From contig NZ_PTJC01000006.1 in assembly GCF_002934605.1 (NCBI RefSeq), forward strand, positions 1,922,001 through 1,986,000: DNA of 64,000 nucleotides, read 5' to 3'. Position numbers and translations under genes: made by a program. Of the stretch, positions 1 to 64,000 are shown piece by piece. The notes beneath the pieces were generated by a model. It ran no database searches and was not told the DNA's origin. It worked only from the letters and a program-made list of their open reading frames with translations. Positions within the stretch are counted from its first letter, which is position 1; each line of letters begins with the position of its first letter. This DNA comes from Neolewinella xylanilytica. Its GTDB lineage: Bacteria; Bacteroidota; Bacteroidia; Chitinophagales; Saprospiraceae.

Positions 1-285
1 CCGATGCTGGAAGCCAACTCCGTCGACTTGGTCACGATGGTCGACGTGTACCACGAGCTTTCCCACCCCCGGGAAATCATGCAGAACATTGTCAGCGCCC
101 TGAAGCCGGGTGGGCGTTTTGTTCTGCTGGAATACCGAATGGAAGATTCCTCGGTGCCCATTAAACGCCTGCACAAGCTATCGGAAGAACAGGCCGTGCG
201 GGAAATGAAATCCGTCGGCTTAGAGTTGCGGGAGAACCTGGACAACCTTCCCTGGCAACACTGTATGGTCTTCGTAAAGGAGTAG
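1..285 (+). CDS. Class I SAM-dependent methyltransferase, C-terminal part (5' end outside window)
   Basis: The frame is open from the first base, so the gene begins upstream and only about 94 C-terminal residues are visible. They show the second half of a Rossmann methyltransferase: an acidic strand (VDLVTMVDVYHEL), the post-motif LKPGGRFVLLEY typical of Methyltransf_11/25 proteins, and a final beta-hairpin ending in the stop at 283-285. The AdoMet-binding glycine motif would lie before the window. The substrate cannot be told from this part. The in-frame ATG at position 4 is inside the fold and should not be taken as the start. Family assignment is good; function is unknown. Confidence 0.8.
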   Translation, partial: PMLEANSVDLVTMVDVYHELSHPREIMQNIVSALKPGGRFVLLEYRMEDSSVPIKRLHKLSEEQAVREMKSVGLELRENLDNLPWQHCMVFVKE

Positions 286-911
286 ATCTTTTCCTTTAGT
301 GTCCTGAATCCAGCAACCTTCCGCTCACGGAAGACTTTGGTGAGGGCTTTTAGAGTTGCATAGAAGATTAAGCTCCAGCTTGTAGGAAAGCAAATCCTTT
401 CCAATTGTGATCCGATCCTCCTCGCGCTTCTATTAGCTAGTCTTTTGTCTAGGGGTTTCCGTCCGCCATTTTTCAAGTAGTCTTGAATGAACTACTCCAG
501 GCGGGGCCGCTGGGCCCGCAACTTGTCACCCATCCGGATTTCAAACTGGGCGGTTGATCACTATACCGTTTCCCACTTGCGGAGAAAACGCACGGGCGTA
601 CCGCGTTCCTGGTTGTAATTCAGGTCGTCGAGCACGAGCAGCGACTGACCCTGGGGTGATGTCGCGCTACCCATACGGCGCCGGTAAAGTTCCGCTCACA
701 TTTTGCTCTCCGGCGGATAACAAGGGATACACCGTCTTGACAATGGCCGGGGTGCGTGCGGGTATTCGGAAAACACACCAGCGCATGAAAAGAGTAGGAT
801 TCAGTATAAAGAAATTGGGGATTGGGCAGTAGTAGATTGACTGGTCAAGGCACGGCCGGGGCAGAACGTCGCTTGCGGCAAAGCGTTACCCTACCATCAG
901 CAGCACCGCTT
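286..911. other. Long intergenic region upstream of the AraC gene, with a small hairpin and a coding remnant
   Basis: No intact gene could be supported in these 626 bases. A short hairpin (CTTCCG, loop ctca, CGGAAG) at 318-333 lies about 30 bases after the methyltransferase stop and could end its transcript, but no T-run follows. A minus-strand stretch at 561-674 looks like a decayed coding end and is listed separately. A plus-strand reading at 554-832 has an implausible composition and no recognisable fold, so it is not called. Confidence 0.5.
561..674 (-). pseudogene. Possible coding remnant (37 codons), family unknown
   Basis: On the minus strand a short open stretch runs from an ATG at 674 to a TAG at 561 and encodes a protein-like sequence that includes LLVLDDLNYNQERG and ends in RFLRKWETV. 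Composition and the alternation of hydrophobic and charged residues look like the end of a folded domain. The same frame has a stop eight codons upstream of the ATG, so no full-length gene exists. I do not recognise the family. It may be the surviving tail of a lost gene or a chance reading. Confidence 0.25.
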
Positions 912-1718
912 ATGCTACAGTTACAGGAAGCTTCTGTCATCGACACATCACTTAAGCCCTACGTAAAGGGCTACGGATTACTTCGCCTCAGTAGTACGGT
1001 CATTCGCGAGAAAGAAATTCTGCCTTGGCCGGGCTCCTTTCTGCTCTTCGCCAGTCAGGCGTTTGAACTGGACGGTCAAGCCTACCCCTTCGGCTGCGTG
1101 CGCCAAATGCACGATGCCGCATCGCGGCTACGATGGAAGGGCGATGAATTGGAAGTATTTACCGTCCGCTTCGCGCCCTATGGCCTGCGGCCCTTCCTGG
1201 TCGGGCCCGTGGATCGGTTACGGCAGCGCGATATGGAAACGGCATCGGTGTGGAATGTGCCGCTGCCCTCCATTTACGAGGACATGCTCGCCGCGACCGC
1301 ATTGAACAGCAAGGTGAAACTGGTGGAAGACTTTTTAGTCTCGACCCTTGACCCTAAAAGTATCGATAGTACGGATGACAGTATAATGCAGCTTGCCGAT
1401 GCGATCCGACGGGAACCTTCGGAACCGTTCGGCCCACTGCGCGAACGGGTTCACCTAAGTAACCGACAGTTCGCCCGGAGATTTAAGGCGCTGATTGGCG
1501 TCAACCTGCGCACCTACGTGAGAATTTGCCGGTTTGCCCATGCCAAGACCAGTCTACTTCTCTCCCCCACCCCTTCGCTGACCCAGTTGGGATACGAAGC
1601 CGGTTACTTCGACCAGGCGCACTTCTCCCGGGATTTCAGCGCCCTGGCGGAGCGGTCGCCAAAGCTATTTCCCAGCCACTACCCTCTCCACCGGCTGATT
1701 TCGGAACGACACGATTAA
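912..1718 (+). CDS. AraC family transcriptional regulator
   Basis: Predicted DNA-binding regulator of 268 residues from the ATG at 912 (MLQLQEAS). An in-frame start 90 bases upstream adds only a low-complexity, arginine-rich leader, so the shorter start is preferred. Residues 1 to about 150 form a cupin-like sensing domain of the kind seen in DUF6597-type AraC proteins. Residues about 170-262 form the double helix-turn-helix: first helix pair near LSNRQFARRFKALIGVNLRTY, second near LTQLGYEAGYFDQAHFSRDF, the latter matching the AraC signature. It lies 140 bases upstream of, and on the same strand as, an NmrA-like reductase, which is its likely target. The inducer is unknown. Confidence 0.88.
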   Translation: MLQLQEASVIDTSLKPYVKGYGLLRLSSTVIREKEILPWPGSFLLFASQAFELDGQAYPFGCVRQMHDAASRLRWKGDELEVFTVRFAPYGLRPFLVGPVDRLRQRDMETASVWNVPLPSIYEDMLAATALNSKVKLVEDFLVSTLDPKSIDSTDDSIMQLADAIRREPSEPFGPLRERVHLSNRQFARRFKALIGVNLRTYVRICRFAHAKTSLLLSPTPSLTQLGYEAGYFDQAHFSRDFSALAERSPKLFPSHYPLHRLISERHD

Positions 1719-1858
1719 CATCTGTGGACGGTCGCTTCCGTCATTTCAGGATGTCGCTACCATACAATTTTGGGCCCCGGCAGCCCCCGACCTTTGGACC
1801 AAAAAAGCGCATTACCCCACCCGGGAAATGCTATTTGGGAATCACAAAACAATTAACC

Positions 1859-2737
1859 ATGATTATTATAACCGGAGCTACGGGGCAACTTGGACAACAA
1901 GTAATTTCCGCCCTACGCGGCCAATTGCCCGCCAGCGAGATTGTCGCGTCCGTTCGGGACAGCGCCAAAGCCACCAGCCAATTGGGGGACGGCATCCAGG
2001 TGAGAACTGGAGACTTTACCCAGCGCCGTGATCTGGAAACCGCATTTAGCGGAGCTTCCCAGGTTTTTATCGTGTCGGTGGACAAGGTCGGTAAAGACGC
2101 CACGGACATGCACAAAGCTGCCATTCAGGCGGCCCGGGCAGCCGGGGCCGGACGCATCCTCTACACCAGTCACCAGGGGGCGCGCTTGGACTCCCCCTTT
2201 GCCGCTGCCCACGATCACGCGGTAACCGAGGAATTTCTGGCCGATGGACCTACTTCCTTTACGGCACTGCGGCACGGCTTCTACGCCGAGAGCGCCCTGC
2301 ATATAATAGGGTCCGGACTACGTGACGGGGAGATGCGGGTACCGGAAGACGGCCCCATCAGCTGGACAGCCCGTGCTGACCTTGCCGCTGCCGATGCCGC
2401 AATCCTGGCCGATTCGGGGCGGATCGACGGCATCAGTGCTCCACTTACCGGCACCGAAATGTACACCATGTCCGACCTGGCCTGCCTCGCATCCGAGGAG
2501 AGCGGTCGGGAAATCAAGCTCGTCACGGTGTCGGACGAGGAGTGGCTGGCCGCAACCGAAGCCAGGGGAGTGCCAAAAATCTATGCTCAGATGCTGCTTG
2601 GTACGTTTTTGGCTGCCCGCCGCGGCGACTTCGCCGTCGTGGATCCCACATTGGAAAACCTGATCGGCCGGCCGCCGGTGGGAATGCGGGACATCCTAAG
2701 GGACTTTCTGCAGGAGCCCCGGACTGCGGTCCATTAG
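1859..2737 (+). CDS. NmrA-like NAD(P)-binding oxidoreductase
   Basis: Atypical short-chain dehydrogenase of 292 residues with the nucleotide-binding motif ITGATGQLGQQV at the very N-terminus, which fixes the ATG at 1859; longer readings extend back across the AraC gene and are rejected. Sequence pattern (VFIVSVD, AAGAGRILYTSHQGA, LRHGFYAESAL) matches the NmrA/QOR2-like group that reduces quinones or acts as an NADPH sensor. The YxxxK pair of classical SDRs is absent, as expected for this group. It is the partner of the AraC gene just upstream. A second member of the same group sits at 8637-9530. The substrate is not predictable. Confidence 0.85.
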   Translation: MIIITGATGQLGQQVISALRGQLPASEIVASVRDSAKATSQLGDGIQVRTGDFTQRRDLETAFSGASQVFIVSVDKVGKDATDMHKAAIQAARAAGAGRILYTSHQGARLDSPFAAAHDHAVTEEFLADGPTSFTALRHGFYAESALHIIGSGLRDGEMRVPEDGPISWTARADLAAADAAILADSGRIDGISAPLTGTEMYTMSDLACLASEESGREIKLVTVSDEEWLAATEARGVPKIYAQMLLGTFLAARRGDFAVVDPTLENLIGRPPVGMRDILRDFLQEPRTAVH

Positions 2738-2746
2738 TGGCTGGCC

Positions 2747-3379
2747 CTATACTGAACTACTTTTCTCTTTCGGCCAGCCCTGAAGGACGAGGTCGGTGAC
2801 AGCGTGCAGTTTCGCTGCCGAAGCGCCATCCCGCGCCAAAGTCGAAAAGCCCTGCACCGTACAACTAACTAGAGCCGCCAGTGTCCCGGCGTCAGTGTCA
2901 GGGGGAAGTACTCCTTCGGATACATCTCGCTCAATTCGCCCGGCCAGCAATGCCTCCAGCGTATCGCGCATGGCGGTACCCTCCGCCCGTACGTCGGCGG
3001 CGGCCGGTGAGCCCGTGGCCAGTCCGGTACCCACCAGACAGCCCTTCGGTGTGTCCTTTCCGGTGAAGGTGCGAATCGCGTTCGCTAGCACCATCGCGGC
3101 GGCTTCCCGTGCGCTCGCCGCGCCCGCGATGGCCTCGGCCTGGCGTTGCGGATCGCCCCGGTAAAGGCGCATGGCCTCCAGGAAGAGCTGCTTCTTGTCG
3201 CCGAAGGCGGAGTAGATCGCCGGCGCGTTTATCCCCATGGCCCGACTGAGATCGGATATGGAGGTGGTCTCGTAGCCGTGGGCCCAAAAGGTCTTCATGG
3301 CCGTCTCGAGGGCGGCCTGCCGGTCGAAGCCGCGCGGGCGGCCGGGAGATCGCTTGTTGGCAGGAGAAGTCTTTTTCAT
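2747..3379 (-). CDS. TetR/AcrR family transcriptional regulator
   Basis: Regulator of 210 residues from the ATG at 3379 (MKKTSPANK); a longer in-frame start at 3466 would run through the shared promoter region and is not preferred. The N-terminal helix-turn-helix is clear: RGFDRQAALETAMKTFWAHG followed by TSISDLSRAMGINAPAIYSAFGDKKQLF. The C-terminal ligand domain has the pattern GCLVGTGLATGS, found in TetR_C proteins that control oxidoreductase genes in many phyla. It is transcribed away from the MDR dehydrogenase gene at 3471, with 91 bases between them, so it most likely represses that gene and itself. The 3' end converges on the NmrA-like gene with only 9 bases between. Confidence 0.88.
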   Translation of the reverse strand: MKKTSPANKRSPGRPRGFDRQAALETAMKTFWAHGYETTSISDLSRAMGINAPAIYSAFGDKKQLFLEAMRLYRGDPQRQAEAIAGAASAREAAAMVLANAIRTFTGKDTPKGCLVGTGLATGSPAAADVRAEGTAMRDTLEALLAGRIERDVSEGVLPPDTDAGTLAALVSCTVQGFSTLARDGASAAKLHAVTDLVLQGWPKEKSSSV

Positions 3380-3381
3380 AA

Positions 3382-3455
3382 TGATCGCTCGTAAATATCT
3401 GGAATAATAAGGCGCAAGCCTAAACTTTGGTTTCCTAGTGATCGTTAGGTAAATA
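3382..3455. promoter_or_regulatory. Divergent promoter region with a near-identical direct repeat (candidate TetR operators)
   Basis: The intergenic space between the TetR gene and the MDR dehydrogenase gene contains two related sites in the same orientation: TGATCGCTCGTAAATA at 3382-3397 and TGATCGTTAGGTAAATA at 3439-3455. They differ by one inserted base and two substitutions. One copy lies just before each divergent start, as expected for operators that control both genes. Binding by the adjacent TetR protein is an inference; neither copy is a clear palindrome. Confidence 0.4.
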
Positions 3456-3470
3456 AAAGAAAGCAAGAAT

Positions 3471-4514
3471 ATGCGTAATCAAACATCACCTCAACCAACG
3501 CCCGAAACGATGAACCGGTGGGTCGCCAAGTCCGGCGTGGATTCCATTGCGGATCTGACCTTCGAAAGGACACCGGTACCAGTCCCCGGCCCCGGCGAAG
3601 TTCGCATCCGCGTGAAAGCGGTATCGCTGAATGCCCGCGACCTGATGGTCCTCGAGCACGGCTTTATGCGATTACCGGATGTAGATCTCGTCCTCGGATC
3701 GGATGTGTCCGGAACCGTCGACGCCCTCGGCGAAGGAGTAGCGGAATGGCAGGTCGGCGACCACGTCGTAAACCTGCACTTCAATGGCTGGCTCGACGGA
3801 GCCCCTCCCACTACGGCCGGAGGTGGACTGGGCAGCCTTAGCGAGCAGGGCGTCCTGGCGGAGTACATCGTCCTGCCCGCCGATCGAATTGCCGCGGCCC
3901 CGAGCGGGTATACCCACCCCGAGGCGGCGTGTCTCCCCTGCGCCGGGGTCACGGCATGGAATGCCCTGATGGCCAGCCAACCCATCGGCGAGGGGGACAA
4001 CGTATTGGTCATCGGTACGGGCGGCGTAGCCATTTCCGCCATGATGATCGCCCGGGGCGCGGGAGCGGAAGTCATCCAGCTGGTGCGGCGAGACGATCAC
4101 AACGATCGGCTGCAGTCCCGGGGCATCGAGACCATCATCAATTCCGCCACCGAAGATGATTGGGGAAAGGCCGTCGCCGAGGCAACGGGTGGTGTTACCA
4201 AGGTTATCAATACGATCGGCTTCTCCGCAGTCAATCCGGCGCTGGCCGCCTGCGCCTACGGAGGTGAAGTGGCCGTCATCGGCCTGCGCGATCAGGAGGG
4301 TTCGGCCCTCGGCTACGATCTGTTCGGTAAGTCGGTACGCGGCATCATGGTGGGCAGCGCCAGTATGTACGCCGCACTCAAGGAGCAACTGGAAGCATCG
4401 GGAGAAAAACCGGTGATCGAACGGACCTTCCCCCTGTCGGAAACGAATGCCGCCCTCGAAGCAATGAAGCAATCCGGCCGCTTCGGAAAGATCGTGGTTA
4501 CCACCGAGGCGTAG
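3471..4514 (+). CDS. Zinc-type MDR alcohol dehydrogenase-like NAD(P)-dependent oxidoreductase
   Basis: Medium-chain dehydrogenase/reductase of 347 residues. The N-terminal GroES-like domain shows PGPGEVRIRVKAVSLNARDLMVLEHG and VLGSDVSGTVDALGEGV; the Rossmann half shows NVLVIGTGGVAISAMMIARGAGAEVI. The zinc-binding Cys and His residues of true alcohol dehydrogenases are absent (SLNARDL replaces the catalytic Cys region), which places it with quinone-reductase-like, zinc-free members that act on enones, quinones or similar. The start at 3471 is the only one that leaves room for the divergent promoter; an internal ATG at codon 14 is possible. It is followed by a strong hairpin at 4521, so it is probably a single-gene transcript under the neighbouring TetR regulator. 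Confidence 0.87.
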   Translation: MRNQTSPQPTPETMNRWVAKSGVDSIADLTFERTPVPVPGPGEVRIRVKAVSLNARDLMVLEHGFMRLPDVDLVLGSDVSGTVDALGEGVAEWQVGDHVVNLHFNGWLDGAPPTTAGGGLGSLSEQGVLAEYIVLPADRIAAAPSGYTHPEAACLPCAGVTAWNALMASQPIGEGDNVLVIGTGGVAISAMMIARGAGAEVIQLVRRDDHNDRLQSRGIETIINSATEDDWGKAVAEATGGVTKVINTIGFSAVNPALAACAYGGEVAVIGLRDQEGSALGYDLFGKSVRGIMVGSASMYAALKEQLEASGEKPVIERTFPLSETNAALEAMKQSGRFGKIVVTTEA

Positions 4515-4520
4515 AGGTTA

Positions 4521-4551
4521 CTGCACCACGTCACCTAAAGACGTGGTGCAG
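4521..4551 (+). terminator. Strong hairpin after the MDR gene
   Basis: Perfect 12-bp stem CTGCACCACGTC (4521-4532) and GACGTGGTGCAG (4540-4551) with a 7-base loop, starting 6 bases after the stop codon. It is followed by a weak T-containing tract (tcttact) rather than a T-run. Position and stability suggest transcription termination or 3'-end protection. Confidence 0.65.
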
Positions 4552-4609
4552 TCTTACTACGCAGCCGAGCGGCGTATCCAATCGGTAGACCAACCAAATT
4601 CAAGACTAG

Positions 4610-4627
4610 GCGATCGGGAATGATCGC
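4610..4627. promoter_or_regulatory. Inverted repeat upstream of the aldo/keto reductase gene
   Basis: GCGATC (4610-4615), 6-base spacer, GATCGC (4622-4627), centred about 26 bases before the aldo/keto reductase ATG at 4645. The position fits an operator or a site in the leader. Which regulator would use it is not known; the perfect arms are only 6 bases, so chance cannot be excluded. Confidence 0.3.
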
Positions 4628-4644
4628 GCGCAAAATGCACCCGC

Positions 4645-5694
4645 ATGACCTTATCAGATTACAGAACCCTCGGCAAATCGGGATTAATCGTTAGCCCGCT
4701 CGCCCTAGGTACCATGACCTTCGGGAACCCTTCCTGGGGTTCGCCGGATGACGTTTCGGAACGAATCTTTCATACTTACTTGGATCGGGGAGGAAACTTC
4801 GTCGACACGGCGGATATCTACTCCGGCGGTCGCAGCGAGGAACTCGTCGGCTCCTTTGTGCGGCAGTCCGCCAGCCGGGATCGCATCGTGTTGTCCACCA
4901 AATTCGGCTTCAACGCAGAAGCGGGAAATCCCCACGCCGGTGGAAACGGTCGCAAGAACATCCACCGGGCACTGGAGGGCTCGCTGCGTCGACTCGGCAC
5001 GGATTACATCGACCTGTACTGGATGCACGTCTGGGACATGGTCACGCCGGTTGAGGAAGTGCTGCAAACCCTGACGGATCTCGTCCGGCAGGGCAAGATC
5101 CGCTACTTCGGCTTTTCCGACATGCCCGCCTGGTACGCCGCCAAAGCGGGTGCCCTGGCTCGGGACGGACAACTCGTTGGCCCGGTTGCTCAGCAGTTGT
5201 ACTACTCCCTCGCCGAACGTAGCATCGAGCGCGAACACCTGCCCGCGGCCCGGGATGCCGGCCAGGGCGTCGTACCCTGGAGCCCCCTGGCTTATGGATT
5301 CCTGACCGGGAAATATCGCCGGACCAGCGACGGAGGGCTGGCTTCCGGTAGCGGACGACTGGACAAATTCAACCCGATGTTCCCGGAGGTGACCGATCAG
5401 CACTGGGCCACGCTCGCTGCCCTGCGCCAACTGGCGGATGAATCCGACTACTCCATGGCGCAGATCGCGCTGGCCTGGGTAGCCAACCGAGCGGGCGTCG
5501 ACGCTACCCTTACGGGCGCCCGATCGGTCGAGCAGCTAACGGAAAACATCGAAGCACTAGAGGTGGATCTTCCCCGGGAGGCCTGGAGTAAACTCGATGC
5601 GGTCAGCCGGCCCGGGCATACCTTTCCGTACCATATTTTCACCCCGGAAGTGAATCGGGGGGTGTTTGGGGGGCAACCGGTACGTGCCTGGTAG
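4645..5694 (+). CDS. Aldo/keto reductase
   Basis: NADPH-dependent carbonyl reductase of 349 residues with a TIM-barrel fold. Visible features are the N-terminal LGTMTFG, the catalytic-site region NFVDTADIYSGGRSEELVGSF (Asp and Tyr of the tetrad), VLSTKFGF carrying the Lys, and YIDLYWMHVWD carrying the catalytic His. The C-terminal cofactor segment ALAWVANRAGVDATLTGARSVEQLTENIEAL is also intact. It resembles the YajO/potassium-channel-beta-like AKR branch. Physiological substrates are likely aldehydes or ketones. The gene lies alone between the hairpin at 4521 and the GNAT remnant that starts right after its stop. Confidence 0.92.
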   Translation: MTLSDYRTLGKSGLIVSPLALGTMTFGNPSWGSPDDVSERIFHTYLDRGGNFVDTADIYSGGRSEELVGSFVRQSASRDRIVLSTKFGFNAEAGNPHAGGNGRKNIHRALEGSLRRLGTDYIDLYWMHVWDMVTPVEEVLQTLTDLVRQGKIRYFGFSDMPAWYAAKAGALARDGQLVGPVAQQLYYSLAERSIEREHLPAARDAGQGVVPWSPLAYGFLTGKYRRTSDGGLASGSGRLDKFNPMFPEVTDQHWATLAALRQLADESDYSMAQIALAWVANRAGVDATLTGARSVEQLTENIEALEVDLPREAWSKLDAVSRPGHTFPYHIFTPEVNRGVFGGQPVRAW

Positions 5695-5700
5695 ACCTAC

Positions 5701-5886
5701 GACGCCGAAGCCCGGCATTTCGTGGCGCTTGAAGATCAGCAACTGATCGGATCTGCCCGTAGCATGGGTACTGGGATAATTTACGGTCATGCCCCCTACT
5801 ACACCATCCCCTCTTACAAAAAGTTAGGCTTCGAAGTGCCCGGCGAAGCGTTTATGGAAGTAGGCATTCCGCATCGCCGGATGTAA
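5701..5886 (+). pseudogene. GNAT acetyltransferase remnant with central deletion
   Basis: Reading from 5701 in one open frame gives a protein-like stretch that starts DAEARHFVALEDQQLIGSAR, corresponding to the first strands of a GNAT N-acetyltransferase. It then jumps to a typical GNAT C-terminus: IPSYKKLGFEVPGE, then VGIPHRRM and the stop at 5884. The central acetyl-CoA-binding motif A (R/Q-x-x-G-x-G/A) that should lie between is missing, and there is no start codon or N-terminus, because the frame begins just after the stop of the aldo/keto reductase. The end pattern (GIPH..M) is that of ElaA-like acetyltransferases. This is a deletion remnant, not a functional gene. Confidence 0.7.
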
Positions 5887-6048
5887 ACGATAGTATAGCG
5901 TGTGTACCCCATCCTATTGGTCCTGATCGTTTTCGGCGGGCGGTCCAAAGCCATCAAAATACTTGGACTAAATCGTTATAGTCGAAGATTTTGTCCTACT
6001 TTCAGCCCGTAAAATTCTGCTCTACGCGACCACACAAATTCGGCACGC

Positions 6049-6687
6049 ATGAAAAAGCTTATCGTCTTCTGCCTGTTTACCCTGTGCTTGGCAAGCTGCA
6101 ACACGACCAAAACCACCGACGCCACGGACGACGGTTGGATCTCCCTCTTCGACGGCGAATCCCTCGACGGCTGGCAAGCCAGCGAAAATCCCGGCACCTT
6201 TACGGTAGACGACGGGGCCATCGTCGTCCACGGTCCCCGCGCCCACCTTTTCTACGAAGGGCCGGTCATGGACCACGACTTCGACGACTTCGAGTTCAAG
6301 GCCGAGGTCATGACGACCCCCGGCTCCAATTCCGGCATCTTCATCCATACCGCCTACCAGGAGGAAGGTTGGCCGTCGCAGGGCTACGAGATCCAGGTGA
6401 ATAACTCCCACACCGACTGGCGGCGCACCGGCAGCGTTTACGCCGTCGACGACGTCCGCGAGGTCTACGTGCCCGACAACGAATGGTACACCCAGCACGT
6501 CATCGTAAAGGGCAACACCGTGACGGTTAAGGTCAATGACGAAACCATTGTGGAGTACGCAGAGCCCGATGACATCGACCCCGCTACCACCAAGCGGCTC
6601 TCCAGCGGCACGGTGGCCCTGCAGGGACATGACCCCGAAAGCAAGGTGTTTTTCAGAGATATCAAGGTGAAACCGCTGGCCCGCTAA
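6049..6687 (+). CDS. DUF1080 (3-keto-disaccharide hydrolase-like) lipoprotein
   Basis: Exported protein of 212 residues. It has a lipoprotein signal (MKKLIVFCLFTLCLASC, lipobox LASC with Cys 17) and a single DUF1080 jelly-roll domain: WISLFDGESLDGWQ at the start, then FDDFEFKAEVMTTPGSNSGI, GYEIQVNN and a final beta strand VFFRDIKVKPL. DUF1080 proteins are concanavalin-like beta-sandwiches; several members hydrolyse 3-keto-disaccharides. It would be anchored to a membrane and face the periplasm or cell surface. A hairpin follows at 6706. It is not obviously linked to the redox genes around it. Confidence 0.88.
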   Translation: MKKLIVFCLFTLCLASCNTTKTTDATDDGWISLFDGESLDGWQASENPGTFTVDDGAIVVHGPRAHLFYEGPVMDHDFDDFEFKAEVMTTPGSNSGIFIHTAYQEEGWPSQGYEIQVNNSHTDWRRTGSVYAVDDVREVYVPDNEWYTQHVIVKGNTVTVKVNDETIVEYAEPDDIDPATTKRLSSGTVALQGHDPESKVFFRDIKVKPLAR

Positions 6688-6705
6688 TTAAAGAAAGAAC
6701 CAGGA

Positions 6706-6735
6706 ACCTGTTCCTCCCCGGAGGGAGAAACAGGT
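6706..6735 (+). terminator. Hairpin after the DUF1080 gene
   Basis: Arms ACCTGTT (6706-6712) and AACAGGT (6729-6735) enclose a second, G/C-rich pairing (CTCC with GGAG). It begins 18 bases after the DUF1080 stop and ends 14 bases before the next start. No T-run follows, so it may be a weak terminator or a leader structure of the downstream regulator. Confidence 0.4.
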
Positions 6736-6749
6736 ACCGTTACGAAGCT

Positions 6750-7487
6750 ATGCGAAAGCGGGTAAGTAATCCCTTCATGCTGGCGCTTAAGGCGTACAAT
6801 CTCTCGGTAGAGATTCATCACCACGCCGCGTATCAGCTCGTCTTTTCCGACGATACCCCCTTTCAGTCGACGCTTGACGGGGCCCGGCACGAGCGTATCC
6901 ACGGCTTTCTGATCAGACCCCAAATTCCGCACCATTGCCAGGCTGAGAAAGGCAGTCTAAGTATTTTCAACATCGAACCGTACTCCGCGATTGGCAGGAA
7001 TCTGTCCAATCGCTTTCCCGCGGAAGCGCAGTACCTGGTTTTTCCCCAACCTGCGGAGCTATGGAATTTCTTCAACCTGAATACCACCGCGCCCGGTGTC
7101 CAGGCGGTCGTGGACGCCTTGGTGGCAATGGGCACGCCGGAAGCATCGGATAGCCGCATTGCGGAGATTGCCGAATACATTCACGATAATTACCAGGAGA
7201 CGGGCATCACTCCCCGGATGTTGGCCGACCGGGTCTTCCTCTCCCCTTCCCGCCTGGGGGCGCTGTTCAAACAACAAATGGGCAGCAGCCTTTCCAAATA
7301 TTTACTCTGGACCCGGCTGCGGCAGGCCATCTACCGTGCCCTTTCGGACCGGGAGGCCAGCCTGACCACTATCGCGCACGACGCCGGTTTCTACGATCTG
7401 CCGCAGATGAATAAGTACATGTACGAGATGTTCGGCATGCCACCCAAGGCCGTCAAGTACAGCAGCGACTTGATTCAAATCTATTAG
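6750..7487 (+). CDS. AraC family transcriptional regulator
   Basis: Regulator of 245 residues. The N-terminal half is a small cupin-like domain (EIHHHAAYQLVFSDD, RIHGFLIRPQIPHHC). Residues about 140-235 carry two helix-turn-helix units: ITPRMLADRVFLSPSRLGALFKQQMG and LTTIAHDAGFYDLPQMNKYMYEMFG, the second matching the AraC family signature. It converges with the Old Yellow Enzyme gene (13 bases between the stops) and could control the redox genes nearby, but no site links them. It is unusual in that the sensor domain, at about 135 residues, is short for the family. Confidence 0.86.
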   Translation: MRKRVSNPFMLALKAYNLSVEIHHHAAYQLVFSDDTPFQSTLDGARHERIHGFLIRPQIPHHCQAEKGSLSIFNIEPYSAIGRNLSNRFPAEAQYLVFPQPAELWNFFNLNTTAPGVQAVVDALVAMGTPEASDSRIAEIAEYIHDNYQETGITPRMLADRVFLSPSRLGALFKQQMGSSLSKYLLWTRLRQAIYRALSDREASLTTIAHDAGFYDLPQMNKYMYEMFGMPPKAVKYSSDLIQIY

Positions 7488-7500
7488 CAGCCTAGGGGAC

Positions 7501-8586
7501 TTAGCCTTCGGCAAGCATGGGGTAGTCTATATATCCTTGCTCGCCTCCGCCAAACATGGTGGCGCGGTCCGCTTCGTTCAGCGAAGAGTTACGGGCAAAG
7601 CGCTCCGGAAGGTCCGGATTAGCGAGAAACAGGGTTCCGAAAGAAATAAGCGCGGCCCGGCCTTTCTGTAGTTCCGCTTCCCCGCTCTCCCGATCGTAGC
7701 CGCCATTGGCGATTAGTAGCTGACGAATCATGCTGCCGAATAGTTCCACCTCGTCAATTTTCGGGTAGCGTGCCGGTGGCGGGAAGTAAGGGTTTTGGCG
7801 CATTAGCTCCACGAAACTGAAGTCGAGGGTATTTAGCTGCTCGATGAGGTAGGTGTAGGTCGCCACCGGGTCGTCGTAGCCGATATCTCCGTAGGGGTGC
7901 AGGGTGCCGATCTTGATACCAACGCGGTCGCCGCCTGCCGCCGCGATGAGCTCCTCCATGACCTCCAGCACGAAACGGGCCTTATTGGGGATGCTTCCGC
8001 CGTAGAGGTCGGTGCGCCGGTTGGCGGTTTCGGCCAGGAACTGATTGGGTAGGTACCCGTTCGCGGCGTGTAGTTCCACCCCGTCGAAACCGGCGGCGAT
8101 GGCGTTCTTCGCCGCCTGCCCGTAATCCTTGACGATCTGACGGATTTCTTCCACGCTCAACTCCCGGGGCGTTTCGTACGCTTTCATACCCTGGGAGGTA
8201 AAGTGCTGCATGCCCGAAATGGCGACCGCTGAGGGGGCCACCGGCTGGGCTCCGCCCCGGTCGACGGAGTGCCCGGCCCGGCCGGTATGCCAGAGCTGCG
8301 CGTACATGACACCCCCGCGATCGTGCACGGCACGCGTCACCTTTTTCCAGCCCTCGATTTGTTCCTCGGTATAGATCCCCGGGGTCAGCGGGCTACCGGT
8401 AGCTTGGGCACTGATGTTAATGGCCTCCGTCAGGATCAGGCCGGCACCCGCGCGCTGGGTGTAGTAGCGGACGGTCAGGTCACCCACTACGCCGTTGCGG
8501 TCGGCCCGACTGCGGGTCATGGATGACATGACCATTCGGTTCTTCAGGTGGATTCCGGACAGTTGGGTTGGCTCGAGTAATTTCAT
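7501..8586 (-). CDS. Alkene reductase, Old Yellow Enzyme family (NemA-like)
   Basis: FMN-dependent ene-reductase of 361 residues from the ATG at 8586 (MKLLEPTQLSG); a longer in-frame start at 8628 is not needed. Visible marks are the N-terminal KNRMVMSSMTRSRA, the ligand-binding AQLWHTGRAGH, the active-site GFDGVELHAANGYLPNQFL with the paired catalytic residues of the family (here HAAN), and RTDLYGGS. It reduces activated double bonds, nitrate esters or quinones with NADPH. It is 50 bases downstream of the NmrA-like gene on the same strand, so the two are likely one transcript started at the promoter near 9564-9607. Confidence 0.93.
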   Translation of the reverse strand: MKLLEPTQLSGIHLKNRMVMSSMTRSRADRNGVVGDLTVRYYTQRAGAGLILTEAINISAQATGSPLTPGIYTEEQIEGWKKVTRAVHDRGGVMYAQLWHTGRAGHSVDRGGAQPVAPSAVAISGMQHFTSQGMKAYETPRELSVEEIRQIVKDYGQAAKNAIAAGFDGVELHAANGYLPNQFLAETANRRTDLYGGSIPNKARFVLEVMEELIAAAGGDRVGIKIGTLHPYGDIGYDDPVATYTYLIEQLNTLDFSFVELMRQNPYFPPPARYPKIDEVELFGSMIRQLLIANGGYDRESGEAELQKGRAALISFGTLFLANPDLPERFARNSSLNEADRATMFGGGEQGYIDYPMLAEG

Positions 8587-8636
8587 GGTAGAAAAATTTT
8601 TAGGTTGTGATGGAAAAGGCGGCGGCATTGCCCCCG

Positions 8637-9530
8637 CTACCTCCGGTACAGGGGCGTATACACCTCGGAAATGAATTCCTCGGCGGTAGTCGGCGTAATG
8701 GTTGCGGTAGTGCGGGGCTGGTAGTTCATGAAGCCGGTTTCGACGGCCGTGCCCATTTCGATGAGATTGTCGACGAAGTCTTCCGAAAATCCATTGCCCA
8801 GAAATATTTCCTTCGCCTGGGGTACCGGAATTTGGACATAGGGCAGGTCTGGCTGACCGATGGCCGAGCCAATTAGCGTAGTGAACTCCCGGTAGGTGTA
8901 GTCGCGGGGCCCCATTACGGCCTCCACTTGCTTGCCCGTCCAGTCCGGCGCTGCCAGGTGCCCGGCGATCACCCGCGCCACGTCACGGGTCGCGACCATT
9001 GGAATGGCGCGGTCGCCTGTCGCCACCGTCCCGTTGATGCCCCGGTTCTTGACCAGACCGATCGTCCGCAGAAAATTTTCCATAAAGTAGGCGGAGCGGA
9101 CATGCAGGACGTTCACCCCCTCCAGCTGATTCAGCCGCACCTCCTGTTCGCCCGTACCGGCCATGATGCCATTGCCCTCATGCTGGTGGGAGCCCACGCT
9201 GCTCATATTCACGATGTACTTGATGTCGGATCGCTGGATCGCCTCGATCAGCGCGCCGGTAACCTGGCGCTGGTAGGCCCGGAAGTCTTCGGCCTTCACG
9301 TTGTCGGGCAGGATCAGAAAGGCACTGTCGGCGTTCGAAAAGAGCTCCGTCAGCAGGACGGTATCCGTTACGTCGCCGGCAACTATTCGTGCGTTGGGTC
9401 CGCGTAGAGCTTCCAGTGACTCCGTATGCCGGGCTACGAGGCTGAGCTTGTGACCTTCGTGCAGGAGGAGTTCGGCGACCTTACGGCCTACCGTTCCCGT
9501 GGCGCCTAGGATTACGATATTGTTTTTCAT
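8637..9530 (-). CDS. NmrA-like NAD(P)-dependent oxidoreductase
   Basis: Atypical SDR of 297 residues from the ATG at 9530 (MKNNIVILGATG); the extension to 9590 overlaps the promoter box and is rejected. The nucleotide-binding motif is ILGATGTVGRKVAELL, followed by the RHTESL acidic-site replacement that suggests NADPH. Strand SAFLILPDN, helix YIVNMSSVGSHQHEGN and VLHVRSAYFMENF fit the NmrA/QOR2-like group. It is the first gene of a probable two-gene transcript with the Old Yellow Enzyme. Its promoter region carries the same 17-bp box as that of the quinone oxidoreductase-like gene upstream, so the three enzymes are probably controlled together. Confidence 0.87.
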   Translation of the reverse strand: MKNNIVILGATGTVGRKVAELLLHEGHKLSLVARHTESLEALRGPNARIVAGDVTDTVLLTELFSNADSAFLILPDNVKAEDFRAYQRQVTGALIEAIQRSDIKYIVNMSSVGSHQHEGNGIMAGTGEQEVRLNQLEGVNVLHVRSAYFMENFLRTIGLVKNRGINGTVATGDRAIPMVATRDVARVIAGHLAAPDWTGKQVEAVMGPRDYTYREFTTLIGSAIGQPDLPYVQIPVPQAKEIFLGNGFSEDFVDNLIEMGTAVETGFMNYQPRTTATITPTTAEEFISEVYTPLYRR

Positions 9531-9563
9531 AATATTGAAGTTGTAAAGGGTTTGTTGATGGGG

Positions 9564-9607
9564 CAAAATTGGGGGGCTGGGAGCGTGCATACTTGTACCA
9601 GATCACT
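9564..9607 (-). promoter_or_regulatory. Promoter with shared 17-bp box (copy 1), upstream of NmrA-like/OYE genes
   Basis: On the minus strand the 17-bp sequence AGTGATCTGGTACAAGT (9607 to 9591) is followed, after exactly 19 bases, by CAATTTTG (9571 to 9564). The latter matches the Bacteroidota -7 box TAnnTTTG at all but its first position, and 19 bases is the usual -33/-7 spacing. The ATG is 33 bases further on. The same box, spacing and -7 element recur at 10610-10653. The box overlies the -33 position, which suits a repressor or activator site. Confidence 0.6.
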
Positions 9608-9643
9608 GTACGATCACCGCTTACGCTATCCCGGTCGGCGCGG

Positions 9644-10588
9644 TTACGGCAACTCGATGGCCACCTTACCGGCTACCCCGCCCCGCTCGGCGTACCGGTA
9701 GGCTGCTACGGCATGGGAAAAGGGAAATACCCTGCTGACGGTTACGTCAAGGCCGGCGTCCACCGCGTCCAGCAGCACCCGCATGTTTTCCCGCGACGTA
9801 CTGCCCAGCACGACCACGTGCTTTTTGCCCCGGAAAGGATTCAGCAGCAGGGAAGTAGGAATTTCAATAGGCTGCGGGGTGGCATTCAGGAAGCGGGCCC
9901 GGCTCTTCATGATCCGTTTGGCCCGGGCGTACGGCAGCTTGCCGGACAGGTCCACCACAACGTCATAGCGGGCTGTGCCCTGCAGCACGTCCTCCTTGGC
10001 GTAATCGATCACGGTATCGGCACCCCACCGGGTGGCGTACGGTAGCGTATCCGGACCGGCGACCGCCGTCACTTGGGCGTCCGTCCGTTGGAGCAGTTGC
10101 AGCAACAGCATGCCGAAGCCGCCGGTGGCACCGTTGACCAGGACCGACGATTGGGCGGTCAGGTTACCCATTTTATGCAGGGCCGTCACGGCAGCGGTAC
10201 CCACGATCGGCAGTGAGGCCGCCTGCGCAAAACTGAGGTGGGTGGGTTTCTTCCACAGTAAATTGGCGGGGACGGCCACGTATTCGGACAGCGCACCGTC
10301 CTTCATGGCGTTCTTAACGACGCCGAAGACCGCGTCTCCTTCCTTCAGCCCGGTCACGGCACCACTCGTGCGCTCCACTATGCCCGCAAAATCTACCCCG
10401 AGGTGGCGGGGGAACTTGGACCCGGACATCAGCTTCATTTCTCCTTTACGGATCTTCCAGTCCATAGGGTTTATAGAAACGGCCTTTACCCTGACGAGTA
10501 CTTCCCCCGCCCGGAGGGTAGGTGTAGGCACTTCTACGGTGCGGAGGACGTCGACGTTACCGAAGGATTGGTATGCAATAGCTTTCAT
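9644..10588 (-). CDS. MDR family quinone oxidoreductase-like NAD(P)-dependent reductase
   Basis: Zinc-free medium-chain reductase of 314 residues from the ATG at 10588 (MKAIAYQSFGNVDVLRTVEVP), the usual N-terminus of quinone oxidoreductases. GroES-like half: AGEVLVRVKAVSINPMDWKIRKGE and HLGVDFAGIVERTSG. Rossmann half: SSVLVNGATGGFGMLLLQLL and the cofactor segment YATRWGADTVIDYAKED. It probably reduces quinones or reactive enones with NADPH. It is transcribed towards the NmrA-like gene, whose start is 113 bases downstream of its stop, and has its own copy of the shared promoter box. Confidence 0.9.
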   Translation of the reverse strand: MKAIAYQSFGNVDVLRTVEVPTPTLRAGEVLVRVKAVSINPMDWKIRKGEMKLMSGSKFPRHLGVDFAGIVERTSGAVTGLKEGDAVFGVVKNAMKDGALSEYVAVPANLLWKKPTHLSFAQAASLPIVGTAAVTALHKMGNLTAQSSVLVNGATGGFGMLLLQLLQRTDAQVTAVAGPDTLPYATRWGADTVIDYAKEDVLQGTARYDVVVDLSGKLPYARAKRIMKSRARFLNATPQPIEIPTSLLLNPFRGKKHVVVLGSTSRENMRVLLDAVDAGLDVTVSRVFPFSHAVAAYRYAERGGVAGKVAIELP

Positions 10589-10609
10589 GGTATGAATGAT
10601 TTGATACCA

Positions 10610-10653
10610 CAAAATTGCAGCCGCATGAACGCGGAGACTTGTACCAGATCACT
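10610..10653 (-). promoter_or_regulatory. Promoter with shared 17-bp box (copy 2), upstream of the quinone oxidoreductase-like gene
   Basis: Minus strand: AGTGATCTGGTACAAGT (10653 to 10637), 19 bases, then CAATTTTG (10617 to 10610), 21 bases before the ATG at 10588. All 17 bases of the box, the 19-base spacing and the -7-like octamer are identical to copy 1, while the spacer sequence between them differs. Conservation of only these parts is what a functional promoter-operator would show. Confidence 0.6.
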
Positions 10654-10900
10654 CTTCTATCCGTACCGGGAGCGTGACTACCGAGTTTCAAGGTCCAGCG
10701 CTTACCAGCAACTCGGGGATACGGTCGGTCTTTTACGAAGGAAATCGCCCTTTCCAGCAACCATCTCTTCGGGAATCTAACAATTAGGGTTGCCGTACCG
10801 TTATACTTAGTAGGGCAACTCCCGAAGGAGATCCATTTCCTTCCGCCAATCTTGGTACCGGCTTTGGCCATTTTCCGCCCCCTATTTACCCGTCTACTTT

Positions 10901-11956
10901 ATGGCCAAATCCAATCAACTCGGCGTTGATGACCTCCAACAGTCGCTCAAACACTGGAAATCCATCATCGCCGAATACCAGCAAGCCAATACCTGGCGGG
11001 CGATCGGTCAGCTATTTACCAGCTTCGGTCCCTTCCTGGCGCTTTGGGTCCTCATGTACTTTACGGTGCAATACTCGGTGTGGCTGACCCTCGCCCTCGG
11101 CTTGGTCAATGCCTTCTTCCTGGTGCGGATCTTCATCATTCAGCACGATTGCGGACACTATTCCTTCCTCGCCAAACGCAAGGTGAACGACGCGGTAGGT
11201 TTCGTCTGCTCCTTCTTCAGTTCCATACCCTACACTTACTGGGCACGGGTGCACAGCTTTCACCACGGCCATACCGGGCAGCTGGAGCACCGGGACATCG
11301 GAGACATCAATTTCGTGACGGCCGAGGAGTTTCGGAATTTCGGAAGATGGGGTAAGCTAAAATACCGGGTATTCCGCAGTCCCCTCGTCTTGTTCCTGGT
11401 CGTCCCGGTCATCTACTTTAGCGTGATTCTCCGGATATCCAAGATCAACTTCCCGGGCTGGTCCCCGGTGATCCGGAAGCAGAACATCAATAACCTCCTG
11501 ATCCTACTTACGTACGCGGGCATCGGCTATCTGGTGGGCTGGCGGGCTTTCCTGATCGTGCAGGGCAGCATCGTCTTTTTCTTCAGCATCATCGCCTTCT
11601 GGTTCTTTTACGTCCAGCACCAGCACGACCACACCTATATGCAGTGGTCGAAGAACTGGGATTACCTCACCGCCGCCATCAAAGGGGCTACGTTTTACAA
11701 GCTTCCCCGCTTCATGCATTTCCTGACCGGCAACATCGGTTACCACCACCTGCACCACCTCAGCAGCCGTATCCCCAACTACAATCTGCGCCGCTGCGCC
11801 CGGGAAAACCCCGTCCTGCAGGTCCACGTCACCCAGCTCACTTTCCTGAAGAGCCTGCCCCTGATGTTCAATAAACTCTGGGACGAGGAAAAGCAACGCA
11901 TGATTTCCTTCCGCGAGTTCTACCGCCACGAAGCCATGTCTTCCGCGGCCAGTTAA
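10901..11956 (+). CDS. Membrane fatty acid desaturase
   Basis: Di-iron integral membrane desaturase of 351 residues. The histidine boxes are HDCGH at about residue 82, HSFHHGH at about 118, QHQHDH at about 235 and HHLHH at about 281, the order and spacing of the omega-6/delta-12-type FA_desaturase family. Hydrophobic stretches before the first box and between about 160 and 235 give four or more membrane spans. It would introduce a double bond into acyl chains, using reduced ferredoxin or another donor not encoded nearby, and so tune membrane fluidity. It is a single gene: the next start is 70 bases downstream and belongs to an unrelated exported protein. Confidence 0.92.
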   Translation: MAKSNQLGVDDLQQSLKHWKSIIAEYQQANTWRAIGQLFTSFGPFLALWVLMYFTVQYSVWLTLALGLVNAFFLVRIFIIQHDCGHYSFLAKRKVNDAVGFVCSFFSSIPYTYWARVHSFHHGHTGQLEHRDIGDINFVTAEEFRNFGRWGKLKYRVFRSPLVLFLVVPVIYFSVILRISKINFPGWSPVIRKQNINNLLILLTYAGIGYLVGWRAFLIVQGSIVFFFSIIAFWFFYVQHQHDHTYMQWSKNWDYLTAAIKGATFYKLPRFMHFLTGNIGYHHLHHLSSRIPNYNLRRCARENPVLQVHVTQLTFLKSLPLMFNKLWDEEKQRMISFREFYRHEAMSSAAS

Positions 11957-12025
11957 CCCTACCACCGGTCCGGAGCTTCGAGGACAAAACCTACCGACTA
12001 GCCGTATCTTCCGCAAAATGCCGGA

Positions 12026-13015
12026 ATGAGAAGCTGTTTAAGTGTACTGTGTATCCTCCTTTCCGTCCTTGGAAACGGCCAGGACGTAGCGCGGGATACC
12101 GTGTCCGCCTACCTGGACGAATTCTTCCACATCGTCAGCACAAGCGTGCTGGACCGCGAGCAATACGACTGGGCAGCGCTGCGCGCGCGGGCCGATAGGC
12201 TGACCGCGGGAGCCACCACCACGGCGGAAACCTACCCCGGCCTGCGAGAGGTACTGCGGGAGGTCAATCCGCATTCCTTCATTGCCGATCCGGACTATTC
12301 GGAGAAATGGAAATCGGGGGGCGGTACCGGATCATCCGAACCTCCACCGCAGATTCCCCAGGCCACCGGTCGCGTGATCAGTCCCACCGTCAGCTACGTA
12401 AACTTACCGATGGTGAACAGCGGCCATCCCCCTACCCTGCAACACTTTGCCGATTCGCTGCAGCGCTTGATCGCCCGTCTGGACGGTCCCGAAACCAAAG
12501 CCTGGATAGTTGATTTGCAGGGGAATACGGGAGGCAACTGCTGGCCGATGCTGGCGGGTATAGGACCAGTCCTGGGCCGGGGTACCGCCGGCTACTTCAT
12601 GAACCGCGATGGCAGCCGGGCCACGTCCTGGGGCTATCGGAACGGCGCGTCGGGAAGCGGTAGACAGCGAATTACCGAAGTGAGCGGTGACGCCTACCGA
12701 TTACGAAACCCGGACCCACCCGTAGCCGTGCTGACCGATGGACGTACCGCGAGTTCGGGGGAGGTCCTGGCCGTATCCTTCCGGGGCCGTCCGCGTACCC
12801 GCACCTTCGGAACCCCGACGGCAGGCTATTCAACGACGAATTCGACCATCTTTCTGTCCGACGGGGCCATGCTCCAGTTGACGGTATCGGTATACGGCGA
12901 CCGCAATAAGCAAGCGTACGGCGAAAAACTGATCCCCGATGTCGTAAGTCAGGATCCCCTTACGGATGCCGTACAGTGGCTGGAAGCTTTCCTAAAAGGA
13001 GTAGCGAAACCGTAG
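12026..13015 (+). CDS. S41 family peptidase-like exported protein
   Basis: Protein of 329 residues with an N-terminal signal peptide (MRSCLSVLCILLSVLGNGQ). The C-terminal half is an S41 (tail-specific protease) core: KAWIVDLQGNTGGNCWPML, then VAVLTDGRTASSGEVLAVSF carrying the candidate nucleophile Ser, then FGTPTAGYST. The Lys that pairs with Ser in CtpA-type proteases (FGKG in the second S41 protein at 38410-40065) is not present, so this is the IRBP/tricorn-like branch, or an inactive member. No PDZ domain is visible. A -7-like TATCTTCC at about 12003 precedes the start. The substrate is unknown. Confidence 0.8.
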   Translation: MRSCLSVLCILLSVLGNGQDVARDTVSAYLDEFFHIVSTSVLDREQYDWAALRARADRLTAGATTTAETYPGLREVLREVNPHSFIADPDYSEKWKSGGGTGSSEPPPQIPQATGRVISPTVSYVNLPMVNSGHPPTLQHFADSLQRLIARLDGPETKAWIVDLQGNTGGNCWPMLAGIGPVLGRGTAGYFMNRDGSRATSWGYRNGASGSGRQRITEVSGDAYRLRNPDPPVAVLTDGRTASSGEVLAVSFRGRPRTRTFGTPTAGYSTTNSTIFLSDGAMLQLTVSVYGDRNKQAYGEKLIPDVVSQDPLTDAVQWLEAFLKGVAKP

Positions 13016-13082
13016 GGCGACGGGGCGCAGGAGAAAAGAACTACCCGTTTGTCCTGCCCCGTAAGCCGCCAAATTTATCCAG

Positions 13083-13266
13083 CTACCCCCTTGCCTCCAA
13101 AATAGCCGGATAGCCATCGCTTTCCAGTAAGGTTTTGACGGCTGCTCGTTCGTCCGTGGCTTGCTCATAATCGGTTGGACTGATCTTGTAGCCCCTTCAG
13201 TAAGCTAGTCCGGCTGGACCGTCCGTCGGTATCTACCGCCAGCCATCGTATTCCGAAGTGCACATC
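13083..13266 (-). pseudogene. Frameshifted coding remnant, family unknown
   Basis: The minus strand encodes two adjoining protein-like pieces in different frames. The first, read from 13266, gives HFGIRWLAVDTDGRSSRTSL and ends within the same local region. The second, read from about 13195 to the TAG at 13083, gives ISPTDYEQATDERAAVKTLL then ESDGYPAILEARG. A one-base shift near 13195-13200 would join them into a chain of about 60 residues. Neither piece has a good start codon context. I do not recognise the family. Most likely this is the tail of a lost gene. Confidence 0.3.
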
Positions 13267-13405
13267 TTAAAGGAAAATTGCTTGCACAGATCTTCCTGTC
13301 GGGGATTGACCCGGAAAGAAAGGCCGGCAGATTTTGCCTTTCGTGCCACGTCACCCAAAAGCTTCCCCATCAAGCACCTAACTCTCCGGGTTTACAAGCC
13401 GTACA

Positions 13406-13464
13406 GGACCGCAGCGCGGTCCAACCCACACTGCCGGAGGACAACGCCGACTGCAGCGCAGTCG
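13406..13464. repeat. Two related 17-bp hairpins in tandem (REP-like)
   Basis: GGACCGCAGCGCGGTCC (13406-13422) and CGACTGCAGCGCAGTCG (13448-13464) are perfect 7-bp stems with the same AGC loop, and each is followed by aaccca. They differ at two stem pairs and both differences are compensated (C-G to T-A, and G-C to C-G), so pairing is kept. The units start 42 bases apart. They resemble short palindromic repeats found between genes. Confidence 0.6.
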
Positions 13465-13735
13465 AACCCAATGCCCGATCGAAGGGAATCGATCCGAGTA
13501 GGCTTGCTATTGATTGGTGCTTTTGAAGGCCTCGATTTGTTGAGTGTCCCTGGCAACTTCTGGTTGGAGGTCTCAATGTTTAGTTTAATAGTCAGGAGAG
13601 ATATGTAAATATTAAACTAAAAGAAAAAGATGGATGAGTAACCGTCTACTGGAGAATTGCAATACCAAAAGTCCGCATCATCGCGCTAGCTTAGACTAGC
13701 CTATTCGCCATCCGGATACTAACTTGGAAAGCAGC

Positions 13736-15295
13736 TTAGGGAGCCTGTTGGCGTTCGAGCGACCCCGCCAACTTGTAGAATGGGGAGTCTACCTCACGAA
13801 AAATGTTGCCGTCGGCGTCGACGATGGCTTGCGTAGCGCCGCCACCGCAGAAGTTAGCCAGGTTGCGGGAGGAGAAGGCATCCAGCATTCCGTCATTTCC
13901 TTCAATCGGCACGAAGTAGTGTTCAGCATTATCCCAGCCCCCGTGCATTACCCGGGCGGCCCAGAGTTCCTTATGCTTGAGACTATCGATACAGACGTTA
14001 ATCACGCTGATTTCCCCCGCATTGCGCTGTTCAAAGTCCTGCATCAACGGAATGTCATCGACAATGGAAGAGCCGGCGTACGTCGCCGACCAGAAATTGA
14101 TGAGCAGCGGCTCTCCGGTGTAGCGGCCCAGCAAGCCCTGAAATTCGGTTTTATCCAGAGTGCGTGAATCTGCCTCAAAACCGTTTTCCCGGCGGGTTCC
14201 ATCCGATAGCAAACGGGTAAACACCGCCACCTCTGCATCGAAAGCAGTTCGCTCTTCAGCATTTAACCGGTCGTAATAGCTACGGTTATCCGACCCCATG
14301 CTGAGATACCACCGGGCTGAGCCTCCAACGTACTCGGAATGAATGTGGTCCGAAAAGTGATCTCTCAGATATCCGGTTTCCCATTCCGTATAGCCATCCC
14401 ACGGCCGCTCCTGCCAGTTGCCGTAAGTGATCAATCTCCCGCTATTGGTAGCGCGATGGTGCAAATACTGCACCCACAGCATCGCCTGCAGTCCGTTGGC
14501 CAGGGAAAAGTCGTGCAGGTGTTCCGGTTCCGGATACCGGTCGGTAAAGAAGGGGTTGAACGCCTGGCCCGCAAAGTCGATCTTTTGGTTGGCCAGTTCC
14601 GGATTCCGGGATGCCTCCGCCATCCAGGCGGTTGTCACGTTTAATCGCCAAGCCCCTAAAACCTGCTTTAGGTAGGCGTATTCGGGTAGGGAAATAGGGC
14701 TATCGGCAATCAATTCCCTAATGTCCCGCGCGTTGGGTTGCCGGGCAATCAGCTCGCTATCGGCGTGACCCGCGTAGACTGCATCCAGCAGGCGCAAGCG
14801 ACTTTCAACCATGCTGTCGGCACGCTCGGCGAAGATGTCTGCGTCTGCGGACTCAAACAAGCGACGAGTATCGTACTCCATTTGCTCGAGCCGCTGAAAA
14901 TTGATTTTACCCGCGCCGCGGCCGGTGGCCACAATGACTTTCTGTTGCCCTAGTGAATCCAGTTTGATTTTCAAGTCGTCCCCCGGAAACAGCACCAGGT
15001 CGAGAAAGCCGGTTTCAGTCCGCAGGGCGTAATGTTGTCCCTTGGTCACCCGATCTATTGTGAACCCAAACGTGCCGTCCTCCCCGATTCGCATTCCCTG
15101 GGTACGATACCCGCTGGGATCGAGATTGCCCCGGAGCCACGGACCTGCAAATAGCGTGATAAACTCCCCCGCAGCGCCGACCAGGTCTCCGCTTACCGTG
15201 GCCGAAGGGATGGCCGCGGGAACGACTTCCGCGACTTTTTCACTTTGACACGAGAGCAGCATTACCGCCATGATTAAACTACCAAGGTGCTTCAT
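13736..15295 (-). CDS. TlpA-like thioredoxin-fold lipoprotein lacking the CXXC motif
   Basis: Lipoprotein of 519 residues from the ATG at 15295 (MKHLGSLIMAVMLLSCQSE, lipobox LLSC); an upstream extension is rejected because it precedes the signal peptide. After the anchor comes a DUF4369-like beta domain, then a long alpha-helical middle region, then a C-terminal thioredoxin fold (LLGRYTGEPLLINFWSATYA, ISVINVCIDS, and the cis-Pro-like TQAIVDADGNIFREV). Where TlpA proteins have WCxxC, this one has SATYAGSS, so no redox-active disulfide can form there. It may bind a partner or ligand rather than reduce one. It stands alone, with a decayed region on one side. Confidence 0.82.
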   Translation of the reverse strand: MKHLGSLIMAVMLLSCQSEKVAEVVPAAIPSATVSGDLVGAAGEFITLFAGPWLRGNLDPSGYRTQGMRIGEDGTFGFTIDRVTKGQHYALRTETGFLDLVLFPGDDLKIKLDSLGQQKVIVATGRGAGKINFQRLEQMEYDTRRLFESADADIFAERADSMVESRLRLLDAVYAGHADSELIARQPNARDIRELIADSPISLPEYAYLKQVLGAWRLNVTTAWMAEASRNPELANQKIDFAGQAFNPFFTDRYPEPEHLHDFSLANGLQAMLWVQYLHHRATNSGRLITYGNWQERPWDGYTEWETGYLRDHFSDHIHSEYVGGSARWYLSMGSDNRSYYDRLNAEERTAFDAEVAVFTRLLSDGTRRENGFEADSRTLDKTEFQGLLGRYTGEPLLINFWSATYAGSSIVDDIPLMQDFEQRNAGEISVINVCIDSLKHKELWAARVMHGGWDNAEHYFVPIEGNDGMLDAFSSRNLANFCGGGATQAIVDADGNIFREVDSPFYKLAGSLERQQAP

Positions 15296-15558
15296 AGTGA
15301 AATAAGTTGCTTTGGGAGCCTTGATCAGGAAGATAGGGAAATAAACCAATCTTGCCCGCCGCTTACCTCCGCTCCTGCGCACCGCCGCCGGATTTGTTTC
15401 CTGCGCGTGTTTGTTTTCCAGCTAACACGATGCACCCTAGGCCCCGGGAAAACAGAAAGTAATTTGGTACGCAAGCTAGTTGACCGAATAAGCAAACAAC
15501 GGTGGTGGATAGCCGTTGCACCGCTACGCCACCATCGGCCAGCACGGAACAACACACC

Positions 15559-16035
15559 ATGTCCTCTCCCCACCAAATACAGCTCACGGTCAACGGCAAG
15601 ACCCAGCAGCTGAGCGTTCGCCCCTGGGTCTCGCTCCTCGATGCCCTTCGCCACCACCTACACCTGCACGGTACGAAGAAGGGTTGCGACCACGGCCAGT
15701 GCGGCGCGTGTACCGTCATCTGCGACGGGGAGCGGGTACTGAGCTGCCTGAACCTGGCGGTCATGAAGGACGGCAGCGAGATCACGACCATTGAAGGACT
15801 CGGGCAACCCGGGAATCTGCACCCGCTGCAGGAGGCTTTCCTGGAGCACGACGCCTATCAATGCGGTTACTGTACGCCCGGACAAATCTGCAGCGGCGTG
15901 GCGCTGATCGAGGAAGGCCACGCCACCACCCGGGAGGAAGTCAAGGAACTGATGAGCGGCAACCTCTGCCGCTGCGGGGCCAACACCAATATCATCGACG
16001 CCATCATGGCGGTAAAGGACGGCGCACATGAATAA
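15559..16035 (+). CDS. Aldehyde oxidoreductase [2Fe-2S] subunit (PaoA/YagT type)
   Basis: Small subunit of a molybdenum hydroxylase, 158 residues from the ATG at 15559 (MSSPHQIQLTVNGK). The N-terminal plant-ferredoxin-like domain has GTKKGCDHGQCGACTVICDG followed by a Cys at VLSCLN for the first cluster; the helical domain has QCGYCTPGQICSG and GNLCRCGAN for the second. The E. coli PaoA homologue carries a Tat signal, whereas no such signal is visible here, so this enzyme is probably cytoplasmic. It overlaps the FAD subunit gene by 8 bases, and the three genes form one operon. The whole enzyme oxidises aldehydes to acids and passes electrons through its two clusters and FAD. Confidence 0.93.
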   Translation: MSSPHQIQLTVNGKTQQLSVRPWVSLLDALRHHLHLHGTKKGCDHGQCGACTVICDGERVLSCLNLAVMKDGSEITTIEGLGQPGNLHPLQEAFLEHDAYQCGYCTPGQICSGVALIEEGHATTREEVKELMSGNLCRCGANTNIIDAIMAVKDGAHE

Positions 16036-17047
16036 CTTCCATTACGAACGCGTCACCGACGTCGATACCGCGGTAGCCGCAGCCACCGGAGCCGGCAACA
16101 GCTACCTCGGCGGGGGCACCAACCTCATTGACCTCTGGAAGTACGACCTGGCCCACCCCGAAAAGCTGGTCGATCTGAACGGGATCGATGAACTCAAGGA
16201 GGTCACCGAACTTCCCGACGGCGGCCTGCGGCTCGGCGCGCTGGTCACCAACAACAAAACGGCCTACCACCCCACCGTGCAGGAACGCTACCCCCTGCTG
16301 AGCCGGACCATCCTGGCAGGGGCCACCCCGCAAATCCGCAACGCCGCCACCAACGGCGGCAACCTGCTGCAACGGACGCGCTGCTACTACTTCTACGATG
16401 CCGCCAGTCCCTGCAACAAGCGTGTACCCGGCTCGGGCTGTCCGGCCCGGGAAGGGCACAACCGGCTCCACGCCATTCTGGGGCACAGCGAGGCGTGCAT
16501 CGCCACCATGCCCTCGGATATGTGCGTAGCGTTGGCCGCCCTGGAAGCGACCGTGCGCGTCCGAGGACCGCAGGGGGAACGGCACATCCCCTTCGCTGAC
16601 TTTCACCGGCTCCCCGGAGAGAAACCCGAACTTGACAATACTCTGGGGGAAGACGAGCTGATCCTGTCCATTGATCTGCCCGCCCGCGGCTTCGCCGACC
16701 ACCATACCTACCTCAAACTGCGTGACCGCCACTCCTACGCCTTTGCGGTCGTCAGCGTGGCACTGGGGTACGAACTCGACGGGGAGGGTAAGATCACCAC
16801 CGCCCGCATTGCCTTGGGCGGGGTAGCCCACAAACCCTGGCGCGTACCGGCGGCCGAGGAGCTCCTGGTCGGTCAGGCCCCGTCCGAAGACCAGTTTGCC
16901 CGGGCCGCCGATGCCCTCCTGGAGGGGGCCAGCGGCTTCAAACACAACACTTTCAAGATCGACCTCGCCCACCGGGCCATCATCCGGGCCGGCGCCATGG
17001 CGCACGATCCTTCCTGTCAACGCCCCGGCGCAAAACCTTCGCTGTAA
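16028..17047 (+). CDS. Aldehyde oxidoreductase FAD-binding subunit (PaoB/YagS type)
   Basis: Medium subunit of 339 residues. FAD-binding motifs are NSYLGGGTNLIDLWK near the N-terminus and GATPQIRNAATNGGNLLQRT in the middle. Between them and the C-terminal CO_deh_flav_C domain lies the insert CYYFYDAASPCNKRVPGSGC with further Cys at CIATMPSD; this Cys-rich loop is the [4Fe-4S] site characteristic of PaoB and absent from xanthine dehydrogenase medium subunits. It therefore supports the PaoABC assignment over XdhABC. The start overlaps the [2Fe-2S] gene, and the stop overlaps the start of the large subunit gene by one base (TAATG). Confidence 0.93.
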   Translation: MNNFHYERVTDVDTAVAAATGAGNSYLGGGTNLIDLWKYDLAHPEKLVDLNGIDELKEVTELPDGGLRLGALVTNNKTAYHPTVQERYPLLSRTILAGATPQIRNAATNGGNLLQRTRCYYFYDAASPCNKRVPGSGCPAREGHNRLHAILGHSEACIATMPSDMCVALAALEATVRVRGPQGERHIPFADFHRLPGEKPELDNTLGEDELILSIDLPARGFADHHTYLKLRDRHSYAFAVVSVALGYELDGEGKITTARIALGGVAHKPWRVPAAEELLVGQAPSEDQFARAADALLEGASGFKHNTFKIDLAHRAIIRAGAMAHDPSCQRPGAKPSL

Positions 17048-19299
17048 TGAGCCAGTCTACCCTCCCCCAACCCAAGCCGGAAATCGGTCGTCCGCGTCGC
17101 CGCATCGTCGGCGAACAGAAAGTGACCGGTACGGCCACCTACGCCGCCGAATACGCGCCGGAAAATCTGCTGCACGGCTACGTCGTCAATGCCAAGATCA
17201 CCAAGGGGCGCATCACCGGCATCGAAGAGCGGGCCGCCCGCGAGGTGGAAGGCGTGGTCGAGATCATGCACCACCTCCGCCGGCCGAAAATGGGCTACTT
17301 CGATATGCAGTACTCGGACATCGACGCGCCCCCGGGTTCGCCCTTTCGGGTCTTCTACGACGCCAACGTACAGTTTAACGAGCAGCCCATCGCGCTGGTC
17401 CTGGCTGACACCTTCGAGGCGGCCCGGTACGCGGCCTCCCTCATCGAAGTAAGTTACGAGGAAGACCCCTTCGACGTCGATCTGCACAAAAACCTCGATA
17501 AGGCCAGAAAACCCAAGGAGGGCATAGATTCCATCCTGAAGCCGATGCCGCCGGACGATTACGGTGACTTCGACCGAGCGTTCGGCGAGGCCGCGGCGAC
17601 TTACGAAGGAGAAGTTTACCATCGGTCGCAGCACCACAATCCCCTGGAAATGCACGCCACCACCACGGTGTACGAGGGAAAGGGCAAGGTAACGGTGTAC
17701 GACAAGACGCAGGGAACGACCAACTCCCAGATGTACGTCAGCAGCGCACTAGGGCTAAAGATGAGCGACGTGCGGGTGATTGCCCCCTTCGTGGGCGGCG
17801 GATTCGGATCGGGCTTGCGTCCGCAGTACCAGGTCTTGCTAAGTGTCATGGCGGCCCTGTACCTGAAACGCAACGTCCGGGTGCAACTGGACCGCGAGCA
17901 GATGTACACCTTCGGTCACCGGCCGGAGACCCTGCAGCGGGTGCGCTTCGGTGCTTCCGCGGACGGGAAACTAACGGCCGTCAGCCATGAGGCTTACGCC
18001 GAGACCTCCCGCTTCGAGGATTATCACGAGACAGTCGTCAATCACGCCGGGGTTCTCTACCCCGTCGAGAACGTCCACCTGGATTACCAACTCGTTCCGC
18101 TGGATCGGTTCACCCCGCTGGACATGCGTGCACCGGGCGGACTCACCGGCGTGCTGGCCGTGGAGACGGCAATGGACCAACTGGCGGACCGGCTCCAGAT
18201 GGATCCGTTGGAGTTTCGCCTAAAAAACTACGCCGAGCGGGACCAGAGTACCGGCAAGCCCTTTTCCAGCAAGGAACTTCGGGCCTGCTACTCGCAGGCG
18301 GCGGAGCGCTTCGGTTGGGATCAGCGCAAACCGACCGGACAGCATCCCCGACGGGGCAACCGGCTGGTGGGGCACGGCATGGCCTCCGGTATCTGGGATG
18401 CCATTATGCTGCCCGCCAAGGCAACCGCCCGGCTGACGACCGAGGGTAAACTGCTGATCCAGTGCGCCCTGAATGATTGCGGACAGGGCGCCTACACCGT
18501 CATGTCGCAAATCGCCGCCGACGAACTGGGTTTGCCGTTTGAGGACGTCACCTTCGAATACGCCGATAGTAAGCTCGATGCCTCTCCCGTACAGGGCGGA
18601 TCGTTTACGACCGGCGTCGTCGGTTCGGCAGTGAAGGCCGCTTGCTTCGCCCTCAAGGACAAGATCTTTCACCTGGCGCAGATCCTGGATGGGTTTCCGC
18701 TGGGCGATGCACTATTGCCGGACGTGACCTTTACTGGGGGTGAGATCGTTCTCCACGCCGATCCGTCCGTACGTATCCCCTTCACCGAAATCATTGCTTT
18801 CAACAAGGGGAAGGCACTCGAGGTGTCGAAAACGAATATACCGAACCCGATAAAGCTCAAAAGGTATACCCGCAATAGCCACGCGGCCTCCTTCGTGGAG
18901 GTGGAAGTGGATGCCCAACTGGGCGTGGTGTACCTGACCCGCGCCGTCACGGCCGTGGCCGCTGGGCGGATCATGAATACCCAGACGGCGCGCAGTCAGA
19001 TATTGGGCGGCATGGTTTGGGGCATCAGCATGGCGCTCCGGGAGGAGACACTACTGGACCACAACATGGGTAAGTTCATGAATACCAACCTGGCCGAATA
19101 CCACGTGCCGGTACACGCCGACATCGGGGAGCTGGACGTAATCTTCGTAGAGGAGAAGGACGATATCGTCAACGAACTGGGGGTAAAGGGGCTCGGCGAG
19201 ATCGGCACCATTTCGATGGCCCCCGCGATCGCGAACGCCATCTTCAATGCTACCGGTAAGGTAGTGACGCAGTTCCCGTTTAAGCTCGGGGACCTATGA
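17047..19299 (+). CDS. Aldehyde oxidoreductase molybdenum cofactor-binding subunit (PaoC/YagR type)
   Basis: Large catalytic subunit of 750 residues. It starts with the small a/b hammerhead domain (GRPRRRIVGEQKVTGTATYA), followed by the cofactor-binding domains: VIAPFVGGGFGSGLRPQYQV, LDMRAPGGLTG, and the C-terminal GVKGLGEIGTISMAPAIANA, whose Glu is the usual base catalyst of the family. Full length compared with PaoC. It forms a heterotrimer with the two genes upstream. No PaoD/XdhC-type maturation chaperone and no molybdopterin synthesis gene is found in this window, so these must be elsewhere. The substrates are likely aromatic or aliphatic aldehydes. Confidence 0.93.
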   Translation: MSQSTLPQPKPEIGRPRRRIVGEQKVTGTATYAAEYAPENLLHGYVVNAKITKGRITGIEERAAREVEGVVEIMHHLRRPKMGYFDMQYSDIDAPPGSPFRVFYDANVQFNEQPIALVLADTFEAARYAASLIEVSYEEDPFDVDLHKNLDKARKPKEGIDSILKPMPPDDYGDFDRAFGEAAATYEGEVYHRSQHHNPLEMHATTTVYEGKGKVTVYDKTQGTTNSQMYVSSALGLKMSDVRVIAPFVGGGFGSGLRPQYQVLLSVMAALYLKRNVRVQLDREQMYTFGHRPETLQRVRFGASADGKLTAVSHEAYAETSRFEDYHETVVNHAGVLYPVENVHLDYQLVPLDRFTPLDMRAPGGLTGVLAVETAMDQLADRLQMDPLEFRLKNYAERDQSTGKPFSSKELRACYSQAAERFGWDQRKPTGQHPRRGNRLVGHGMASGIWDAIMLPAKATARLTTEGKLLIQCALNDCGQGAYTVMSQIAADELGLPFEDVTFEYADSKLDASPVQGGSFTTGVVGSAVKAACFALKDKIFHLAQILDGFPLGDALLPDVTFTGGEIVLHADPSVRIPFTEIIAFNKGKALEVSKTNIPNPIKLKRYTRNSHAASFVEVEVDAQLGVVYLTRAVTAVAAGRIMNTQTARSQILGGMVWGISMALREETLLDHNMGKFMNTNLAEYHVPVHADIGELDVIFVEEKDDIVNELGVKGLGEIGTISMAPAIANAIFNATGKVVTQFPFKLGDL

Positions 19300-19395
19300 A
19301 AACGGTATAATTTCGGTCCGCTTTAATGCCCTTGTGTACGGCTACCCATCGGCAAGTCAGCCTTACCTACCTTACCGATCGCTAAACACTGAACC

Positions 19396-19536
19396 ATGTC
19401 AGATAACGATAAGAAGCCACCTGCTTCCCGCCCCGCCCCGACCCCGAATAAACCAAAACCCCGGCCCGCGGCACCGCGCCGGCCCAACAATCCCCCGCCC
19501 CCGCGTCCTCAGCGCCCCGCAGGACCGAAGCGGTAA
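19396..19536 (+). CDS. Small proline-rich basic protein (46 aa)
   Basis: An ATG at 19396 opens a 46-residue frame that starts MSDNDKKPPASRPAPTPNKP and continues as alternating Pro, Arg, Lys and Ala to a final GPKR before TAA at 19534. Proline makes up more than a third of residues and the net charge is strongly positive, with no hydrophobic segment. The sequence is too biased to have a globular fold; it would be disordered and could bind nucleic acid, phosphate-rich surfaces or SH3-like folds. The acidic, polar start (MSDNDKK) and good ATG context speak for a real gene, but GC-rich DNA can produce Pro/Arg-rich readings by chance. It is 96 bases after the aldehyde oxidoreductase operon. Confidence 0.5.
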   Translation: MSDNDKKPPASRPAPTPNKPKPRPAAPRRPNNPPPPRPQRPAGPKR

Positions 19537-19857
19537 TGCACATCGACAAGTAAGTCAGTCACCGCCGATTTGGCGATCGATGGCGCATGTCCCGCCGGAT
19601 GGGGTACCGGATGGTCGCGGGTGAACCTCCCTTTCCAATCGGTTATCCGTACCGCAAAGCGGTGGGTATCGGATCGTCAGCACGCTTTTCGTTTTCCTTT
19701 TACTTGCCATGACGGCATCCGGCCTTTCGGGCTGGCTCCTACGGATTCGGGCCACGGCATAACCGATATAGGCGTTGATCCGCAGCAAACAGCTAAAAAA
19801 GTTAGTCTTATCAAACTTTAGAATTAGATTTGTAAAGAATTACTAAAATTCGCAGCT
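19537..19857 (+). promoter_or_regulatory. Intergenic region with promoter of the ZIP transporter gene
   Basis: No gene is seen. The last 60 bases are AT-rich and contain a perfect Bacteroidota -7 box TAGATTTG at 19825-19832, with TTAG at 19802-19805 as a -33-like element 19 bases before it. An inverted repeat AAAGTT (19798-19803) and AACTTT (19814-19819) overlaps the -33 element and could be a metal-responsive operator. Further upstream, ACCGC aaa GCGGT at about 19650 could be a small terminator hairpin. The predicted start of transcription is about 20 bases before the GTG at 19858. Confidence 0.5.
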
Positions 19858-20679
19858 GTGGATATCATTATCAACTACCTCCAATCCATAGATCCCGTTT
19901 TGGCGGCATTTTACGCCTCCCTCTTCACCTGGATTCTGACCGCGGCCGGTGCGGCGCTGGTCTTCGTATTTCGGGGCATGAACCGGACCTTACTGGATGG
20001 TGCCCTCGGGTTCACGGGAGGAGTGATGGTGGCCGCCAGTTTCTGGAGCTTGCTGGCACCGGGTATCGAGATGAGTCCCGGGGAAGGATTTACCAAGGTC
20101 GTTCCGTCGGCCGTGGGTTTTGCTGCGGGCGCCCTGTTCATCTTTGCCCTGGACAAAATCCTGCCTCACCTGCACATCAATTTCGATAAGAGCGAGGCGG
20201 AAGGTTTGCAATCAACCTGGCGCCGTACGACGCTCCTGGTATTGGCGATCACGCTGCATAATATTCCCGAAGGGCTCGCGGTGGGTGTCCTCTTCGGGGG
20301 GGTGGCAGCGGGTATGCCGGGGGCTTCGATCGGGGCCGCGGTCGCCCTGGCCGTAGGTATCGGAATCCAGAATTTCCCAGAGGGACTAGCCGTTTCCATG
20401 CCGCTGCGCCGTCAGGGGGTCAGTCCCTTTAAGTCCTGGTGGTACGGCCAGCTGTCCGCGGCGGTCGAACCGGTGGCGGCGGTAGCGGGTGCGGTGGCGG
20501 TCACGTTTTTCACCCCCCTCCTACCCTATGCCCTGGCTTTCGCGGCCGGCGCGATGATCTTCGTGGTGATCGAAGAAGTGGTTCCCGAAACCCAACTGGA
20601 GGCGAACACCGATATTGCCACCCTCGGCTTCGTGCTTGGATTCATCGTGATGATGACGCTGGACGTCGGGCTGGGTTAG
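19858..20679 (+). CDS. ZIP family metal transporter (GufA-like)
   Basis: Integral membrane divalent metal transporter of 273 residues, starting at GTG 19858, the only start compatible with the promoter box at 19825. Eight hydrophobic spans are apparent. The signature metal-binding helices are TLHNIPEGLAVGVLFGG and IGIQNFPEGLAVSMPLR, both with the HN/QN-x-PEG pattern of the GufA branch; the last third carries VIEEVVPE. The family imports zinc, and sometimes iron or manganese. The gene is followed by a hairpin that serves the convergent ferritin-like genes, an arrangement consistent with, but not proof of, a shared role in metal handling. Confidence 0.92.
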   Translation: MDIIINYLQSIDPVLAAFYASLFTWILTAAGAALVFVFRGMNRTLLDGALGFTGGVMVAASFWSLLAPGIEMSPGEGFTKVVPSAVGFAAGALFIFALDKILPHLHINFDKSEAEGLQSTWRRTTLLVLAITLHNIPEGLAVGVLFGGVAAGMPGASIGAAVALAVGIGIQNFPEGLAVSMPLRRQGVSPFKSWWYGQLSAAVEPVAAVAGAVAVTFFTPLLPYALAFAAGAMIFVVIEEVVPETQLEANTDIATLGFVLGFIVMMTLDVGLG

Positions 20680-20682
20680 GGC

Positions 20683-20719
20683 AAAAAAAAACACGCTGAG
20701 ATCCGGCGGATCCCAGCGT
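20683..20719 (-). terminator. Intrinsic terminator of the ferritin-like operon (minus strand)
   Basis: Stem ACGCTG-a-GATCC (20693-20704) pairs with GGATC-c-CAGCGT (20708-20719) around loop ggc. On the minus strand it is followed by nine T (plus-strand A-run at 20683-20691), a textbook intrinsic terminator for the gene ending at 20776. It may also slow transcription from the ZIP gene. Confidence 0.85.
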
Positions 20720-20775
20720 ATCGCTATGTGTGTCAAGTCTAATATGCTTACCCCGCTCGCGGGCGGAGGGAATCG

Positions 20776-21552
20776 TTAAGCCTGAATGAAGAGGGACGCA
20801 ATGTCCAGCACGGCCTGCTTACCCAGCGGCTCGTCGAATGATTCGGTGATCTGCCCCCGATCTACGGAGGATACGCTCGTCACGTCTACCCCCAACTGGG
20901 TGACTTGATCTTCTCCCGCGTACACGGCATCGGCCGGCGCGGCACCGGTTGTATTCATGGCGTTGGTGATCCATCCTTTAGACCCGCGCATGCGTCGAAT
21001 CATGGAAGCATGACGCGCTTCGACGGAGTGGATCTGCAGGGCGGCGGTTAGCACGTCGCCATTGCCCATGAGGTTACCTGCCTGTCCTTTGTAAGCACGC
21101 ACACCGGTATCTTCGAACGCCTGAGCTACGGCCATGAACGTTTCCGTGTTCGAGAAAATGTTGGCAAAGGCTCCGTTGGCGGTAAAGTCGAAAGCGGGTT
21201 TTTCAACGGGTGTGCCGCCACTACCACTGATGGCGCTACGCAGGAATTCCACGTGGGCGGTTTCATGCTGACCAATGAGGGCGATGGTTTCCCGCATGTC
21301 GCCGGTGAGCAGTCCGTCGCTGTCCAGGCCCATCGCATAGTATTCCGCCTCGAGGTATTCGAGGGTAAGTGCGAAATTCAGGACGTCGACGACGGTATCG
21401 CCGCTGGCCTGGGCGCGGGCGCGACCGGGGGCGAAGAAAGCCGCGAGCGGCATAGCCACGGTGGCCGCCTTGCCAAGGGTCCGACCGAGCTCGCCAAAGG
21501 CGGCGCGGCGGTCGATGGCGTGGGGTTGATCGATAATATTAAGCAGTTTCAT
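20776..21552 (-). CDS. Ferritin-like domain protein, exported (Ferritin_2 type)
   Basis: Protein of 258 residues. The N-terminus (DRRAAFGELGRTLGKAATVAMPLAAFFAPGRARAQ in outline) has the paired Arg, hydrophobic core and Ala-x-Ala end of an export signal, possibly Tat. The mature part is a four-helix bundle with FALTLEYLEAEYYAMGL, IGQHETAHVEFLRSAI and IHSVEARHASMIRRM; the repeated Glu and ExxH residues are the ferritin-like metal ligands. Ferritin_2 (PF13668) proteins are widespread in Bacteroidota and their role is poorly known. It is the second gene of a pair with a paralogue 17 bases upstream and ends in a strong terminator. Confidence 0.85.
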   Translation of the reverse strand: MKLLNIIDQPHAIDRRAAFGELGRTLGKAATVAMPLAAFFAPGRARAQASGDTVVDVLNFALTLEYLEAEYYAMGLDSDGLLTGDMRETIALIGQHETAHVEFLRSAISGSGGTPVEKPAFDFTANGAFANIFSNTETFMAVAQAFEDTGVRAYKGQAGNLMGNGDVLTAALQIHSVEARHASMIRRMRGSKGWITNAMNTTGAAPADAVYAGEDQVTQLGVDVTSVSSVDRGQITESFDEPLGKQAVLDIASLFIQA

Positions 21553-21569
21553 GGTTTTTACTTTTTGGG

Positions 21570-22283
21570 TTATTGGGGAAGTCCGCTGGCGTCGAGCGGG
21601 GTGACGACGTAGGTACCGGCAATCGCGAGCACCTCTGCGGGCGTGCGGGCCAAATCGAGACCGTTGCTGTCGACGACCTGGCTATTGGCGAAGGCCGTGG
21701 GGTTGCCGTTTGCATTCAGCGTACGGATAGCGGCGGCGTGACGGGCCTCTACGCTGACGATCTTACCGGCAGCGAGGAGGTAGTTCGGGTCGGTAAGGAG
21801 ACGGCCGGCGCCGTTGTACGCGCTGACGCCAAGGTCTTCGAAGGCCTGAGCGGTCCCCAGTACACTGTCGCGGCTATCGAAGTCGATGCTGCTGAAGTCT
21901 ACTTCCAGGGCGGGGATGGCCGTTCCGACGGAACTGATGGCGGTCGACAGGAAATCGACGTGCGCCCGTTCGTGGGCCTCGAGGTCCCGCATCACTTGCT
22001 GCTCGTCGGCATTAGCCGAACTGAAGTAGCCGCCCTGCAGAACCATAGCGTAAAAGGCCGCTTCCAGTTGTTCGAGGGCGAAGGCGTAGTTGAGGACGCC
22101 GACATCGCCGGTACCGAGGCTGACCCTGTCGTCGACCATAACGATGTCGTCGTCATCCGCACAGCCGGCTAGAAAGAGGCTGGCGGCGGCGACGCCGTAT
22201 CCGGATTTGCGGAGAAAATTTCTCCGGCTGTGGGGGGAGCGGTCGGAAACCACCCGGGAAGTGGAAAATTTTGGTGTTTTCAT
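21570..22283 (-). CDS. Ferritin-like domain lipoprotein, exported (Ferritin_2 type)
   Basis: Paralogue of the next gene, 237 residues from the ATG at 22283 (MKTPKFSTSRVV). The signal is Tat-like: SRRNFLRKSGYGVAAASLFL followed by AGC, so the mature protein could also be lipid-modified at that Cys. The mature part begins with an acidic stretch (DDDDIV) and then shows YAFALEQLEAAFYAMVL, DLEAHERAHVDFLSTAI and IVSVEARHAAAIRTL with ferritin-like Glu and His ligands. The gap to the second gene is 17 bases, so both are one transcript. Function is inferred to be iron or reactive-oxygen handling outside the cytoplasm; no direct evidence is present. Confidence 0.85.
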   Translation of the reverse strand: MKTPKFSTSRVVSDRSPHSRRNFLRKSGYGVAAASLFLAGCADDDDIVMVDDRVSLGTGDVGVLNYAFALEQLEAAFYAMVLQGGYFSSANADEQQVMRDLEAHERAHVDFLSTAISSVGTAIPALEVDFSSIDFDSRDSVLGTAQAFEDLGVSAYNGAGRLLTDPNYLLAAGKIVSVEARHAAAIRTLNANGNPTAFANSQVVDSNGLDLARTPAEVLAIAGTYVVTPLDASGLPQ

Positions 22284-22415
22284 GTGGTGAATTGGTTTTA
22301 GGTAGGTACGGGGGTACTCCCGAATCGGATTCACCCGGGACGCATTTTTCTACCCGCGCTCCGCCGCAAGCCACCGCGAAGACCAAATCCCGCCAAAGTT
22401 TACTAGGTTGCGAAC

Positions 22416-23186
22416 ATGAATATCTCGGAAAAGACCGCCATCATTACCGGAGGAGCCTCCGGCCTCGGCGAAGCCACCGCCCGCCACTTCCATTCGCTCG
22501 GCGCTAACGTCGCCATCTTCGATGTGAACGTCTATCGGGGCCTGGCGATCAGCCAGGAGCTCGGCAGCCGTTGCAGTTTTTACGACGTGGACGTCACCGG
22601 CGACGGCTCCGTTGCCAAGGCCATGGCGCGGGTGGTTGAGAAGTATGGCGGCGTCCACATCTGCTGCAATTATGCCGGGATCGCCCCAGCCGTCAAAACC
22701 CTGGGACGCGACGGTCCCGGCGACCTGGAGCTGTTCACCAAGGTCATTCACATCAACCTGATCGGTACGTTCAACGTCGCGCGGCTAGCCGCCCACGAAA
22801 TGGCCAAGAATACCCCCGTCGACGAAGACGGTAGCCGCGGCGTCATAATCAATACGGCCTCGGTCGCGGCCTACGAGGGCCAGATCGGACAGGCGGCCTA
22901 CAGCGCTTCCAAGGGAGGCGTAGCGAGCATGACCCTGACGATGGCCCGCGACCTGGCCCGCAATGGCATCCGCGTGAACGCCATCGCTCCGGGACTCATC
23001 CACACCCCCATGTTTGACGCTTTTCCGCAAGAAGTATACAACTCGCTATCCCGCCAGCCCCTCTACCCCGTCCGACTCGGCAAGCCCGAAGAGGTGGCCC
23101 GGCTGGCGCAGCACCTGGTCGAAAACAACTACATGAACGGGGAAGTGGTGCGGATGGACGCGGGCATCCGGATGCAGGCAAAATGA
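22416..23186 (+). CDS. Short-chain dehydrogenase, 3-hydroxyacyl-CoA dehydrogenase type II-like
   Basis: Classical SDR of 256 residues. Cofactor motif TGGASGLGEA and an Asp after the second strand (FDV) point to NAD. The active site is intact: Ser in INTASVAAYEG and YSASKGG. The length, the VHICCNYAGIAPAVKTLGRDG region and the acidic insert (NTPVDEDGSRGVIINTASVAA) match human HSD10-like type II enzymes, which oxidise 3-hydroxyacyl-CoA and 2-methyl-3-hydroxybutyryl-CoA. The usual NNAG or NCAG is NYAG here. It is 42 bases upstream of the acyl-CoA carboxylase genes, fitting isoleucine or odd-chain acid breakdown to propionyl-CoA (inference). Confidence 0.87.
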   Translation: MNISEKTAIITGGASGLGEATARHFHSLGANVAIFDVNVYRGLAISQELGSRCSFYDVDVTGDGSVAKAMARVVEKYGGVHICCNYAGIAPAVKTLGRDGPGDLELFTKVIHINLIGTFNVARLAAHEMAKNTPVDEDGSRGVIINTASVAAYEGQIGQAAYSASKGGVASMTLTMARDLARNGIRVNAIAPGLIHTPMFDAFPQEVYNSLSRQPLYPVRLGKPEEVARLAQHLVENNYMNGEVVRMDAGIRMQAK

Positions 23187-23228
23187 TCCGGTTTGGCCAT
23201 GCCAGAGAAAAGAACTAGGTTGCCCGCC

Positions 23229-23708
23229 ATGGAAAACTACACCGCTACCGTCGCGGAGGCATCCTTCGCCATCGACGGAGAGGAACTCCGCCAACTCGAC
23301 ATCGTCGGTCCCTTCGGGGGCAGTTACCACCTACTCCGTGGTGGCAAGAGCTACCGCTGTCGGCTGGTGGCGTTGGACCGCAACGCCTAATCGGTCACCG
23401 TATCGGTCGAAAACCGGCCATTCGAGGTGGTGCTCTCCGATAACTACGACTTGCTGGTGGAGCGCTTGGGCCTGTCGGTGAACGTGGAGGCCGCGACCAA
23501 CGAGGTCACCGCCCCCATGCCAGGCCTGATCCTCGAGGTGCTGGTGGAAGTCGGCCAGGAAGTGACCGGTGGCACGCCCCTCCTGGTGCTCGAAGCGATG
23601 AAGATGGAAAACGTCCTTAAGGCCGATGGTGAGGGTACGGTGAAAGCGATTCGCGTCAGTAAAGGCGACGCCGTCGATAAGCGGCAGCTGCTAATCGAAA
23701 TGGAATGA
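23229..23708 (+). pseudogene. Biotin carboxyl carrier protein gene with an in-frame TAA stop
   Basis: From the ATG at 23229 (MENYTATVAEASFAIDG) one frame runs to the TGA at 23706 and encodes a full acyl-CoA carboxylase biotin carrier of about 158 residues, but codon 54 (23388-23390) is TAA. Before it the chain ends VALDRNA; after it the frame resumes with SVTVSVENRPFEVVLSDNYD, so only one codon is affected and both sides look intact. The C-terminal biotinyl domain has ATNEVTAPMPGLILEVLVEV and the biotinylation site EAMKMEN. A GTG at 23427 could restart translation and would still give a 93-residue biotinyl domain. It overlaps the biotin carboxylase gene by 4 bases. The stop could be a real mutation, a sequencing error or a tolerated split. 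Confidence 0.8.
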
Positions 23709-25171
23709 AGAAACTACTCGTAGCCAACCGCGGCGAGATCGCGCTGCGCATCATGCGTACGGCGCGAAAAATGGGCATCGCCACGGTGGCCGTGTACTCT
23801 GACGCCGACCGCCGGGCACCCCACGTCCGGTTCGCCGACGAAGCCGTTCACCTCGGCCCGCCTCCCTCCGCGAAGTCGTACCTCGACATGGACAAGGTAA
23901 TCGCCGCGGCAACCTCTACCGGGGCCGACGGCATCCACCCCGGTTACGGGTTCCTGAGCGAAAACGCCGCCTTCGCCCGTAAGGTCGACGCCGCCGGGAT
24001 CACCTTCATCGGCCCGCGACCCCACGCCATCGAGGTGATGGGCAACAAGCTCGCGGCGAAGGAAACCGTCAGTCATTACGACATTCCCATGGTGCCCGGT
24101 CTCGACGAGGCGGTCAAGGATCCCGAGCGAGCAAAGGCGGTTGCGAAGCAGATCGGCTTCCCCATTCTGATCAAGGCCGCCGCCGGGGGTGGCGGGAAGG
24201 GGATGCGGGTCGTGGAATCCGAAGACCAGCTGGAGGAGCAAATGGACCGGGCCATCAGCGAGGCGGAAAGCGCCTTCGGTGACGGTTCCGTCTTCATCGA
24301 AAAGTACATCGGGTCGCCGCGCCACATCGAGATTCAGGTACTGGCCGATACCCACGGCAACTGCGTCCACCTCTTCGAAAGAGACTGCAGCATCCAGCGC
24401 CGGCACCAAAAGGTAGTGGAAGAGGCCCCCTCCGCCGCCGTTTCACCCGCGCTCCGGCGCAAAATGGGGGAAGCCGCCGTGCTGGTGGCCAAATCCTGTG
24501 ACTACGTCGGCGCCGGTACGGTGGAGTTTCTCCTTGACGCCGACGAGCGTTTCTACTTTCTGGAGATGAACACCCGCCTCCAGGTGGAGCACCCCGTCAC
24601 CGAGTTGATCACCGGCATCGACCTGGTAGAACAGCAGATCCGGGTCGCTCGTGGCGAGCGGCTTGCCTTCGCCCAGCACGAGTTGACCATCGACGGCCAT
24701 GCCCTCGAACTACGGGTTTACGCCGAAGATCCGCTCAATAATTTCCTGCCGAGTATCGGCACGCTCACGACCTACCGCCCCCCGACCGAGGGTGCCCGCG
24801 TCGACGATGGGTTCGAAGAAGGAATGGAGGTACCCATCCACTACGACCCGATGATCGCCAAGCTGATCACCCACGGTACCACCCGCGCCGAAGCCATCGA
24901 ACGGATGCTGCGGGCCATCGAGGACTACCGCATCGAGGGGATCGACACCACCTTGCCCTTCGGCCGCTTTGTCTTCCAGAGCGATGCGTTTCGCTCCGGC
25001 GACTTCGATACCCACTACGTCAAGCAGCACTATACCCCCGAGCGCATTGCCGCGGCCGACCACGATATTACGGAAGTAGCCGCTCTGTTCGCCGCCTTCG
25101 TTTACGAGCGCGACTCCGGCAAACTTACCGTTCCCAACCCCGGCTCCCCCGCCTGGCAGCGCCGCCATTAA
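23705..25171 (+). CDS. Acyl-CoA carboxylase biotin carboxylase subunit
   Basis: ATP-grasp enzyme of 488 residues that carboxylates carrier-bound biotin. Domains in order: biotin carboxylase N (KLLVANRGEIALRIMRTARK), ATP-grasp with the glycine loop AAAGGGGKGMRV and metal/bicarbonate site YFLEMNTRLQVEHPVTELI, then the C-terminal domain (GHALELRVYAEDP). The 4-base ATGA overlap with the interrupted carrier gene shows translational coupling. It is followed after 15 bases by the carboxyltransferase gene. It is the AccC type, but the context with a PccB-like carboxyltransferase suggests a propionyl- or methylcrotonyl-type complex rather than fatty acid synthesis. Confidence 0.94.
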   Translation: MKKLLVANRGEIALRIMRTARKMGIATVAVYSDADRRAPHVRFADEAVHLGPPPSAKSYLDMDKVIAAATSTGADGIHPGYGFLSENAAFARKVDAAGITFIGPRPHAIEVMGNKLAAKETVSHYDIPMVPGLDEAVKDPERAKAVAKQIGFPILIKAAAGGGGKGMRVVESEDQLEEQMDRAISEAESAFGDGSVFIEKYIGSPRHIEIQVLADTHGNCVHLFERDCSIQRRHQKVVEEAPSAAVSPALRRKMGEAAVLVAKSCDYVGAGTVEFLLDADERFYFLEMNTRLQVEHPVTELITGIDLVEQQIRVARGERLAFAQHELTIDGHALELRVYAEDPLNNFLPSIGTLTTYRPPTEGARVDDGFEEGMEVPIHYDPMIAKLITHGTTRAEAIERMLRAIEDYRIEGIDTTLPFGRFVFQSDAFRSGDFDTHYVKQHYTPERIAAADHDITEVAALFAAFVYERDSGKLTVPNPGSPAWQRRH

Positions 25172-25186
25172 ACCCCGAACCAACTT

Positions 25187-26725
25187 ATGGATACCTACGC
25201 CAAACTGGCCGATAAACTCGCCAAAGCCGAATTGGGCGGCGGGCAGGCCCGCATCGATAAACAACACGAAAAAGGAAAACTCACCGCCCGGGAGCGCGTC
25301 CACTTGCTGCTGGACCCCGAAAGCTTCGAGGAGGTCGGTGCGCTGGTCACGCACCGAACGACTGACTTCGACATGCAGGAGCAGGTTTTTTACGGTGACG
25401 GGGTGATCACCGGCTACGGGACGATCCAGGGGCGGCTGGTCTATGTCTTCGCCCAGGACTTTACCGTCTTCGGCGGATCCCTCTCGGAAACCCACGCCGA
25501 GAAAATCTGTAAGATCATGGATATGGCCGTCAAGACGGGTGCCCCCCTGATCGGACTGAACGACAGCGGAGGGGCCCGCATCCAGGAGGGCGTCCGTTCC
25601 CTGGGGGGCTACGCCGATATCTTTTACCGCAACGTGCAGGCTTCGGGCGTCATCCCGCAGTTGTCGGCCATCATGGGCCCCTGCGCCGGCGGCGCCGTCT
25701 ATTCCCCGGCCATGACCGACTTCACCCTCATGGTCGAAAACACGAGCTACATGTTCGTGACCGGCCCGAACGTCGTGAAAACGGTCACCAACGAAACGGT
25801 CACCAGCGAGGAGCTCGGGGGCGCCTCCACCCACTCCACCAAGTCGGGCGTCACCCACCTTACCGCTCCGAACGACGTGGCTTGCCTCCACCAGCTACGG
25901 AGACTCCTGAGTTACCTGCCGCAAAATTGCGAGGAAAAACCCACTTACCTACCCTACGAACTGGGTACCGAAGTTCGCGACGAGCTGGAAGGCATCGTGC
26001 CGGACAACCCCAACGTGCCCTATGATATGCGCGAAGTGATCGCGGGCATCATCGATCCGGACAGCTTCATGGAAATCCACGAACGCTACGCGGAAAATAT
26101 CGTGGTGGGGTTCGCCCGACTGGCCGGCCGCAGCATCGGTATCATCGCCAACCAGCCGTATAGTTTGGCCGGCGTACTTGACGTCGATAGCAGCAAAAAA
26201 GCCGCTCGCTTCACCCGGACCTGCGACTGCTTCAATGTACCTCTCCTGGTACTGGTCGACGTGCCCGGCTTCCTGCCCGGTACCGACCAAGAGTGGAGCG
26301 GCATCATCACCAACGGGGCCAAGTTATTATACGCTCTGAGCGAAGCCACGGTACCGCGGGTTACCGTCATTACCCGCAAGGCCTACGGCGGCGCCTACGA
26401 TGTGATGAATTCGAAACACATCGGAGCGGACTTCAATTTCGCCTGGCCCGGCGCGGAGATTGCGGTAATGGGGGCGAAGGGGGCTACCGAGATCATCTTC
26501 CGCCGGGAAATCACCTCGGCCAATGACCCCGACGCCAAACTGGCGGAAAAAGAGGCCGAGTACGCCGAAACTTTCGCCAATCCGTACCGCGCGGCCCAGC
26601 GCGGTTTCATCGACGAGGTGATCTACCCCCGCGATACCCGCCGGAAACTTATCCGGGCCTACGCATCCCTGGAAAACAAAGTTACCGTGCTACCCAAAAA
26701 GAAGCACGGTAACATTCCACTGTAG
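25187..26725 (+). CDS. Acyl-CoA carboxylase beta (carboxyltransferase) subunit, PccB-like
   Basis: Carboxyltransferase of 512 residues in which both crotonase-like halves are fused, as in propionyl-CoA carboxylase beta chains. Motifs seen: [38 protein letters not shown] and [16 protein letters not shown] in the N half; [37 protein letters not shown] and [14 protein letters not shown] in the C half. The oxyanion-hole glycines are intact. The product converts propionyl-CoA (or a related acyl-CoA) to its carboxylated form with the biotin carrier and biotin carboxylase encoded just before. It is the last gene of the operon. Confidence 0.94.
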
Positions 26726-26754
26726 GGGGCGCCGGAGCGCAGGTGTAAGGAAGG

Positions 26755-27021
26755 TCAGGCGCGACGACGACTACGGGCACCTCCGCCGAGGATCCCCAGG
26801 TCGGCCAGGACTGCGATGACCAGTCCGATCGTCTGCACCGACTCACTGAAGTAGAATTCGGAAATCCCGTACCACAGCGTCGTCAGCGGCAGGAAAATCA
26901 GTCCCAGGATCAGGTAAAGGATGTTCCCGAAGGCGTTACCGAACCAGGTGGTGAAGAACCAGAGCAGTACGATAATCAGTCGGGGAAAGAAAATGCCGAT
27001 GGCGAGGAAGAAGCAGGGCAT
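26755..27021 (-). CDS. Small membrane protein, unknown function
   Basis: A protein of 88 residues dominated by hydrophobic segments: FFLAIGIFFPRLIIVLLWFF, NILYLILGLIFLPLTTLWYG and IGLVIAVLADLGILGGGA, ending in the basic tail RSRRRA. This gives three or so membrane spans with a positive C-terminus facing the cytoplasm. It resembles small conserved inner-membrane proteins of Bacteroidota and Actinobacteria, but no function is known to me. It lies 45 bases from, and on the same strand as, the PQQ-type sugar dehydrogenase, which is transcribed first, so the two could form one transcript. Confidence 0.65.
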   Translation of the reverse strand: MPCFFLAIGIFFPRLIIVLLWFFTTWFGNAFGNILYLILGLIFLPLTTLWYGISEFYFSESVQTIGLVIAVLADLGILGGGARSRRRA

Positions 27022-27066
27022 GGAAGTTGCGTTTAACGGGCTATAACCACAATAGGGGTGATTTGC

Positions 27067-28344
27067 TTACTTGGTGTCCGCAACGACTCGCCATACGATA
27101 CCGGCGTCATCGTCACAGACCAGTAGGCTTCCGTCGGTATGCAGGCTTACCCCCACCGGCCGGCCCCAGACCTGGCCCGCGTCTGCATCGGCAATGAAGC
27201 CGGTGAGGAAATCTTCCGGCTGCTGAGGGTTGCCCGCATCGTCGAAGGGAACGAACACTACTTTGTACCCGGTGAAGTTCGAGCGGTTCCAACTTCCGTG
27301 CTGGCCAACGAAGGCCCCGTTACGGTACTCTTCCGGAAAAGCTTCGCCGGTGTAAAATGCCAGTCCCAAACTCGCCGTGTGCGGTCCCAGGGGAACGTCG
27401 GGCACCAGTGCCTGGGCCACCATATCTGGGTGCGAGTCTTCGGCCCAGCGGGGATCCTCGATCTGGCCGTAGTAGCTGAAGGGCCAGCCGTAGAAGGCGC
27501 CTTCTTCGACGCTGGTCAGGTAATCGGGTACCAGATTATCGCCGAGTTTATCGCGCTCGTTGACGGCCGTCCACAGTTCTCCGGTGATGGGGTTCCAGTC
27601 CATACCAACGGGGTTGCGCAGGCCGGTGGCGTACTCCCGCATGCCGCTGCCGTCCGGGTTGATTTCTAAAATCGTGGCACGGTTTTCCTCCGCTTCCAGT
27701 CCGTTTTCACCGACGTTGCTACCGGACCCTACGGAGACGTAAATCTTTTCCCCTTCCTTACCGGCGAGGAGATTTCGCGTCCAGTGGTTGTTGTAGCCGC
27801 GGGGAGGCGTTTGGAGAATGGGCTCACCGGCATCGGGGTCGAGGGTTGGCTGCCCGGTTTCGTACGGAAAGCGGACGGTAGCGTCGGTGTTGGCTACGTA
27901 AAAGTAGCCATCCAGGATAAGCATACCGAAGGGCTGATTCAGCTCCTCGATCAGCACTTCCCGCCGATCGACGGTGCCGTCACCATCCTCATCGATGAGC
28001 CGTTGGATGCGATCGGCGCTGTTGCGGGTATTGCTTTCCACCACGAACACCTCTCCCGCCGGGGACACGTAGGTGGAGCGGGGATGCCGGAGGTCGTCGG
28101 CGAAGCGATGCACGCGAAAGCCGGCCGGGGCGGTGGGGGTCTTTCCCTCCGGCCATTCGACGATCTCGCTCAGCTTAACGGCGGATTCGGTGGTGAAGGG
28201 ACTGGGTAGCTCCAGGGGGCCGATGGCGGTCTCCACCGTAACGGCCGGCTGTCGGGCCAGGGCTTCCTTGCGTTCGTCGCTGACCTGGGAGGCACAGGCG
28301 TTCAGCAGGAAGAGTGACGTGAAGGTGGTTAGTATGATTTTCAT
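27067..28344 (-). CDS. PQQ-dependent sugar dehydrogenase-like lipoprotein
   Basis: Exported six-bladed beta-propeller of 425 residues with a lipoprotein signal (MKIILTTFTSLFLLNACAS, lipobox LNAC). Family marks of the glucose/sorbosone dehydrogenase group: RHPRSTYVSPAGEVFVVES, PFGMLILDGYFYVANTD, YVSVGSGSNVGENG, EYATGLRNPVGMDWNPITGELWTAVNERDKLGDN, and the end WGRPVGVSLHTDGSLLVCDD. It probably oxidises a sugar or related alcohol in the periplasm, if supplied with PQQ; no PQQ synthesis gene is present here. Transcribed on the minus strand before the small membrane protein gene. Confidence 0.88.
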   Translation of the reverse strand: MKIILTTFTSLFLLNACASQVSDERKEALARQPAVTVETAIGPLELPSPFTTESAVKLSEIVEWPEGKTPTAPAGFRVHRFADDLRHPRSTYVSPAGEVFVVESNTRNSADRIQRLIDEDGDGTVDRREVLIEELNQPFGMLILDGYFYVANTDATVRFPYETGQPTLDPDAGEPILQTPPRGYNNHWTRNLLAGKEGEKIYVSVGSGSNVGENGLEAEENRATILEINPDGSGMREYATGLRNPVGMDWNPITGELWTAVNERDKLGDNLVPDYLTSVEEGAFYGWPFSYYGQIEDPRWAEDSHPDMVAQALVPDVPLGPHTASLGLAFYTGEAFPEEYRNGAFVGQHGSWNRSNFTGYKVVFVPFDDAGNPQQPEDFLTGFIADADAGQVWGRPVGVSLHTDGSLLVCDDDAGIVWRVVADTK

Positions 28345-28717
28345 AGTATACAGAACACGAGCTGCTGCCGGGGGAGTTCGACCGCCACTTCAGTTATGTA
28401 GCCGAGTTATACGGAGAGGTTTCGCCAAGTGCCGGGCGGGCCATTCTTCCGAGTGGCTTTTTATTGTCGAGGCAAATTTTAAGGAGGCAACAATTTTTTT
28501 CCCCAAATAATTGCAATTGTGGATTGTCGATGTAACTTGCATTAACCTAAACTCACTAATCCTAACACCCACCCGCGGACGCACGCCCGCCATGGAGCCA
28601 ATCCGCTCCTCTACCCGACTTTTCTCAACATCTTCATCCATTGCGCCACGCAACGCTCCTTGACGGTTTTGCATCCGACTGGCCGCGCCGTGTCGTAACC
28701 TAACCCATACCTATACC
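28345..28717. other. 373-base divergent intergenic region
   Basis: This gap separates the minus-strand sugar dehydrogenase from the plus-strand metalloprotease and should hold both promoters. The middle part (about 28460-28560) is AT-rich, with runs such as caatttttttcccc. I found no convincing -7 box, hairpin or coding stretch. A minus-strand reading at 28390-28674 lacks any family pattern and is not called. Confidence 0.5.
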
Positions 28718-29593
28718 ATGCGATTACCTTTACTCATTTTTCCCGCCCTCTTTGCCTTCGCGCTATCGTCCTGTTCGGAAGAGAGCGTCCTTTCCCCGGA
28801 GCCGGCCAAACCTGCCTCCGGATTCCTGGTCGACCAAAACGAGGACGGCCACGTAGCGATGCCCGACCTGGGTTTGGAAGCCCCCGTCATTGCCCACGTA
28901 GAAGGGCACAGCGCCCACTACGAAAGTGCCGAACGCATCGAGGTTACCCGTCCGGACGGTACCGTGGAGACCCGCTACCTGGTAGACAACGACATCGAAC
29001 TTACCAAGGACCAACTGCGGGAGCTTCAGGCGATGGATGCCGCGCTGGAGAAACAGTACCGCACCAACAATTTGGCGACCGACAACCGGATCAGTGTCAT
29101 CGGCTACACGGGGAGCGGCAACGCGCTAACCAGTAAAATGCAGACCGCCCTGCAGTGGGCAATCGACAACTACAATGCCCTCAACACCAACAAGCAGTTC
29201 ACCCTGACCTTCGGTTCGGGAACGAACGCTGACATTGTTGTCTACCGCAACACCACCAATAACGGTGCCGGTGGGGTTGCCGGCTTCCCCAGCGGAGGCC
29301 GTCCTTACAAGTGGGTGCAGATCTACAACGGAATGGAAAGCTACGATACGAACACCAACGAGCACGTGATTACCCATGAGATTGGCCACTGTATGGGTTT
29401 GCGGCATACCGACTGGTTCAGCCGGGAATCGTGCCGACAGAGTGGAGAATCGGCCGGCTCGGACGGTGCGGTCCTGATACCGGGTACACCCTCCGGTTTT
29501 GACCCGAATTCCGTCATGCTGTCCTGCTTCAGCAGTGGAGAGGACGGAGAGTTCGGCTATTACGACCGGGTGGCACTGGAATATCTATACTGA
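28718..29593 (+). CDS. Zinc metalloprotease, M57-like lipoprotein
   Basis: Exported metallopeptidase of 291 residues. Signal peptide and lipobox: MRLPLLIFPALFAFALSSC. A propeptide-like region follows, and the catalytic domain starts near residue 115. The extended zinc site is VITHEIGHCMGLRHTD (HExxHxxGxxH type), followed by the Met-turn region SVMLSC. This is the metzincin layout of the M57 (dual-action HEIGH) family found in Bacteroidota. It would act at the cell surface or periplasm on peptides or proteins. It has its own strong terminator at 29619 and is not in an operon. Confidence 0.88.
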   Translation: MRLPLLIFPALFAFALSSCSEESVLSPEPAKPASGFLVDQNEDGHVAMPDLGLEAPVIAHVEGHSAHYESAERIEVTRPDGTVETRYLVDNDIELTKDQLRELQAMDAALEKQYRTNNLATDNRISVIGYTGSGNALTSKMQTALQWAIDNYNALNTNKQFTLTFGSGTNADIVVYRNTTNNGAGGVAGFPSGGRPYKWVQIYNGMESYDTNTNEHVITHEIGHCMGLRHTDWFSRESCRQSGESAGSDGAVLIPGTPSGFDPNSVMLSCFSSGEDGEFGYYDRVALEYLY

Positions 29594-29618
29594 TCCCAAG
29601 GCTTTAATTGGCTAACCG

Positions 29619-29654
29619 AGCCCGCATTCCGAATGGAATGCGGGCTTTGTTTGT
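29619..29654 (+). terminator. Intrinsic terminator of the M57-like gene
   Basis: Perfect 12-bp stem AGCCCGCATTCC (29619-29630) and GGAATGCGGGCT (29635-29646) with loop gaat, followed by ttgtttgt. It starts 26 bases after the stop codon. Confidence 0.88.
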
Positions 29655-29860
29655 AGATGCCACCATATTATCGCATTTTTGGAATGGTTACGAAGAACAA
29701 CTTGTGGCAGCCCAAGCCGGATCGCTGCGTTACCGGATTCCAATTAATGGCCGCTAGCCGTAAACACGTTGTTCCATATTCCGTACGTTACCATATACGA
29801 CGTGTCGAACTGGCCGTCAGTTTTCTATCGACCACCCACCCTACAAAGCCTTTACGCTGC

Positions 29861-32419
29861 ATGACTATTACCACTACCCAATCGGAAATGAAGTTGAAAC
29901 GCATATTTATTCAGCCTCAGATTCCGCAGGAACTAGCGGCACTCAACCGAATGAGCCACAATATCTTGTGGTCCTGGATAGCACAAGTATCGGAGCTATT
30001 CAGCAGTATCGATCCCCAGCTCTTTACCGAACTGAATTACAATCCCGTAGCGCTACTCGAAAATTTGCCACCGGCACGACTCAACGAGCTGGCCGGGGAC
30101 AAGGACTTCTTGAAGCGGCTCGCGTCCGCCGAAGAGGCCTTCGATGCGTATCTGGCGGAACCGATGAAGAAGGACCTTCCTCGCATCGCCTATTTCAGTA
30201 TGGAATATGGGCTACACATTAGCCTGAAGTTGTACAGTGGCGGTCTTGGGGTCCTGGCCGGTGATTACCTAAAGGAAGCGAGTGACAGCAACGTCGATCT
30301 GTTCGGGGTGGGATTACTCTACCGATACGGATATTTCAACCAGGGCCTGAGCATGAACGGCGATCAGCTGCACCACTACCCCGCTCAGAAATTTACCCAG
30401 CTCCCCGTGGAGCCAGTGCGGCGCGACGACGGCAACTGGCTGAAGGTGTCCGTGGGGATCAAGGGACGCATGGTCCAGGCCAAGGTTTGGAGCCTGGCCA
30501 TTGGCCGGATCAAGCTTTATCTGCTGGACACGGACCACGAGGATAACGCACCCGAGGATCGCGCCCTAACCCACCAACTTTACGGTGGCGACAACGAGCA
30601 CCGCCTAAAGCAAGAGATCCTCCTCGGCATCGGCGGGGTGCGCGCCATCGAAGAGATGGGGCTGAACCCGGACATCTACCACCTTAACGAAGGACACGCC
30701 GGATTTTTGAGTCTGGAGCGGCTGAAGAATTACGTAGCTGCGGGACTTTCCTTCCCCGAAGCCCGGGAAATGGTTCGTGCTTCCAGCCTCTATACCACTC
30801 ACACGCCCGTACCGGCGGGTCACGACCATTTTCCGGAGCATTTGATGCGGGATTACCTGTACAACTACGCCACCGATCTGGCCATTGAATGGCCGGAATT
30901 TATGGCGCTGGGCCGGCTCGACCCCGACGATCACGGCGAGGACTTCAACATGTCCAAACTCAGCATCCGCCTGTCCCAACGGGTCAACGGGGTATCGAAG
31001 CTACACGGCAAGGTGAGTCAGGAGATGTTCACGGAGCTATTTCCCGGCTATACGGCCGAAGAGGTGCACATAGGCTACGTGACGAACTCCGTGCATTATC
31101 CGACCTGGATAGCCAACAGCATGCACGAACTGTTCTCTACCACCTTCGGTAAGGACTGGGTTCGGGACCAGAGCAACAAGGACATCTGGCGGAAGGTCCA
31201 CAAAATCGACGATAAGGCACTTTTTGATACCCGCCACGTACTCAAGGTGCGGCTATTGAATTACGTACGGGAAAAGCTCAAAGTGGACATGCGGCGGCGC
31301 GGCGAATCACCGCGTACGACTTTTGATATCTTGAGCAAAATCAACGAGAAAGCGCTCGTCCTCGGTTTCGCTCGGCGGTTTGCTACCTACAAGCGTGCCA
31401 CGCTGCTGTTCAATAATCGCGACCGGTTACGCGAACTGGTGAATCGCAAGGATCAACCCGTTATCTTCTTATTTGCCGGCAAGGCCCACCCCGCCGACCA
31501 TGGAGGGCAGGACCTCATCCGCCAGATCGTCCAGATCAGTAAAGAGCCCGAATTCGCCGGTAAGATCATCTTCCTCGAAGACTATAACATGGAGATGGCC
31601 AAGCTTCTGACCCAGGGTGTCGACATCTGGCTGAACACCCCCACCCGACCGCTGGAAGCTTCCGGCACCTCGGGCATGAAGGCGGCCATGAACGGATCGG
31701 TGAATTTCTCCGTACTCGACGGATGGTGGGCCGAAGGGTACCGCCCCGATGCCGGCTGGGCCCTGCCCCTCGAGCGGACCTACGACGATCAGCACCTACA
31801 GAACGAGTTGGACGCCGAAACCATGTACAGCATTCTCGAAGAGGAGATTATCCCCCTCTACTTCGACCGCGATGAAAGCGGCATTAGTAAGGGATGGATG
31901 GGGTACGTCAAGCAGATTATCGCCGAAGTAGCCCCTTACTTTACGATGAAGCGGATGATGGACGACTACTTCGAGCGGTTTTACCTGCCGCTGGGGCAAA
32001 GCGCGCGCACCGTCCGGCAGGACAATCAGAAAAAAGCTAAGGCCTACGCCGCGTGGAAGGAGGCCACTGCGGCAGGTTGGTCCGAGCTGGAAACGATCGA
32101 GAACAATACCCTCGACACCGTCAACTATGCCTTGCCCGTCGGGGAGAATTTCAGTGCCGAAGTAGTTATCGCCACCAATGGTATCGACCCCGACCATCTT
32201 GTCCTCGAAGCCTTATTCTACCAACGCATGGACGAGGAAACGATCAAACTGCGCCGTACCCAGGCTTTCGAGCGCGTGGCCTCCACTAACGGTACGGCCA
32301 CCTTCCGGCTATCGGTGGATCCGCACCTCGCCGGGGTTTACGAATACGGCTTCCGGATGCGGCCGGTGCATGACATGATGCCGCATCCCCAGGACCTCAA
32401 TCTGGTATACTGGGTATGA
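29861..32419 (+). CDS. glgP: Alpha-glucan (glycogen) phosphorylase
   Basis: GT35 phosphorylase of 852 residues from the ATG at 29861; an ATG nine codons further (MKLKRIFIQPQIP) is equally possible, and a longer reading from 29657 has a non-coding-looking leader. It belongs to the short bacterial alpha-glucan phosphorylase type: a DUF3417-like N-terminus (QELAALNRMSHNILWSW), then AYFSMEYGLHISLKLYSGGLGVLAGD, VYHLNEGHAG-like YHLNEGHAGFLSLERL, GFARRFATYKRA, and the PLP-lysine segment EASGTSGMKAAMNGS. It releases glucose 1-phosphate from glycogen or maltodextrin using phosphate. It overlaps the miaE-like gene by 4 bases. Confidence 0.92.
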   Translation: MTITTTQSEMKLKRIFIQPQIPQELAALNRMSHNILWSWIAQVSELFSSIDPQLFTELNYNPVALLENLPPARLNELAGDKDFLKRLASAEEAFDAYLAEPMKKDLPRIAYFSMEYGLHISLKLYSGGLGVLAGDYLKEASDSNVDLFGVGLLYRYGYFNQGLSMNGDQLHHYPAQKFTQLPVEPVRRDDGNWLKVSVGIKGRMVQAKVWSLAIGRIKLYLLDTDHEDNAPEDRALTHQLYGGDNEHRLKQEILLGIGGVRAIEEMGLNPDIYHLNEGHAGFLSLERLKNYVAAGLSFPEAREMVRASSLYTTHTPVPAGHDHFPEHLMRDYLYNYATDLAIEWPEFMALGRLDPDDHGEDFNMSKLSIRLSQRVNGVSKLHGKVSQEMFTELFPGYTAEEVHIGYVTNSVHYPTWIANSMHELFSTTFGKDWVRDQSNKDIWRKVHKIDDKALFDTRHVLKVRLLNYVREKLKVDMRRRGESPRTTFDILSKINEKALVLGFARRFATYKRATLLFNNRDRLRELVNRKDQPVIFLFAGKAHPADHGGQDLIRQIVQISKEPEFAGKIIFLEDYNMEMAKLLTQGVDIWLNTPTRPLEASGTSGMKAAMNGSVNFSVLDGWWAEGYRPDAGWALPLERTYDDQHLQNELDAETMYSILEEEIIPLYFDRDESGISKGWMGYVKQIIAEVAPYFTMKRMMDDYFERFYLPLGQSARTVRQDNQKKAKAYAAWKEATAAGWSELETIENNTLDTVNYALPVGENFSAEVVIATNGIDPDHLVLEALFYQRMDEETIKLRRTQAFERVASTNGTATFRLSVDPHLAGVYEYGFRMRPVHDMMPHPQDLNLVYWV

Positions 32420-33024
32420 TAGAAGACGCAGCTACCGTACAAATGCTTCATCTCCGCCTGCCGACCGACCCCCGGTGGGTCAACTTGGCGGAGATGGACC
32501 TGGGAGAAATACTGACCGATCACGCCTACTGCGAACAGAAGGCTGCCACCAGCTGCATCTCGTTGATCCAGGGCTACCCGGATCGGAAGGAACTGGTCCG
32601 GGAATTAGCCCCGATCGTTACCGAGGAATGGGGCCACTTTCGGGCGGTACTCGCCGAAATGGATCGCCGCGGGCTGGAGCTCGGCAGGCAGCGTAAGGAC
32701 GAATACGTCAACGCCCTACTTGACTTCGCACCGAAGGGTCGAGGTCGGGATGCGGCCCTCCTGGAGCGACTGCTCATCTTTGCGCTGATAGAGGCACGCA
32801 GCTGTGAACGGTTTCGACTGATGAGCCTGTACGTTTCGGACGCGGACCTGCGTAAATGGTACCACAAATTCATGGTAGCCGAAGCGGGACATTACGTGCT
32901 CTTTATCGAGTTGGCCCGTAAGTATTTTCCCCGCGACCAGGTCGATGTCCGCTGGAAAGAATACCTGGCTTACGAGGCCGAAGTACTACAGAAACTAGAG
33001 GTTCGCGGCGACCGCATGCACTGA
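32416..33024 (+). CDS. miaE: tRNA-(ms2io6A)-hydroxylase
   Basis: Di-iron ferritin-like hydroxylase of 202 residues. Iron ligands sit in four helices: DHAYCEQKAATS, EEWGHFRAVLAEM, EARSCERFRLMSLY and EAGHYVLFIELA, the MiaE pattern. The enzyme hydroxylates the isopentenyl group of ms2i6A at position 37 of tRNAs reading UNN codons, using oxygen. The ATG overlaps the phosphorylase stop (ATGA), so it is co-transcribed with glgP despite the unrelated function. It converges on the DUF692 gene with 11 bases between. Confidence 0.92.
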   Translation: MIEDAATVQMLHLRLPTDPRWVNLAEMDLGEILTDHAYCEQKAATSCISLIQGYPDRKELVRELAPIVTEEWGHFRAVLAEMDRRGLELGRQRKDEYVNALLDFAPKGRGRDAALLERLLIFALIEARSCERFRLMSLYVSDADLRKWYHKFMVAEAGHYVLFIELARKYFPRDQVDVRWKEYLAYEAEVLQKLEVRGDRMH

Positions 33025-33035
33025 TCGGGGCCAAT

Positions 33036-34151
33036 CTACCGCCACTTACGGGCGATTTTCCAGGCGGTTTCCAGCATATACGGGGACCAATTCTCCATCT
33101 GCCAGGCAGAATTTGCCAAACTGGAGTTACTCAGCCGGTCTTGCACCTCCGCCAAGGTAGATGAGGTTTCCAGAATAGTGCTCAATTCCTGCTGCTCGTT
33201 GGCTAGAGCCCTATCCTGTAGTGGCGGATGGGTGATGGGGGAAGTATTGGGTAAGCAAGGTGCCGGGCGATCATTCACTGGCTGCTGAACCATCGCCGTA
33301 CAGACCGACGTCATCCGGTCAAAGTCCGCCTGAAACCCGAGCTGGGCTTCGGTTTCGCGCAGTGCGGAGCCTAACTGCTCCAGCACGACGAATTTGAGAT
33401 TCGAGCACCGGGGCGCGATCTCGTGGAGTAGGTGGAATACCTCATCCGGCACCCGTTCGTCGTGGGTATCCCGGCGCACCCGACCGGTGGGTGCATCATG
33501 GTGGAAATCCCAGCTACCCCCCGAAAGATGCATCTCCCGCACCCGTTCCAGGGGAATGTGCCGTAGTAATTCCTCCAGGTCGAGGGAAAAATTGTGTAGC
33601 TGACAGTAAAGATTATGGAGGTCCAGAATCAGCAAACCGTCGATGGGCTGTACGAGCTGATCCAGGAAGGCGTACTGCCGGAAGACATCATCGGCGGAAT
33701 AAGCAAATGCCAGGTTTTCCAATCCCACCGGGCATCTGGCGGCGTCGTGGAGTCGATGGAGCCGATCCTGGCCGATCCGTAAGGTGGATTGCGTAAGGGG
33801 CGGAGCGATAGGCGCGCCGCGGTGAAAGTTGGCACCGGTAAGGAAACCGAAGTGTTCGGTAACGTGATCGAAGGGAAAGGCCTCAACCGTGTGGGCCAGC
33901 CGGTCCAGATAGTTACGCTGATCTTCGCTCCAGGCGCCGGAACAGACGGAATAGAAGATGCCATGACCGATTAGCCTGCCTTCCGCGGCGAAGGCCTTCA
34001 ACAATGCAGCAAACCACTCCGGAAGGGTTTCATATTGATAGACGGCGTCGTACGACCACTCCAAACCCGACACCGTTCCTGCTTCGAGTAACGGCAGCGC
34101 GGTGCTAAGCAGCTGGTGGTCAAGGTTGCAGGCAAGGGAGGGATAGGTCAT
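33036..34151 (-). CDS. DUF692 multinuclear iron-dependent oxidase (MNIO), likely peptide-modifying
   Basis: TIM-barrel enzyme of 371 residues from the ATG at 34151 (MTYPSLACNLDHQLL); an ATG at 34175 would overlap the peptide gene by 16 bases. Residues about 1-285 match DUF692: H63 in IGHGIFYS, H100 in TEHFGF, E145 in LENLAF, D177/H179/N180 in LDLHNLY, H208 in REMHLSGG, D228/H230 in DTHDERVP, E258 in VVLEQL. These fit the iron ligands of MbnB, TglH, ChrH and BufB, enzymes that rewrite Cys or Asp residues of precursor peptides. Residues about 290-371 form an extra C-terminal segment that I cannot assign. The gene starts 8 bases after a Cys-rich peptide gene, its probable substrate. No separate partner protein gene is adjacent. 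Confidence 0.85.
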   Translation of the reverse strand: MTYPSLACNLDHQLLSTALPLLEAGTVSGLEWSYDAVYQYETLPEWFAALLKAFAAEGRLIGHGIFYSVCSGAWSEDQRNYLDRLAHTVEAFPFDHVTEHFGFLTGANFHRGAPIAPPLTQSTLRIGQDRLHRLHDAARCPVGLENLAFAYSADDVFRQYAFLDQLVQPIDGLLILDLHNLYCQLHNFSLDLEELLRHIPLERVREMHLSGGSWDFHHDAPTGRVRRDTHDERVPDEVFHLLHEIAPRCSNLKFVVLEQLGSALRETEAQLGFQADFDRMTSVCTAMVQQPVNDRPAPCLPNTSPITHPPLQDRALANEQQELSTILETSSTLAEVQDRLSNSSLANSAWQMENWSPYMLETAWKIARKWR

Positions 34152-34159
34152 GGACTCGT

Positions 34160-34372
34160 TTATCCCATTCCGCAAGCAGGACAGCTATCTCCGTAGTCCG
34201 GCCAGTAGGCTTCGGGAGTGGCGTTGACGCACTCACCGACGCAATTATCGGTACAACCTTCCACGCAATCGTCGGGGTCGAGTTCCATCTTAGTCTCCTC
34301 GCTACAGGAGGGGGCAAGGCCGACCGTAAGTCCTAGGGCAATGGATTGAAGAAGCAATTTATTGAGTTGCAT
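34160..34372 (-). CDS. Cysteine-rich exported peptide, candidate RiPP precursor of the MNIO
   Basis: Peptide of 70 residues. Residues 1-23 form a signal sequence (MQLNKLLLQSIALGLTVG...APSC) with a weak lipobox ending at Cys 23. The mature part is acidic and carries Cys 36, 40, 44 and 48 at exact four-residue intervals (CVEGCTDNCVGEC), then a linker with Tyr-Trp-Pro, and a C-terminal CPACGMG with Cys 64 and 67. The stop lies 8 bases before the MNIO start, so the two are coupled. Cys-rich secreted peptides next to a DUF692 gene are the hallmark of MNIO-processed RiPPs such as bufferins. A small hairpin (ACGGG/CCCGT) sits right upstream of the ATG. The product is not recognised by name; a metal-binding or metal-response role is inferred. 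Confidence 0.78.
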   Translation of the reverse strand: MQLNKLLLQSIALGLTVGLAPSCSEETKMELDPDDCVEGCTDNCVGECVNATPEAYWPDYGDSCPACGMG

Positions 34373-34448
34373 AACGGGGCTTTGCCCGTACAGACGGTAA
34401 GGACCGGTTCCGCCGTTGGCGTCTTATGCGGCTAATTTGAATCTATCA

Positions 34449-35342
34449 TCAATGCAGACGTTCGTCGCGCTTCCGTAACCAGCGCAGCAAACCCGTTACG
34501 CTCATGTACGGCGGATTGGCAGCTAGGTAGCTTTCGAGGTCGTCGTCACCTACCCCGTGGGCGGTCAGTTCTTCGGTGACGTATTGCTTGAACATCGGCT
34601 CGATGGTTTCGGCCGAGGCACCGTCACGGTAGTAGGGTTCCATCCAGTCAACGTAGCCTTCCAGCCGTTGCAGGAGTTCATCCAGGTGGTCGTCGGTATC
34701 CGTGATTCGCCCGTAGTGGGTGAGAAAGAATTCCGAGGCGTTCAGCGACCGTAATCGTTCGATGGAGGCGCGCCAGGCATCGGCATCGAAATCCGGTGGT
34801 GGGCAGGGAGGGACGACCGGCCCGTTTGCGATACGACACCCACCGACGTCGCCGGTAAATACGGAACGGCCCAGTTGCCAGGCAAGGTGGTGGCTGGCGT
34901 GGCCCGGGGTGTGGTGACCGACCCACTGGCGGCCACCGATCGTTAGCTGCTGACGGTCTTCTACGGCCTGAATCCGCTCCGGATCGATACGTTCCATTTT
35001 TCCCCATAGCGTATCCATCCGATCGCCGTAAATCTGGCGGGCGGAATCGTACAATCTTTCGGGGGAGATCATGTGCTTTAGTCCACGAGGGTGTACGTAC
35101 ACTTGCGTTCCCTGTTGAGCCCACCACCACGCGGCTCCCGCGTGGTCGAAATGGATGTGGGACAACAACAGCGTGTGCACCCGGTCCGGCGAGGCACCGA
35201 TCGCTTCCAATCCAGCCAACAACTTATGATGGGTGGAAAATGGTCCACATTCTACCAGGGTATACCCCTGATCATCCGGGATGGCGAACGCGGCAATCGC
35301 TTTAGGTTTATTTAGGAATAGCAGATCAATTGTATTAACCAT
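34449..35342 (-). CDS. MBL fold metallo-hydrolase
   Basis: Metallo-beta-lactamase-fold hydrolase of 297 residues. The metal site is LLLSHIHFDHAGAAWWW (HxHxDH), with further ligands in HHTPGHASHHLAW, FTGDVGG and FFLTHYGR. The C-terminal part (YVDWMEPYYRDG and the helical end) is typical of a glyoxalase II-like branch acting on thioesters or lactones; the actual substrate is unknown. It is on the same strand as thymidylate kinase (24 bases upstream) and as the Cys-rich peptide gene (76 bases downstream), so it may be part of a longer transcript that reaches the MNIO. Confidence 0.88.
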   Translation of the reverse strand: MVNTIDLLFLNKPKAIAAFAIPDDQGYTLVECGPFSTHHKLLAGLEAIGASPDRVHTLLLSHIHFDHAGAAWWWAQQGTQVYVHPRGLKHMISPERLYDSARQIYGDRMDTLWGKMERIDPERIQAVEDRQQLTIGGRQWVGHHTPGHASHHLAWQLGRSVFTGDVGGCRIANGPVVPPCPPPDFDADAWRASIERLRSLNASEFFLTHYGRITDTDDHLDELLQRLEGYVDWMEPYYRDGASAETIEPMFKQYVTEELTAHGVGDDDLESYLAANPPYMSVTGLLRWLRKRDERLH

Positions 35343-35366
35343 TTTGAGAAAATTTTAAATGAGTAA

Positions 35367-35984
35367 TTACAATTTATCGATCAAATCCTGGATGGTCTCC
35401 GCCACCACGTGTAGTGGCTGGTTGGCATCCACGGTCTGTATGTTTTCATCTTCACCGAAAACGGTAAAGGCATTCAGAAAGCTTTCCCGTACGTGACGCA
35501 GTTTATCCAACGTTTCGAACAACTCGTCCTCCCCGGGACGTGCCTGGATGCGCTGCATGCTGACTTGCGGATCCAAGTCTAGAAAAACGGTAAGGTCCGC
35601 CGGGAGAGTCGCCTTCGCCAGCCGATTGAGGGAGGCCACGAAACCCGGATCGACGAATTCACTTTGGTACGCCAGGCTACTGAAATAATAGCGGCTGGCG
35701 ACGACATGGTATCCGGCGGCAAGTTTAGCGAGCAAGCCCGCTTCCGGATGAAAGAGATGCTCGATCCGATCGGCGGCAAACATGGCCGCAAGGGTGCGGG
35801 GGTCGACCTCGATTTCCTTCCGTAGTACGCTGCGGATGAGTTTGCCTGTAGGAAATCCAGTTGGTTCAGCCGTTACGTGACATGCTTCCCCCCGGGAATG
35901 AAAATAATCTCGGAGCAGGTCGATCTGGGTGGATTTACCGCTGCCGTCGAGTCCTTCGATGACAATAAATAAAGGTCGTTGCAT
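35367..35984 (-). CDS. tmk: Thymidylate kinase
   Basis: dTMP kinase of 205 residues. P-loop FIVIEGLDGSGKSTQIDLLR, the DR(Y/H)-type region ASRYYFSSLAYQ that corresponds to the substrate-binding Arg-Tyr, and the lid-side LDLDPQVSMQRI are all seen. It makes dTDP from dTMP for DNA synthesis. Its start is 2 bases from the stop of the TIR-like/TPR/SDR fusion gene, so it is translated from the same message. The family is normally essential, so the transcript must be active in growing cells. Confidence 0.93.
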   Translation of the reverse strand: MQRPLFIVIEGLDGSGKSTQIDLLRDYFHSRGEACHVTAEPTGFPTGKLIRSVLRKEIEVDPRTLAAMFAADRIEHLFHPEAGLLAKLAAGYHVVASRYYFSSLAYQSEFVDPGFVASLNRLAKATLPADLTVFLDLDPQVSMQRIQARPGEDELFETLDKLRHVRESFLNAFTVFGEDENIQTVDANQPLHVVAETIQDLIDKL

Positions 35985-35986
35985 AC

Positions 35987-38284
35987 TTATTCTTCCTCGG
36001 GTGCGAAGCGGGCGCGACCACTGCGGTCTACGACGGTGGAACTTGCCTGCTGGGTACCCTGCAACACCACGTCCAAAATATTGACGTGGGGCGGCTGACT
36101 GATCATGAAGTGAATGGTTTCGGCTACGTCACGGGAGCGGAGCGGTTGAAAATCCTGATAAATCTTCGCCCGCTCGCGGTCGCCGTCGAAGCGGACGAGG
36201 GCGAATTCCGTTTCCTCCACGTGTGCCGGGCAGATCTGTCCGACCCGAATTCCGTGTTCGACGAGATCGAGCCGCATGGAGTGGGTCAGGGCATCCACGG
36301 CGTGCTTGGTCGCGCAGTACACGTTGCCGTTGGGATACACTTCCTTGCCCGCCGTACTGGCTACGTTGATGATGGTCCCCCCTTTTCGAGCCACCATCCC
36401 CGGGGAAATGGCGCGGGTGACGTACAGTAGTCCCCGGAGGTTGACATCGATCATCTCATCCCAGTGGTCGAGATCGCCGCGATGAATTGGGTCGAATCCC
36501 TTGGCCTTACCGGCGTTGTTGATAAGAATATCGATTGCCCGCCAAGCCTCGGGAAGATTGGCGAGCTCCTCCCCTACCCGTTCCCGATCGGTAACGTCCA
36601 GTTCCAGGGTGTGCACATCGATGCCTGCCGCATTCCGTAGTTCCCGGGCGACGGCATCCAGCCGCTCTTTCCGGCGGGCCGCCAGGATGAGCCGGTAACC
36701 TTCCTCGGCTAGCCTTCGGGCGGTGGCTAGTCCGATACCGCTGGTAGCTCCGGACAGAAAGACCGTTTTGCCGGCACCGCGCCGCACTTTCACTTCGGCG
36801 TGGGGAGCCTCCCGGTCGGACAGCATGGCTTCCAACTCGGCAATATTTTGTTTGAGGGCGGATAGCGCATCGCTGGCCACGGGCGGTTTTTTTTCGACGG
36901 GTGGAGCATGATGGCCGGCGCTGAAGGCCCGGCGATTGGCCGGGGTACCGTACGCCGGCTCCAGATTTACAGCCAGTAGAAAGTTCTGCCTGGCGTGGTT
37001 TAAGCGGCCCCGATCGAACTCCAACACCGCCAGCAGGTAGTGGGCCGGCGCGTGTTCCGGGTCGATTTCGACGGCCATCTGGAGTGCTTTAAAGGCCTTC
37101 TTCGGTCGATCGAGGGGACCGGCAAGCAGCTTGCCGTACCGATAATAGGTTTCTCCCCGAACCGAGCTGTCCTTGGTGGCCCGACTCAAGTAGGTGGCCG
37201 CCTCGCGGTGGTCGGCGGGAAAGTGATCGGTGAGCAGGTAGCCCAGGCGTTGGTTCAGCTCGGGGTAACCGGGCTGCAGGTCGGCCAGTCGTTGCCATCT
37301 TTGGCGCGCCAGCAGGTAATCACCGGCGGCGAGGTGCAGTTCTCCGGCGAGGAACAGGGCTTCGGCGTGGTTGGGTTCGCGGGTCAGCAGCTCGGTTATC
37401 TCGGTGCGGGCGGCATCAATGCGGTCGGCGGCCAGCGCCAGCATCAGCGCGTATTGGTAGTGAAGTTCGGCGTGCTCGGGGCGATCCTCCCGTCCCTCGG
37501 TCAATTCTTCCAGGGCCTCTTCGGTATTGCCGGCGTCCGACATGCGCCAGGCACGCCGGATGATCGCATCCGCCGGTTCGGAGCCGGGCCGGTCGTTGCC
37601 GGAGTGGTCGGCCACTTTATCCCGCATCGTTACACCCGCGCCCGACGCCCCACCTTCACTTTGCTCCGCTGCGGAGGCGGTCGACTCTTCCTGGTGTTGC
37701 TGTGCAGGTTCCGGAGCCGGAAGTCCGGCGAGCTGGTAAATGGGGTCGTAATCGGCCTCCCGCAATTCCCGGTCGGGGAGCGGGTCGAGGTCCAGCAGTT
37801 GTTCGAGTACTTCCTCCACTCCTACACTCGTCTCCCGGATTTTGCGCAGGTATGCCTTAAAGGCGTGTTGGCTAACGGCATCGGTGTAGTCGTCGCCCCC
37901 CCGCCGCAGCTCGATGTAGCGGTCTTGCCAGTGACTGAGGTAGTGCATCACGTCCGTGCGATCGAAAAGGCGGGTTTCCACACTGATCACCTCTCCGGTG
38001 CTGGGCTCCAACCGGTGGGCGTCGATAACCAGCGGGAGGATTTGGTCGGTACGCTCCATTACCCCGATCAACCCCTGCATGGCATTGGGGTTGGTGAGCA
38101 GGCTGTCGCTGATGAGTAAGATGAGTGGAAGGCGGTTCTTGCGGAGAATGTCCGTCAGCAGCTCTCCGTCGTTTGCCCTGCCCACGGGATAGTGCTCGAG
38201 TTCAATATCAGCCTCCACGGCCGCCGAAATACGCTGGGCGGCGGAAAGGTCTTCTTGGCTATAGGCAATGGCGAGTATCGACAT
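35987..38284 (-). CDS. TIR-like / TPR / short-chain dehydrogenase fusion protein
   Basis: Protein of 765 residues from the ATG at 38284 (MSILAIAYSQEDLSAAQRIS). Residues 1 to about 125 look like a TIR-type fold: strand ILAIAYSQED, strand PLILLISDSLLTNPN, strand ILPLVID. A catalytic Glu as in TIR NADases is not seen. A low-complexity linker (about 185-240) precedes TPR-like helix pairs at about 240-450 (ALEELTEGREDRPEHAELHY, HAEALFLAGELHLAAGDYLL, AVEIDPEHAPAHYLLAVLEF). Residues about 505-750 are a complete classical SDR: GATSGIG at 512-518, NNAG at 589-592, Ser 643, Tyr 656, Lys 660, NADP-type RRKE. I know of no characterised protein with this order. It is first in a transcript with tmk. Confidence 0.8.
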   Translation of the reverse strand: MSILAIAYSQEDLSAAQRISAAVEADIELEHYPVGRANDGELLTDILRKNRLPLILLISDSLLTNPNAMQGLIGVMERTDQILPLVIDAHRLEPSTGEVISVETRLFDRTDVMHYLSHWQDRYIELRRGGDDYTDAVSQHAFKAYLRKIRETSVGVEEVLEQLLDLDPLPDRELREADYDPIYQLAGLPAPEPAQQHQEESTASAAEQSEGGASGAGVTMRDKVADHSGNDRPGSEPADAIIRRAWRMSDAGNTEEALEELTEGREDRPEHAELHYQYALMLALAADRIDAARTEITELLTREPNHAEALFLAGELHLAAGDYLLARQRWQRLADLQPGYPELNQRLGYLLTDHFPADHREAATYLSRATKDSSVRGETYYRYGKLLAGPLDRPKKAFKALQMAVEIDPEHAPAHYLLAVLEFDRGRLNHARQNFLLAVNLEPAYGTPANRRAFSAGHHAPPVEKKPPVASDALSALKQNIAELEAMLSDREAPHAEVKVRRGAGKTVFLSGATSGIGLATARRLAEEGYRLILAARRKERLDAVARELRNAAGIDVHTLELDVTDRERVGEELANLPEAWRAIDILINNAGKAKGFDPIHRGDLDHWDEMIDVNLRGLLYVTRAISPGMVARKGGTIINVASTAGKEVYPNGNVYCATKHAVDALTHSMRLDLVEHGIRVGQICPAHVEETEFALVRFDGDRERAKIYQDFQPLRSRDVAETIHFMISQPPHVNILDVVLQGTQQASSTVVDRSGRARFAPEEE

Positions 38285-38409
38285 AGGGGAATTGCTGGGC
38301 GGCAAAATACCAAAAAACGCCCCACTGCCCGAGCCGCATACCCGGCAGCCGACAAACTATTTTCCGGTCGGGCAAACTAATATTTACCTTTATCCTTTCC
38401 CTTTTGGTT

Positions 38410-40065
38410 ATGCGCAACGAGACTTCTTTCAACATCTGGACGCCCCTTTTTTATAGTGCCTTACTCGGTATCGGGCTGCTAGCCGGCTATTTACTCAATA
38501 CGGATGCCCCCCTGATCAGTTTCGGCAGCGGCAGCCACGGTGGCAGTGGCGGCGGCCGCGTCGAGCAACTGATGGGGTACATCGACGCCCGTTACGTGGA
38601 CGAGCCGGACCGGGAAAAGCTGTACGAGGCGGCCATCCATGCCGTACTCGACGAGCTGGACCCCCACAGCAGCTACATTCCGAAGGACGAAATGCAGGCC
38701 CTTACCGAATCCATGGAAGGAAATTTCGAGGGGATCGGTATCGAATACCTCGTGGTCGACGATACGATAACGGTAGTCAGTGCCCTGCCGCAGGGCCCGT
38801 CGGACAATGCCGGGTTACTGCCCGGCGACCAGATTATTTACGTTGAGGACAGCCTCGTTACCGGAGTGGAAGAACGCGCCATCGACCCCGCCAGCCTCAT
38901 GCGTGGGGAAGGAGGTACGGAGGTCGCCATCCGCGTGCGCCGGCCGGGCACACCGGAGCTCATCGCCTTCCGCATTACCCGTGCCCCGATCCCCGTATAC
39001 AGCGTCGATGCCGCCTATACGATCGACGACGAGACGGCCTACGTAAAAATCAACCGCTTCAGCCAAAACACCTACAGCGAGTTCATGGAAGCGCTGGAGG
39101 AACACCTGGAAAAACCAGGGGCCAAGAATCTCATCCTCGACCTCCGGGGAAATCCGGGCGGTTATTTACAGGAAGCCACCAAACTGCTGAGCGAGATCTT
39201 CGTCCAGCGGGGGGTGCTGCTCGTTTACACCGAAGGCCGCAACTCTACCCGCCAACCGTACAAATCTACCGGAAGGGCCCGGTACAACATTCAGGAAGTG
39301 GCCGTGCTGGTCGACGGAGGATCGGCCAGTGCGAGCGAAATCGTGGCGGGGGCGGTACAGGACCATGACCGCGGCATCATCGTCGGTCGGCGCACCTTCG
39401 GAAAGGGGCTGGTGCAGGAGCAGTATCCGTTATTGGATAGCTCCGCGCTGCGACTTACGGTAGCCCGTTATTACACGCCCAGTGACCGCAGCATCCAGCG
39501 TAATTACGAAGACGAAGAAGACTACCGCGGTGATCTGCACCGTCGCTTCGAAAGCGGCGAGCTTACCGGCCGGACCTCGGTGCAGGTGGATAGCTCCCTG
39601 ATCTACTACACGGATAATGGCTATCCGGTCTTCGGGGGCGGGGGCATTACGCCCGACTTTTTCGTGCCCCTCGACAGCAGCCTGAACAACGAAGACTTCC
39701 TTCGGCTCCGCCAGCAGATCGCTCCCTACATGTTCGGCTATATACGCCGTCATCCGGAGGTGAAGCAATACGAAAACGTCGAAGCGTTCGTGCGGGGTTT
39801 CGCGCCCAACGTGCGGGAAATTATTACGGATTTGCGTGAAGCGGCGGTCGCCGACTATCCCGAGCTGGACGCCGATCTACCGCTACACCTCCGGGACGAA
39901 CTCATGCTTTACTTCCGCAGCCGGCTCGCCCGTCAGTTATTCGGCACGGCCGCCTTTTACGAGGTCTACAACCGGGAGGACGAGATCGTCCAGGAAGCAT
40001 TGCGGCTACTCCGGGATACGGATCCCCTCGCCGCCGCCCGCGCCGGCCAGACTGGCGGATCCTAG
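38410..40065 (+). CDS. S41 family C-terminal processing peptidase (CtpA-like)
   Basis: Exported or membrane-anchored protease of 551 residues from the ATG at 38410; one N-terminal hydrophobic helix (TPLFYSALLGIGLLAGYLL) acts as signal anchor. Domains: helical N region (DPHSSYIPKDEM), PDZ domain (IGIEYLVVDDTITVVSALPQ, NAGLLPGDQII), then the S41 core with ILDLRGNPGGYLQEA, the nucleophile in DGGSASASEIVAGAVQDH and the general-base Lys in FGKGLVQEQYPL. It cleaves near protein C-termini in the periplasm, with roles in envelope quality control. A -7-like TACCTTTA at 38385 fits transcription from just before the start. The start is divergent from the TIR-like fusion gene. Confidence 0.92.
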   Translation: MRNETSFNIWTPLFYSALLGIGLLAGYLLNTDAPLISFGSGSHGGSGGGRVEQLMGYIDARYVDEPDREKLYEAAIHAVLDELDPHSSYIPKDEMQALTESMEGNFEGIGIEYLVVDDTITVVSALPQGPSDNAGLLPGDQIIYVEDSLVTGVEERAIDPASLMRGEGGTEVAIRVRRPGTPELIAFRITRAPIPVYSVDAAYTIDDETAYVKINRFSQNTYSEFMEALEEHLEKPGAKNLILDLRGNPGGYLQEATKLLSEIFVQRGVLLVYTEGRNSTRQPYKSTGRARYNIQEVAVLVDGGSASASEIVAGAVQDHDRGIIVGRRTFGKGLVQEQYPLLDSSALRLTVARYYTPSDRSIQRNYEDEEDYRGDLHRRFESGELTGRTSVQVDSSLIYYTDNGYPVFGGGGITPDFFVPLDSSLNNEDFLRLRQQIAPYMFGYIRRHPEVKQYENVEAFVRGFAPNVREIITDLREAAVADYPELDADLPLHLRDELMLYFRSRLARQLFGTAAFYEVYNREDEIVQEALRLLRDTDPLAAARAGQTGGS

Positions 40066-40086
40066 CCCCAGCAGCCCATCTCTCCC

Positions 40087-40785
40087 TTAGGTCAGGTCGG
40101 AAAACAGCTCCCAAAGCTGATCGCGACGCGGTGGATTCGCGGTGATGGATACCGGTTCCTTTTTTACGGGGTGCTGAAACTCCAGCCGGCGACTGTGCAG
40201 GTTGATGTTGCCATCCTCGTTCGGCGTACGGAAACCATACTTCAGGTCGCCCCGGATGGGGCTCTCCAGCTGCTGGGCGAGTTGAACGCGGATCTGGTGG
40301 GGACGACCTGTCTCCGGCTTTACTTCCAGCAGAACGTTCGAGCCGATGCGGCCCAGCATGCGGTAGTCCAGTACCGCCAGTTTTGCCCCGGGGTGGCGGT
40401 TTGAATTTGCCTTGGGAAGCACCTTGCTGATGTTCTTTTTCGCATCCTTATAAATAAAGCCTTCCAGGCGCCCCTCAATGGGTGCGGGCTGCTCGTCGAC
40501 GATGGCCCAGTAGGTTTTAGTCACCTTTCGATCGCGGAAGGCCTCGGTCATTCGCGACAGCGCCTTGGAAGTCCGGGCGAAAAGGATCACGCCGGATACG
40601 GGGCGATCCAGCCGGTGAATGGATCCCAGAAAAACCTCACCCGGTTTACCGTAGCGGACTTTGATGTATTCCTTCACGAGGTCCATGACCGTTACGTCAC
40701 CCGTTTGGTCGCCCTGGCTGAGGTAACCCGCCGGTTTATTGACCGCGATTAGGTGATTGTCTTCGAATAAAACTTGTAATTGCAT
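40087..40785 (-). CDS. RluA family pseudouridine synthase
   Basis: rRNA or tRNA pseudouridine synthase of 232 residues. Motifs: LFEDNHLIAVNKPAGYLSQ at the N-terminus, the catalytic loop GSIHRLDRPVSGVILFARTSKAL whose Asp is the nucleophile, KTYWAIVD, and LEVKPETGRPHQIRVQLAQ. The N-terminal S4 RNA-binding domain of RluC/RluD is missing, so it is the short RluA-like form. The exact target uridine cannot be read from the sequence. It converges with the CtpA-like gene and is divergent from mqnD with about 80 bases between. Confidence 0.9.
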   Translation of the reverse strand: MQLQVLFEDNHLIAVNKPAGYLSQGDQTGDVTVMDLVKEYIKVRYGKPGEVFLGSIHRLDRPVSGVILFARTSKALSRMTEAFRDRKVTKTYWAIVDEQPAPIEGRLEGFIYKDAKKNISKVLPKANSNRHPGAKLAVLDYRMLGRIGSNVLLEVKPETGRPHQIRVQLAQQLESPIRGDLKYGFRTPNEDGNINLHSRRLEFQHPVKKEPVSITANPPRRDQLWELFSDLT

Positions 40786-40866
40786 GGTGGTGTCTCTACG
40801 TTACCGGTACCGCCAAGTAACGGACGGGACGACCAAACGTTAAAGCACTACCAAAATTTATCCGCC

Positions 40867-41703
40867 TTGCGCAAAGATCACTTCACCCTCGGATTTAGCC
40901 CTTGCCCCAACGACACCTTCATCTTCGACGCCCTCGTGAACGGCCGCATCGACACCGAAGGGATCCGGTTTGACGTCCACATCGGTGACGTTGAAGACCT
41001 CAACCGCCGTGCGATCAGCGGCGAACTGGACATCACTAAACTGAGCTTCAGTGCCTTCGGCGGACTCACCGCCCGCTACATTCTGCTCAATTCCGGGAGC
41101 GCCCTCGGTCACGGGGTGGGTCCGCTACTCGTCCGTGCCAAAACGGAAGGCGGCGCCCCCGCCGCGCCACGACGGGTGGCCATTCCCGGCCACTACACGA
41201 CGGCGAATTACCTCCTGGGGCTCGCCTACCCGGGCATATCCGACAAAACCGAGGTGGTGTTTAGCGAAATAGAGGACGCGGTGCTCGCCGGGGAGTTTGA
41301 CGCGGGGCTGCTGATCCACGAAAACCGCTTTACGTACGAGCAACGGGGACTGGAGAAAATCCGGGACCTCGGTAATTTCTGGGAGGAAACGACCGGCCTG
41401 CCCATCCCGCTCGGCGGCATCGCGATCAAGCGCAACATCGTACGCGAGCAGCAGGAGCAGATCGACCGGCTCGTCCGCAAGTCGGTAGAATACGCCAGGG
41501 CGCACCCCGCGGCCAGCCAGGAATTCGTGCAACAACACGCCCAGGCAATGGACCCGGATGTTATGCAGCAGCACATCGACCTTTACGTCAACGAGTACAC
41601 CGTGACCCTCGGCGAGGAGGGCAAGGCGGCGGTGCGTCACTTCATCACGGACGGCCGGGCTAAGGGACTGCTCCAACCCGGCGCGGAGGACTACATTGTC
41701 TAG
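40867..41703 (+). CDS. mqnD: 1,4-dihydroxy-6-naphthoate synthase (futalosine pathway)
   Basis: Menaquinone-pathway enzyme of about 278 residues. The conserved N-terminus FTLGFSPCPNDTFIFDALV requires a start close to 40867; a TTG there gives the usual length, while an upstream TTG at 40780 overlaps the divergent gene's start. Other marks are LDITKLSFSAFG, GPLLVRAK, IPGHYTTANYLLGLAYP and DAGLLIHENRFTYE. It converts cyclic dehypoxanthine futalosine to 1,4-dihydroxy-6-naphthoate, so this organism probably makes menaquinone by the futalosine route. The start codon is the weakest part of the call. Confidence 0.9.
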   Translation: MRKDHFTLGFSPCPNDTFIFDALVNGRIDTEGIRFDVHIGDVEDLNRRAISGELDITKLSFSAFGGLTARYILLNSGSALGHGVGPLLVRAKTEGGAPAAPRRVAIPGHYTTANYLLGLAYPGISDKTEVVFSEIEDAVLAGEFDAGLLIHENRFTYEQRGLEKIRDLGNFWEETTGLPIPLGGIAIKRNIVREQQEQIDRLVRKSVEYARAHPAASQEFVQQHAQAMDPDVMQQHIDLYVNEYTVTLGEEGKAAVRHFITDGRAKGLLQPGAEDYIV

Positions 41704-41745
41704 TTTTACGTTTCTTTGCGCCTTAACCATAAAATAATCGAGCAC

Positions 41746-42825
41746 ATGGCAAAGCAATCCTTCCGGTCCGGCGTACTGTACGGCGACGAGGTCACCGAAC
41801 TTTTTAACTACGCCCAGGCCAACAACTTTGCCCTGCCCGCGGTCAACGTGACCAGCAGCAGCACCGTCAACGCGGTGCTGGAAACGGCCAAGGAAGTGAA
41901 TAGCCCGGTTATCATCCAGTTCAGTAATGGCGGCGCCCAGTTCTTCGCCGGAAAGGGAATGGATAACACCGATCAGAAGGCCGCCATCGCCGGTGGCCTC
42001 AGCGGTGCCATGCACGTCCACACCATGGCGGAAGCCTACGGCGTACCTGTCATCCTCCATACCGATCACTGTGCCAAGAACCTGCTGCCCTGGATCGACG
42101 GCTTGCTCGACGCCGGCGAGAAGTTCTACGCCAAGCGGGGCTTTCCGCTGTACAGCAGCCACATGCTCGATCTGAGCGAGGAGCCCCTGGAGGAAAACCT
42201 CGACATCAGTGTCAAGTACTTTAAGCGGATGGCCAAGATCGGCATGACCATCGAGATCGAGCTCGGTGTCACCGGTGGCGAGGAGGATGGGGTAGACAAT
42301 ACCGGCATCGATTCCAGCCGCCTCTACACCCAGCCGGAGGAGGTTTTTGAAAGTTACCAAAAGCTCAGCGAGGTCAGTAACCGCTTCCTCATTGCCGCCG
42401 CCTTCGGAAATGTCCACGGCGTATACAAGCCCGGAAACGTGGAGCTGCGCCCCATCATTCTCAAGAACAGCCAGGACTTCGTCAAAGGACAGCTTAATAT
42501 CCAGGATAAGGACCCCATTCACTTCGTATTCCACGGGGGGTCGGGATCCAGCCAGGAAGACATCCGGGAAGCGATCAGCTACGGCGCGATTAAAATGAAC
42601 ATCGACACCGACCTGCAGTGGGCCTACTGGGACGGCGTACGGAAGTACGAAGCCGGGAAGCGCGATTACCTCCAGGCCCAGATCGGCAACCCCGACGGTA
42701 CCGACAAGCCAAACAAAAAGAACTACGACCCGCGCGTCTGGGTCCGGTCGGCGGAGATCAGCTTTAAGGAGCGTCTGAAAACTGCCTTTGAAGACCTCAA
42801 TTGCCTGGACGTCCTGGCTAGCTAA
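41746..42825 (+). CDS. fbaA: Class II fructose-bisphosphate aldolase
   Basis: Zinc-dependent aldolase of 359 residues (FbaA, class IIA length) from the ATG at 41746. Zinc and substrate residues are in VILHTDHCAKNLLPWIDGLL, EIELGVTGGEEDGVDN, AAAFGNVHGVYKPGNVEL, VFHGGSGSSQEDI and KMNIDTDLQWAYWDG. It splits fructose 1,6-bisphosphate into two triose phosphates, or makes it in gluconeogenesis. It follows mqnD at 43 bases; a 7-of-8 match to the -7 box (TACGTTTC at 41707) in the gap suggests its own promoter. Confidence 0.95.
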   Translation: MAKQSFRSGVLYGDEVTELFNYAQANNFALPAVNVTSSSTVNAVLETAKEVNSPVIIQFSNGGAQFFAGKGMDNTDQKAAIAGGLSGAMHVHTMAEAYGVPVILHTDHCAKNLLPWIDGLLDAGEKFYAKRGFPLYSSHMLDLSEEPLEENLDISVKYFKRMAKIGMTIEIELGVTGGEEDGVDNTGIDSSRLYTQPEEVFESYQKLSEVSNRFLIAAAFGNVHGVYKPGNVELRPIILKNSQDFVKGQLNIQDKDPIHFVFHGGSGSSQEDIREAISYGAIKMNIDTDLQWAYWDGVRKYEAGKRDYLQAQIGNPDGTDKPNKKNYDPRVWVRSAEISFKERLKTAFEDLNCLDVLAS

Positions 42826-43016
42826 CGATGGTAATCCCCCGTACGCTCCGCGTCGCCGTCCGCGCCGCCGGCATCCGCGTGGGAACGTACGGGCCACCTA
42901 GCTTTTGCCAACTTTCCCGTTGCCTCTCCTTCGGCTCTTCGCGCTCGACGCCTCCGCTGAATGACCGCGGCGGAAAGTGATTGCCGGGAACGGACTACGG
43001 ACTTTACCTTCGCAGC

Positions 43017-44165
43017 GTGCATGCCCTGCTACTTCTCCTGCTGATCGTTTCGTTACTCGGTGTGCTGCATACCTACGTCCTGTATCCTTACCTGACCTTA
43101 GGGGCGGCGGAGCGCAGGTGCAAAGACGCGTCTCCCCCGGGCCCCATCGGTGATTGGCCACGCGTTCACGTCCTGATGTCCGTCCATAACGAAGCGGTCG
43201 TTCTGCCGGAAAAGCTGGCCTCCCTGGCTCGCATCGATTACCCGGGGCCGCTGCACTTCCACCTGGGCTCCGACCGAAGCACGGATGGCTCCGAAGCATT
43301 GCTCCACCGTTTCGCGGCCGCACACTCGGCTACCCTGACACTGAATGAACGGCGTCTGGGTAAACCCGGCACCATCAACCGGCTGGTCCGCGAAATCGAC
43401 ACCGATGGCGTTTTGGTCTTCACCGATGCGAGTGTGATCCTACGCCCCGATACCGTTACGGAACTGGTGCGGCCGATGCTAACCGACGAGTCGATCGGCG
43501 TCACGGATGCTACCATGGTCCACACCGGCGTGCCCGGCGGGGGGGTGGGATCGTTGGAAGACCAGTATATCCGACGGGAGGTTGCCCTGAAGCGGGCGGA
43601 AAGTTGCCTGTGGCAGGCGATGATCGGCCCCTTCGGCGGATGCTGGGCGATGCGCGCCGCCGCTTTCCGCCCCGTACCGGATACCTTTCTGGTCGATGAT
43701 TTTTTCCTTTGCATGTCAGCCTACGAGGCCGGGTGGCGGGGTGCTGCCGCGCCGGAAGCGGTGGCCTACGAGGGGGTCGGGTTGCGCCTGGGCGATGAAT
43801 TTCGCAGAAAGCGGCGCATCGGGGCCGGCAATTGGCAAAACCTCCTGCGCTTCCGGCGCCTCTGGTGGCCGCCTAGCCGCGATCCCTTGGCCTATGCCTT
43901 TTTCAGTCACAAAATATTGCGCTGGCTCACCCCCCTACTGCTCAGTATCGGGGGCTTGAGTCTCCTCGCCTTGCTATTGCTTGACGGCAACTATTGGATC
44001 GCGGCTACGTTTCTGCTTCTGATGGCGCTAATTTGCGCCGCAAGCCCGGCAGTCCGTTATTTTTCAGCCATGAACGTGGCCCTTTTGCTTGGCCTGGTCG
44101 ATTATCTAACCGGAATTAAAACCAATGTCTGGCAACCCTCTCACCGACACCAAGACGACGGCTGA
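43017..44165 (+). CDS. Glycosyltransferase family 2 membrane protein
   Basis: GT2 enzyme of 382 residues from GTG 43017; a TTG at 42981 would add 12 residues, and the true start is uncertain. An N-terminal membrane helix (LLLLLIVSLLGVLHTYVLY) precedes the GT-A domain: HVLMSVHNEAVVLPEKLASL, FTDASVILRP as the DxD-like site, GGCWAMRAAAF and LVDDFFLCMSAYEAGWR; a basic helix RRKRRIGAGNWQNLLRFRRL plays the role of the (Q/R)xxRW-like motif. Two C-terminal helices (LLLSIGGLSLLALLLL and WIAATFLLLMALICAA) anchor it. It probably polymerises or transfers sugars at the inner membrane. Its end overlaps the ribB start by 41 bases. Confidence 0.85.
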   Translation: MHALLLLLLIVSLLGVLHTYVLYPYLTLGAAERRCKDASPPGPIGDWPRVHVLMSVHNEAVVLPEKLASLARIDYPGPLHFHLGSDRSTDGSEALLHRFAAAHSATLTLNERRLGKPGTINRLVREIDTDGVLVFTDASVILRPDTVTELVRPMLTDESIGVTDATMVHTGVPGGGVGSLEDQYIRREVALKRAESCLWQAMIGPFGGCWAMRAAAFRPVPDTFLVDDFFLCMSAYEAGWRGAAAPEAVAYEGVGLRLGDEFRRKRRIGAGNWQNLLRFRRLWWPPSRDPLAYAFFSHKILRWLTPLLLSIGGLSLLALLLLDGNYWIAATFLLLMALICAASPAVRYFSAMNVALLLGLVDYLTGIKTNVWQPSHRHQDDG

Positions 44166-45300
44166 TGCCTCCATCCGCTCCCGCCTCAACACCATCGAAG
44201 AAGCCGTAGCCGACATCCGCTCCGGCAGGGTAATCATCGTGGTTGACGACGAGGACCGCGAAAACGAGGGCGACTTCGTTTGCGCAGCCGAACGGGTCAC
44301 TCCGGAAATCATTACGTTCATGGCCACCCACGGGCGCGGACTCATCTGCACCCCCATAGAGGAGCAGCGAGCCGACGATCTCGACCTGCCCATGATGGTC
44401 AACACCAACACGGACATCCACGAAACGGCCTTTTCGGTCAGCATCGATCTCATCGGACATGGCTGCACCACCGGGATCAGCAGCTACGACCGGGCAACCT
44501 GCATCCGCCGGCTTACCGAACGCAGCGCCCGGCCCTCCGATTTCGCCCGTCCCGGACACGTATTTCCTCTCCGGGCCGTCAAGGGTGGCGTGCTGCGGCG
44601 GACCGGCCATACGGAGGCCGCCGTGGATCTGGCCCGCATGGCCAACCTCTACCCCGCCGGTGTCGTCGTGGAAATCCTCAAGCCGGATGGCAACATGGCC
44701 CGCTTGCCGGAACTCCTGGACATCGCCGAACGCCACAATCTCAAGATCATTACCATCGAGGACCTCGTTGCTTACCGACTGCGGACGGAACGGCTCGTCG
44801 AATGTGAATTCAGCATGGACCTGGATACCCGCTACGGTCCCTTCCGCCTTCACGCCTACCGCCAAACGACGAATGAAGACGTCCACCTGGCGCTCACCCA
44901 CGGCGAATGGCAGATTGACGAGCCCGTCCTAACCCGGGTACACAGCAGCACCAGCTCACGGGACTTATTGCACAGTCTGTTAAGTGGTTACAGCACCGGG
45001 CTCCACGGACCGCTCGAAAAGATTACGGAGGCCGGAAAGGGCGTATTGCTCTTCATGCGCCCCCACCAGGACGCGAACGACATCATCGCCGGACTGCGGT
45101 TACTCAAATCACGGATGCAGGATGGCAAGACGGTACGGCCGCCTGAACCCCGCAGCGAGGAACAGCGCGATTTTGGAATCGGCGCGCAGATCCTTCGCGA
45201 CCTTCGGATATCCAAGCTCAAGGTGCTGTCCAATGCCCCTAAGCATCGGATCGGACTCGAGGGCTACGGACTCGAGATTGTTGAGTTCGTATCGATGTAG
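44125..45300 (+). CDS. ribB: 3,4-dihydroxy-2-butanone 4-phosphate synthase with degenerate GTP cyclohydrolase II-like domain
   Basis: Protein of 391 residues. Residues about 15-215 are a complete RibB: IIVVDDEDRENEGDFVCAAE, ATHGRGLICTP, GISSYDRATCIRRLTE and TGHTEAAVDLARMANL. It makes the four-carbon precursor of riboflavin from ribulose 5-phosphate. Residues about 220-391 align with RibA but lack the zinc-binding Cys triad (C-x10-C-x-C): the region reads LTRVHSSTSSRDLLHSLLSG. GTP cyclohydrolase activity is therefore unlikely; a separate RibA is needed elsewhere. RibBX-type proteins with a similar degenerate half are known. The start lies inside the end of the glycosyltransferase gene. Confidence 0.9.
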   Translation: MSGNPLTDTKTTADASIRSRLNTIEEAVADIRSGRVIIVVDDEDRENEGDFVCAAERVTPEIITFMATHGRGLICTPIEEQRADDLDLPMMVNTNTDIHETAFSVSIDLIGHGCTTGISSYDRATCIRRLTERSARPSDFARPGHVFPLRAVKGGVLRRTGHTEAAVDLARMANLYPAGVVVEILKPDGNMARLPELLDIAERHNLKIITIEDLVAYRLRTERLVECEFSMDLDTRYGPFRLHAYRQTTNEDVHLALTHGEWQIDEPVLTRVHSSTSSRDLLHSLLSGYSTGLHGPLEKITEAGKGVLLFMRPHQDANDIIAGLRLLKSRMQDGKTVRPPEPRSEEQRDFGIGAQILRDLRISKLKVLSNAPKHRIGLEGYGLEIVEFVSM

Positions 45301-45449
45301 GAGAAGAACCGAACGGTCTAGCTTTCACGCCGGCGAGGGGGCCGCGAATCGAATCACGACCGAGCGATTAATTGCGCGCGCAATTGGTCCGCATTTTTCA
45401 ATCCGACTGCATTAACTGCCGATCCCCTTCCACGGGAACGCGAACAATG

Positions 45450-45457
45450 TATATTTG
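45450..45457 (+). promoter_or_regulatory. -7 box of the YebC/galK transcript
   Basis: TATATTTG is a perfect TAnnTTTG match, 17 bases before the YebC ATG at 45475, in an AT-rich gap after a 150-base intergenic stretch. No good -33 TTG is present at 19-21 bases upstream, so strength is uncertain. Confidence 0.5.
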
Positions 45458-45474
45458 CCGCAAATTGCACAGGT

Positions 45475-46197
45475 ATGGGAAGAGCATTTGAATACCGCAA
45501 AGCCCGGAAGATGAAGCGCTGGGCAGGCATGGCCAAAGCGTTTACCAAAGTTACCCGGGAGATCAACATCGCCATTAAGGAAGGTGGGGCCGACCCGGAT
45601 TATAACCCGCGGCTGCGGCTGGCTATCGCCAACGCCAAAGCCGTCAACATGCCAAAGGCGAACGTGGACGCGGCCATCAAGCGGGCTACCGACAAAGACG
45701 CCGCGAATTTCGATGAGGTCACCTTCGAAGGTTATGCGCCCCATGGAGTTGCCGTGTTCGTAGATGCCACCACCGACAACAACAACCGGACCGTGGCGAA
45801 CATCCGCCACGTGTTCAGCAAATACGGCGGCAACCTCGGGGTAAATGGCTCGGTCGATTACATGTTCGAGCGGAAGGGGCAGTTCCGCGTGAAGCAGGAA
45901 AAGTTCAAGGGCGATCTCGAAGAGATCGAACTGGAACTCATCGACGCGGGCCTGGAAAGCGTGGAACGGGAAGAGGATGAGATCGTCTTTTATACCGCCT
46001 TCGAAGATTTCGGCAGTTTTCAGAACGAACTGGAAAATCGCAAGATCCCGGTTGATAACGCGGAGCTAGTTCGTATTCCCACCCACACCAAAACCCTATC
46101 CGACACGGAAGCGGAGGCCGTCATTAAACTTATCGACATGCTCGAGGAAGACGATGACGTAGCTAACGTATTCCACACGATGGACGAAACCGAATAA
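45475..46197 (+). CDS. YebC/PmpR family DNA-binding regulatory protein
   Basis: TACO1/YebC-family protein of 240 residues. The N-terminus (MGRAFEYRKARKMKRWAGMAKAFTKVTREI) and the blocks NPRLRLAIANAKAVNMPKAN, GVAVFVDATTDNNNRTVANI and IRHVFSKYGGNLGVNGSVDYMF match the family closely. Members act as transcription factors or help ribosomes through proline stretches. The stop codon touches the start of galK (TAA-ATG), so the two share a transcript. The -7 box at 45450 is its likely promoter. Confidence 0.93.
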   Translation: MGRAFEYRKARKMKRWAGMAKAFTKVTREINIAIKEGGADPDYNPRLRLAIANAKAVNMPKANVDAAIKRATDKDAANFDEVTFEGYAPHGVAVFVDATTDNNNRTVANIRHVFSKYGGNLGVNGSVDYMFERKGQFRVKQEKFKGDLEEIELELIDAGLESVEREEDEIVFYTAFEDFGSFQNELENRKIPVDNAELVRIPTHTKTLSDTEAEAVIKLIDMLEEDDDVANVFHTMDETE

Positions 46198-47367
46198 ATG
46201 AAGGCATCACTGCCGGGTCACGTTACCCAATATTTGAAGGACAAATTTGGGGAAAAGCCGGAAGCCTGGACCTACGCTTTACGGTCGCCCGGAAGGGTAA
46301 ATATCATCGGGGAGCACGTCGATTACACCGGCGGGCTGGTGATGCCAGCGGGGATCAACTACGCAATCTACTTCCTGGCACGTCGAATCGAGGCACCTGA
46401 GTGGCGCCTCCATGCCGTCGACCTCGACGAGCGAGTTACCCTCCCCCTGCCCCTGACCGGGCGCAGCGGCACGTTGTGGGCGGATTATCTGGCCGGGATC
46501 GGGGTGCAGTTCCAGGATCAGGGCCAGTTTCTACCCGGTTTGGAAGTGGTTTTCGGGGGCGATCTGCCCCGGGGCTCCGGTATGAGTAGCTCGGCCGCCC
46601 TGGAGGGGGGAATGGCTTTTTTACTGAACGCGCTCCTCAATACGAGGTACAGCCGTCCGGCACTCGCCGCTCTCTGCCAGCGGTCTAGCAACACCTACCT
46701 GGGTATTCCCTCGGGGATAATGGACCAGTTCGCCAGTCTGAATGGGTCGGAATCCGGCCCGATCATCCTCAATTGCCACACCCTATCTTCCGAACCCGTA
46801 AAGAACGCTCTGGAAAACTACGGTTTCGTACTGGTCAACTCCATGGTGTCCCATAACCTTAGCGACGGTGCCTACGCCCAACGCGTCGCCGAATGCCAAC
46901 GGGCGCTGGAAGCCATTCAGTCCGTATTCCCCCGCGTCACTCACCTCAGCGCCACCTTGCCGGACCAACTCCAGTCGGTGAGCGATCGCCTTGATGACAC
47001 GGCGCGCAAACGGGCCACCTACGTCGTGGACGAGAACAAACGAGTAACCCGGGCCGTCATCGCCCTCGAGGCTGGCAGCAGTATCGAGGTCGGCAATCTC
47101 CTAAATGCAACCCACGCCGGGCTGCGGGACTTATACGAGGTGAGCTGCGATGAAATCGATTTTCTCCAGGCGTTTGCCGAGCAGTATCCCGGCGTGGCGG
47201 GTTCCCGTCTCATGGGGGGCGGATTCGGCGGCTGCACGATCAACCTCGTCAAGTTGGACCGGATGGACGACTTCAAAGCCGATATCGTGCAGGCCTACGA
47301 GGAAGCTTTTGGTATTGGCGCGGAGTGCTACCCGGTAGTGATCCGGGGCGGTACCGACTTTCTCTAA
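46198..47367 (+). CDS. galK: Galactokinase
   Basis: GHMP-family kinase of 389 residues that phosphorylates galactose at C1 (Leloir pathway). Signatures: galactose site RSPGRVNIIGEHVDYTGGLV, ATP loop GDLPRGSGMSSSAALEGG, catalytic Asp region GIPSGIMDQFASLNG, and the C-terminal SRLMGGGFGGCTINLV. Full length. The ATG directly follows the YebC stop, so translation is coupled. No other Leloir genes are present in this window. The 3' end overlaps the convergent TlpA gene by 4 bases. Confidence 0.94.
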   Translation: MKASLPGHVTQYLKDKFGEKPEAWTYALRSPGRVNIIGEHVDYTGGLVMPAGINYAIYFLARRIEAPEWRLHAVDLDERVTLPLPLTGRSGTLWADYLAGIGVQFQDQGQFLPGLEVVFGGDLPRGSGMSSSAALEGGMAFLLNALLNTRYSRPALAALCQRSSNTYLGIPSGIMDQFASLNGSESGPIILNCHTLSSEPVKNALENYGFVLVNSMVSHNLSDGAYAQRVAECQRALEAIQSVFPRVTHLSATLPDQLQSVSDRLDDTARKRATYVVDENKRVTRAVIALEAGSSIEVGNLLNATHAGLRDLYEVSCDEIDFLQAFAEQYPGVAGSRLMGGGFGGCTINLVKLDRMDDFKADIVQAYEEAFGIGAECYPVVIRGGTDFL

Positions 47368-48467
47368 AGAACCTTCTGCAGAGCCCGTTCGATGGAAGCG
47401 GCACCCCGCAGACCTACTTCGGCTATGTTGCCTTCGCGGTCGATCAGGAAGGTCGCCGGAATGGCGCGAACGCCATACTTCGCGGATGCCTCACCGCTCC
47501 AGAACTTGAGTTCGCTGCCGTGGTTATCCCAGCTTAGCCCATCCTGCTCGATGGCGGCGATCCATTTTTGCCGATGATTTTCCCGGGCTTCTTCCAATTG
47601 TTCCGGCGTGAGGCGCTCGGCCTGTCTGTCATCAACACCATCCAGGCTCACGCTGAAAACGGTGAAGCCCTGGTCCTTGTACCGGTCGTAAACCTTTACC
47701 ACGTTCGGATTTTCCTGGCGGCAGGGCCTACACCACGCGGCCCAGAAGTCGAGGAGGACGACCTGGCCGCGCAAATCGGACAGCGAGACGGTCCCTCCGT
47801 CCGGACCCGGCAGACTAAGATCCGGCGCGGGGTTTCCCGGTTGGATCAACTGCTGACTTTTCTGAAAGGCAATTTGCTGCCGCAGCTGGTCCAGGTACTG
47901 GGTATAGTTGATCCGGTTGGCGTCGTCCTGGGGCAAGCGCGCTACCACCCGCTCGTGGATAGGTAAGCCCTGCTCTCCCGCCCGCAACAGGCTGTTAAAG
48001 GTAATGTACGCTGCCGTGTAATCGTTTTCAACGGCATCTATCGTTCGCTCAAGCTCTTCCAGTCCTTTCACCTGTGAAATCGTACGCACCGTTTCCGCGG
48101 TCTCCAAGGCACTATCCGAACCGTCTACCGTGAAATCGTAATCACCGAAACTGCCAAGTTGTCCGTCGATGGTGATTTCGCGGTCCGTATCGGCCAGTGC
48201 CAGCGTTGCTTTCTGGGCTCCCACCCGAATCTGGTACAGTCCGTCGGCAAGTGGTTGATCGAAAGCAAAGGTGAAATGGCCACCGTCGTCGATGGTGGCA
48301 CTGCGTAGCATTTCTTTCTCCCCGCCGAGGATGATCCGGTCGAGGTTAGCGGAAAGGCCGGCGGCATCCTGGAGATGCACGTCGATGGTCGTGCCTCCAC
48401 CCGAATCCGAAGAGCAGGCCGAAAGCATAAGCGCCCACAGGCTTAAAAGAAGGACGTGGTACCGCAT
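47364..48467 (-). CDS. TlpA family thiol-disulfide reductase, lipoprotein with DUF4369
   Basis: Lipoprotein of 367 residues: signal MRYHVLLLSLWALMLSACSS with lipobox LSAC. The N-terminal half is a DUF4369-type beta domain (DVHLQDAAGLSANLDRIILG). The C-terminal half is a TlpA thioredoxin fold with the intact active site VVLLDFWAAWCRPCRQENPN, FTVFSVSLDG, and the cis-Pro segment VRAIPATFLIDREG. It probably keeps thiols reduced in the periplasm, for example on cytochromes or a cell-surface enzyme. It contrasts with the CXXC-less relative at 13736-15295. Confidence 0.92.
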   Translation of the reverse strand: MRYHVLLLSLWALMLSACSSDSGGGTTIDVHLQDAAGLSANLDRIILGGEKEMLRSATIDDGGHFTFAFDQPLADGLYQIRVGAQKATLALADTDREITIDGQLGSFGDYDFTVDGSDSALETAETVRTISQVKGLEELERTIDAVENDYTAAYITFNSLLRAGEQGLPIHERVVARLPQDDANRINYTQYLDQLRQQIAFQKSQQLIQPGNPAPDLSLPGPDGGTVSLSDLRGQVVLLDFWAAWCRPCRQENPNVVKVYDRYKDQGFTVFSVSLDGVDDRQAERLTPEQLEEARENHRQKWIAAIEQDGLSWDNHGSELKFWSGEASAKYGVRAIPATFLIDREGNIAEVGLRGAASIERALQKVL

Positions 48468-48513
48468 CAGTTTTCGTTTGTTAGAAAAAGCTTAGGCCGC
48501 CGGCAAGGTTGAA

Positions 48514-50754
48514 TTATCCCTCGAGTATGGTCGCCAGGGTGTCGTTATGGCGCATCTCCCAGGCCAGGAGGTTACCCCAATCTTCCCCGTCAACGGTAAA
48601 GTTGTCTCCCGCCACGCGGCCCAGCACCAGAAATCCGACACCGTGGTGGTGCAACAATTCCTCCAGATCGCCGGTCCGCGACTCGTCCGCGCTGACGACC
48701 ACTCTACCCTGGGCCTCGCCAAACAGGAAGGCATCCTTGCGGATTTGCTGGTCCGTTTCAACCGTGAAGCCATGGCCGCCCGCGATCGCCGACTCGGCCA
48801 ACGACTGGAACAACCCGCCGTCGCTCACGTCGTGGGCGCTCTTGATGTGTTCTCCCCGGATCGCAGCCAGGATGGCAGCGTGCAATTTCTGTTCTTGCTT
48901 CAGGTCGAAGTACGGAACGGAACTGAATTCAATATCGTGGATGGTCCGCAGGTACTCCGAGGAGCCAAGATCTTCCTTGCTATCGCCGACGAGGTAAATC
49001 ACGTCGTCCTGATCCTTGAAATCGAGCGACATGGTCCGCTTGATATTATCAACGATGCCGAGCATGCCGATCGTTGGGGTCGGGTAAACCGGCTCTACCC
49101 GGCCGCCCTCGTACTGAGACTGGTTGTAGAAACTGACGTTGCCCCCGGTTACCGGCGTATTGAAGGCGCGACAGGCCTCTCCCATTCCCTTGATCGCGTT
49201 GACGAACTGGTAAAATGCCTCGGGATTGTATGGATTGCCGAAGTTGAGGCAGTTCGTGATGGCCACCGGCTCGCCTCCGGAGCAAACGATGTTGCGGGCC
49301 GCTTCCGCTACCGCGATCATCGTACCGACGTAGGGATCCGCGTAAACATATGCGGAATTGCAGTCGGTCGTGACCGCAAGTGCCTTGTCGGTACCCTTAA
49401 GCCGTACCAGACCGGCATCGGACGGGGTGACTTCCGTGATGCTGTTGGTACGTACCGTACCGTCGTACTGGTCCGTAATCCAGTGCTTGCTCACCAAACT
49501 CGGGGCTTTGAATAGTTTTTCCGCGACGGAGCGCAGGTCCGAGGGAACCGGCACGTCGTCCATATTGAACTGGTCAACCTTATCCAAATAGGCCGGCCGG
49601 CGGGTTTCTCGCTCGTAAACCGGTGCGCCACCACCGAGCACTAGGGGTTCACTCGGCACGTCGGCGACTAATTCTCCGCCGGCGTAGAACTCCAGGCGAC
49701 CGGTGTCGGTCACCTCGCCGATCTGCTCGCACTCCAGGTCCCACTTGTCGAAGACCGCCAGTAATTCCGCTTCCCGGCCCTTTTGGCAGACGATCAGCAT
49801 CCGCTCCTGACTTTCGCTCAGTAGGATTTCCCAGGGTTTCATGTCCGCCTGCCGCGTCGGCACCTTGTCCAGGTCGATGCGCATGCCCGTTTTGGACTTC
49901 GCGCTCATTTCGGAAGTCGAACAGGTGATGCCCGCCGCCCCCATGTCCTGCATGCCGACTACGGCACCCGTTGCGATCACTTCCAGACTGGCTTCGAGCA
50001 GGAGCTTCTCCTGGAAAGGGTCACCAACCTGTACGGCCGGCAGGTCTTCGGCACTATCCTCGGTGAGGTCCGCCGAGGCGAAGGTGGCGCCGTGAATGCC
50101 GTCCTTCCCGGTGGCGGAACCAACGATGAAGACCGGGTTGCCGGGTCCGTCGGCGGAAGCGGAGACGGTCTCGCCTACTTTCACGATGCCTACCGACATG
50201 GCATTAACCAAAATATTCTGGTTGTAGCTGGGGTGGAAGTAGACTTCCCCGCCCACTACGGGCACGCCGAAACAGTTACCATAATCGCCGATACCCTTGA
50301 CCACTCCGGCTACCAGGTGTTTGGTGTGTGCCAGGTGGGGATCGCCGAACCGCAGACTGTTGAGCGAGGCAATAGGGCGGGCGCCCATAGTGAAGATATC
50401 CCGGTGGATGCCCCCTACCCCGGTGGCCGCCCCCTGATAGGGTTCGATGGCCGAGGGGTGATTGTGGCTCTCAATTTTGAAGGCACATGCCAGTCCGGAA
50501 CCAATGTCTACCAAACCGGCGTTTTCCTCCCCGGCACCGACCAGTAGGCGCTCCCCTTCCCGCGGCAGGGTCTTCAGCCACATAATGGAGTTCTTGTAGG
50601 AGCAGTGCTCGGACCACATGACCGAGAAAATGCTGAGCTCGTTGAAATTCGGGGTGCGCCCGATAATCTCGACGATGCGGTCGTATTCCTCGGCGGTAAG
50701 CCCTAAATTCTTTGCAACGTCGACGTCAACGGAAATAGCGTTATCTGTGGCCAT
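48514..50754 (-). CDS. purL: Phosphoribosylformylglycinamidine synthase subunit PurL (small type)
   Basis: Purine biosynthesis enzyme of 746 residues from the ATG at 50754 (MATDNAISVDVDVAKNLG). It is the ATP-using FGAR-AT domain without the glutaminase, so PurQ and PurS must be supplied from elsewhere. Key regions: SVMWSEHCSYKNSI at the active site, GVGGIHRDIFTMGARPIASL, GMQDMGAAGITCSTSEMSAK, GGEPVAITNCLNFGNPY and HDVSDGGLFQSLAESAI. The length is typical of the small PurL. It forms FGAM from FGAR, ATP and ammonia. It is divergent from groESL across 225 bases. Confidence 0.95.
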   Translation of the reverse strand: MATDNAISVDVDVAKNLGLTAEEYDRIVEIIGRTPNFNELSIFSVMWSEHCSYKNSIMWLKTLPREGERLLVGAGEENAGLVDIGSGLACAFKIESHNHPSAIEPYQGAATGVGGIHRDIFTMGARPIASLNSLRFGDPHLAHTKHLVAGVVKGIGDYGNCFGVPVVGGEVYFHPSYNQNILVNAMSVGIVKVGETVSASADGPGNPVFIVGSATGKDGIHGATFASADLTEDSAEDLPAVQVGDPFQEKLLLEASLEVIATGAVVGMQDMGAAGITCSTSEMSAKSKTGMRIDLDKVPTRQADMKPWEILLSESQERMLIVCQKGREAELLAVFDKWDLECEQIGEVTDTGRLEFYAGGELVADVPSEPLVLGGGAPVYERETRRPAYLDKVDQFNMDDVPVPSDLRSVAEKLFKAPSLVSKHWITDQYDGTVRTNSITEVTPSDAGLVRLKGTDKALAVTTDCNSAYVYADPYVGTMIAVAEAARNIVCSGGEPVAITNCLNFGNPYNPEAFYQFVNAIKGMGEACRAFNTPVTGGNVSFYNQSQYEGGRVEPVYPTPTIGMLGIVDNIKRTMSLDFKDQDDVIYLVGDSKEDLGSSEYLRTIHDIEFSSVPYFDLKQEQKLHAAILAAIRGEHIKSAHDVSDGGLFQSLAESAIAGGHGFTVETDQQIRKDAFLFGEAQGRVVVSADESRTGDLEELLHHHGVGFLVLGRVAGDNFTVDGEDWGNLLAWEMRHNDTLATILEG

Positions 50755-50869
50755 GTACGGGGTTGATTGAGCGCCCAAAAGTAGGAAAAATAGCCAATGC
50801 AACCGCTACGCACGCTAGCACCCCGGGAGCAGCACTGTCACGCACCGGCGGCATGTGTGTCCAGCATCT

Positions 50870-50908
50870 GACAAATTGTCTGCCAACGCTAGCTGGCATG
50901 GTGTTCGT
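50870..50908 (+). promoter_or_regulatory. Candidate regulatory elements upstream of groESL
   Basis: An imperfect palindrome CTGACAAATTGTCTG (arms GACAA/TTGTC, 50870-50880) is followed by TGGCATGGTGTTCGT at 50894-50908, which partly resembles a sigma-54 -24/-12 promoter (TGGCAC...TTGCW; the -12 part matches poorly). No CIRCE repeat (TTAGCACTC-N9-GAGTGCTAA) was found, so HrcA control is not supported. The assignment is tentative. Confidence 0.3.
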
Positions 50909-50979
50909 ACCCCGGATAGCACGACGGTCATTGCCGTCGGTGAGAACAAACTAATTATTTCAACCAAAACATACCATAC

Positions 50980-51243
50980 ATGAAGCCGATCAACGATCGA
51001 GTAGTGGTCAAGCCCGCTCCCGCCGAAGAAAAAACCAGCGGAGGGATCATCGTACCCGACACCGCAAAGGAGAAGCCACAACGTGGCGAAGTAATCGCCG
51101 TAGGACCGGGGAAAGAAGGCAACGCCATGACCGTGAGCGTTGGCGACATCGTTCTCTACGGCAAATATGCCGGACAGGAACTTAAGCACGAAGGTCAGGA
51201 CCTGCTCATCATGCGGGAGGACGACATCCTCGTTATCCTTTAG
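50980..51243 (+). CDS. groS: Co-chaperonin GroES
   Basis: Ten-kDa co-chaperonin of 87 residues, slightly short for the family (about 90-97). Core motif: [42 protein letters not shown] with the mobile loop, then [20 protein letters not shown] and the end [12 protein letters not shown]. It caps GroEL rings during protein folding. It is 51 bases upstream of groEL on the same strand and forms the usual operon; the divergent intergenic region carries the promoter. Confidence 0.96.
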
Positions 51244-51288
51244 GATTTCCAGCCAGCAATTGCATTTAACCAACCGATAAAATAATAA

Positions 51289-52944
<1,656 letters not shown>

Positions 52945-52968
52945 TCACGCCCACCCACACCGTTAAGG

Positions 52969-53009
52969 AAAACCCCGGATGGCTTCCGCCACCGGGGTTT
53001 TCTCTTTTT
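52969..53009 (+). terminator. Intrinsic terminator of groESL
   Basis: AAAACCCCGG (52969-52978) pairs perfectly with CCGGGGTTTT (52992-53001), with an inner TGG/CCA pairing, and is followed by ctcttttta. It starts 24 bases after the groEL stop. Confidence 0.92.
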
Positions 53010-53046
53010 AGTAAACCAATTATCAGCATTTATTCTTTGATCATCA

Positions 53047-53547
53047 ATGGAATTACAAGAGGGAAAGGAAAAGTTTATCGAAGCCTGGGGAACGCTCGGC
53101 AGTTCCTGGGGCGTAACCCGCACCATGGCCCAGATTCACGCCCTGTTGTTGGTGGCCAACGAGCCGTTGAGTACCGATGACATTATGGAACAACTCCAGA
53201 TCAGCCGCGGGAACGTCAATACCAATACCCGGATGCTTCTGGAGTGGGGACTGGCACACAAAAAATTGATCACCGGCGAACGCAAGGAATTTTTTATCGG
53301 TGAAAAAGATATGTCCAAAGTGGTGAAAAACATCATCATTGCCCGCAAAAAGCGGGAACTGGAACCGATGCTCCGGCTACTGGACGACCTGACCGGAGTG
53401 GAAGGGAAGTCGGAGGAAGCCGATGAGTTCCGTACCGTGGTAAAGGACTTAAAGCTGTACAGCCACAAAGCGGATTCCGCCCTGGCCGCTTTGGTGAAAG
53501 TGGATAGCAACTGGTTTTTCTCCACCTTCCTGACCATGATTAAATAG
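53047..53547 (+). CDS. GbsR/MarR family transcriptional regulator
   Basis: Winged-helix regulator of 166 residues. The DNA-binding part reads WGVTRTMAQIHALLLVANEP, LSTDDIMEQLQISRGNVNTN and TRMLLEWGLAHKKLITGERK, matching the GbsR-like MarR group; the C-terminal half is a helical dimerisation arm (ARKKRELEPMLRLLDDL). Bacillus GbsR senses choline, but in Bacteroidota the ligand of these proteins is unknown. It lies 102 bases after groEL behind a terminator, so it is a separate transcript. No target is obvious nearby. Confidence 0.9.
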   Translation: MELQEGKEKFIEAWGTLGSSWGVTRTMAQIHALLLVANEPLSTDDIMEQLQISRGNVNTNTRMLLEWGLAHKKLITGERKEFFIGEKDMSKVVKNIIIARKKRELEPMLRLLDDLTGVEGKSEEADEFRTVVKDLKLYSHKADSALAALVKVDSNWFFSTFLTMIK

Positions 53548-53552
53548 TCGGG

Positions 53553-54332
53553 CTAGCGGCCTTCTTCCAGCGGCTCGATGAGCATCCAGCCTCCCTTCGC
53601 TTCGTTCGATTGCAGCGTGAAGCTACGGTCGTACGGCGGATACAGGATCTCCGACCGCTGGGTACCCAAATGCCCCACCACGGTTACCCGCCGGGCGGCT
53701 TGACTGCTGTCGCGGAAGATGATCTGTACCCTGCCGACATCCGCGATATAAACCAGGTAATTGTTTTCCGCATCGGTGGCCGCCACCGTACCCGGAGGCG
53801 GTGCTTCCCCGAGCAATTCGTCGTCGATCCGCATATCCCAGAAACGCACGTGGCGCTCCACGGTGCGGGCCGCCCGAAAGCTGTTCAGCGCCGTCTGGAC
53901 CGGTTGTCGGTATCCCGCCGCCGGGCTGCCGGCAAGCAGGGCCGCGTTGAAGGAAGCTACACTGTTTGCCACGGTAAACCCATAGGGCAGGCCGGAGGTA
54001 TCGATTACTACCCCGAGCTTCGCGCCTAGGGAGTAGGCCGAACTAAGTATTGTGTTGGATAGCTCCGATCCATTGAACGCGAGGTAGTTGCCACCGCTGA
54101 CTGCGATTCGGTTTATTAGCTCCCCGAGAGATGACGTATCGAGCGGCTGCCCGCGTAAATCAAAGCCGAGCAGCAGGTTCGGTGATCCGTCGATCGTGAA
54201 ATAGGTAGAATCTTCCGTCCAGGTTTCCGGTATGATCGGACCGACGGTGCCCCCGTCACGAATGGCGTCTTCGCAGGAGGTCAACCCTGCCAAAGCAATT
54301 AGTCCAATGGCGAGCCAGCGCAGTATCTTCAC
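53553..54332 (-). CDS. Hypothetical lipoprotein
   Basis: Exported protein of 259 residues with a clear lipoprotein signal (MKILRWLAIGLIALAGLTSC). The mature part is rich in beta strands and small residues, for example TYFTIDGSPNLLLGFDLRGQ, NYLVYIADVGRVQIIFRDSS and ARRVTVVGHLGTQRSE; I do not recognise a domain. No repeats, Cys pairs or catalytic motifs stand out. It converges on the GbsR-like gene with 5 bases between and is divergent from ubiX. Likely an envelope protein specific to this lineage. Confidence 0.75.
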   Translation of the reverse strand: MKILRWLAIGLIALAGLTSCEDAIRDGGTVGPIIPETWTEDSTYFTIDGSPNLLLGFDLRGQPLDTSSLGELINRIAVSGGNYLAFNGSELSNTILSSAYSLGAKLGVVIDTSGLPYGFTVANSVASFNAALLAGSPAAGYRQPVQTALNSFRAARTVERHVRFWDMRIDDELLGEAPPPGTVAATDAENNYLVYIADVGRVQIIFRDSSQAARRVTVVGHLGTQRSEILYPPYDRSFTLQSNEAKGGWMLIEPLEEGR

Positions 54333-54407
54333 GCTCCCAAGTTAGCATTAGCCCGACAATCGGAACTAAGGCAACCTATACCCTAGCCCGGCGTTAGCCG
54401 GATAAGA

Positions 54408-55007
54408 ATGATTAAGATGTCAGGTAGAAATATCGTAGTCGCCGTTGGCGGAAGCAGCGGGTCGCTATACGCCAAGGTGTTATTCGACCGCCTCCGAGAT
54501 ATAAAGTCAAAATGGGAAAATGTTGGAGTAGTACTGACCGAGAACGGTAAATACAACTGGCAATTCGAACTTGGGAACGAAGACTGGAAGCAGTATCCGT
54601 TCACTTACTACGGCCAGCGTGACTTCATGGCCCCGTTTGCCTCCGGAAGTGCCCGCTACGACACGATGATCGTTTGCCCCTGTAGCATGGGACTGATGGC
54701 ACGGATCGCGGGGGGCATCTCCAACGACCTGATCACGCGGGCCGCCGATGTTGTACTTAAGGAGCGCCGGCGCCTCATCGTGGTGCCGCGGGAGGCTCCC
54801 TACAGCCTGATCCACCTGAAAAACATGGTATCGATCACCGAGGCCGGTGGCGTCGTTTGTCCGGCGGTACCGTCCTTTTACAACCAGGCCGAAACCGCGG
54901 AGGAAATCGTGCGTACAATCGTCGACCGGGTGCTGGACCTCGCTGGATTCGATTTAGACGACACCTTTCGCTGGGGGGACCGGGAAACCCACGATGACGG
55001 GGACTAA
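54408..55007 (+). CDS. ubiX: UbiX family flavin prenyltransferase
   Basis: Flavoprotein of 199 residues; the ATG at 54417 (MSGRNIVVAVGGSSGSLYAK) is an alternative start three codons in. FMN-binding GGSSGSLYAKVLFDRL, the conserved VCPCSMGLMARIAGGISNDLITRAADVVLKE in outline, and the prenyl-binding LIVVPREAPYSLIHLKNM are present. UbiX attaches a dimethylallyl unit to FMN to make the prenylated cofactor of UbiD-type decarboxylases; the decarboxylase is not in this window. In a futalosine-pathway organism this pair could serve late menaquinone steps (inference). Confidence 0.92.
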   Translation: MIKMSGRNIVVAVGGSSGSLYAKVLFDRLRDIKSKWENVGVVLTENGKYNWQFELGNEDWKQYPFTYYGQRDFMAPFASGSARYDTMIVCPCSMGLMARIAGGISNDLITRAADVVLKERRRLIVVPREAPYSLIHLKNMVSITEAGGVVCPAVPSFYNQAETAEEIVRTIVDRVLDLAGFDLDDTFRWGDRETHDDGD

Positions 55008-55061
55008 AGCCCCAGCCACCCCTTTCCCCCTTCCATCATACACTACAAAGCCCTTACCAGC

Positions 55062-56222
55062 ATGTCCGATTCCCTCACCTTAGCTTTTCCTACGCTCGCC
55101 GGTCTGGAAGATGTCCTCGCCGCTGAAGTCCGGGAACTGGGAGCGGAAGACGTGGAGGTCGGCCGGCGGGTGGTCACCGCCAGGGGAACCATGGAGACCG
55201 TATACCGGGCCAACTTGGAACTTCGAACGGCACTCCGGGTGCTCATTAACATCGATTCGTTCACAGTCAACAACGAACAGGAGCTGTACGACCGCCTACG
55301 GGCCAACAATTGGCGGAAGTACTTGCTCCCCGAAGGCACCCTGATCGTGGACGTGGTAGATCCCGGCCGGTGGTTTCGGAATACCCACTTCATTGCCCAG
55401 CTGACGAAGGATGCCGTTGTGGATCAGTTTCGGGATAAGTACGGCACCCGGCCGGGAGTCGATAAAGATGCCCCCGACTTACGCATTCACCTCCGCATCA
55501 CGGGTCGGGGAGAAACCCTGCTGAGTGTCGACAGTTCCGGCGACGGTCTTCACCGCCGCGGCTACCGCCGTCGTACGGGGGAAGCCCCCATCAACGAAGT
55601 GCTGGCGGCCGGTCTGCTGCAGATGGCCGGCTACACCGGCGACCAGGTACTCGTCGATCCCATGTGCGGATCCGGCACTTTTCTCGTCGAAGCCGCCACT
55701 CTGGCTACCCGCCGCCCGCCCGGGCTGCTCCGGGAGTTTGGCTTCCAACGGTGGCCGGACTTCGACCTTCCCGCCTACAGTGCCGTTCGCCAGGCAGCCC
55801 TGGACCGGATCCGGCCTGCTCCCTACCCCATCCTCGGATCGGACATCGACGGACTCGCCGTAGCCGTCACCCGCGCCACGGTAGAGCGCGCCAAAGTGGA
55901 TGGATGCGTGGAACTGCGACAGGCAGCCTTCGGGGAGTTGGCTCCACCCTCCGTTCGTAATGATCCCGATGTTGCGCGACTGATCGTAACCAACCCGCCC
56001 TATGAAATGCGGATGGAAACCGGCGACATCGAGGGTTTTTACCGGGAGATCGGGGATACGCTAAAGTCCAACTGGGCGGGATACACCGCCTGGCTAATTT
56101 CCGCCAATCCGGCCGCCGTGAAGTCGGTCGGGCTGCGCAGCAGCCGGAAAATCCCCGTCATGAACGGCCCGGTAGAGGCCCGCTTCGTCAAGTACGAACT
56201 GTACCGCGGTTCCAAAGACTGA
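55062..56222 (+). CDS. THUMP domain RNA methyltransferase (RlmL/YpsC-like)
   Basis: Class I SAM-dependent methyltransferase of 386 residues. N-terminal THUMP domain (FPTLAGLEDVLAAEVRELGA through RWFRNTHFIAQLTKDAVVDQ) followed by the UPF0020 catalytic domain: YRRRTGEAPINEVLAAGLLQ, VDPMCGSGTFLVEAATLA, ILGSDIDGLAVAVTRATVER and the NPPY catalytic motif in IVTNPPYEMRM. It corresponds to the N-terminal, m2G2445-type half of RlmKL or to YpsC, and modifies 23S rRNA guanosine. It is 54 bases downstream of ubiX on the same strand. Confidence 0.92.
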   Translation: MSDSLTLAFPTLAGLEDVLAAEVRELGAEDVEVGRRVVTARGTMETVYRANLELRTALRVLINIDSFTVNNEQELYDRLRANNWRKYLLPEGTLIVDVVDPGRWFRNTHFIAQLTKDAVVDQFRDKYGTRPGVDKDAPDLRIHLRITGRGETLLSVDSSGDGLHRRGYRRRTGEAPINEVLAAGLLQMAGYTGDQVLVDPMCGSGTFLVEAATLATRRPPGLLREFGFQRWPDFDLPAYSAVRQAALDRIRPAPYPILGSDIDGLAVAVTRATVERAKVDGCVELRQAAFGELAPPSVRNDPDVARLIVTNPPYEMRMETGDIEGFYREIGDTLKSNWAGYTAWLISANPAAVKSVGLRSSRKIPVMNGPVEARFVKYELYRGSKD

Positions 56223-56298
56223 ATTGGCGATCCAGCTTACCGTGTTTTGCCGGAGATGGCACCTGCGCTCCGCCGCCCAATCCCTTGAAGTAGTAGCG

Positions 56299-57402
56299 CT
56301 AGCGGGAGGCGTGAATCAGGCCGCCCCCTACCACGTCGTCGCCTTCGTAGAAGACCGCACTTTGCCCCGGTGCAACGCCGCGTACGTCGGCGTAGAACTC
56401 CACTTCCATCCGGTCGGCGGCAAACTGGGTCACCCGGCTGAGGGTGCCGGGATCCTTGTAGCGCACTTTGGTCACGAATTCTACCCCTTCGGTGGGAAGC
56501 TCGGCGTACTTCTGCAGCGTGGCTCCCCCGACCATCATGCCGTTCTTGACGAGGGCGTCCACGGGCCCCAGCGTGACGGTATTGGTATCGGCGTCGATCT
56601 TGGTGACGTACATGGGTTGGCCGAAGGCCTGGCCGAGCCCCTTCCGCTGACCGATGGTGTAGAAGGGATAGCCGTCGTGGGTGCCGATTGTTTCCCCTTC
56701 GATGTTGACGAATCGGCCGCCAGCCACCTGGGTTTCTAATTCCGGCAACCGCCGTTTCAGGAAGCCGCGGTAGTCGTTGTCGGGTACGAAGCAGATCTCG
56801 AAGCTTTCGGCCTTTTTGCTCAGTTCCTCGTAGCCGAAGTCGTAGGCAAGTTGGCGGACTTCCGGTTTGGTCATGTGCCCCAGGGGGAAGCGGCTGCGGG
56901 CCATACACTCCTGGCTAAGTCCCCAGAGTACGTAGCTCTGATCCTTTTTGTCATCGGCGCTTTTGCGCACGTGCCAGCGGCCGGCGTCGGTTTGCCGCAG
57001 CTGGGCGTAGTGCCCGGTGGCGATGAATTCGCAGTCCATCGCATCGGCCCGCTTCAGCAGGGCGCTCCACTTGATGTGGGTGTTGCATAGGACGCAGGGG
57101 TTGGGCGTGCGTCCCGCCATGTATTCGTCGACGAAGTTGTCGATGACGTGATCGCCGAATTCGTCGCGGATATCGATAATGAAGTGGGGAAAACCCATTT
57201 CGACGGCCACGGAGCGGGCGTCGTTGATGGAGTCCAGGCTGCAGCAGCCAGTTTCCTTTTTACTTCCGCCGCTGTTGGCGTAGTCCCACGTTTTCATGGT
57301 GATGCCGACCACTTCGTAGCCCTGCTCGTGCAGGATCATGGCCGTTACGGTGCTGTCGATACCGCCGCTCATCGCGACGAGCACCCGTCCTAGTTTGCTC
57401 AT
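56299..57402 (-). CDS. mnmA: tRNA 2-thiouridylase
   Basis: tRNA-specific 2-thiouridine synthase of 367 residues from the ATG at 57402 (MSKLGRVLVAMSGGIDSTVT); longer readings upstream run into the promoter region of the divergent ABC gene. PP-loop SGGIDSTV, the first active Cys in TPNPCVLCNTHIKW, DQSYVLWGL, and the second Cys in SFEICFVPDNDY are present, then the C-terminal barrel. It places sulfur on U34 of Lys, Glu and Gln tRNAs, fed by a sulfur relay not seen here. It is divergent from the ABC exporter by 93 bases. Confidence 0.95.
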   Translation of the reverse strand: MSKLGRVLVAMSGGIDSTVTAMILHEQGYEVVGITMKTWDYANSGGSKKETGCCSLDSINDARSVAVEMGFPHFIIDIRDEFGDHVIDNFVDEYMAGRTPNPCVLCNTHIKWSALLKRADAMDCEFIATGHYAQLRQTDAGRWHVRKSADDKKDQSYVLWGLSQECMARSRFPLGHMTKPEVRQLAYDFGYEELSKKAESFEICFVPDNDYRGFLKRRLPELETQVAGGRFVNIEGETIGTHDGYPFYTIGQRKGLGQAFGQPMYVTKIDADTNTVTLGPVDALVKNGMMVGGATLQKYAELPTEGVEFVTKVRYKDPGTLSRVTQFAADRMEVEFYADVRGVAPGQSAVFYEGDDVVGGGLIHASR

Positions 57403-57495
57403 ACGTATTAGCTTTTCGCACGGGGTAAAGGGCCCGGCCAAAATCAAGGCAAAGGTAACGGTTTGCGGGCCAGGAGAGTTGCTATATTTACGCCG

Positions 57496-59694
57496 ATGCT
57501 CGGATTCACGTACTACCGACAGTTTGAGGAGATGGATTGCGGGGCCGCCTGCCTGCGCATGATCGCCCGGGCTCACGGCCAGGAGTACGACCTGGAAGAG
57601 CTCCGCGAGCGTACCGGAATCAGTCGTCAGGGGGTCAGTCTGCTGGGAATCAGCGAAGGAGCCGAAAGCATCGGCCTGCAGACGCTGGCGCTGCCGGTGA
57701 GCCTGCAGCAAATCGAGGAGGAAATTCCCCTGCCCTGTATCCTTCCGTGGAACGGGAATCACTTCGTCGTGCTGTACCGGGTGAACGCCGGGCTTTTTTA
57801 CGTGGCGGATCCCGACCCAACCGTCGAAAAAAAGGCGTACGACCGCATGCACTTCGTCGAAGGCTGGTCACACGGTCTAAGCGGCGATGGCCAGTACCAT
57901 GGCAACGTACTCGTATTGGAGCCCACGCCGGCCTTCCGACGGCGCGATCAGGTGGGAAACGACGAAAGCAGTCTGCGTTACGTCCTCCAGTACGTGCTCA
58001 ATTACGGCAAACTACTCTCGAATGTAGGCATCGGGCTCTTCCTGGCCCTGCTGCTCCAGCTGGCCATGCCTTTCCTGCTGAAGAGTATGGTGGACTTCGG
58101 GATCGTGCTGAACGACCCTGACTTCATTCTGCTGGTGGTGATCGCCCAGGCAGTACTGATGCTCACCATGGTGGGGTTAGCCGCACTCCGCCAGTACGCC
58201 GTTACCCACATTGGCACCCGCGTGGATGTGAGCCTCGTCAGCGACTACATCAGCAAGCTTACCCGGCTTCCGATGGAGTTTTTCGACAGCCGTAGCCGGG
58301 GGGACATCTTCCAGCGGCTTATCGACCACGAGCGGCTGCGGGAATTTATGACCGGTACCAACGTATTACGGGTCTTCAATCTGTTGAATTTTCTCGCCTT
58401 CGCCATGGTGCTGGCCGTATGGAACCTCACGATTTTCGTCATCTTCCTGGTCGGCACCCTCCTGAACTTCGGCTGGGTGGGCTACCTGCAGCGGAACCGT
58501 CGGGACCTCGATTTCGAGTACTTCGAGCAATCGGCGCGCAACAAGGAACAGTTGATGGAGATCATCGACGGGATTGAGGAGATAAAACAAAACGATGCGG
58601 CGCGGCACAAACGCTGGGCCTGGGAACGCAAGCGGGCCGGCCTCTACCGGACGCAGCTGCGGCTCACTAAACTCGACCAGCTCCAGCGTACCGGCGGCAC
58701 GGTAGTCGATACCATCAAGAACCTGAGCATTACCCTCGTTGCCGCCCTGGCGGTGATCGACGGCTCGCTGAGCATCGGGGCCCTGGTGGCGATTCACTAC
58801 ATTCTGGCCCAGCTCAATAGCCCCATTGAGGATCTCAGCGAATTCTTCCGGGGCTACCAGGACAGTGCCATCAGCCTCGAGCGGATGAATGAAATTTACC
58901 GGAAGGAGGACGAGTCGACCGGCGGGCAGCACCGGTTACGGATCATCCCCGGGGAGGGCGAACTGAGTGTCCGTGACCTTAGCTTCCGCTACAACACCCC
59001 GGGATCGGGGCTGGTGCTTGATAACGTGACGGCCCGCTTTCCCGCCGGCAAAATCACCGCCGTTGTCGGGGCCTCCGGCAGTGGCAAATCCACCCTGCTA
59101 AAGTTACTACTGGGGTTTTATCAACCCGAAAGTGGGGAAGTGCTGATTGACGGTACCAACCTCAACAGCCTGGATCCCGCGTTCTGGCGCAAAAATATCG
59201 GCGTGGTCAGCCAGGACGGGTTCATCTTCAGCGATACGGTGGCCCGTAACATCGTGCTGGGCGAGCGCGCAATCGACGAACACCGACTGCTGAAGGCCGT
59301 CAAGGTGGCGCAGATCGAGCGCTTCATCGAGCGCCTGCCCGAGCGGTACCAAACCCGGATCGGAGCCAGCGGGCTAAGCCTGAGCAAGGGAGAGCACCAG
59401 CGGATTTTACTGGCCCGGGCAATTTACCATCAGCCTCCCTTTGTTTTTCTGGACGAGCCGACGAGCGGGCTAGACGCCTTTACCGAGGTCACCATTATGG
59501 ACAATCTGTTCGAACACCTCAGTGGCTCTACGGTCGTCATCGTGGCCCACCGCTACGCTACCTTCGAGCAGGCCGATCACATCATCGTGGTCGAGGACGG
59601 CAAGGTGGTGGAGCACGGCAGCCACCGCAGGCTAATGGAAGCCCGCAGCAATTACTTCCGGCTCGTGAAAAATCAAACCCTGCTTGGCAGTTAG
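57496..59694 (+). CDS. C39-peptidase domain ABC transporter (peptide exporter)
   Basis: Exporter of 732 residues from the ATG at 57496 (MLGFTYYRQFEEMDCGAACL). Residues 1 to about 130 form a C39 cysteine peptidase with Cys 15 in EEMDCGAACL, the His in GNHFVVLY and the Asp in ADPDP, so it should cut double-glycine leaders. Then six membrane spans, and an ATPase domain: Walker A GASGSGKST, the signature LSKGEHQ in place of LSGGQ, Walker B FVFLDEPTSGLD, and the switch His in VIVAHRYATF. It processes and exports small peptides. It is the first of two genes, with the HlyD partner 4 bases on; no double-glycine precursor gene is visible next to it. Confidence 0.93.
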   Translation: MLGFTYYRQFEEMDCGAACLRMIARAHGQEYDLEELRERTGISRQGVSLLGISEGAESIGLQTLALPVSLQQIEEEIPLPCILPWNGNHFVVLYRVNAGLFYVADPDPTVEKKAYDRMHFVEGWSHGLSGDGQYHGNVLVLEPTPAFRRRDQVGNDESSLRYVLQYVLNYGKLLSNVGIGLFLALLLQLAMPFLLKSMVDFGIVLNDPDFILLVVIAQAVLMLTMVGLAALRQYAVTHIGTRVDVSLVSDYISKLTRLPMEFFDSRSRGDIFQRLIDHERLREFMTGTNVLRVFNLLNFLAFAMVLAVWNLTIFVIFLVGTLLNFGWVGYLQRNRRDLDFEYFEQSARNKEQLMEIIDGIEEIKQNDAARHKRWAWERKRAGLYRTQLRLTKLDQLQRTGGTVVDTIKNLSITLVAALAVIDGSLSIGALVAIHYILAQLNSPIEDLSEFFRGYQDSAISLERMNEIYRKEDESTGGQHRLRIIPGEGELSVRDLSFRYNTPGSGLVLDNVTARFPAGKITAVVGASGSGKSTLLKLLLGFYQPESGEVLIDGTNLNSLDPAFWRKNIGVVSQDGFIFSDTVARNIVLGERAIDEHRLLKAVKVAQIERFIERLPERYQTRIGASGLSLSKGEHQRILLARAIYHQPPFVFLDEPTSGLDAFTEVTIMDNLFEHLSGSTVVIVAHRYATFEQADHIIVVEDGKVVEHGSHRRLMEARSNYFRLVKNQTLLGS

Positions 59695-59698
59695 TCTC

Positions 59699-60955
59699 AT
59701 GCCCGTACAGCGATCCCAGGAAGTAGCGGAAATCATCGGAACGCCGGCCGGCTGGCTTACCCGCAACGGTACGTGGATGCTGGGCGTACTCATCGCTTCC
59801 CTAACCATCCTCGCCTCGTTTTACAGTTACCCGACCACGGTAAGCGGCGACCTGGTGCTGACAACGGTCGATCCCCCCCGGCAGCTGAAGGCCCGTCGGG
59901 CTACCGAGATCCAACGGGTACTGGTCACCGACGGAGAGCAGGTGGAAGCGGGTCAGACCCTGATCGTAGCGAAACAAGGTGGCGCAAAGTGGGAGCACGT
60001 CCAGTACCTCGACGATCAGCTCATGAGCATCGATAGCGGTAGCGCGGATCGATTGGCGCGGCTGGAAATCCCCCCGACGCTCACCCTCGGCGAATTGCAG
60101 GACGAGGTGTATACTTTCCAAGACCGACAGGAGCTGTATCGTAGCCTGCTGGCCCGAAGATTGGAAAAGTATACCACCCCCGAGTTGACTAAGCTGATTT
60201 CGGGCGACGAAGCGCAGGTGCGAACGCTCCAACGGGAGGCGGAAAGCTTACAGGAGACCCTTACCCTGGCCCGCGGCCAACTCGAACAGGAAGTGGAACT
60301 GGCCAGTAACGGCGTCCAGTATACCGAGCGCGTGAACGCGGCGCGGCGGCGGGTAGAACGCGCGGAAGAAGCGCTGCAGAAGAATTACAGCCAACTACGG
60401 TCCATCCGTTTCGAAATCGAGATGATGCGCAACCAGATCGATGCCTATCGCTCGGGTCGCAAGGGGAGCACCGAACAAGCCGGTATTCAGCTCCGGCAGG
60501 CCTACGAAGACTTACTGGAAGCCGTCGCGACGTGGAGCCGCGATTTCACCGTCACCAGCCCCGTCACCGGCCAGGTCGTGCTCAGTCCGTCCATTACGGA
60601 AGACAGCTACGTTACCGAAGGTAGATTAATGGTGACCGTTTTTCCGCTGGACGCGGGTAGTACCCTCGGGCGACTGGATATCGACATCCGGGGAAGCGGG
60701 CGGGTGCAACCCGGCCAGCGGGTGGTCATAGATTTTCCCAAATGGCCGGCGCTGGAATATGGCTCCGTCACCGGCGTGATTACCGAGGTCGGTCTCGTAC
60801 CGGTGGACGGTAAGGTCTCCGTCCTAATCGCTTTCCCGGATGGTCTGGTGACCAATACCGGATTCGGGGTCACAGCCGAGCCCTTTCTGCAGGGTAAGGC
60901 AACGGTTATCGTCGACAAGCGCCCGCTGATTCGTCGCCTACTGGGCGTGGGATAG
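59699..60955 (+). CDS. HlyD family membrane fusion protein (exporter partner)
   Basis: Periplasmic adaptor of 418 residues from the ATG at 59699 (MPVQRSQEVAEIIGTPAGWL). One N-terminal membrane anchor (TWMLGVLIASLTILASFY) is followed by a lipoyl/barrel-sandwich strand (PRQLKARRATEIQRVLVTDG), a long coiled coil (about residues 150-270, heptad-rich EAESLQETLTLARGQLEQEV) and the second lipoyl half (VTSPVTGQVVLSPSITEDSY). It links the inner-membrane ABC exporter to an outer-membrane channel, which is not encoded here. It is the second gene of the exporter pair. Confidence 0.9.
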   Translation: MPVQRSQEVAEIIGTPAGWLTRNGTWMLGVLIASLTILASFYSYPTTVSGDLVLTTVDPPRQLKARRATEIQRVLVTDGEQVEAGQTLIVAKQGGAKWEHVQYLDDQLMSIDSGSADRLARLEIPPTLTLGELQDEVYTFQDRQELYRSLLARRLEKYTTPELTKLISGDEAQVRTLQREAESLQETLTLARGQLEQEVELASNGVQYTERVNAARRRVERAEEALQKNYSQLRSIRFEIEMMRNQIDAYRSGRKGSTEQAGIQLRQAYEDLLEAVATWSRDFTVTSPVTGQVVLSPSITEDSYVTEGRLMVTVFPLDAGSTLGRLDIDIRGSGRVQPGQRVVIDFPKWPALEYGSVTGVITEVGLVPVDGKVSVLIAFPDGLVTNTGFGVTAEPFLQGKATVIVDKRPLIRRLLGVG

Positions 60956-60963
60956 GAATTGCT

Positions 60964-62373
60964 TCAGGCAATCAACTCGTCGTACAGTTCCCGAACGGTA
61001 GAGACGGTGTGAATCCGGATGCTGTAACGGTCCGGGTCGAGTCCCTTCACATTGTATTTGCTCACGTAAATGCCACGGAAGCCCAGTCGATCCGCCTCCT
61101 GGATGCGCTGCTCGATGCGGGTAACCGCCCGAATTTCTCCGCTCAGTCCTACCTCACCCGCGAAGCAGAGCTCCGGAGAAATACTAACGTCCTGGGCGGA
61201 AGACAGCAGCGCCACGATGATGGAAAGATCGATGGCGGGATCGTCCACACGGAGTCCGCCGGCGATATTCAGAAAGACGTCCTGGTTGCCCAGCGACAGT
61301 CCGGCCCGCTTTTCCAGCACGGCCAGTAGCATCGACAGCCGGCGGAGGTCGAAGCCCGTGGCCGAACGCTGGGCATTGCCGTATACCGCCGCGCTGACCA
61401 GCGCCTGCACTTCGATCAGCATAGGCCGCATGCCCTCCAACGTGGCGCAGACCGCCGAGCCGGAGAGGTTCTCGTCCCGCTCGCTGAGGAGCAGTTCACT
61501 GGGGTTGCTGACCTCCCGCAGTCCACTTGCATCCATCTGGTAGATACCGAGTTCGTCGGTCGAACCGAAGCGATTCTTAAGGGTCCGAAGGATGCGGTAG
61601 GTGTAGTTGCGATCTCCCTCGAACTGGAGTACCGCATCGACGATGTGTTCCAGCAGTTTAGGCCCAGCGATGCTTCCTTCCTTGGTGATGTGGCCGATCA
61701 GAAAGACCGGGATACCGCTTTCCTTGGCGAACCGCTGTAGCTCCGCCGCACACTCCCGCACTTGGCTCACCGTTCCCGCCATACTGTCCACGTGCGGACT
61801 GGTCAGCGTTTGAATGGAGTCGGCGATCAGGAGATCCGGCTTCAGGGAAGCGGCGTGTTTGAGCAGTTTATCCGTATTGGTTTCCGTCAGGAGGTAACAG
61901 TTGTGGTCCGCCCCGCCGAGCCGGTCGGCCCGCATCTTGATCTGCTCCTCGCTTTCCTCCCCGCTGACGTAGAGTACCTTTTTGCCCAGTCGCAGCGCCA
62001 GTTGGAGCAACAGCGTCGATTTACCAATTCCCGGCTGGCCGCCGAAGAGTACGATGCTCCCGGGAACGATGCCGCCGCCTAGCACGCGATTCAGCTCGCG
62101 GTCGGGCGCTTCGATGCGTTCCACCTCCCCGGCGGTCACCTCGTTCAGGGGAATCGGACGGGGCCCCCGGCCGATCGGACCGGCACTTACCGCGGATGTT
62201 CCGTTTCCTACCGTACGCCAGTCCGGCTGATTCTCCAGCCGGTCGTTCTTCGTCTTCACCACTTTTTCTTCCACCAGGGTATTCCAGGCTTTGCACGAAG
62301 GACACTGTCCCATCCATTTGGGACTTTCGGCACCGCAATTCGTGCAGAAGAAGGCGACTTTTACTTTGGCCAT
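60964..62373 (-). CDS. radA: DNA repair protein RadA
   Basis: RecA-like ATPase of 469 residues. N-terminal zinc finger CTNCGAESPKWMGQCPSCKA, Walker A GGQPGIGKSTLLLQLAL, Walker B LLIADSIQTL, the RadA-specific KNRFGSTDELGIYQM, and a C-terminal Lon-like domain (SLGNQDVFLNIAGGLRVDDPA). It helps branch migration and processing of recombination intermediates. All family parts are complete. It converges with the HlyD gene with 8 bases between. Confidence 0.95.
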   Translation of the reverse strand: MAKVKVAFFCTNCGAESPKWMGQCPSCKAWNTLVEEKVVKTKNDRLENQPDWRTVGNGTSAVSAGPIGRGPRPIPLNEVTAGEVERIEAPDRELNRVLGGGIVPGSIVLFGGQPGIGKSTLLLQLALRLGKKVLYVSGEESEEQIKMRADRLGGADHNCYLLTETNTDKLLKHAASLKPDLLIADSIQTLTSPHVDSMAGTVSQVRECAAELQRFAKESGIPVFLIGHITKEGSIAGPKLLEHIVDAVLQFEGDRNYTYRILRTLKNRFGSTDELGIYQMDASGLREVSNPSELLLSERDENLSGSAVCATLEGMRPMLIEVQALVSAAVYGNAQRSATGFDLRRLSMLLAVLEKRAGLSLGNQDVFLNIAGGLRVDDPAIDLSIIVALLSSAQDVSISPELCFAGEVGLSGEIRAVTRIEQRIQEADRLGFRGIYVSKYNVKGLDPDRYSIRIHTVSTVRELYDELIA

Positions 62374-62433
62374 GAAGAATCGTTAAGCAGTTAGGTTAGA
62401 CGGTAATTCGCAAATATAAAACATTTTGTTTTA

Positions 62434-63339
62434 TCACCCTTTACTTCGGCCGATGATCACCACGCCGGCAACAATACACGCGGCTCCAGCGGCCTGTAGT
62501 ACGGTCATGATTTCCCCGAGGAAGTAATACTCCAGCAGTACGGTAGCCACCGGTCCGATCGCACCCACGATCGCGGCGTCACCGGCCCCGAGGCGCTTGA
62601 TGCCTTCGGTAACCAAATAACTGGGAATAACGGTACAGAATATAGCCATCACCACGGCGTATGCGTACACCATTTTGGGAAGGCCGAGCACCGGTTCGCT
62701 GCTTACGGAAACGTGGCATATGACGGCGATGGCCGCCGTTACGAGCGCCAGGCTCGTAAACCGAACGTTACCGATCCGCGGGGCCAGCCGGCCACTGCCG
62801 ATGACGTAGGTGGAATACAACAATCCGCTGAGGAAAACCAGGGCTGCACCCCGCAGGAAATTCGTCCCGATACCAAAATCCGATCCGGCAAACGCCACGA
62901 CGATCCCCAGGTAACAGAGCAGCGTCGCTCCCCACTGGACCGGCCGAATCCGGGTTCCGAAAACGAGCCGTTGCAAGATCAGGACCAGGGTAGGATAGGT
63001 AAAGAGAATCACCCGTTCCATACTCGCGGATAGGTACTGCAGCCCCAGGAAGTCGGTGTAGCTGGCTAAATAGTAGCCCACCACCCCCAGCGTAATAATC
63101 GTAAGCCAGTCACGCCCCGTCATCTCGGCGCGCTGCCCTTTTTTACCGCCCCGGAAATACCCGATCAATAGGAAAAGGGGCAGGGAAAAGATCATGCGCA
63201 GACCGAGCAAACTAATACTACTGACCTCGTAGCCGTACGCCAGCTTGATGATCACCCCTTTGCAACTGAACAGTACCGCGCCCAGCAACAGGCAGCAAAT
63301 CCCGACGGTACGGGGACTAATAGGGGTACGTTCGGTCAT
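62434..63339 (-). CDS. EamA/DMT family transporter
   Basis: Integral membrane transporter of 301 residues from the ATG at 63339 (MTERTPISPRTVGICCLLLG). Ten hydrophobic spans are arranged as two EamA repeats of about 140 residues; visible segments include LLGAVLFSCKGVIIKLAYGY, LGLRMIFSLPLFLLIGYF, LYSTYVIGSGRLAPRIG and the C-terminal GAIGPVATVLLEYYFLGEIM. The family exports amino acids, nucleosides or other small metabolites. The substrate cannot be told. It lies between radA and the ZIP gene, on the same strand. Confidence 0.9.
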   Translation of the reverse strand: MTERTPISPRTVGICCLLLGAVLFSCKGVIIKLAYGYEVSSISLLGLRMIFSLPLFLLIGYFRGGKKGQRAEMTGRDWLTIITLGVVGYYLASYTDFLGLQYLSASMERVILFTYPTLVLILQRLVFGTRIRPVQWGATLLCYLGIVVAFAGSDFGIGTNFLRGAALVFLSGLLYSTYVIGSGRLAPRIGNVRFTSLALVTAAIAVICHVSVSSEPVLGLPKMVYAYAVVMAIFCTVIPSYLVTEGIKRLGAGDAAIVGAIGPVATVLLEYYFLGEIMTVLQAAGAACIVAGVVIIGRSKG

Positions 63340-63404
63340 GGCGCGAAGGTCGGCTATTCGCTCGGGCAGCGAAAGCTCGTTACCGCGCAAATTACGGTGG
63401 CAGA

Positions 63405-64000
63405 TTAGTGGGCCGTAAGGTAAGCGACTCCCATGCCCGCTACGATGATCAGGAACTTACGGACGGAAATTCCGTGGCTGTTTGGCCCGTCCGCCTCGAA
63501 AAGTATGGTGGTCGAAATGTGTAGGAAGCTGCCCACTACCAGCGCTAATATCCGCGCTCGCCACACGGAGTCGATACTTAATAGGTCGCCTAACACCGCG
63601 CCCAGGGGAGATAACAGGCCGAAGACCGTAAGACAAGTCCAAATCACGCGGCGGCCATAGCCCGATCCCCGCAGCAGGAGGCCCAGAGCAAAAGCCGCCG
63701 GTAGTTTGTGCAGCACGATCCCGTACAAGAGGTGTTCACCGTGATCGTGGCCGTCGACGCTCATGCCGATGCCGGTCCCAAGGGGCAGTCCCTCGAGCAG
63801 GGCATGAAGCCCCAGACCGATCATCACGCGCAGGGCGAAACCGTACCCTACCCCCTGGTGGGCGTGAACGTGGCCGTGCTCTACTCCCTGACTGAATCCT
63901 TCCAGGATAAGTTGAATGAAAAAACCAAGCAGCAACCATACGCCAACCCCGGGAGCGGGTGTACCGAATACCTCGGGGATAAGCTCGAGGGCGGCAATAG
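63405..64000 (-). CDS. ZIP family metal transporter, 5' end outside window
   Basis: The reading frame is open to the window edge, so about 198 C-terminal residues are visible, beginning near ALELIPEVFGTPAPGVGVWL. A His-rich loop (VEHGHVHAHQGVGYG) and the metal-site helices MIGLGLHALLEGLPLGTGIG and GIVLHKLPAAFALGLLL place it in the ZIP family, in a branch different from the GufA-type protein at 19858-20679. It would import zinc or a related metal. The start lies beyond position 64000. Confidence 0.88.
   Translation of the reverse strand, partial: IAALELIPEVFGTPAPGVGVWLLLGFFIQLILEGFSQGVEHGHVHAHQGVGYGFALRVMIGLGLHALLEGLPLGTGIGMSVDGHDHGEHLLYGIVLHKLPAAFALGLLLRGSGYGRRVIWTCLTVFGLLSPLGAVLGDLLSIDSVWRARILALVVGSFLHISTTILFEADGPNSHGISVRKFLIIVAGMGVAYLTAH

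Follow-up and report, generated by a model that had tools for sequence, protein, structure and literature searches.

A putative minimal chryseobasin-like DAG-RiPP gene pair of the DybA/DybH kind, with a middle cysteine array, in Neolewinella xylanilytica

This study concerned two adjacent reverse-strand genes in the window, that is, the whole 64,000-nucleotide stretch of Neolewinella xylanilytica DNA analyzed here. A precursor peptide gene, whose product has cysteines at positions 23, 36, 40, 44, 48, 64, and 67, lies upstream of a gene for an MNIO enzyme (Table 1). The original prediction was accurate as to the position of both genes and the gap of 8 bases between the end of the peptide gene and the MNIO start codon, the ATG at 34151; an alternative upstream start, the TTG at 34175, would overlap the precursor gene. 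The neighboring genes encode an MBL-fold hydrolase, thymidylate kinase, and MiaE, and no partner-protein gene was found among them. Elsewhere in the window, a 761-aa protein (35987-38272, reverse strand) combines TPR repeats (about 235-440) with a short-chain dehydrogenase at its C-terminus (about 500-725); roughly the first 230 residues have no Pfam match and are TIR-like by impression only, and among 80 named loci the sister protein falls in a cluster of 5. The window also encodes an M57 'HEIGH' metallopeptidase (28718-29593, forward strand; 224.8 bits) with a lipoprotein-like start, and a similar protein is present at the Lewinella sp. IMCC34191 locus.

Table 1. Positions in the window of the two genes and their predicted parts.
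Feature	Positions	Strand	Details and basis
Precursor peptide, assigned as ChrA-related/DybA-type	34160..34372	-	70 aa; NF050125 match
Signal peptide region, residues 1-23, up to lipobox-like Cys23 (L-A-P-S-C)	34304..34372	-	sequence; Cys23 also in DybA
Middle cysteine array CX3CX3CX3C (Cys36, 40, 44, 48)	34229..34267	-	sequence; family comparison
C-terminal tail CPACGMG (residues 64-70), predicted modification site	34163..34183	-	sequence; published DybA/ChrA chemistry
MNIO (PF05114), assigned as ChrH/DybH-type, 371 aa, TIM barrel and C-terminal helical domain	33036..34151	-	profiles, alignment, model
C-terminal helical domain of MNIO (residues about 314-371)	33039..33212	-	AlphaFold2 model; PMC12636315

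Concerning the precursor, its N-terminus is hydrophobic as far as Cys23, and the putative lipobox is atypical in having Pro at -2, which was limited, among the lipobox strings listed, to this precursor and that of Lewinella sp. IMCC34191. Its tail fits the C-terminal CPxCGxG pattern. The best NCBIfam model was NF050125 ('ChrA_rel_RiPP', 'chryseobasin-related MNIO class RiPP peptide'), which matched over model positions 1-56 of 56 with 32.5 bits (E 1.1e-7), below the cut-off of 40; DybA passed with 61 bits, and the Lewinella sp. IMCC34191 precursor scored 34.8, also below. Judged by its sequence, the peptide is classed as ChrA-related and DybA-type despite missing this cut-off, and the view that it resembles no precursor known by name had to be given up, as it matches both NF050125 and DybA. 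The export signal and the seven cysteines that had been described were both found, but the term secreted calls for refinement: since the signal resembles a lipoprotein signal, with Cys23 in the register of the lipidated cysteine of DybA, the peptide is better read as probably lipid-anchored. In the N. xylanilytica genome, Lgt and LspA each had two matches above cut-off.

The enzyme matched the Pfam model PF05114 (DUF692) with 107 bits (cut-off 25) and the NCBIfam model NF050165 (ChrH) with 341 bits (E 6.1e-102, residues 11-370 of 371), and the NCBIfam models for BufB, HvfB, and ApyH gave 86, 71, and 42 bits, respectively. The NF050165 cut-off of 600 bits was missed, and therefore the enzyme was not filed as ChrH proper; the experimentally studied DybH (384 bits) misses it as well, and it was reached in none of the 398 genomes of the window's family. 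The nine residues named earlier as conserved (H63, H100, E145, D177, H179, H208, D228, H230, and E258) showed no variation across 35 aligned sequences of ChrH-type relatives. With 35 sequences as input, AlphaFold2 gave a model (mean pLDDT 89.8, pTM 0.90) comprising a barrel, a low-confidence linker at about 290-300 (pLDDT below 50 at 294-298), and helices at 314-329, 333-341, and 357-369; PMC12636315 names a C-terminal helical domain as characteristic of the ChrH subfamily. The best solved structures found with Foldseek were those of TglH (8hci, E 5.8e-13, and 8hi7) and MbnB (7fc0, 7tcw, 7tcr, and 7dz9), and the only solved structures matched by the sequence at E 0.01 were TglH 8hci (E 4.8e-12) and the DUF692 protein 3bww. 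By profile and by model, the enzyme is assigned to the ChrH type.

The chemistry of relatives has been described in PMC12636315: DybH alone, with no partner, converts the tail of DybA into a macrocycle and a hydantoin with a shift of -4 Da, and the seven-residue tail suffices for recognition by DybH, even when fused to GFP. According to the same text, the middle cysteine of DybA is left untouched by the MNIO, the conserved cysteine of DybA is lipidated via the lipoprotein pathway in E. coli, and the DybH product has no UV absorbance feature and a function that the authors state to be unknown. Four further homologues were co-expressed in that work, where ChsH and HymH gave -4 Da, ArlH gave a mixture with a methylated product, and MelH together with MelHc gave -4 Da. 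ChrH, as described in PMC10214503, acts on the CPACGMG tail of ChrA with a mass shift of +10 Da. Among our loci, that of Dyadobacter crusticola DSM 16708 (L099) was taken as the DybA/DybH locus itself, since its precursor has Met26-Asp27 and the 13-residue C-terminal LysC fragment as described in PMC12636315.

The window pair resembles DybA/DybH in the precursor lying upstream of the MNIO with no obvious partner gene, in the lipobox-like Cys23 and the CPACGMG tail, and in the ChrH-type enzyme with its C-terminal helical domain. It differs from DybA in four additional cysteines (CX3CX3CX3C) and in the Pro at lipobox -2, and the enzyme shares 49% identity with DybH (185 of 374 columns). The chryseobasin pair ChrA/ChrH shares the MNIO subfamily and the CPACGMG tail (PMC10214503), whereas its product is S-methylated (PMC10214503), ChrA-like precursors are described as longer and without the extra conserved cysteine (PMC12636315), and its cluster contains ChrI (DUF1772), reported at first as required and later as dispensable, of which none lies beside the window pair. 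The bufferins and oxazolins (BufABC, HvfABC) have in common with it the MNIO superfamily and exported cysteine-containing precursors, but the window enzyme scores far lower with BufB and HvfB than with ChrH, and the enzymes of those systems are described in PMC12452194 as having DUF2063-type partners and a copper role.

Relatives of the pair were found in many genomes. At E 0.001, NF050165 matched 66 of the 398 genomes of the window's family, which were drawn from a larger group, and 57 full-length family loci scored 336.9-470 bits; the named members of this family are Saprospiraceae, Lewinella, Flavilitoribacter, and Phaeodactylibacter. A same-strand reading frame ending in C..CG.G lies at most 1.2 kb from the enzyme in 112 of 113 distinct loci, upstream in 108 of them. 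The exception (L011, with the same enzyme as L041) has no tailed frame upstream and a contig end near downstream; among the 113 loci, no clear case was found of a close enzyme relative lacking an adjacent peptide gene. Between the window and Lewinella sp. IMCC34191, 58 of 70 precursor residues and 261 of 369 aligned enzyme residues are kept, with dN 0.234 and dS 1.94 (near saturation) for the MNIO and dN 0.124 for the precursor, where dS was not computable. The conservation in Lewinella together with the tailed frame in 112 of 113 loci indicates that the pair is not a chance open reading frame. The enzymes of the window and Lewinella sp. IMCC34191 have the two lowest NF050165 scores among the 57 full-length family matches and share a long isolated tree branch (1.46 changes per column), which leaves room for altered chemistry in these two enzymes.

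Further precursors were searched for with a DNA pattern encoding CPxCGxG followed by T-R-R (the stops, also TGG), which matched 114 of the 398 genomes. The three matches checked in the N. xylanilytica genome were the precursor itself, the end of a frame of 58 residues that lacks a signal (L144), and a site with no frame of at least 20 aa (L145), and thus no second precursor was found by this pattern among the matches listed; two matches in other genomes (G003 and G017) end similar frames of 35 and 54 residues without a signal. In seven other loci (L005, L010, L046, L057, L062, L085, and L129), two tandem tailed precursors with different spacers lie near one MNIO, and at L127:544-670 (reverse strand), some 1.2 kb away from the usual precursor, a second short frame with no obvious signal ends in CPACGRG.

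Within the genus, the pair was present in only 2 of 21 genomes, one of the 21 being only 55% complete. When 15 same-genus genomes were compared via MiaE, the order GlgP-MiaE-MBL-thymidylate kinase was kept in four relatives without the pair (G004, G008, G011, and G012), with the MiaE and MBL matches 6-18 bases apart and the stop codons of the two genes touching or overlapping in the two genomes where both were found. In the other nine, no MBL was found beside MiaE in the stretch examined, G003 alone having a fragment of it with 45% identity. It is this MiaE-MBL junction that the 1.4-kb pair occupies in the window and in Lewinella sp. IMCC34191. As the pair is present in so few same-genus genomes and MiaE and MBL abut in four relatives, it is an accessory cassette at this site, where gain and loss are indistinguishable. 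No conserved third gene emerged when neighboring frames of at least 90 aa were clustered without annotation, with 13 CX3C loci marked: the largest cluster other than that of the enzyme (79 of 80 named loci) covered 9 of the 80, one of them with CX3C.

Based on this evidence, we read the window pair as a minimal DAG-RiPP cassette that is chryseobasin-like and of the DybA/DybH kind, with a probability of about 0.86. Working without a partner protein, the cytoplasmic MNIO would bind the precursor at its C-terminal CPACGMG. A four-electron oxidation of this tail would link its two cysteines in a macrocycle and create a hydantoin (-4 Da), and the product would probably carry no methyl group. In the lipoprotein pathway, Lgt would then add diacylglycerol to Cys23, LspA would cut off the signal, and acylation of the amine may follow. 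About 48 residues long, the mature peptide would be seated in a membrane, its free end bearing the macrocycle and CX3CX3CX3C lying between anchor and macrocycle. Both the tail modification and the lipidation have been shown for the relatives DybH/DybA in E. coli (PMC12636315), and by analogy with them the product is probably membrane-anchored, and both the tail modification and the route of export are predictable with good confidence. In the original prediction, the modification was left open, with metal binding as the leading guess; chemistry at the CPACGMG tail is already published for DybA and ChrA, and for the modified tail that guess finds no backing in the DybH product described above. 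The MNIO RiPP pair with an exported, cysteine-containing precursor agrees with the family placement of both parts, whereas the suggestion of a new system does not, with an enzyme and a peptide related to DybH and DybA. Apart from its four-cysteine array, the gene pair, which is real, is already mostly explained, and it is an ordinary member of a very young family.

Two other identities of the peptide were weighed against this DybA-like reading. As several MNIOs modify internal cysteines (PMC12452194), the enzyme might act on the array, as bufferin and oxazolin enzymes do on internal cysteines, with the tail serving only as a recognition tag. We consider this highly improbable, since the window enzyme is ChrH-type and the tested members of that type described in PMC12636315 change the tail, a tail-GFP fusion is enough for DybH while the middle cysteine of DybA goes unmodified, and 54 of 119 tailed peptides contain no middle cysteine. 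The published DybA/DybH chemistry makes the tail, rather than the CX3C array, the likely MNIO substrate. The peptide also matched the model of CXXX-repeat radical-SAM peptides, TIGR04117, weakly (E 0.0071, 16.4 bits, cut-off 50), which would make it no MNIO substrate. This identity is exceedingly improbable, as the Lewinella sp. IMCC34191 precursor has no TIGR04117 match at E 1, and it was rejected because TIGR04115, which we take to be the partner maturase of TIGR04117, had no match in the N. xylanilytica genome at E 0.001; 10 of 14 control genomes have TIGR04115 matches below cut-off.

Turning to the middle array, cysteines between the lipobox and the tail were counted in 119 tailed precursors, namely 128 distinct tailed peptides, a few of which may not be true precursors, minus 9 without a cysteine in the lipobox window. 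Besides the 54 with none, 31 had one, 22 two, 10 three, and 2 four middle cysteines, the latter, as CX3CX3CX3C, being only the window and Lewinella sp. IMCC34191 peptides. Exact three-residue spacing was found in 38 of 48 adjacent middle-cysteine pairs (2000 shuffles: mean 3.0, maximum 10). CX3C was carried by 32 of the 119 peptides, 20 of which have a His at most five residues after the second cysteine, often as C-x-I/V/L-D/N-H. By enzyme locus, CX3C occurred in 30 of the 57 family loci and in none of 56 other loci sampled, which were drawn from the best 80 of 334 loci and include no Chryseobacterium. The CX3C label was clustered on the enzyme tree, where it requires 13 changes, fewer than in any of 500 shuffles (mean 26.6); this tree was made by a quick method, with 41 of 110 inner branches open, two very long branches (L006 and L139), and two partial enzymes (L140 and L141) excluded, and only 2 of the 13 changes are required when its starred branches alone are considered.

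These data could mean, tentatively, that the array is a second functional thiol site, for metal or for redox/disulfide chemistry, beside the macrocycle, which would add to the DybA-like reading; the regular spacing, the nearby His, and the confinement of CX3C to family loci in this sample point in this direction. Against it, the peptides are related, so that the spacing and motif counts are not independent, the motif is missing in 27 of the 57 family loci, its label needs 13 gains or losses on the tree, the His is absent from the window peptide, and, in the 25 largest neighbor clusters, no gene of at least 90 aa accompanies more than 2 of the 13 marked CX3C loci. The middle cysteine number, varying from 0 to 4, argues against a strictly required site. 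The array may also be a spacer with no activity. From sequence comparison, metal binding could be conceivable for the array, and it is possible, though we hold it doubtful, that the DAG-RiPPs of the window's family (Saprospiraceae/Lewinellaceae) carry a second conserved CX3C site between lipid anchor and macrocycle, expanded to four thiols in the Lewinella lineage. The terms 'CxxxC', 'Lewinella', and 'Saprospir' are absent from the main texts of PMC12636315 and PMC12452194, and no paper describing the array was found in the searched literature, which is thin in subscription journals and does not include supplements; the array may thus be new.

The curated NCBIfam cut-offs miss the window lineage: that of NF050165 (600) excludes DybH too, and that of NF050125 (40) excludes the window and Lewinella precursors. 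The present analysis places this divergent Lewinella-like lineage in a RiPP-lipoprotein family of stated unknown function. If the second-site proposal is true, the mature product would be a membrane-tethered peptide bearing a metal- or redox-active thiol array beside the macrocycle and would form a functional class separate from that of DybA. The thiol array and the presence or absence of the pair within one genus offer handles on the function of this family.
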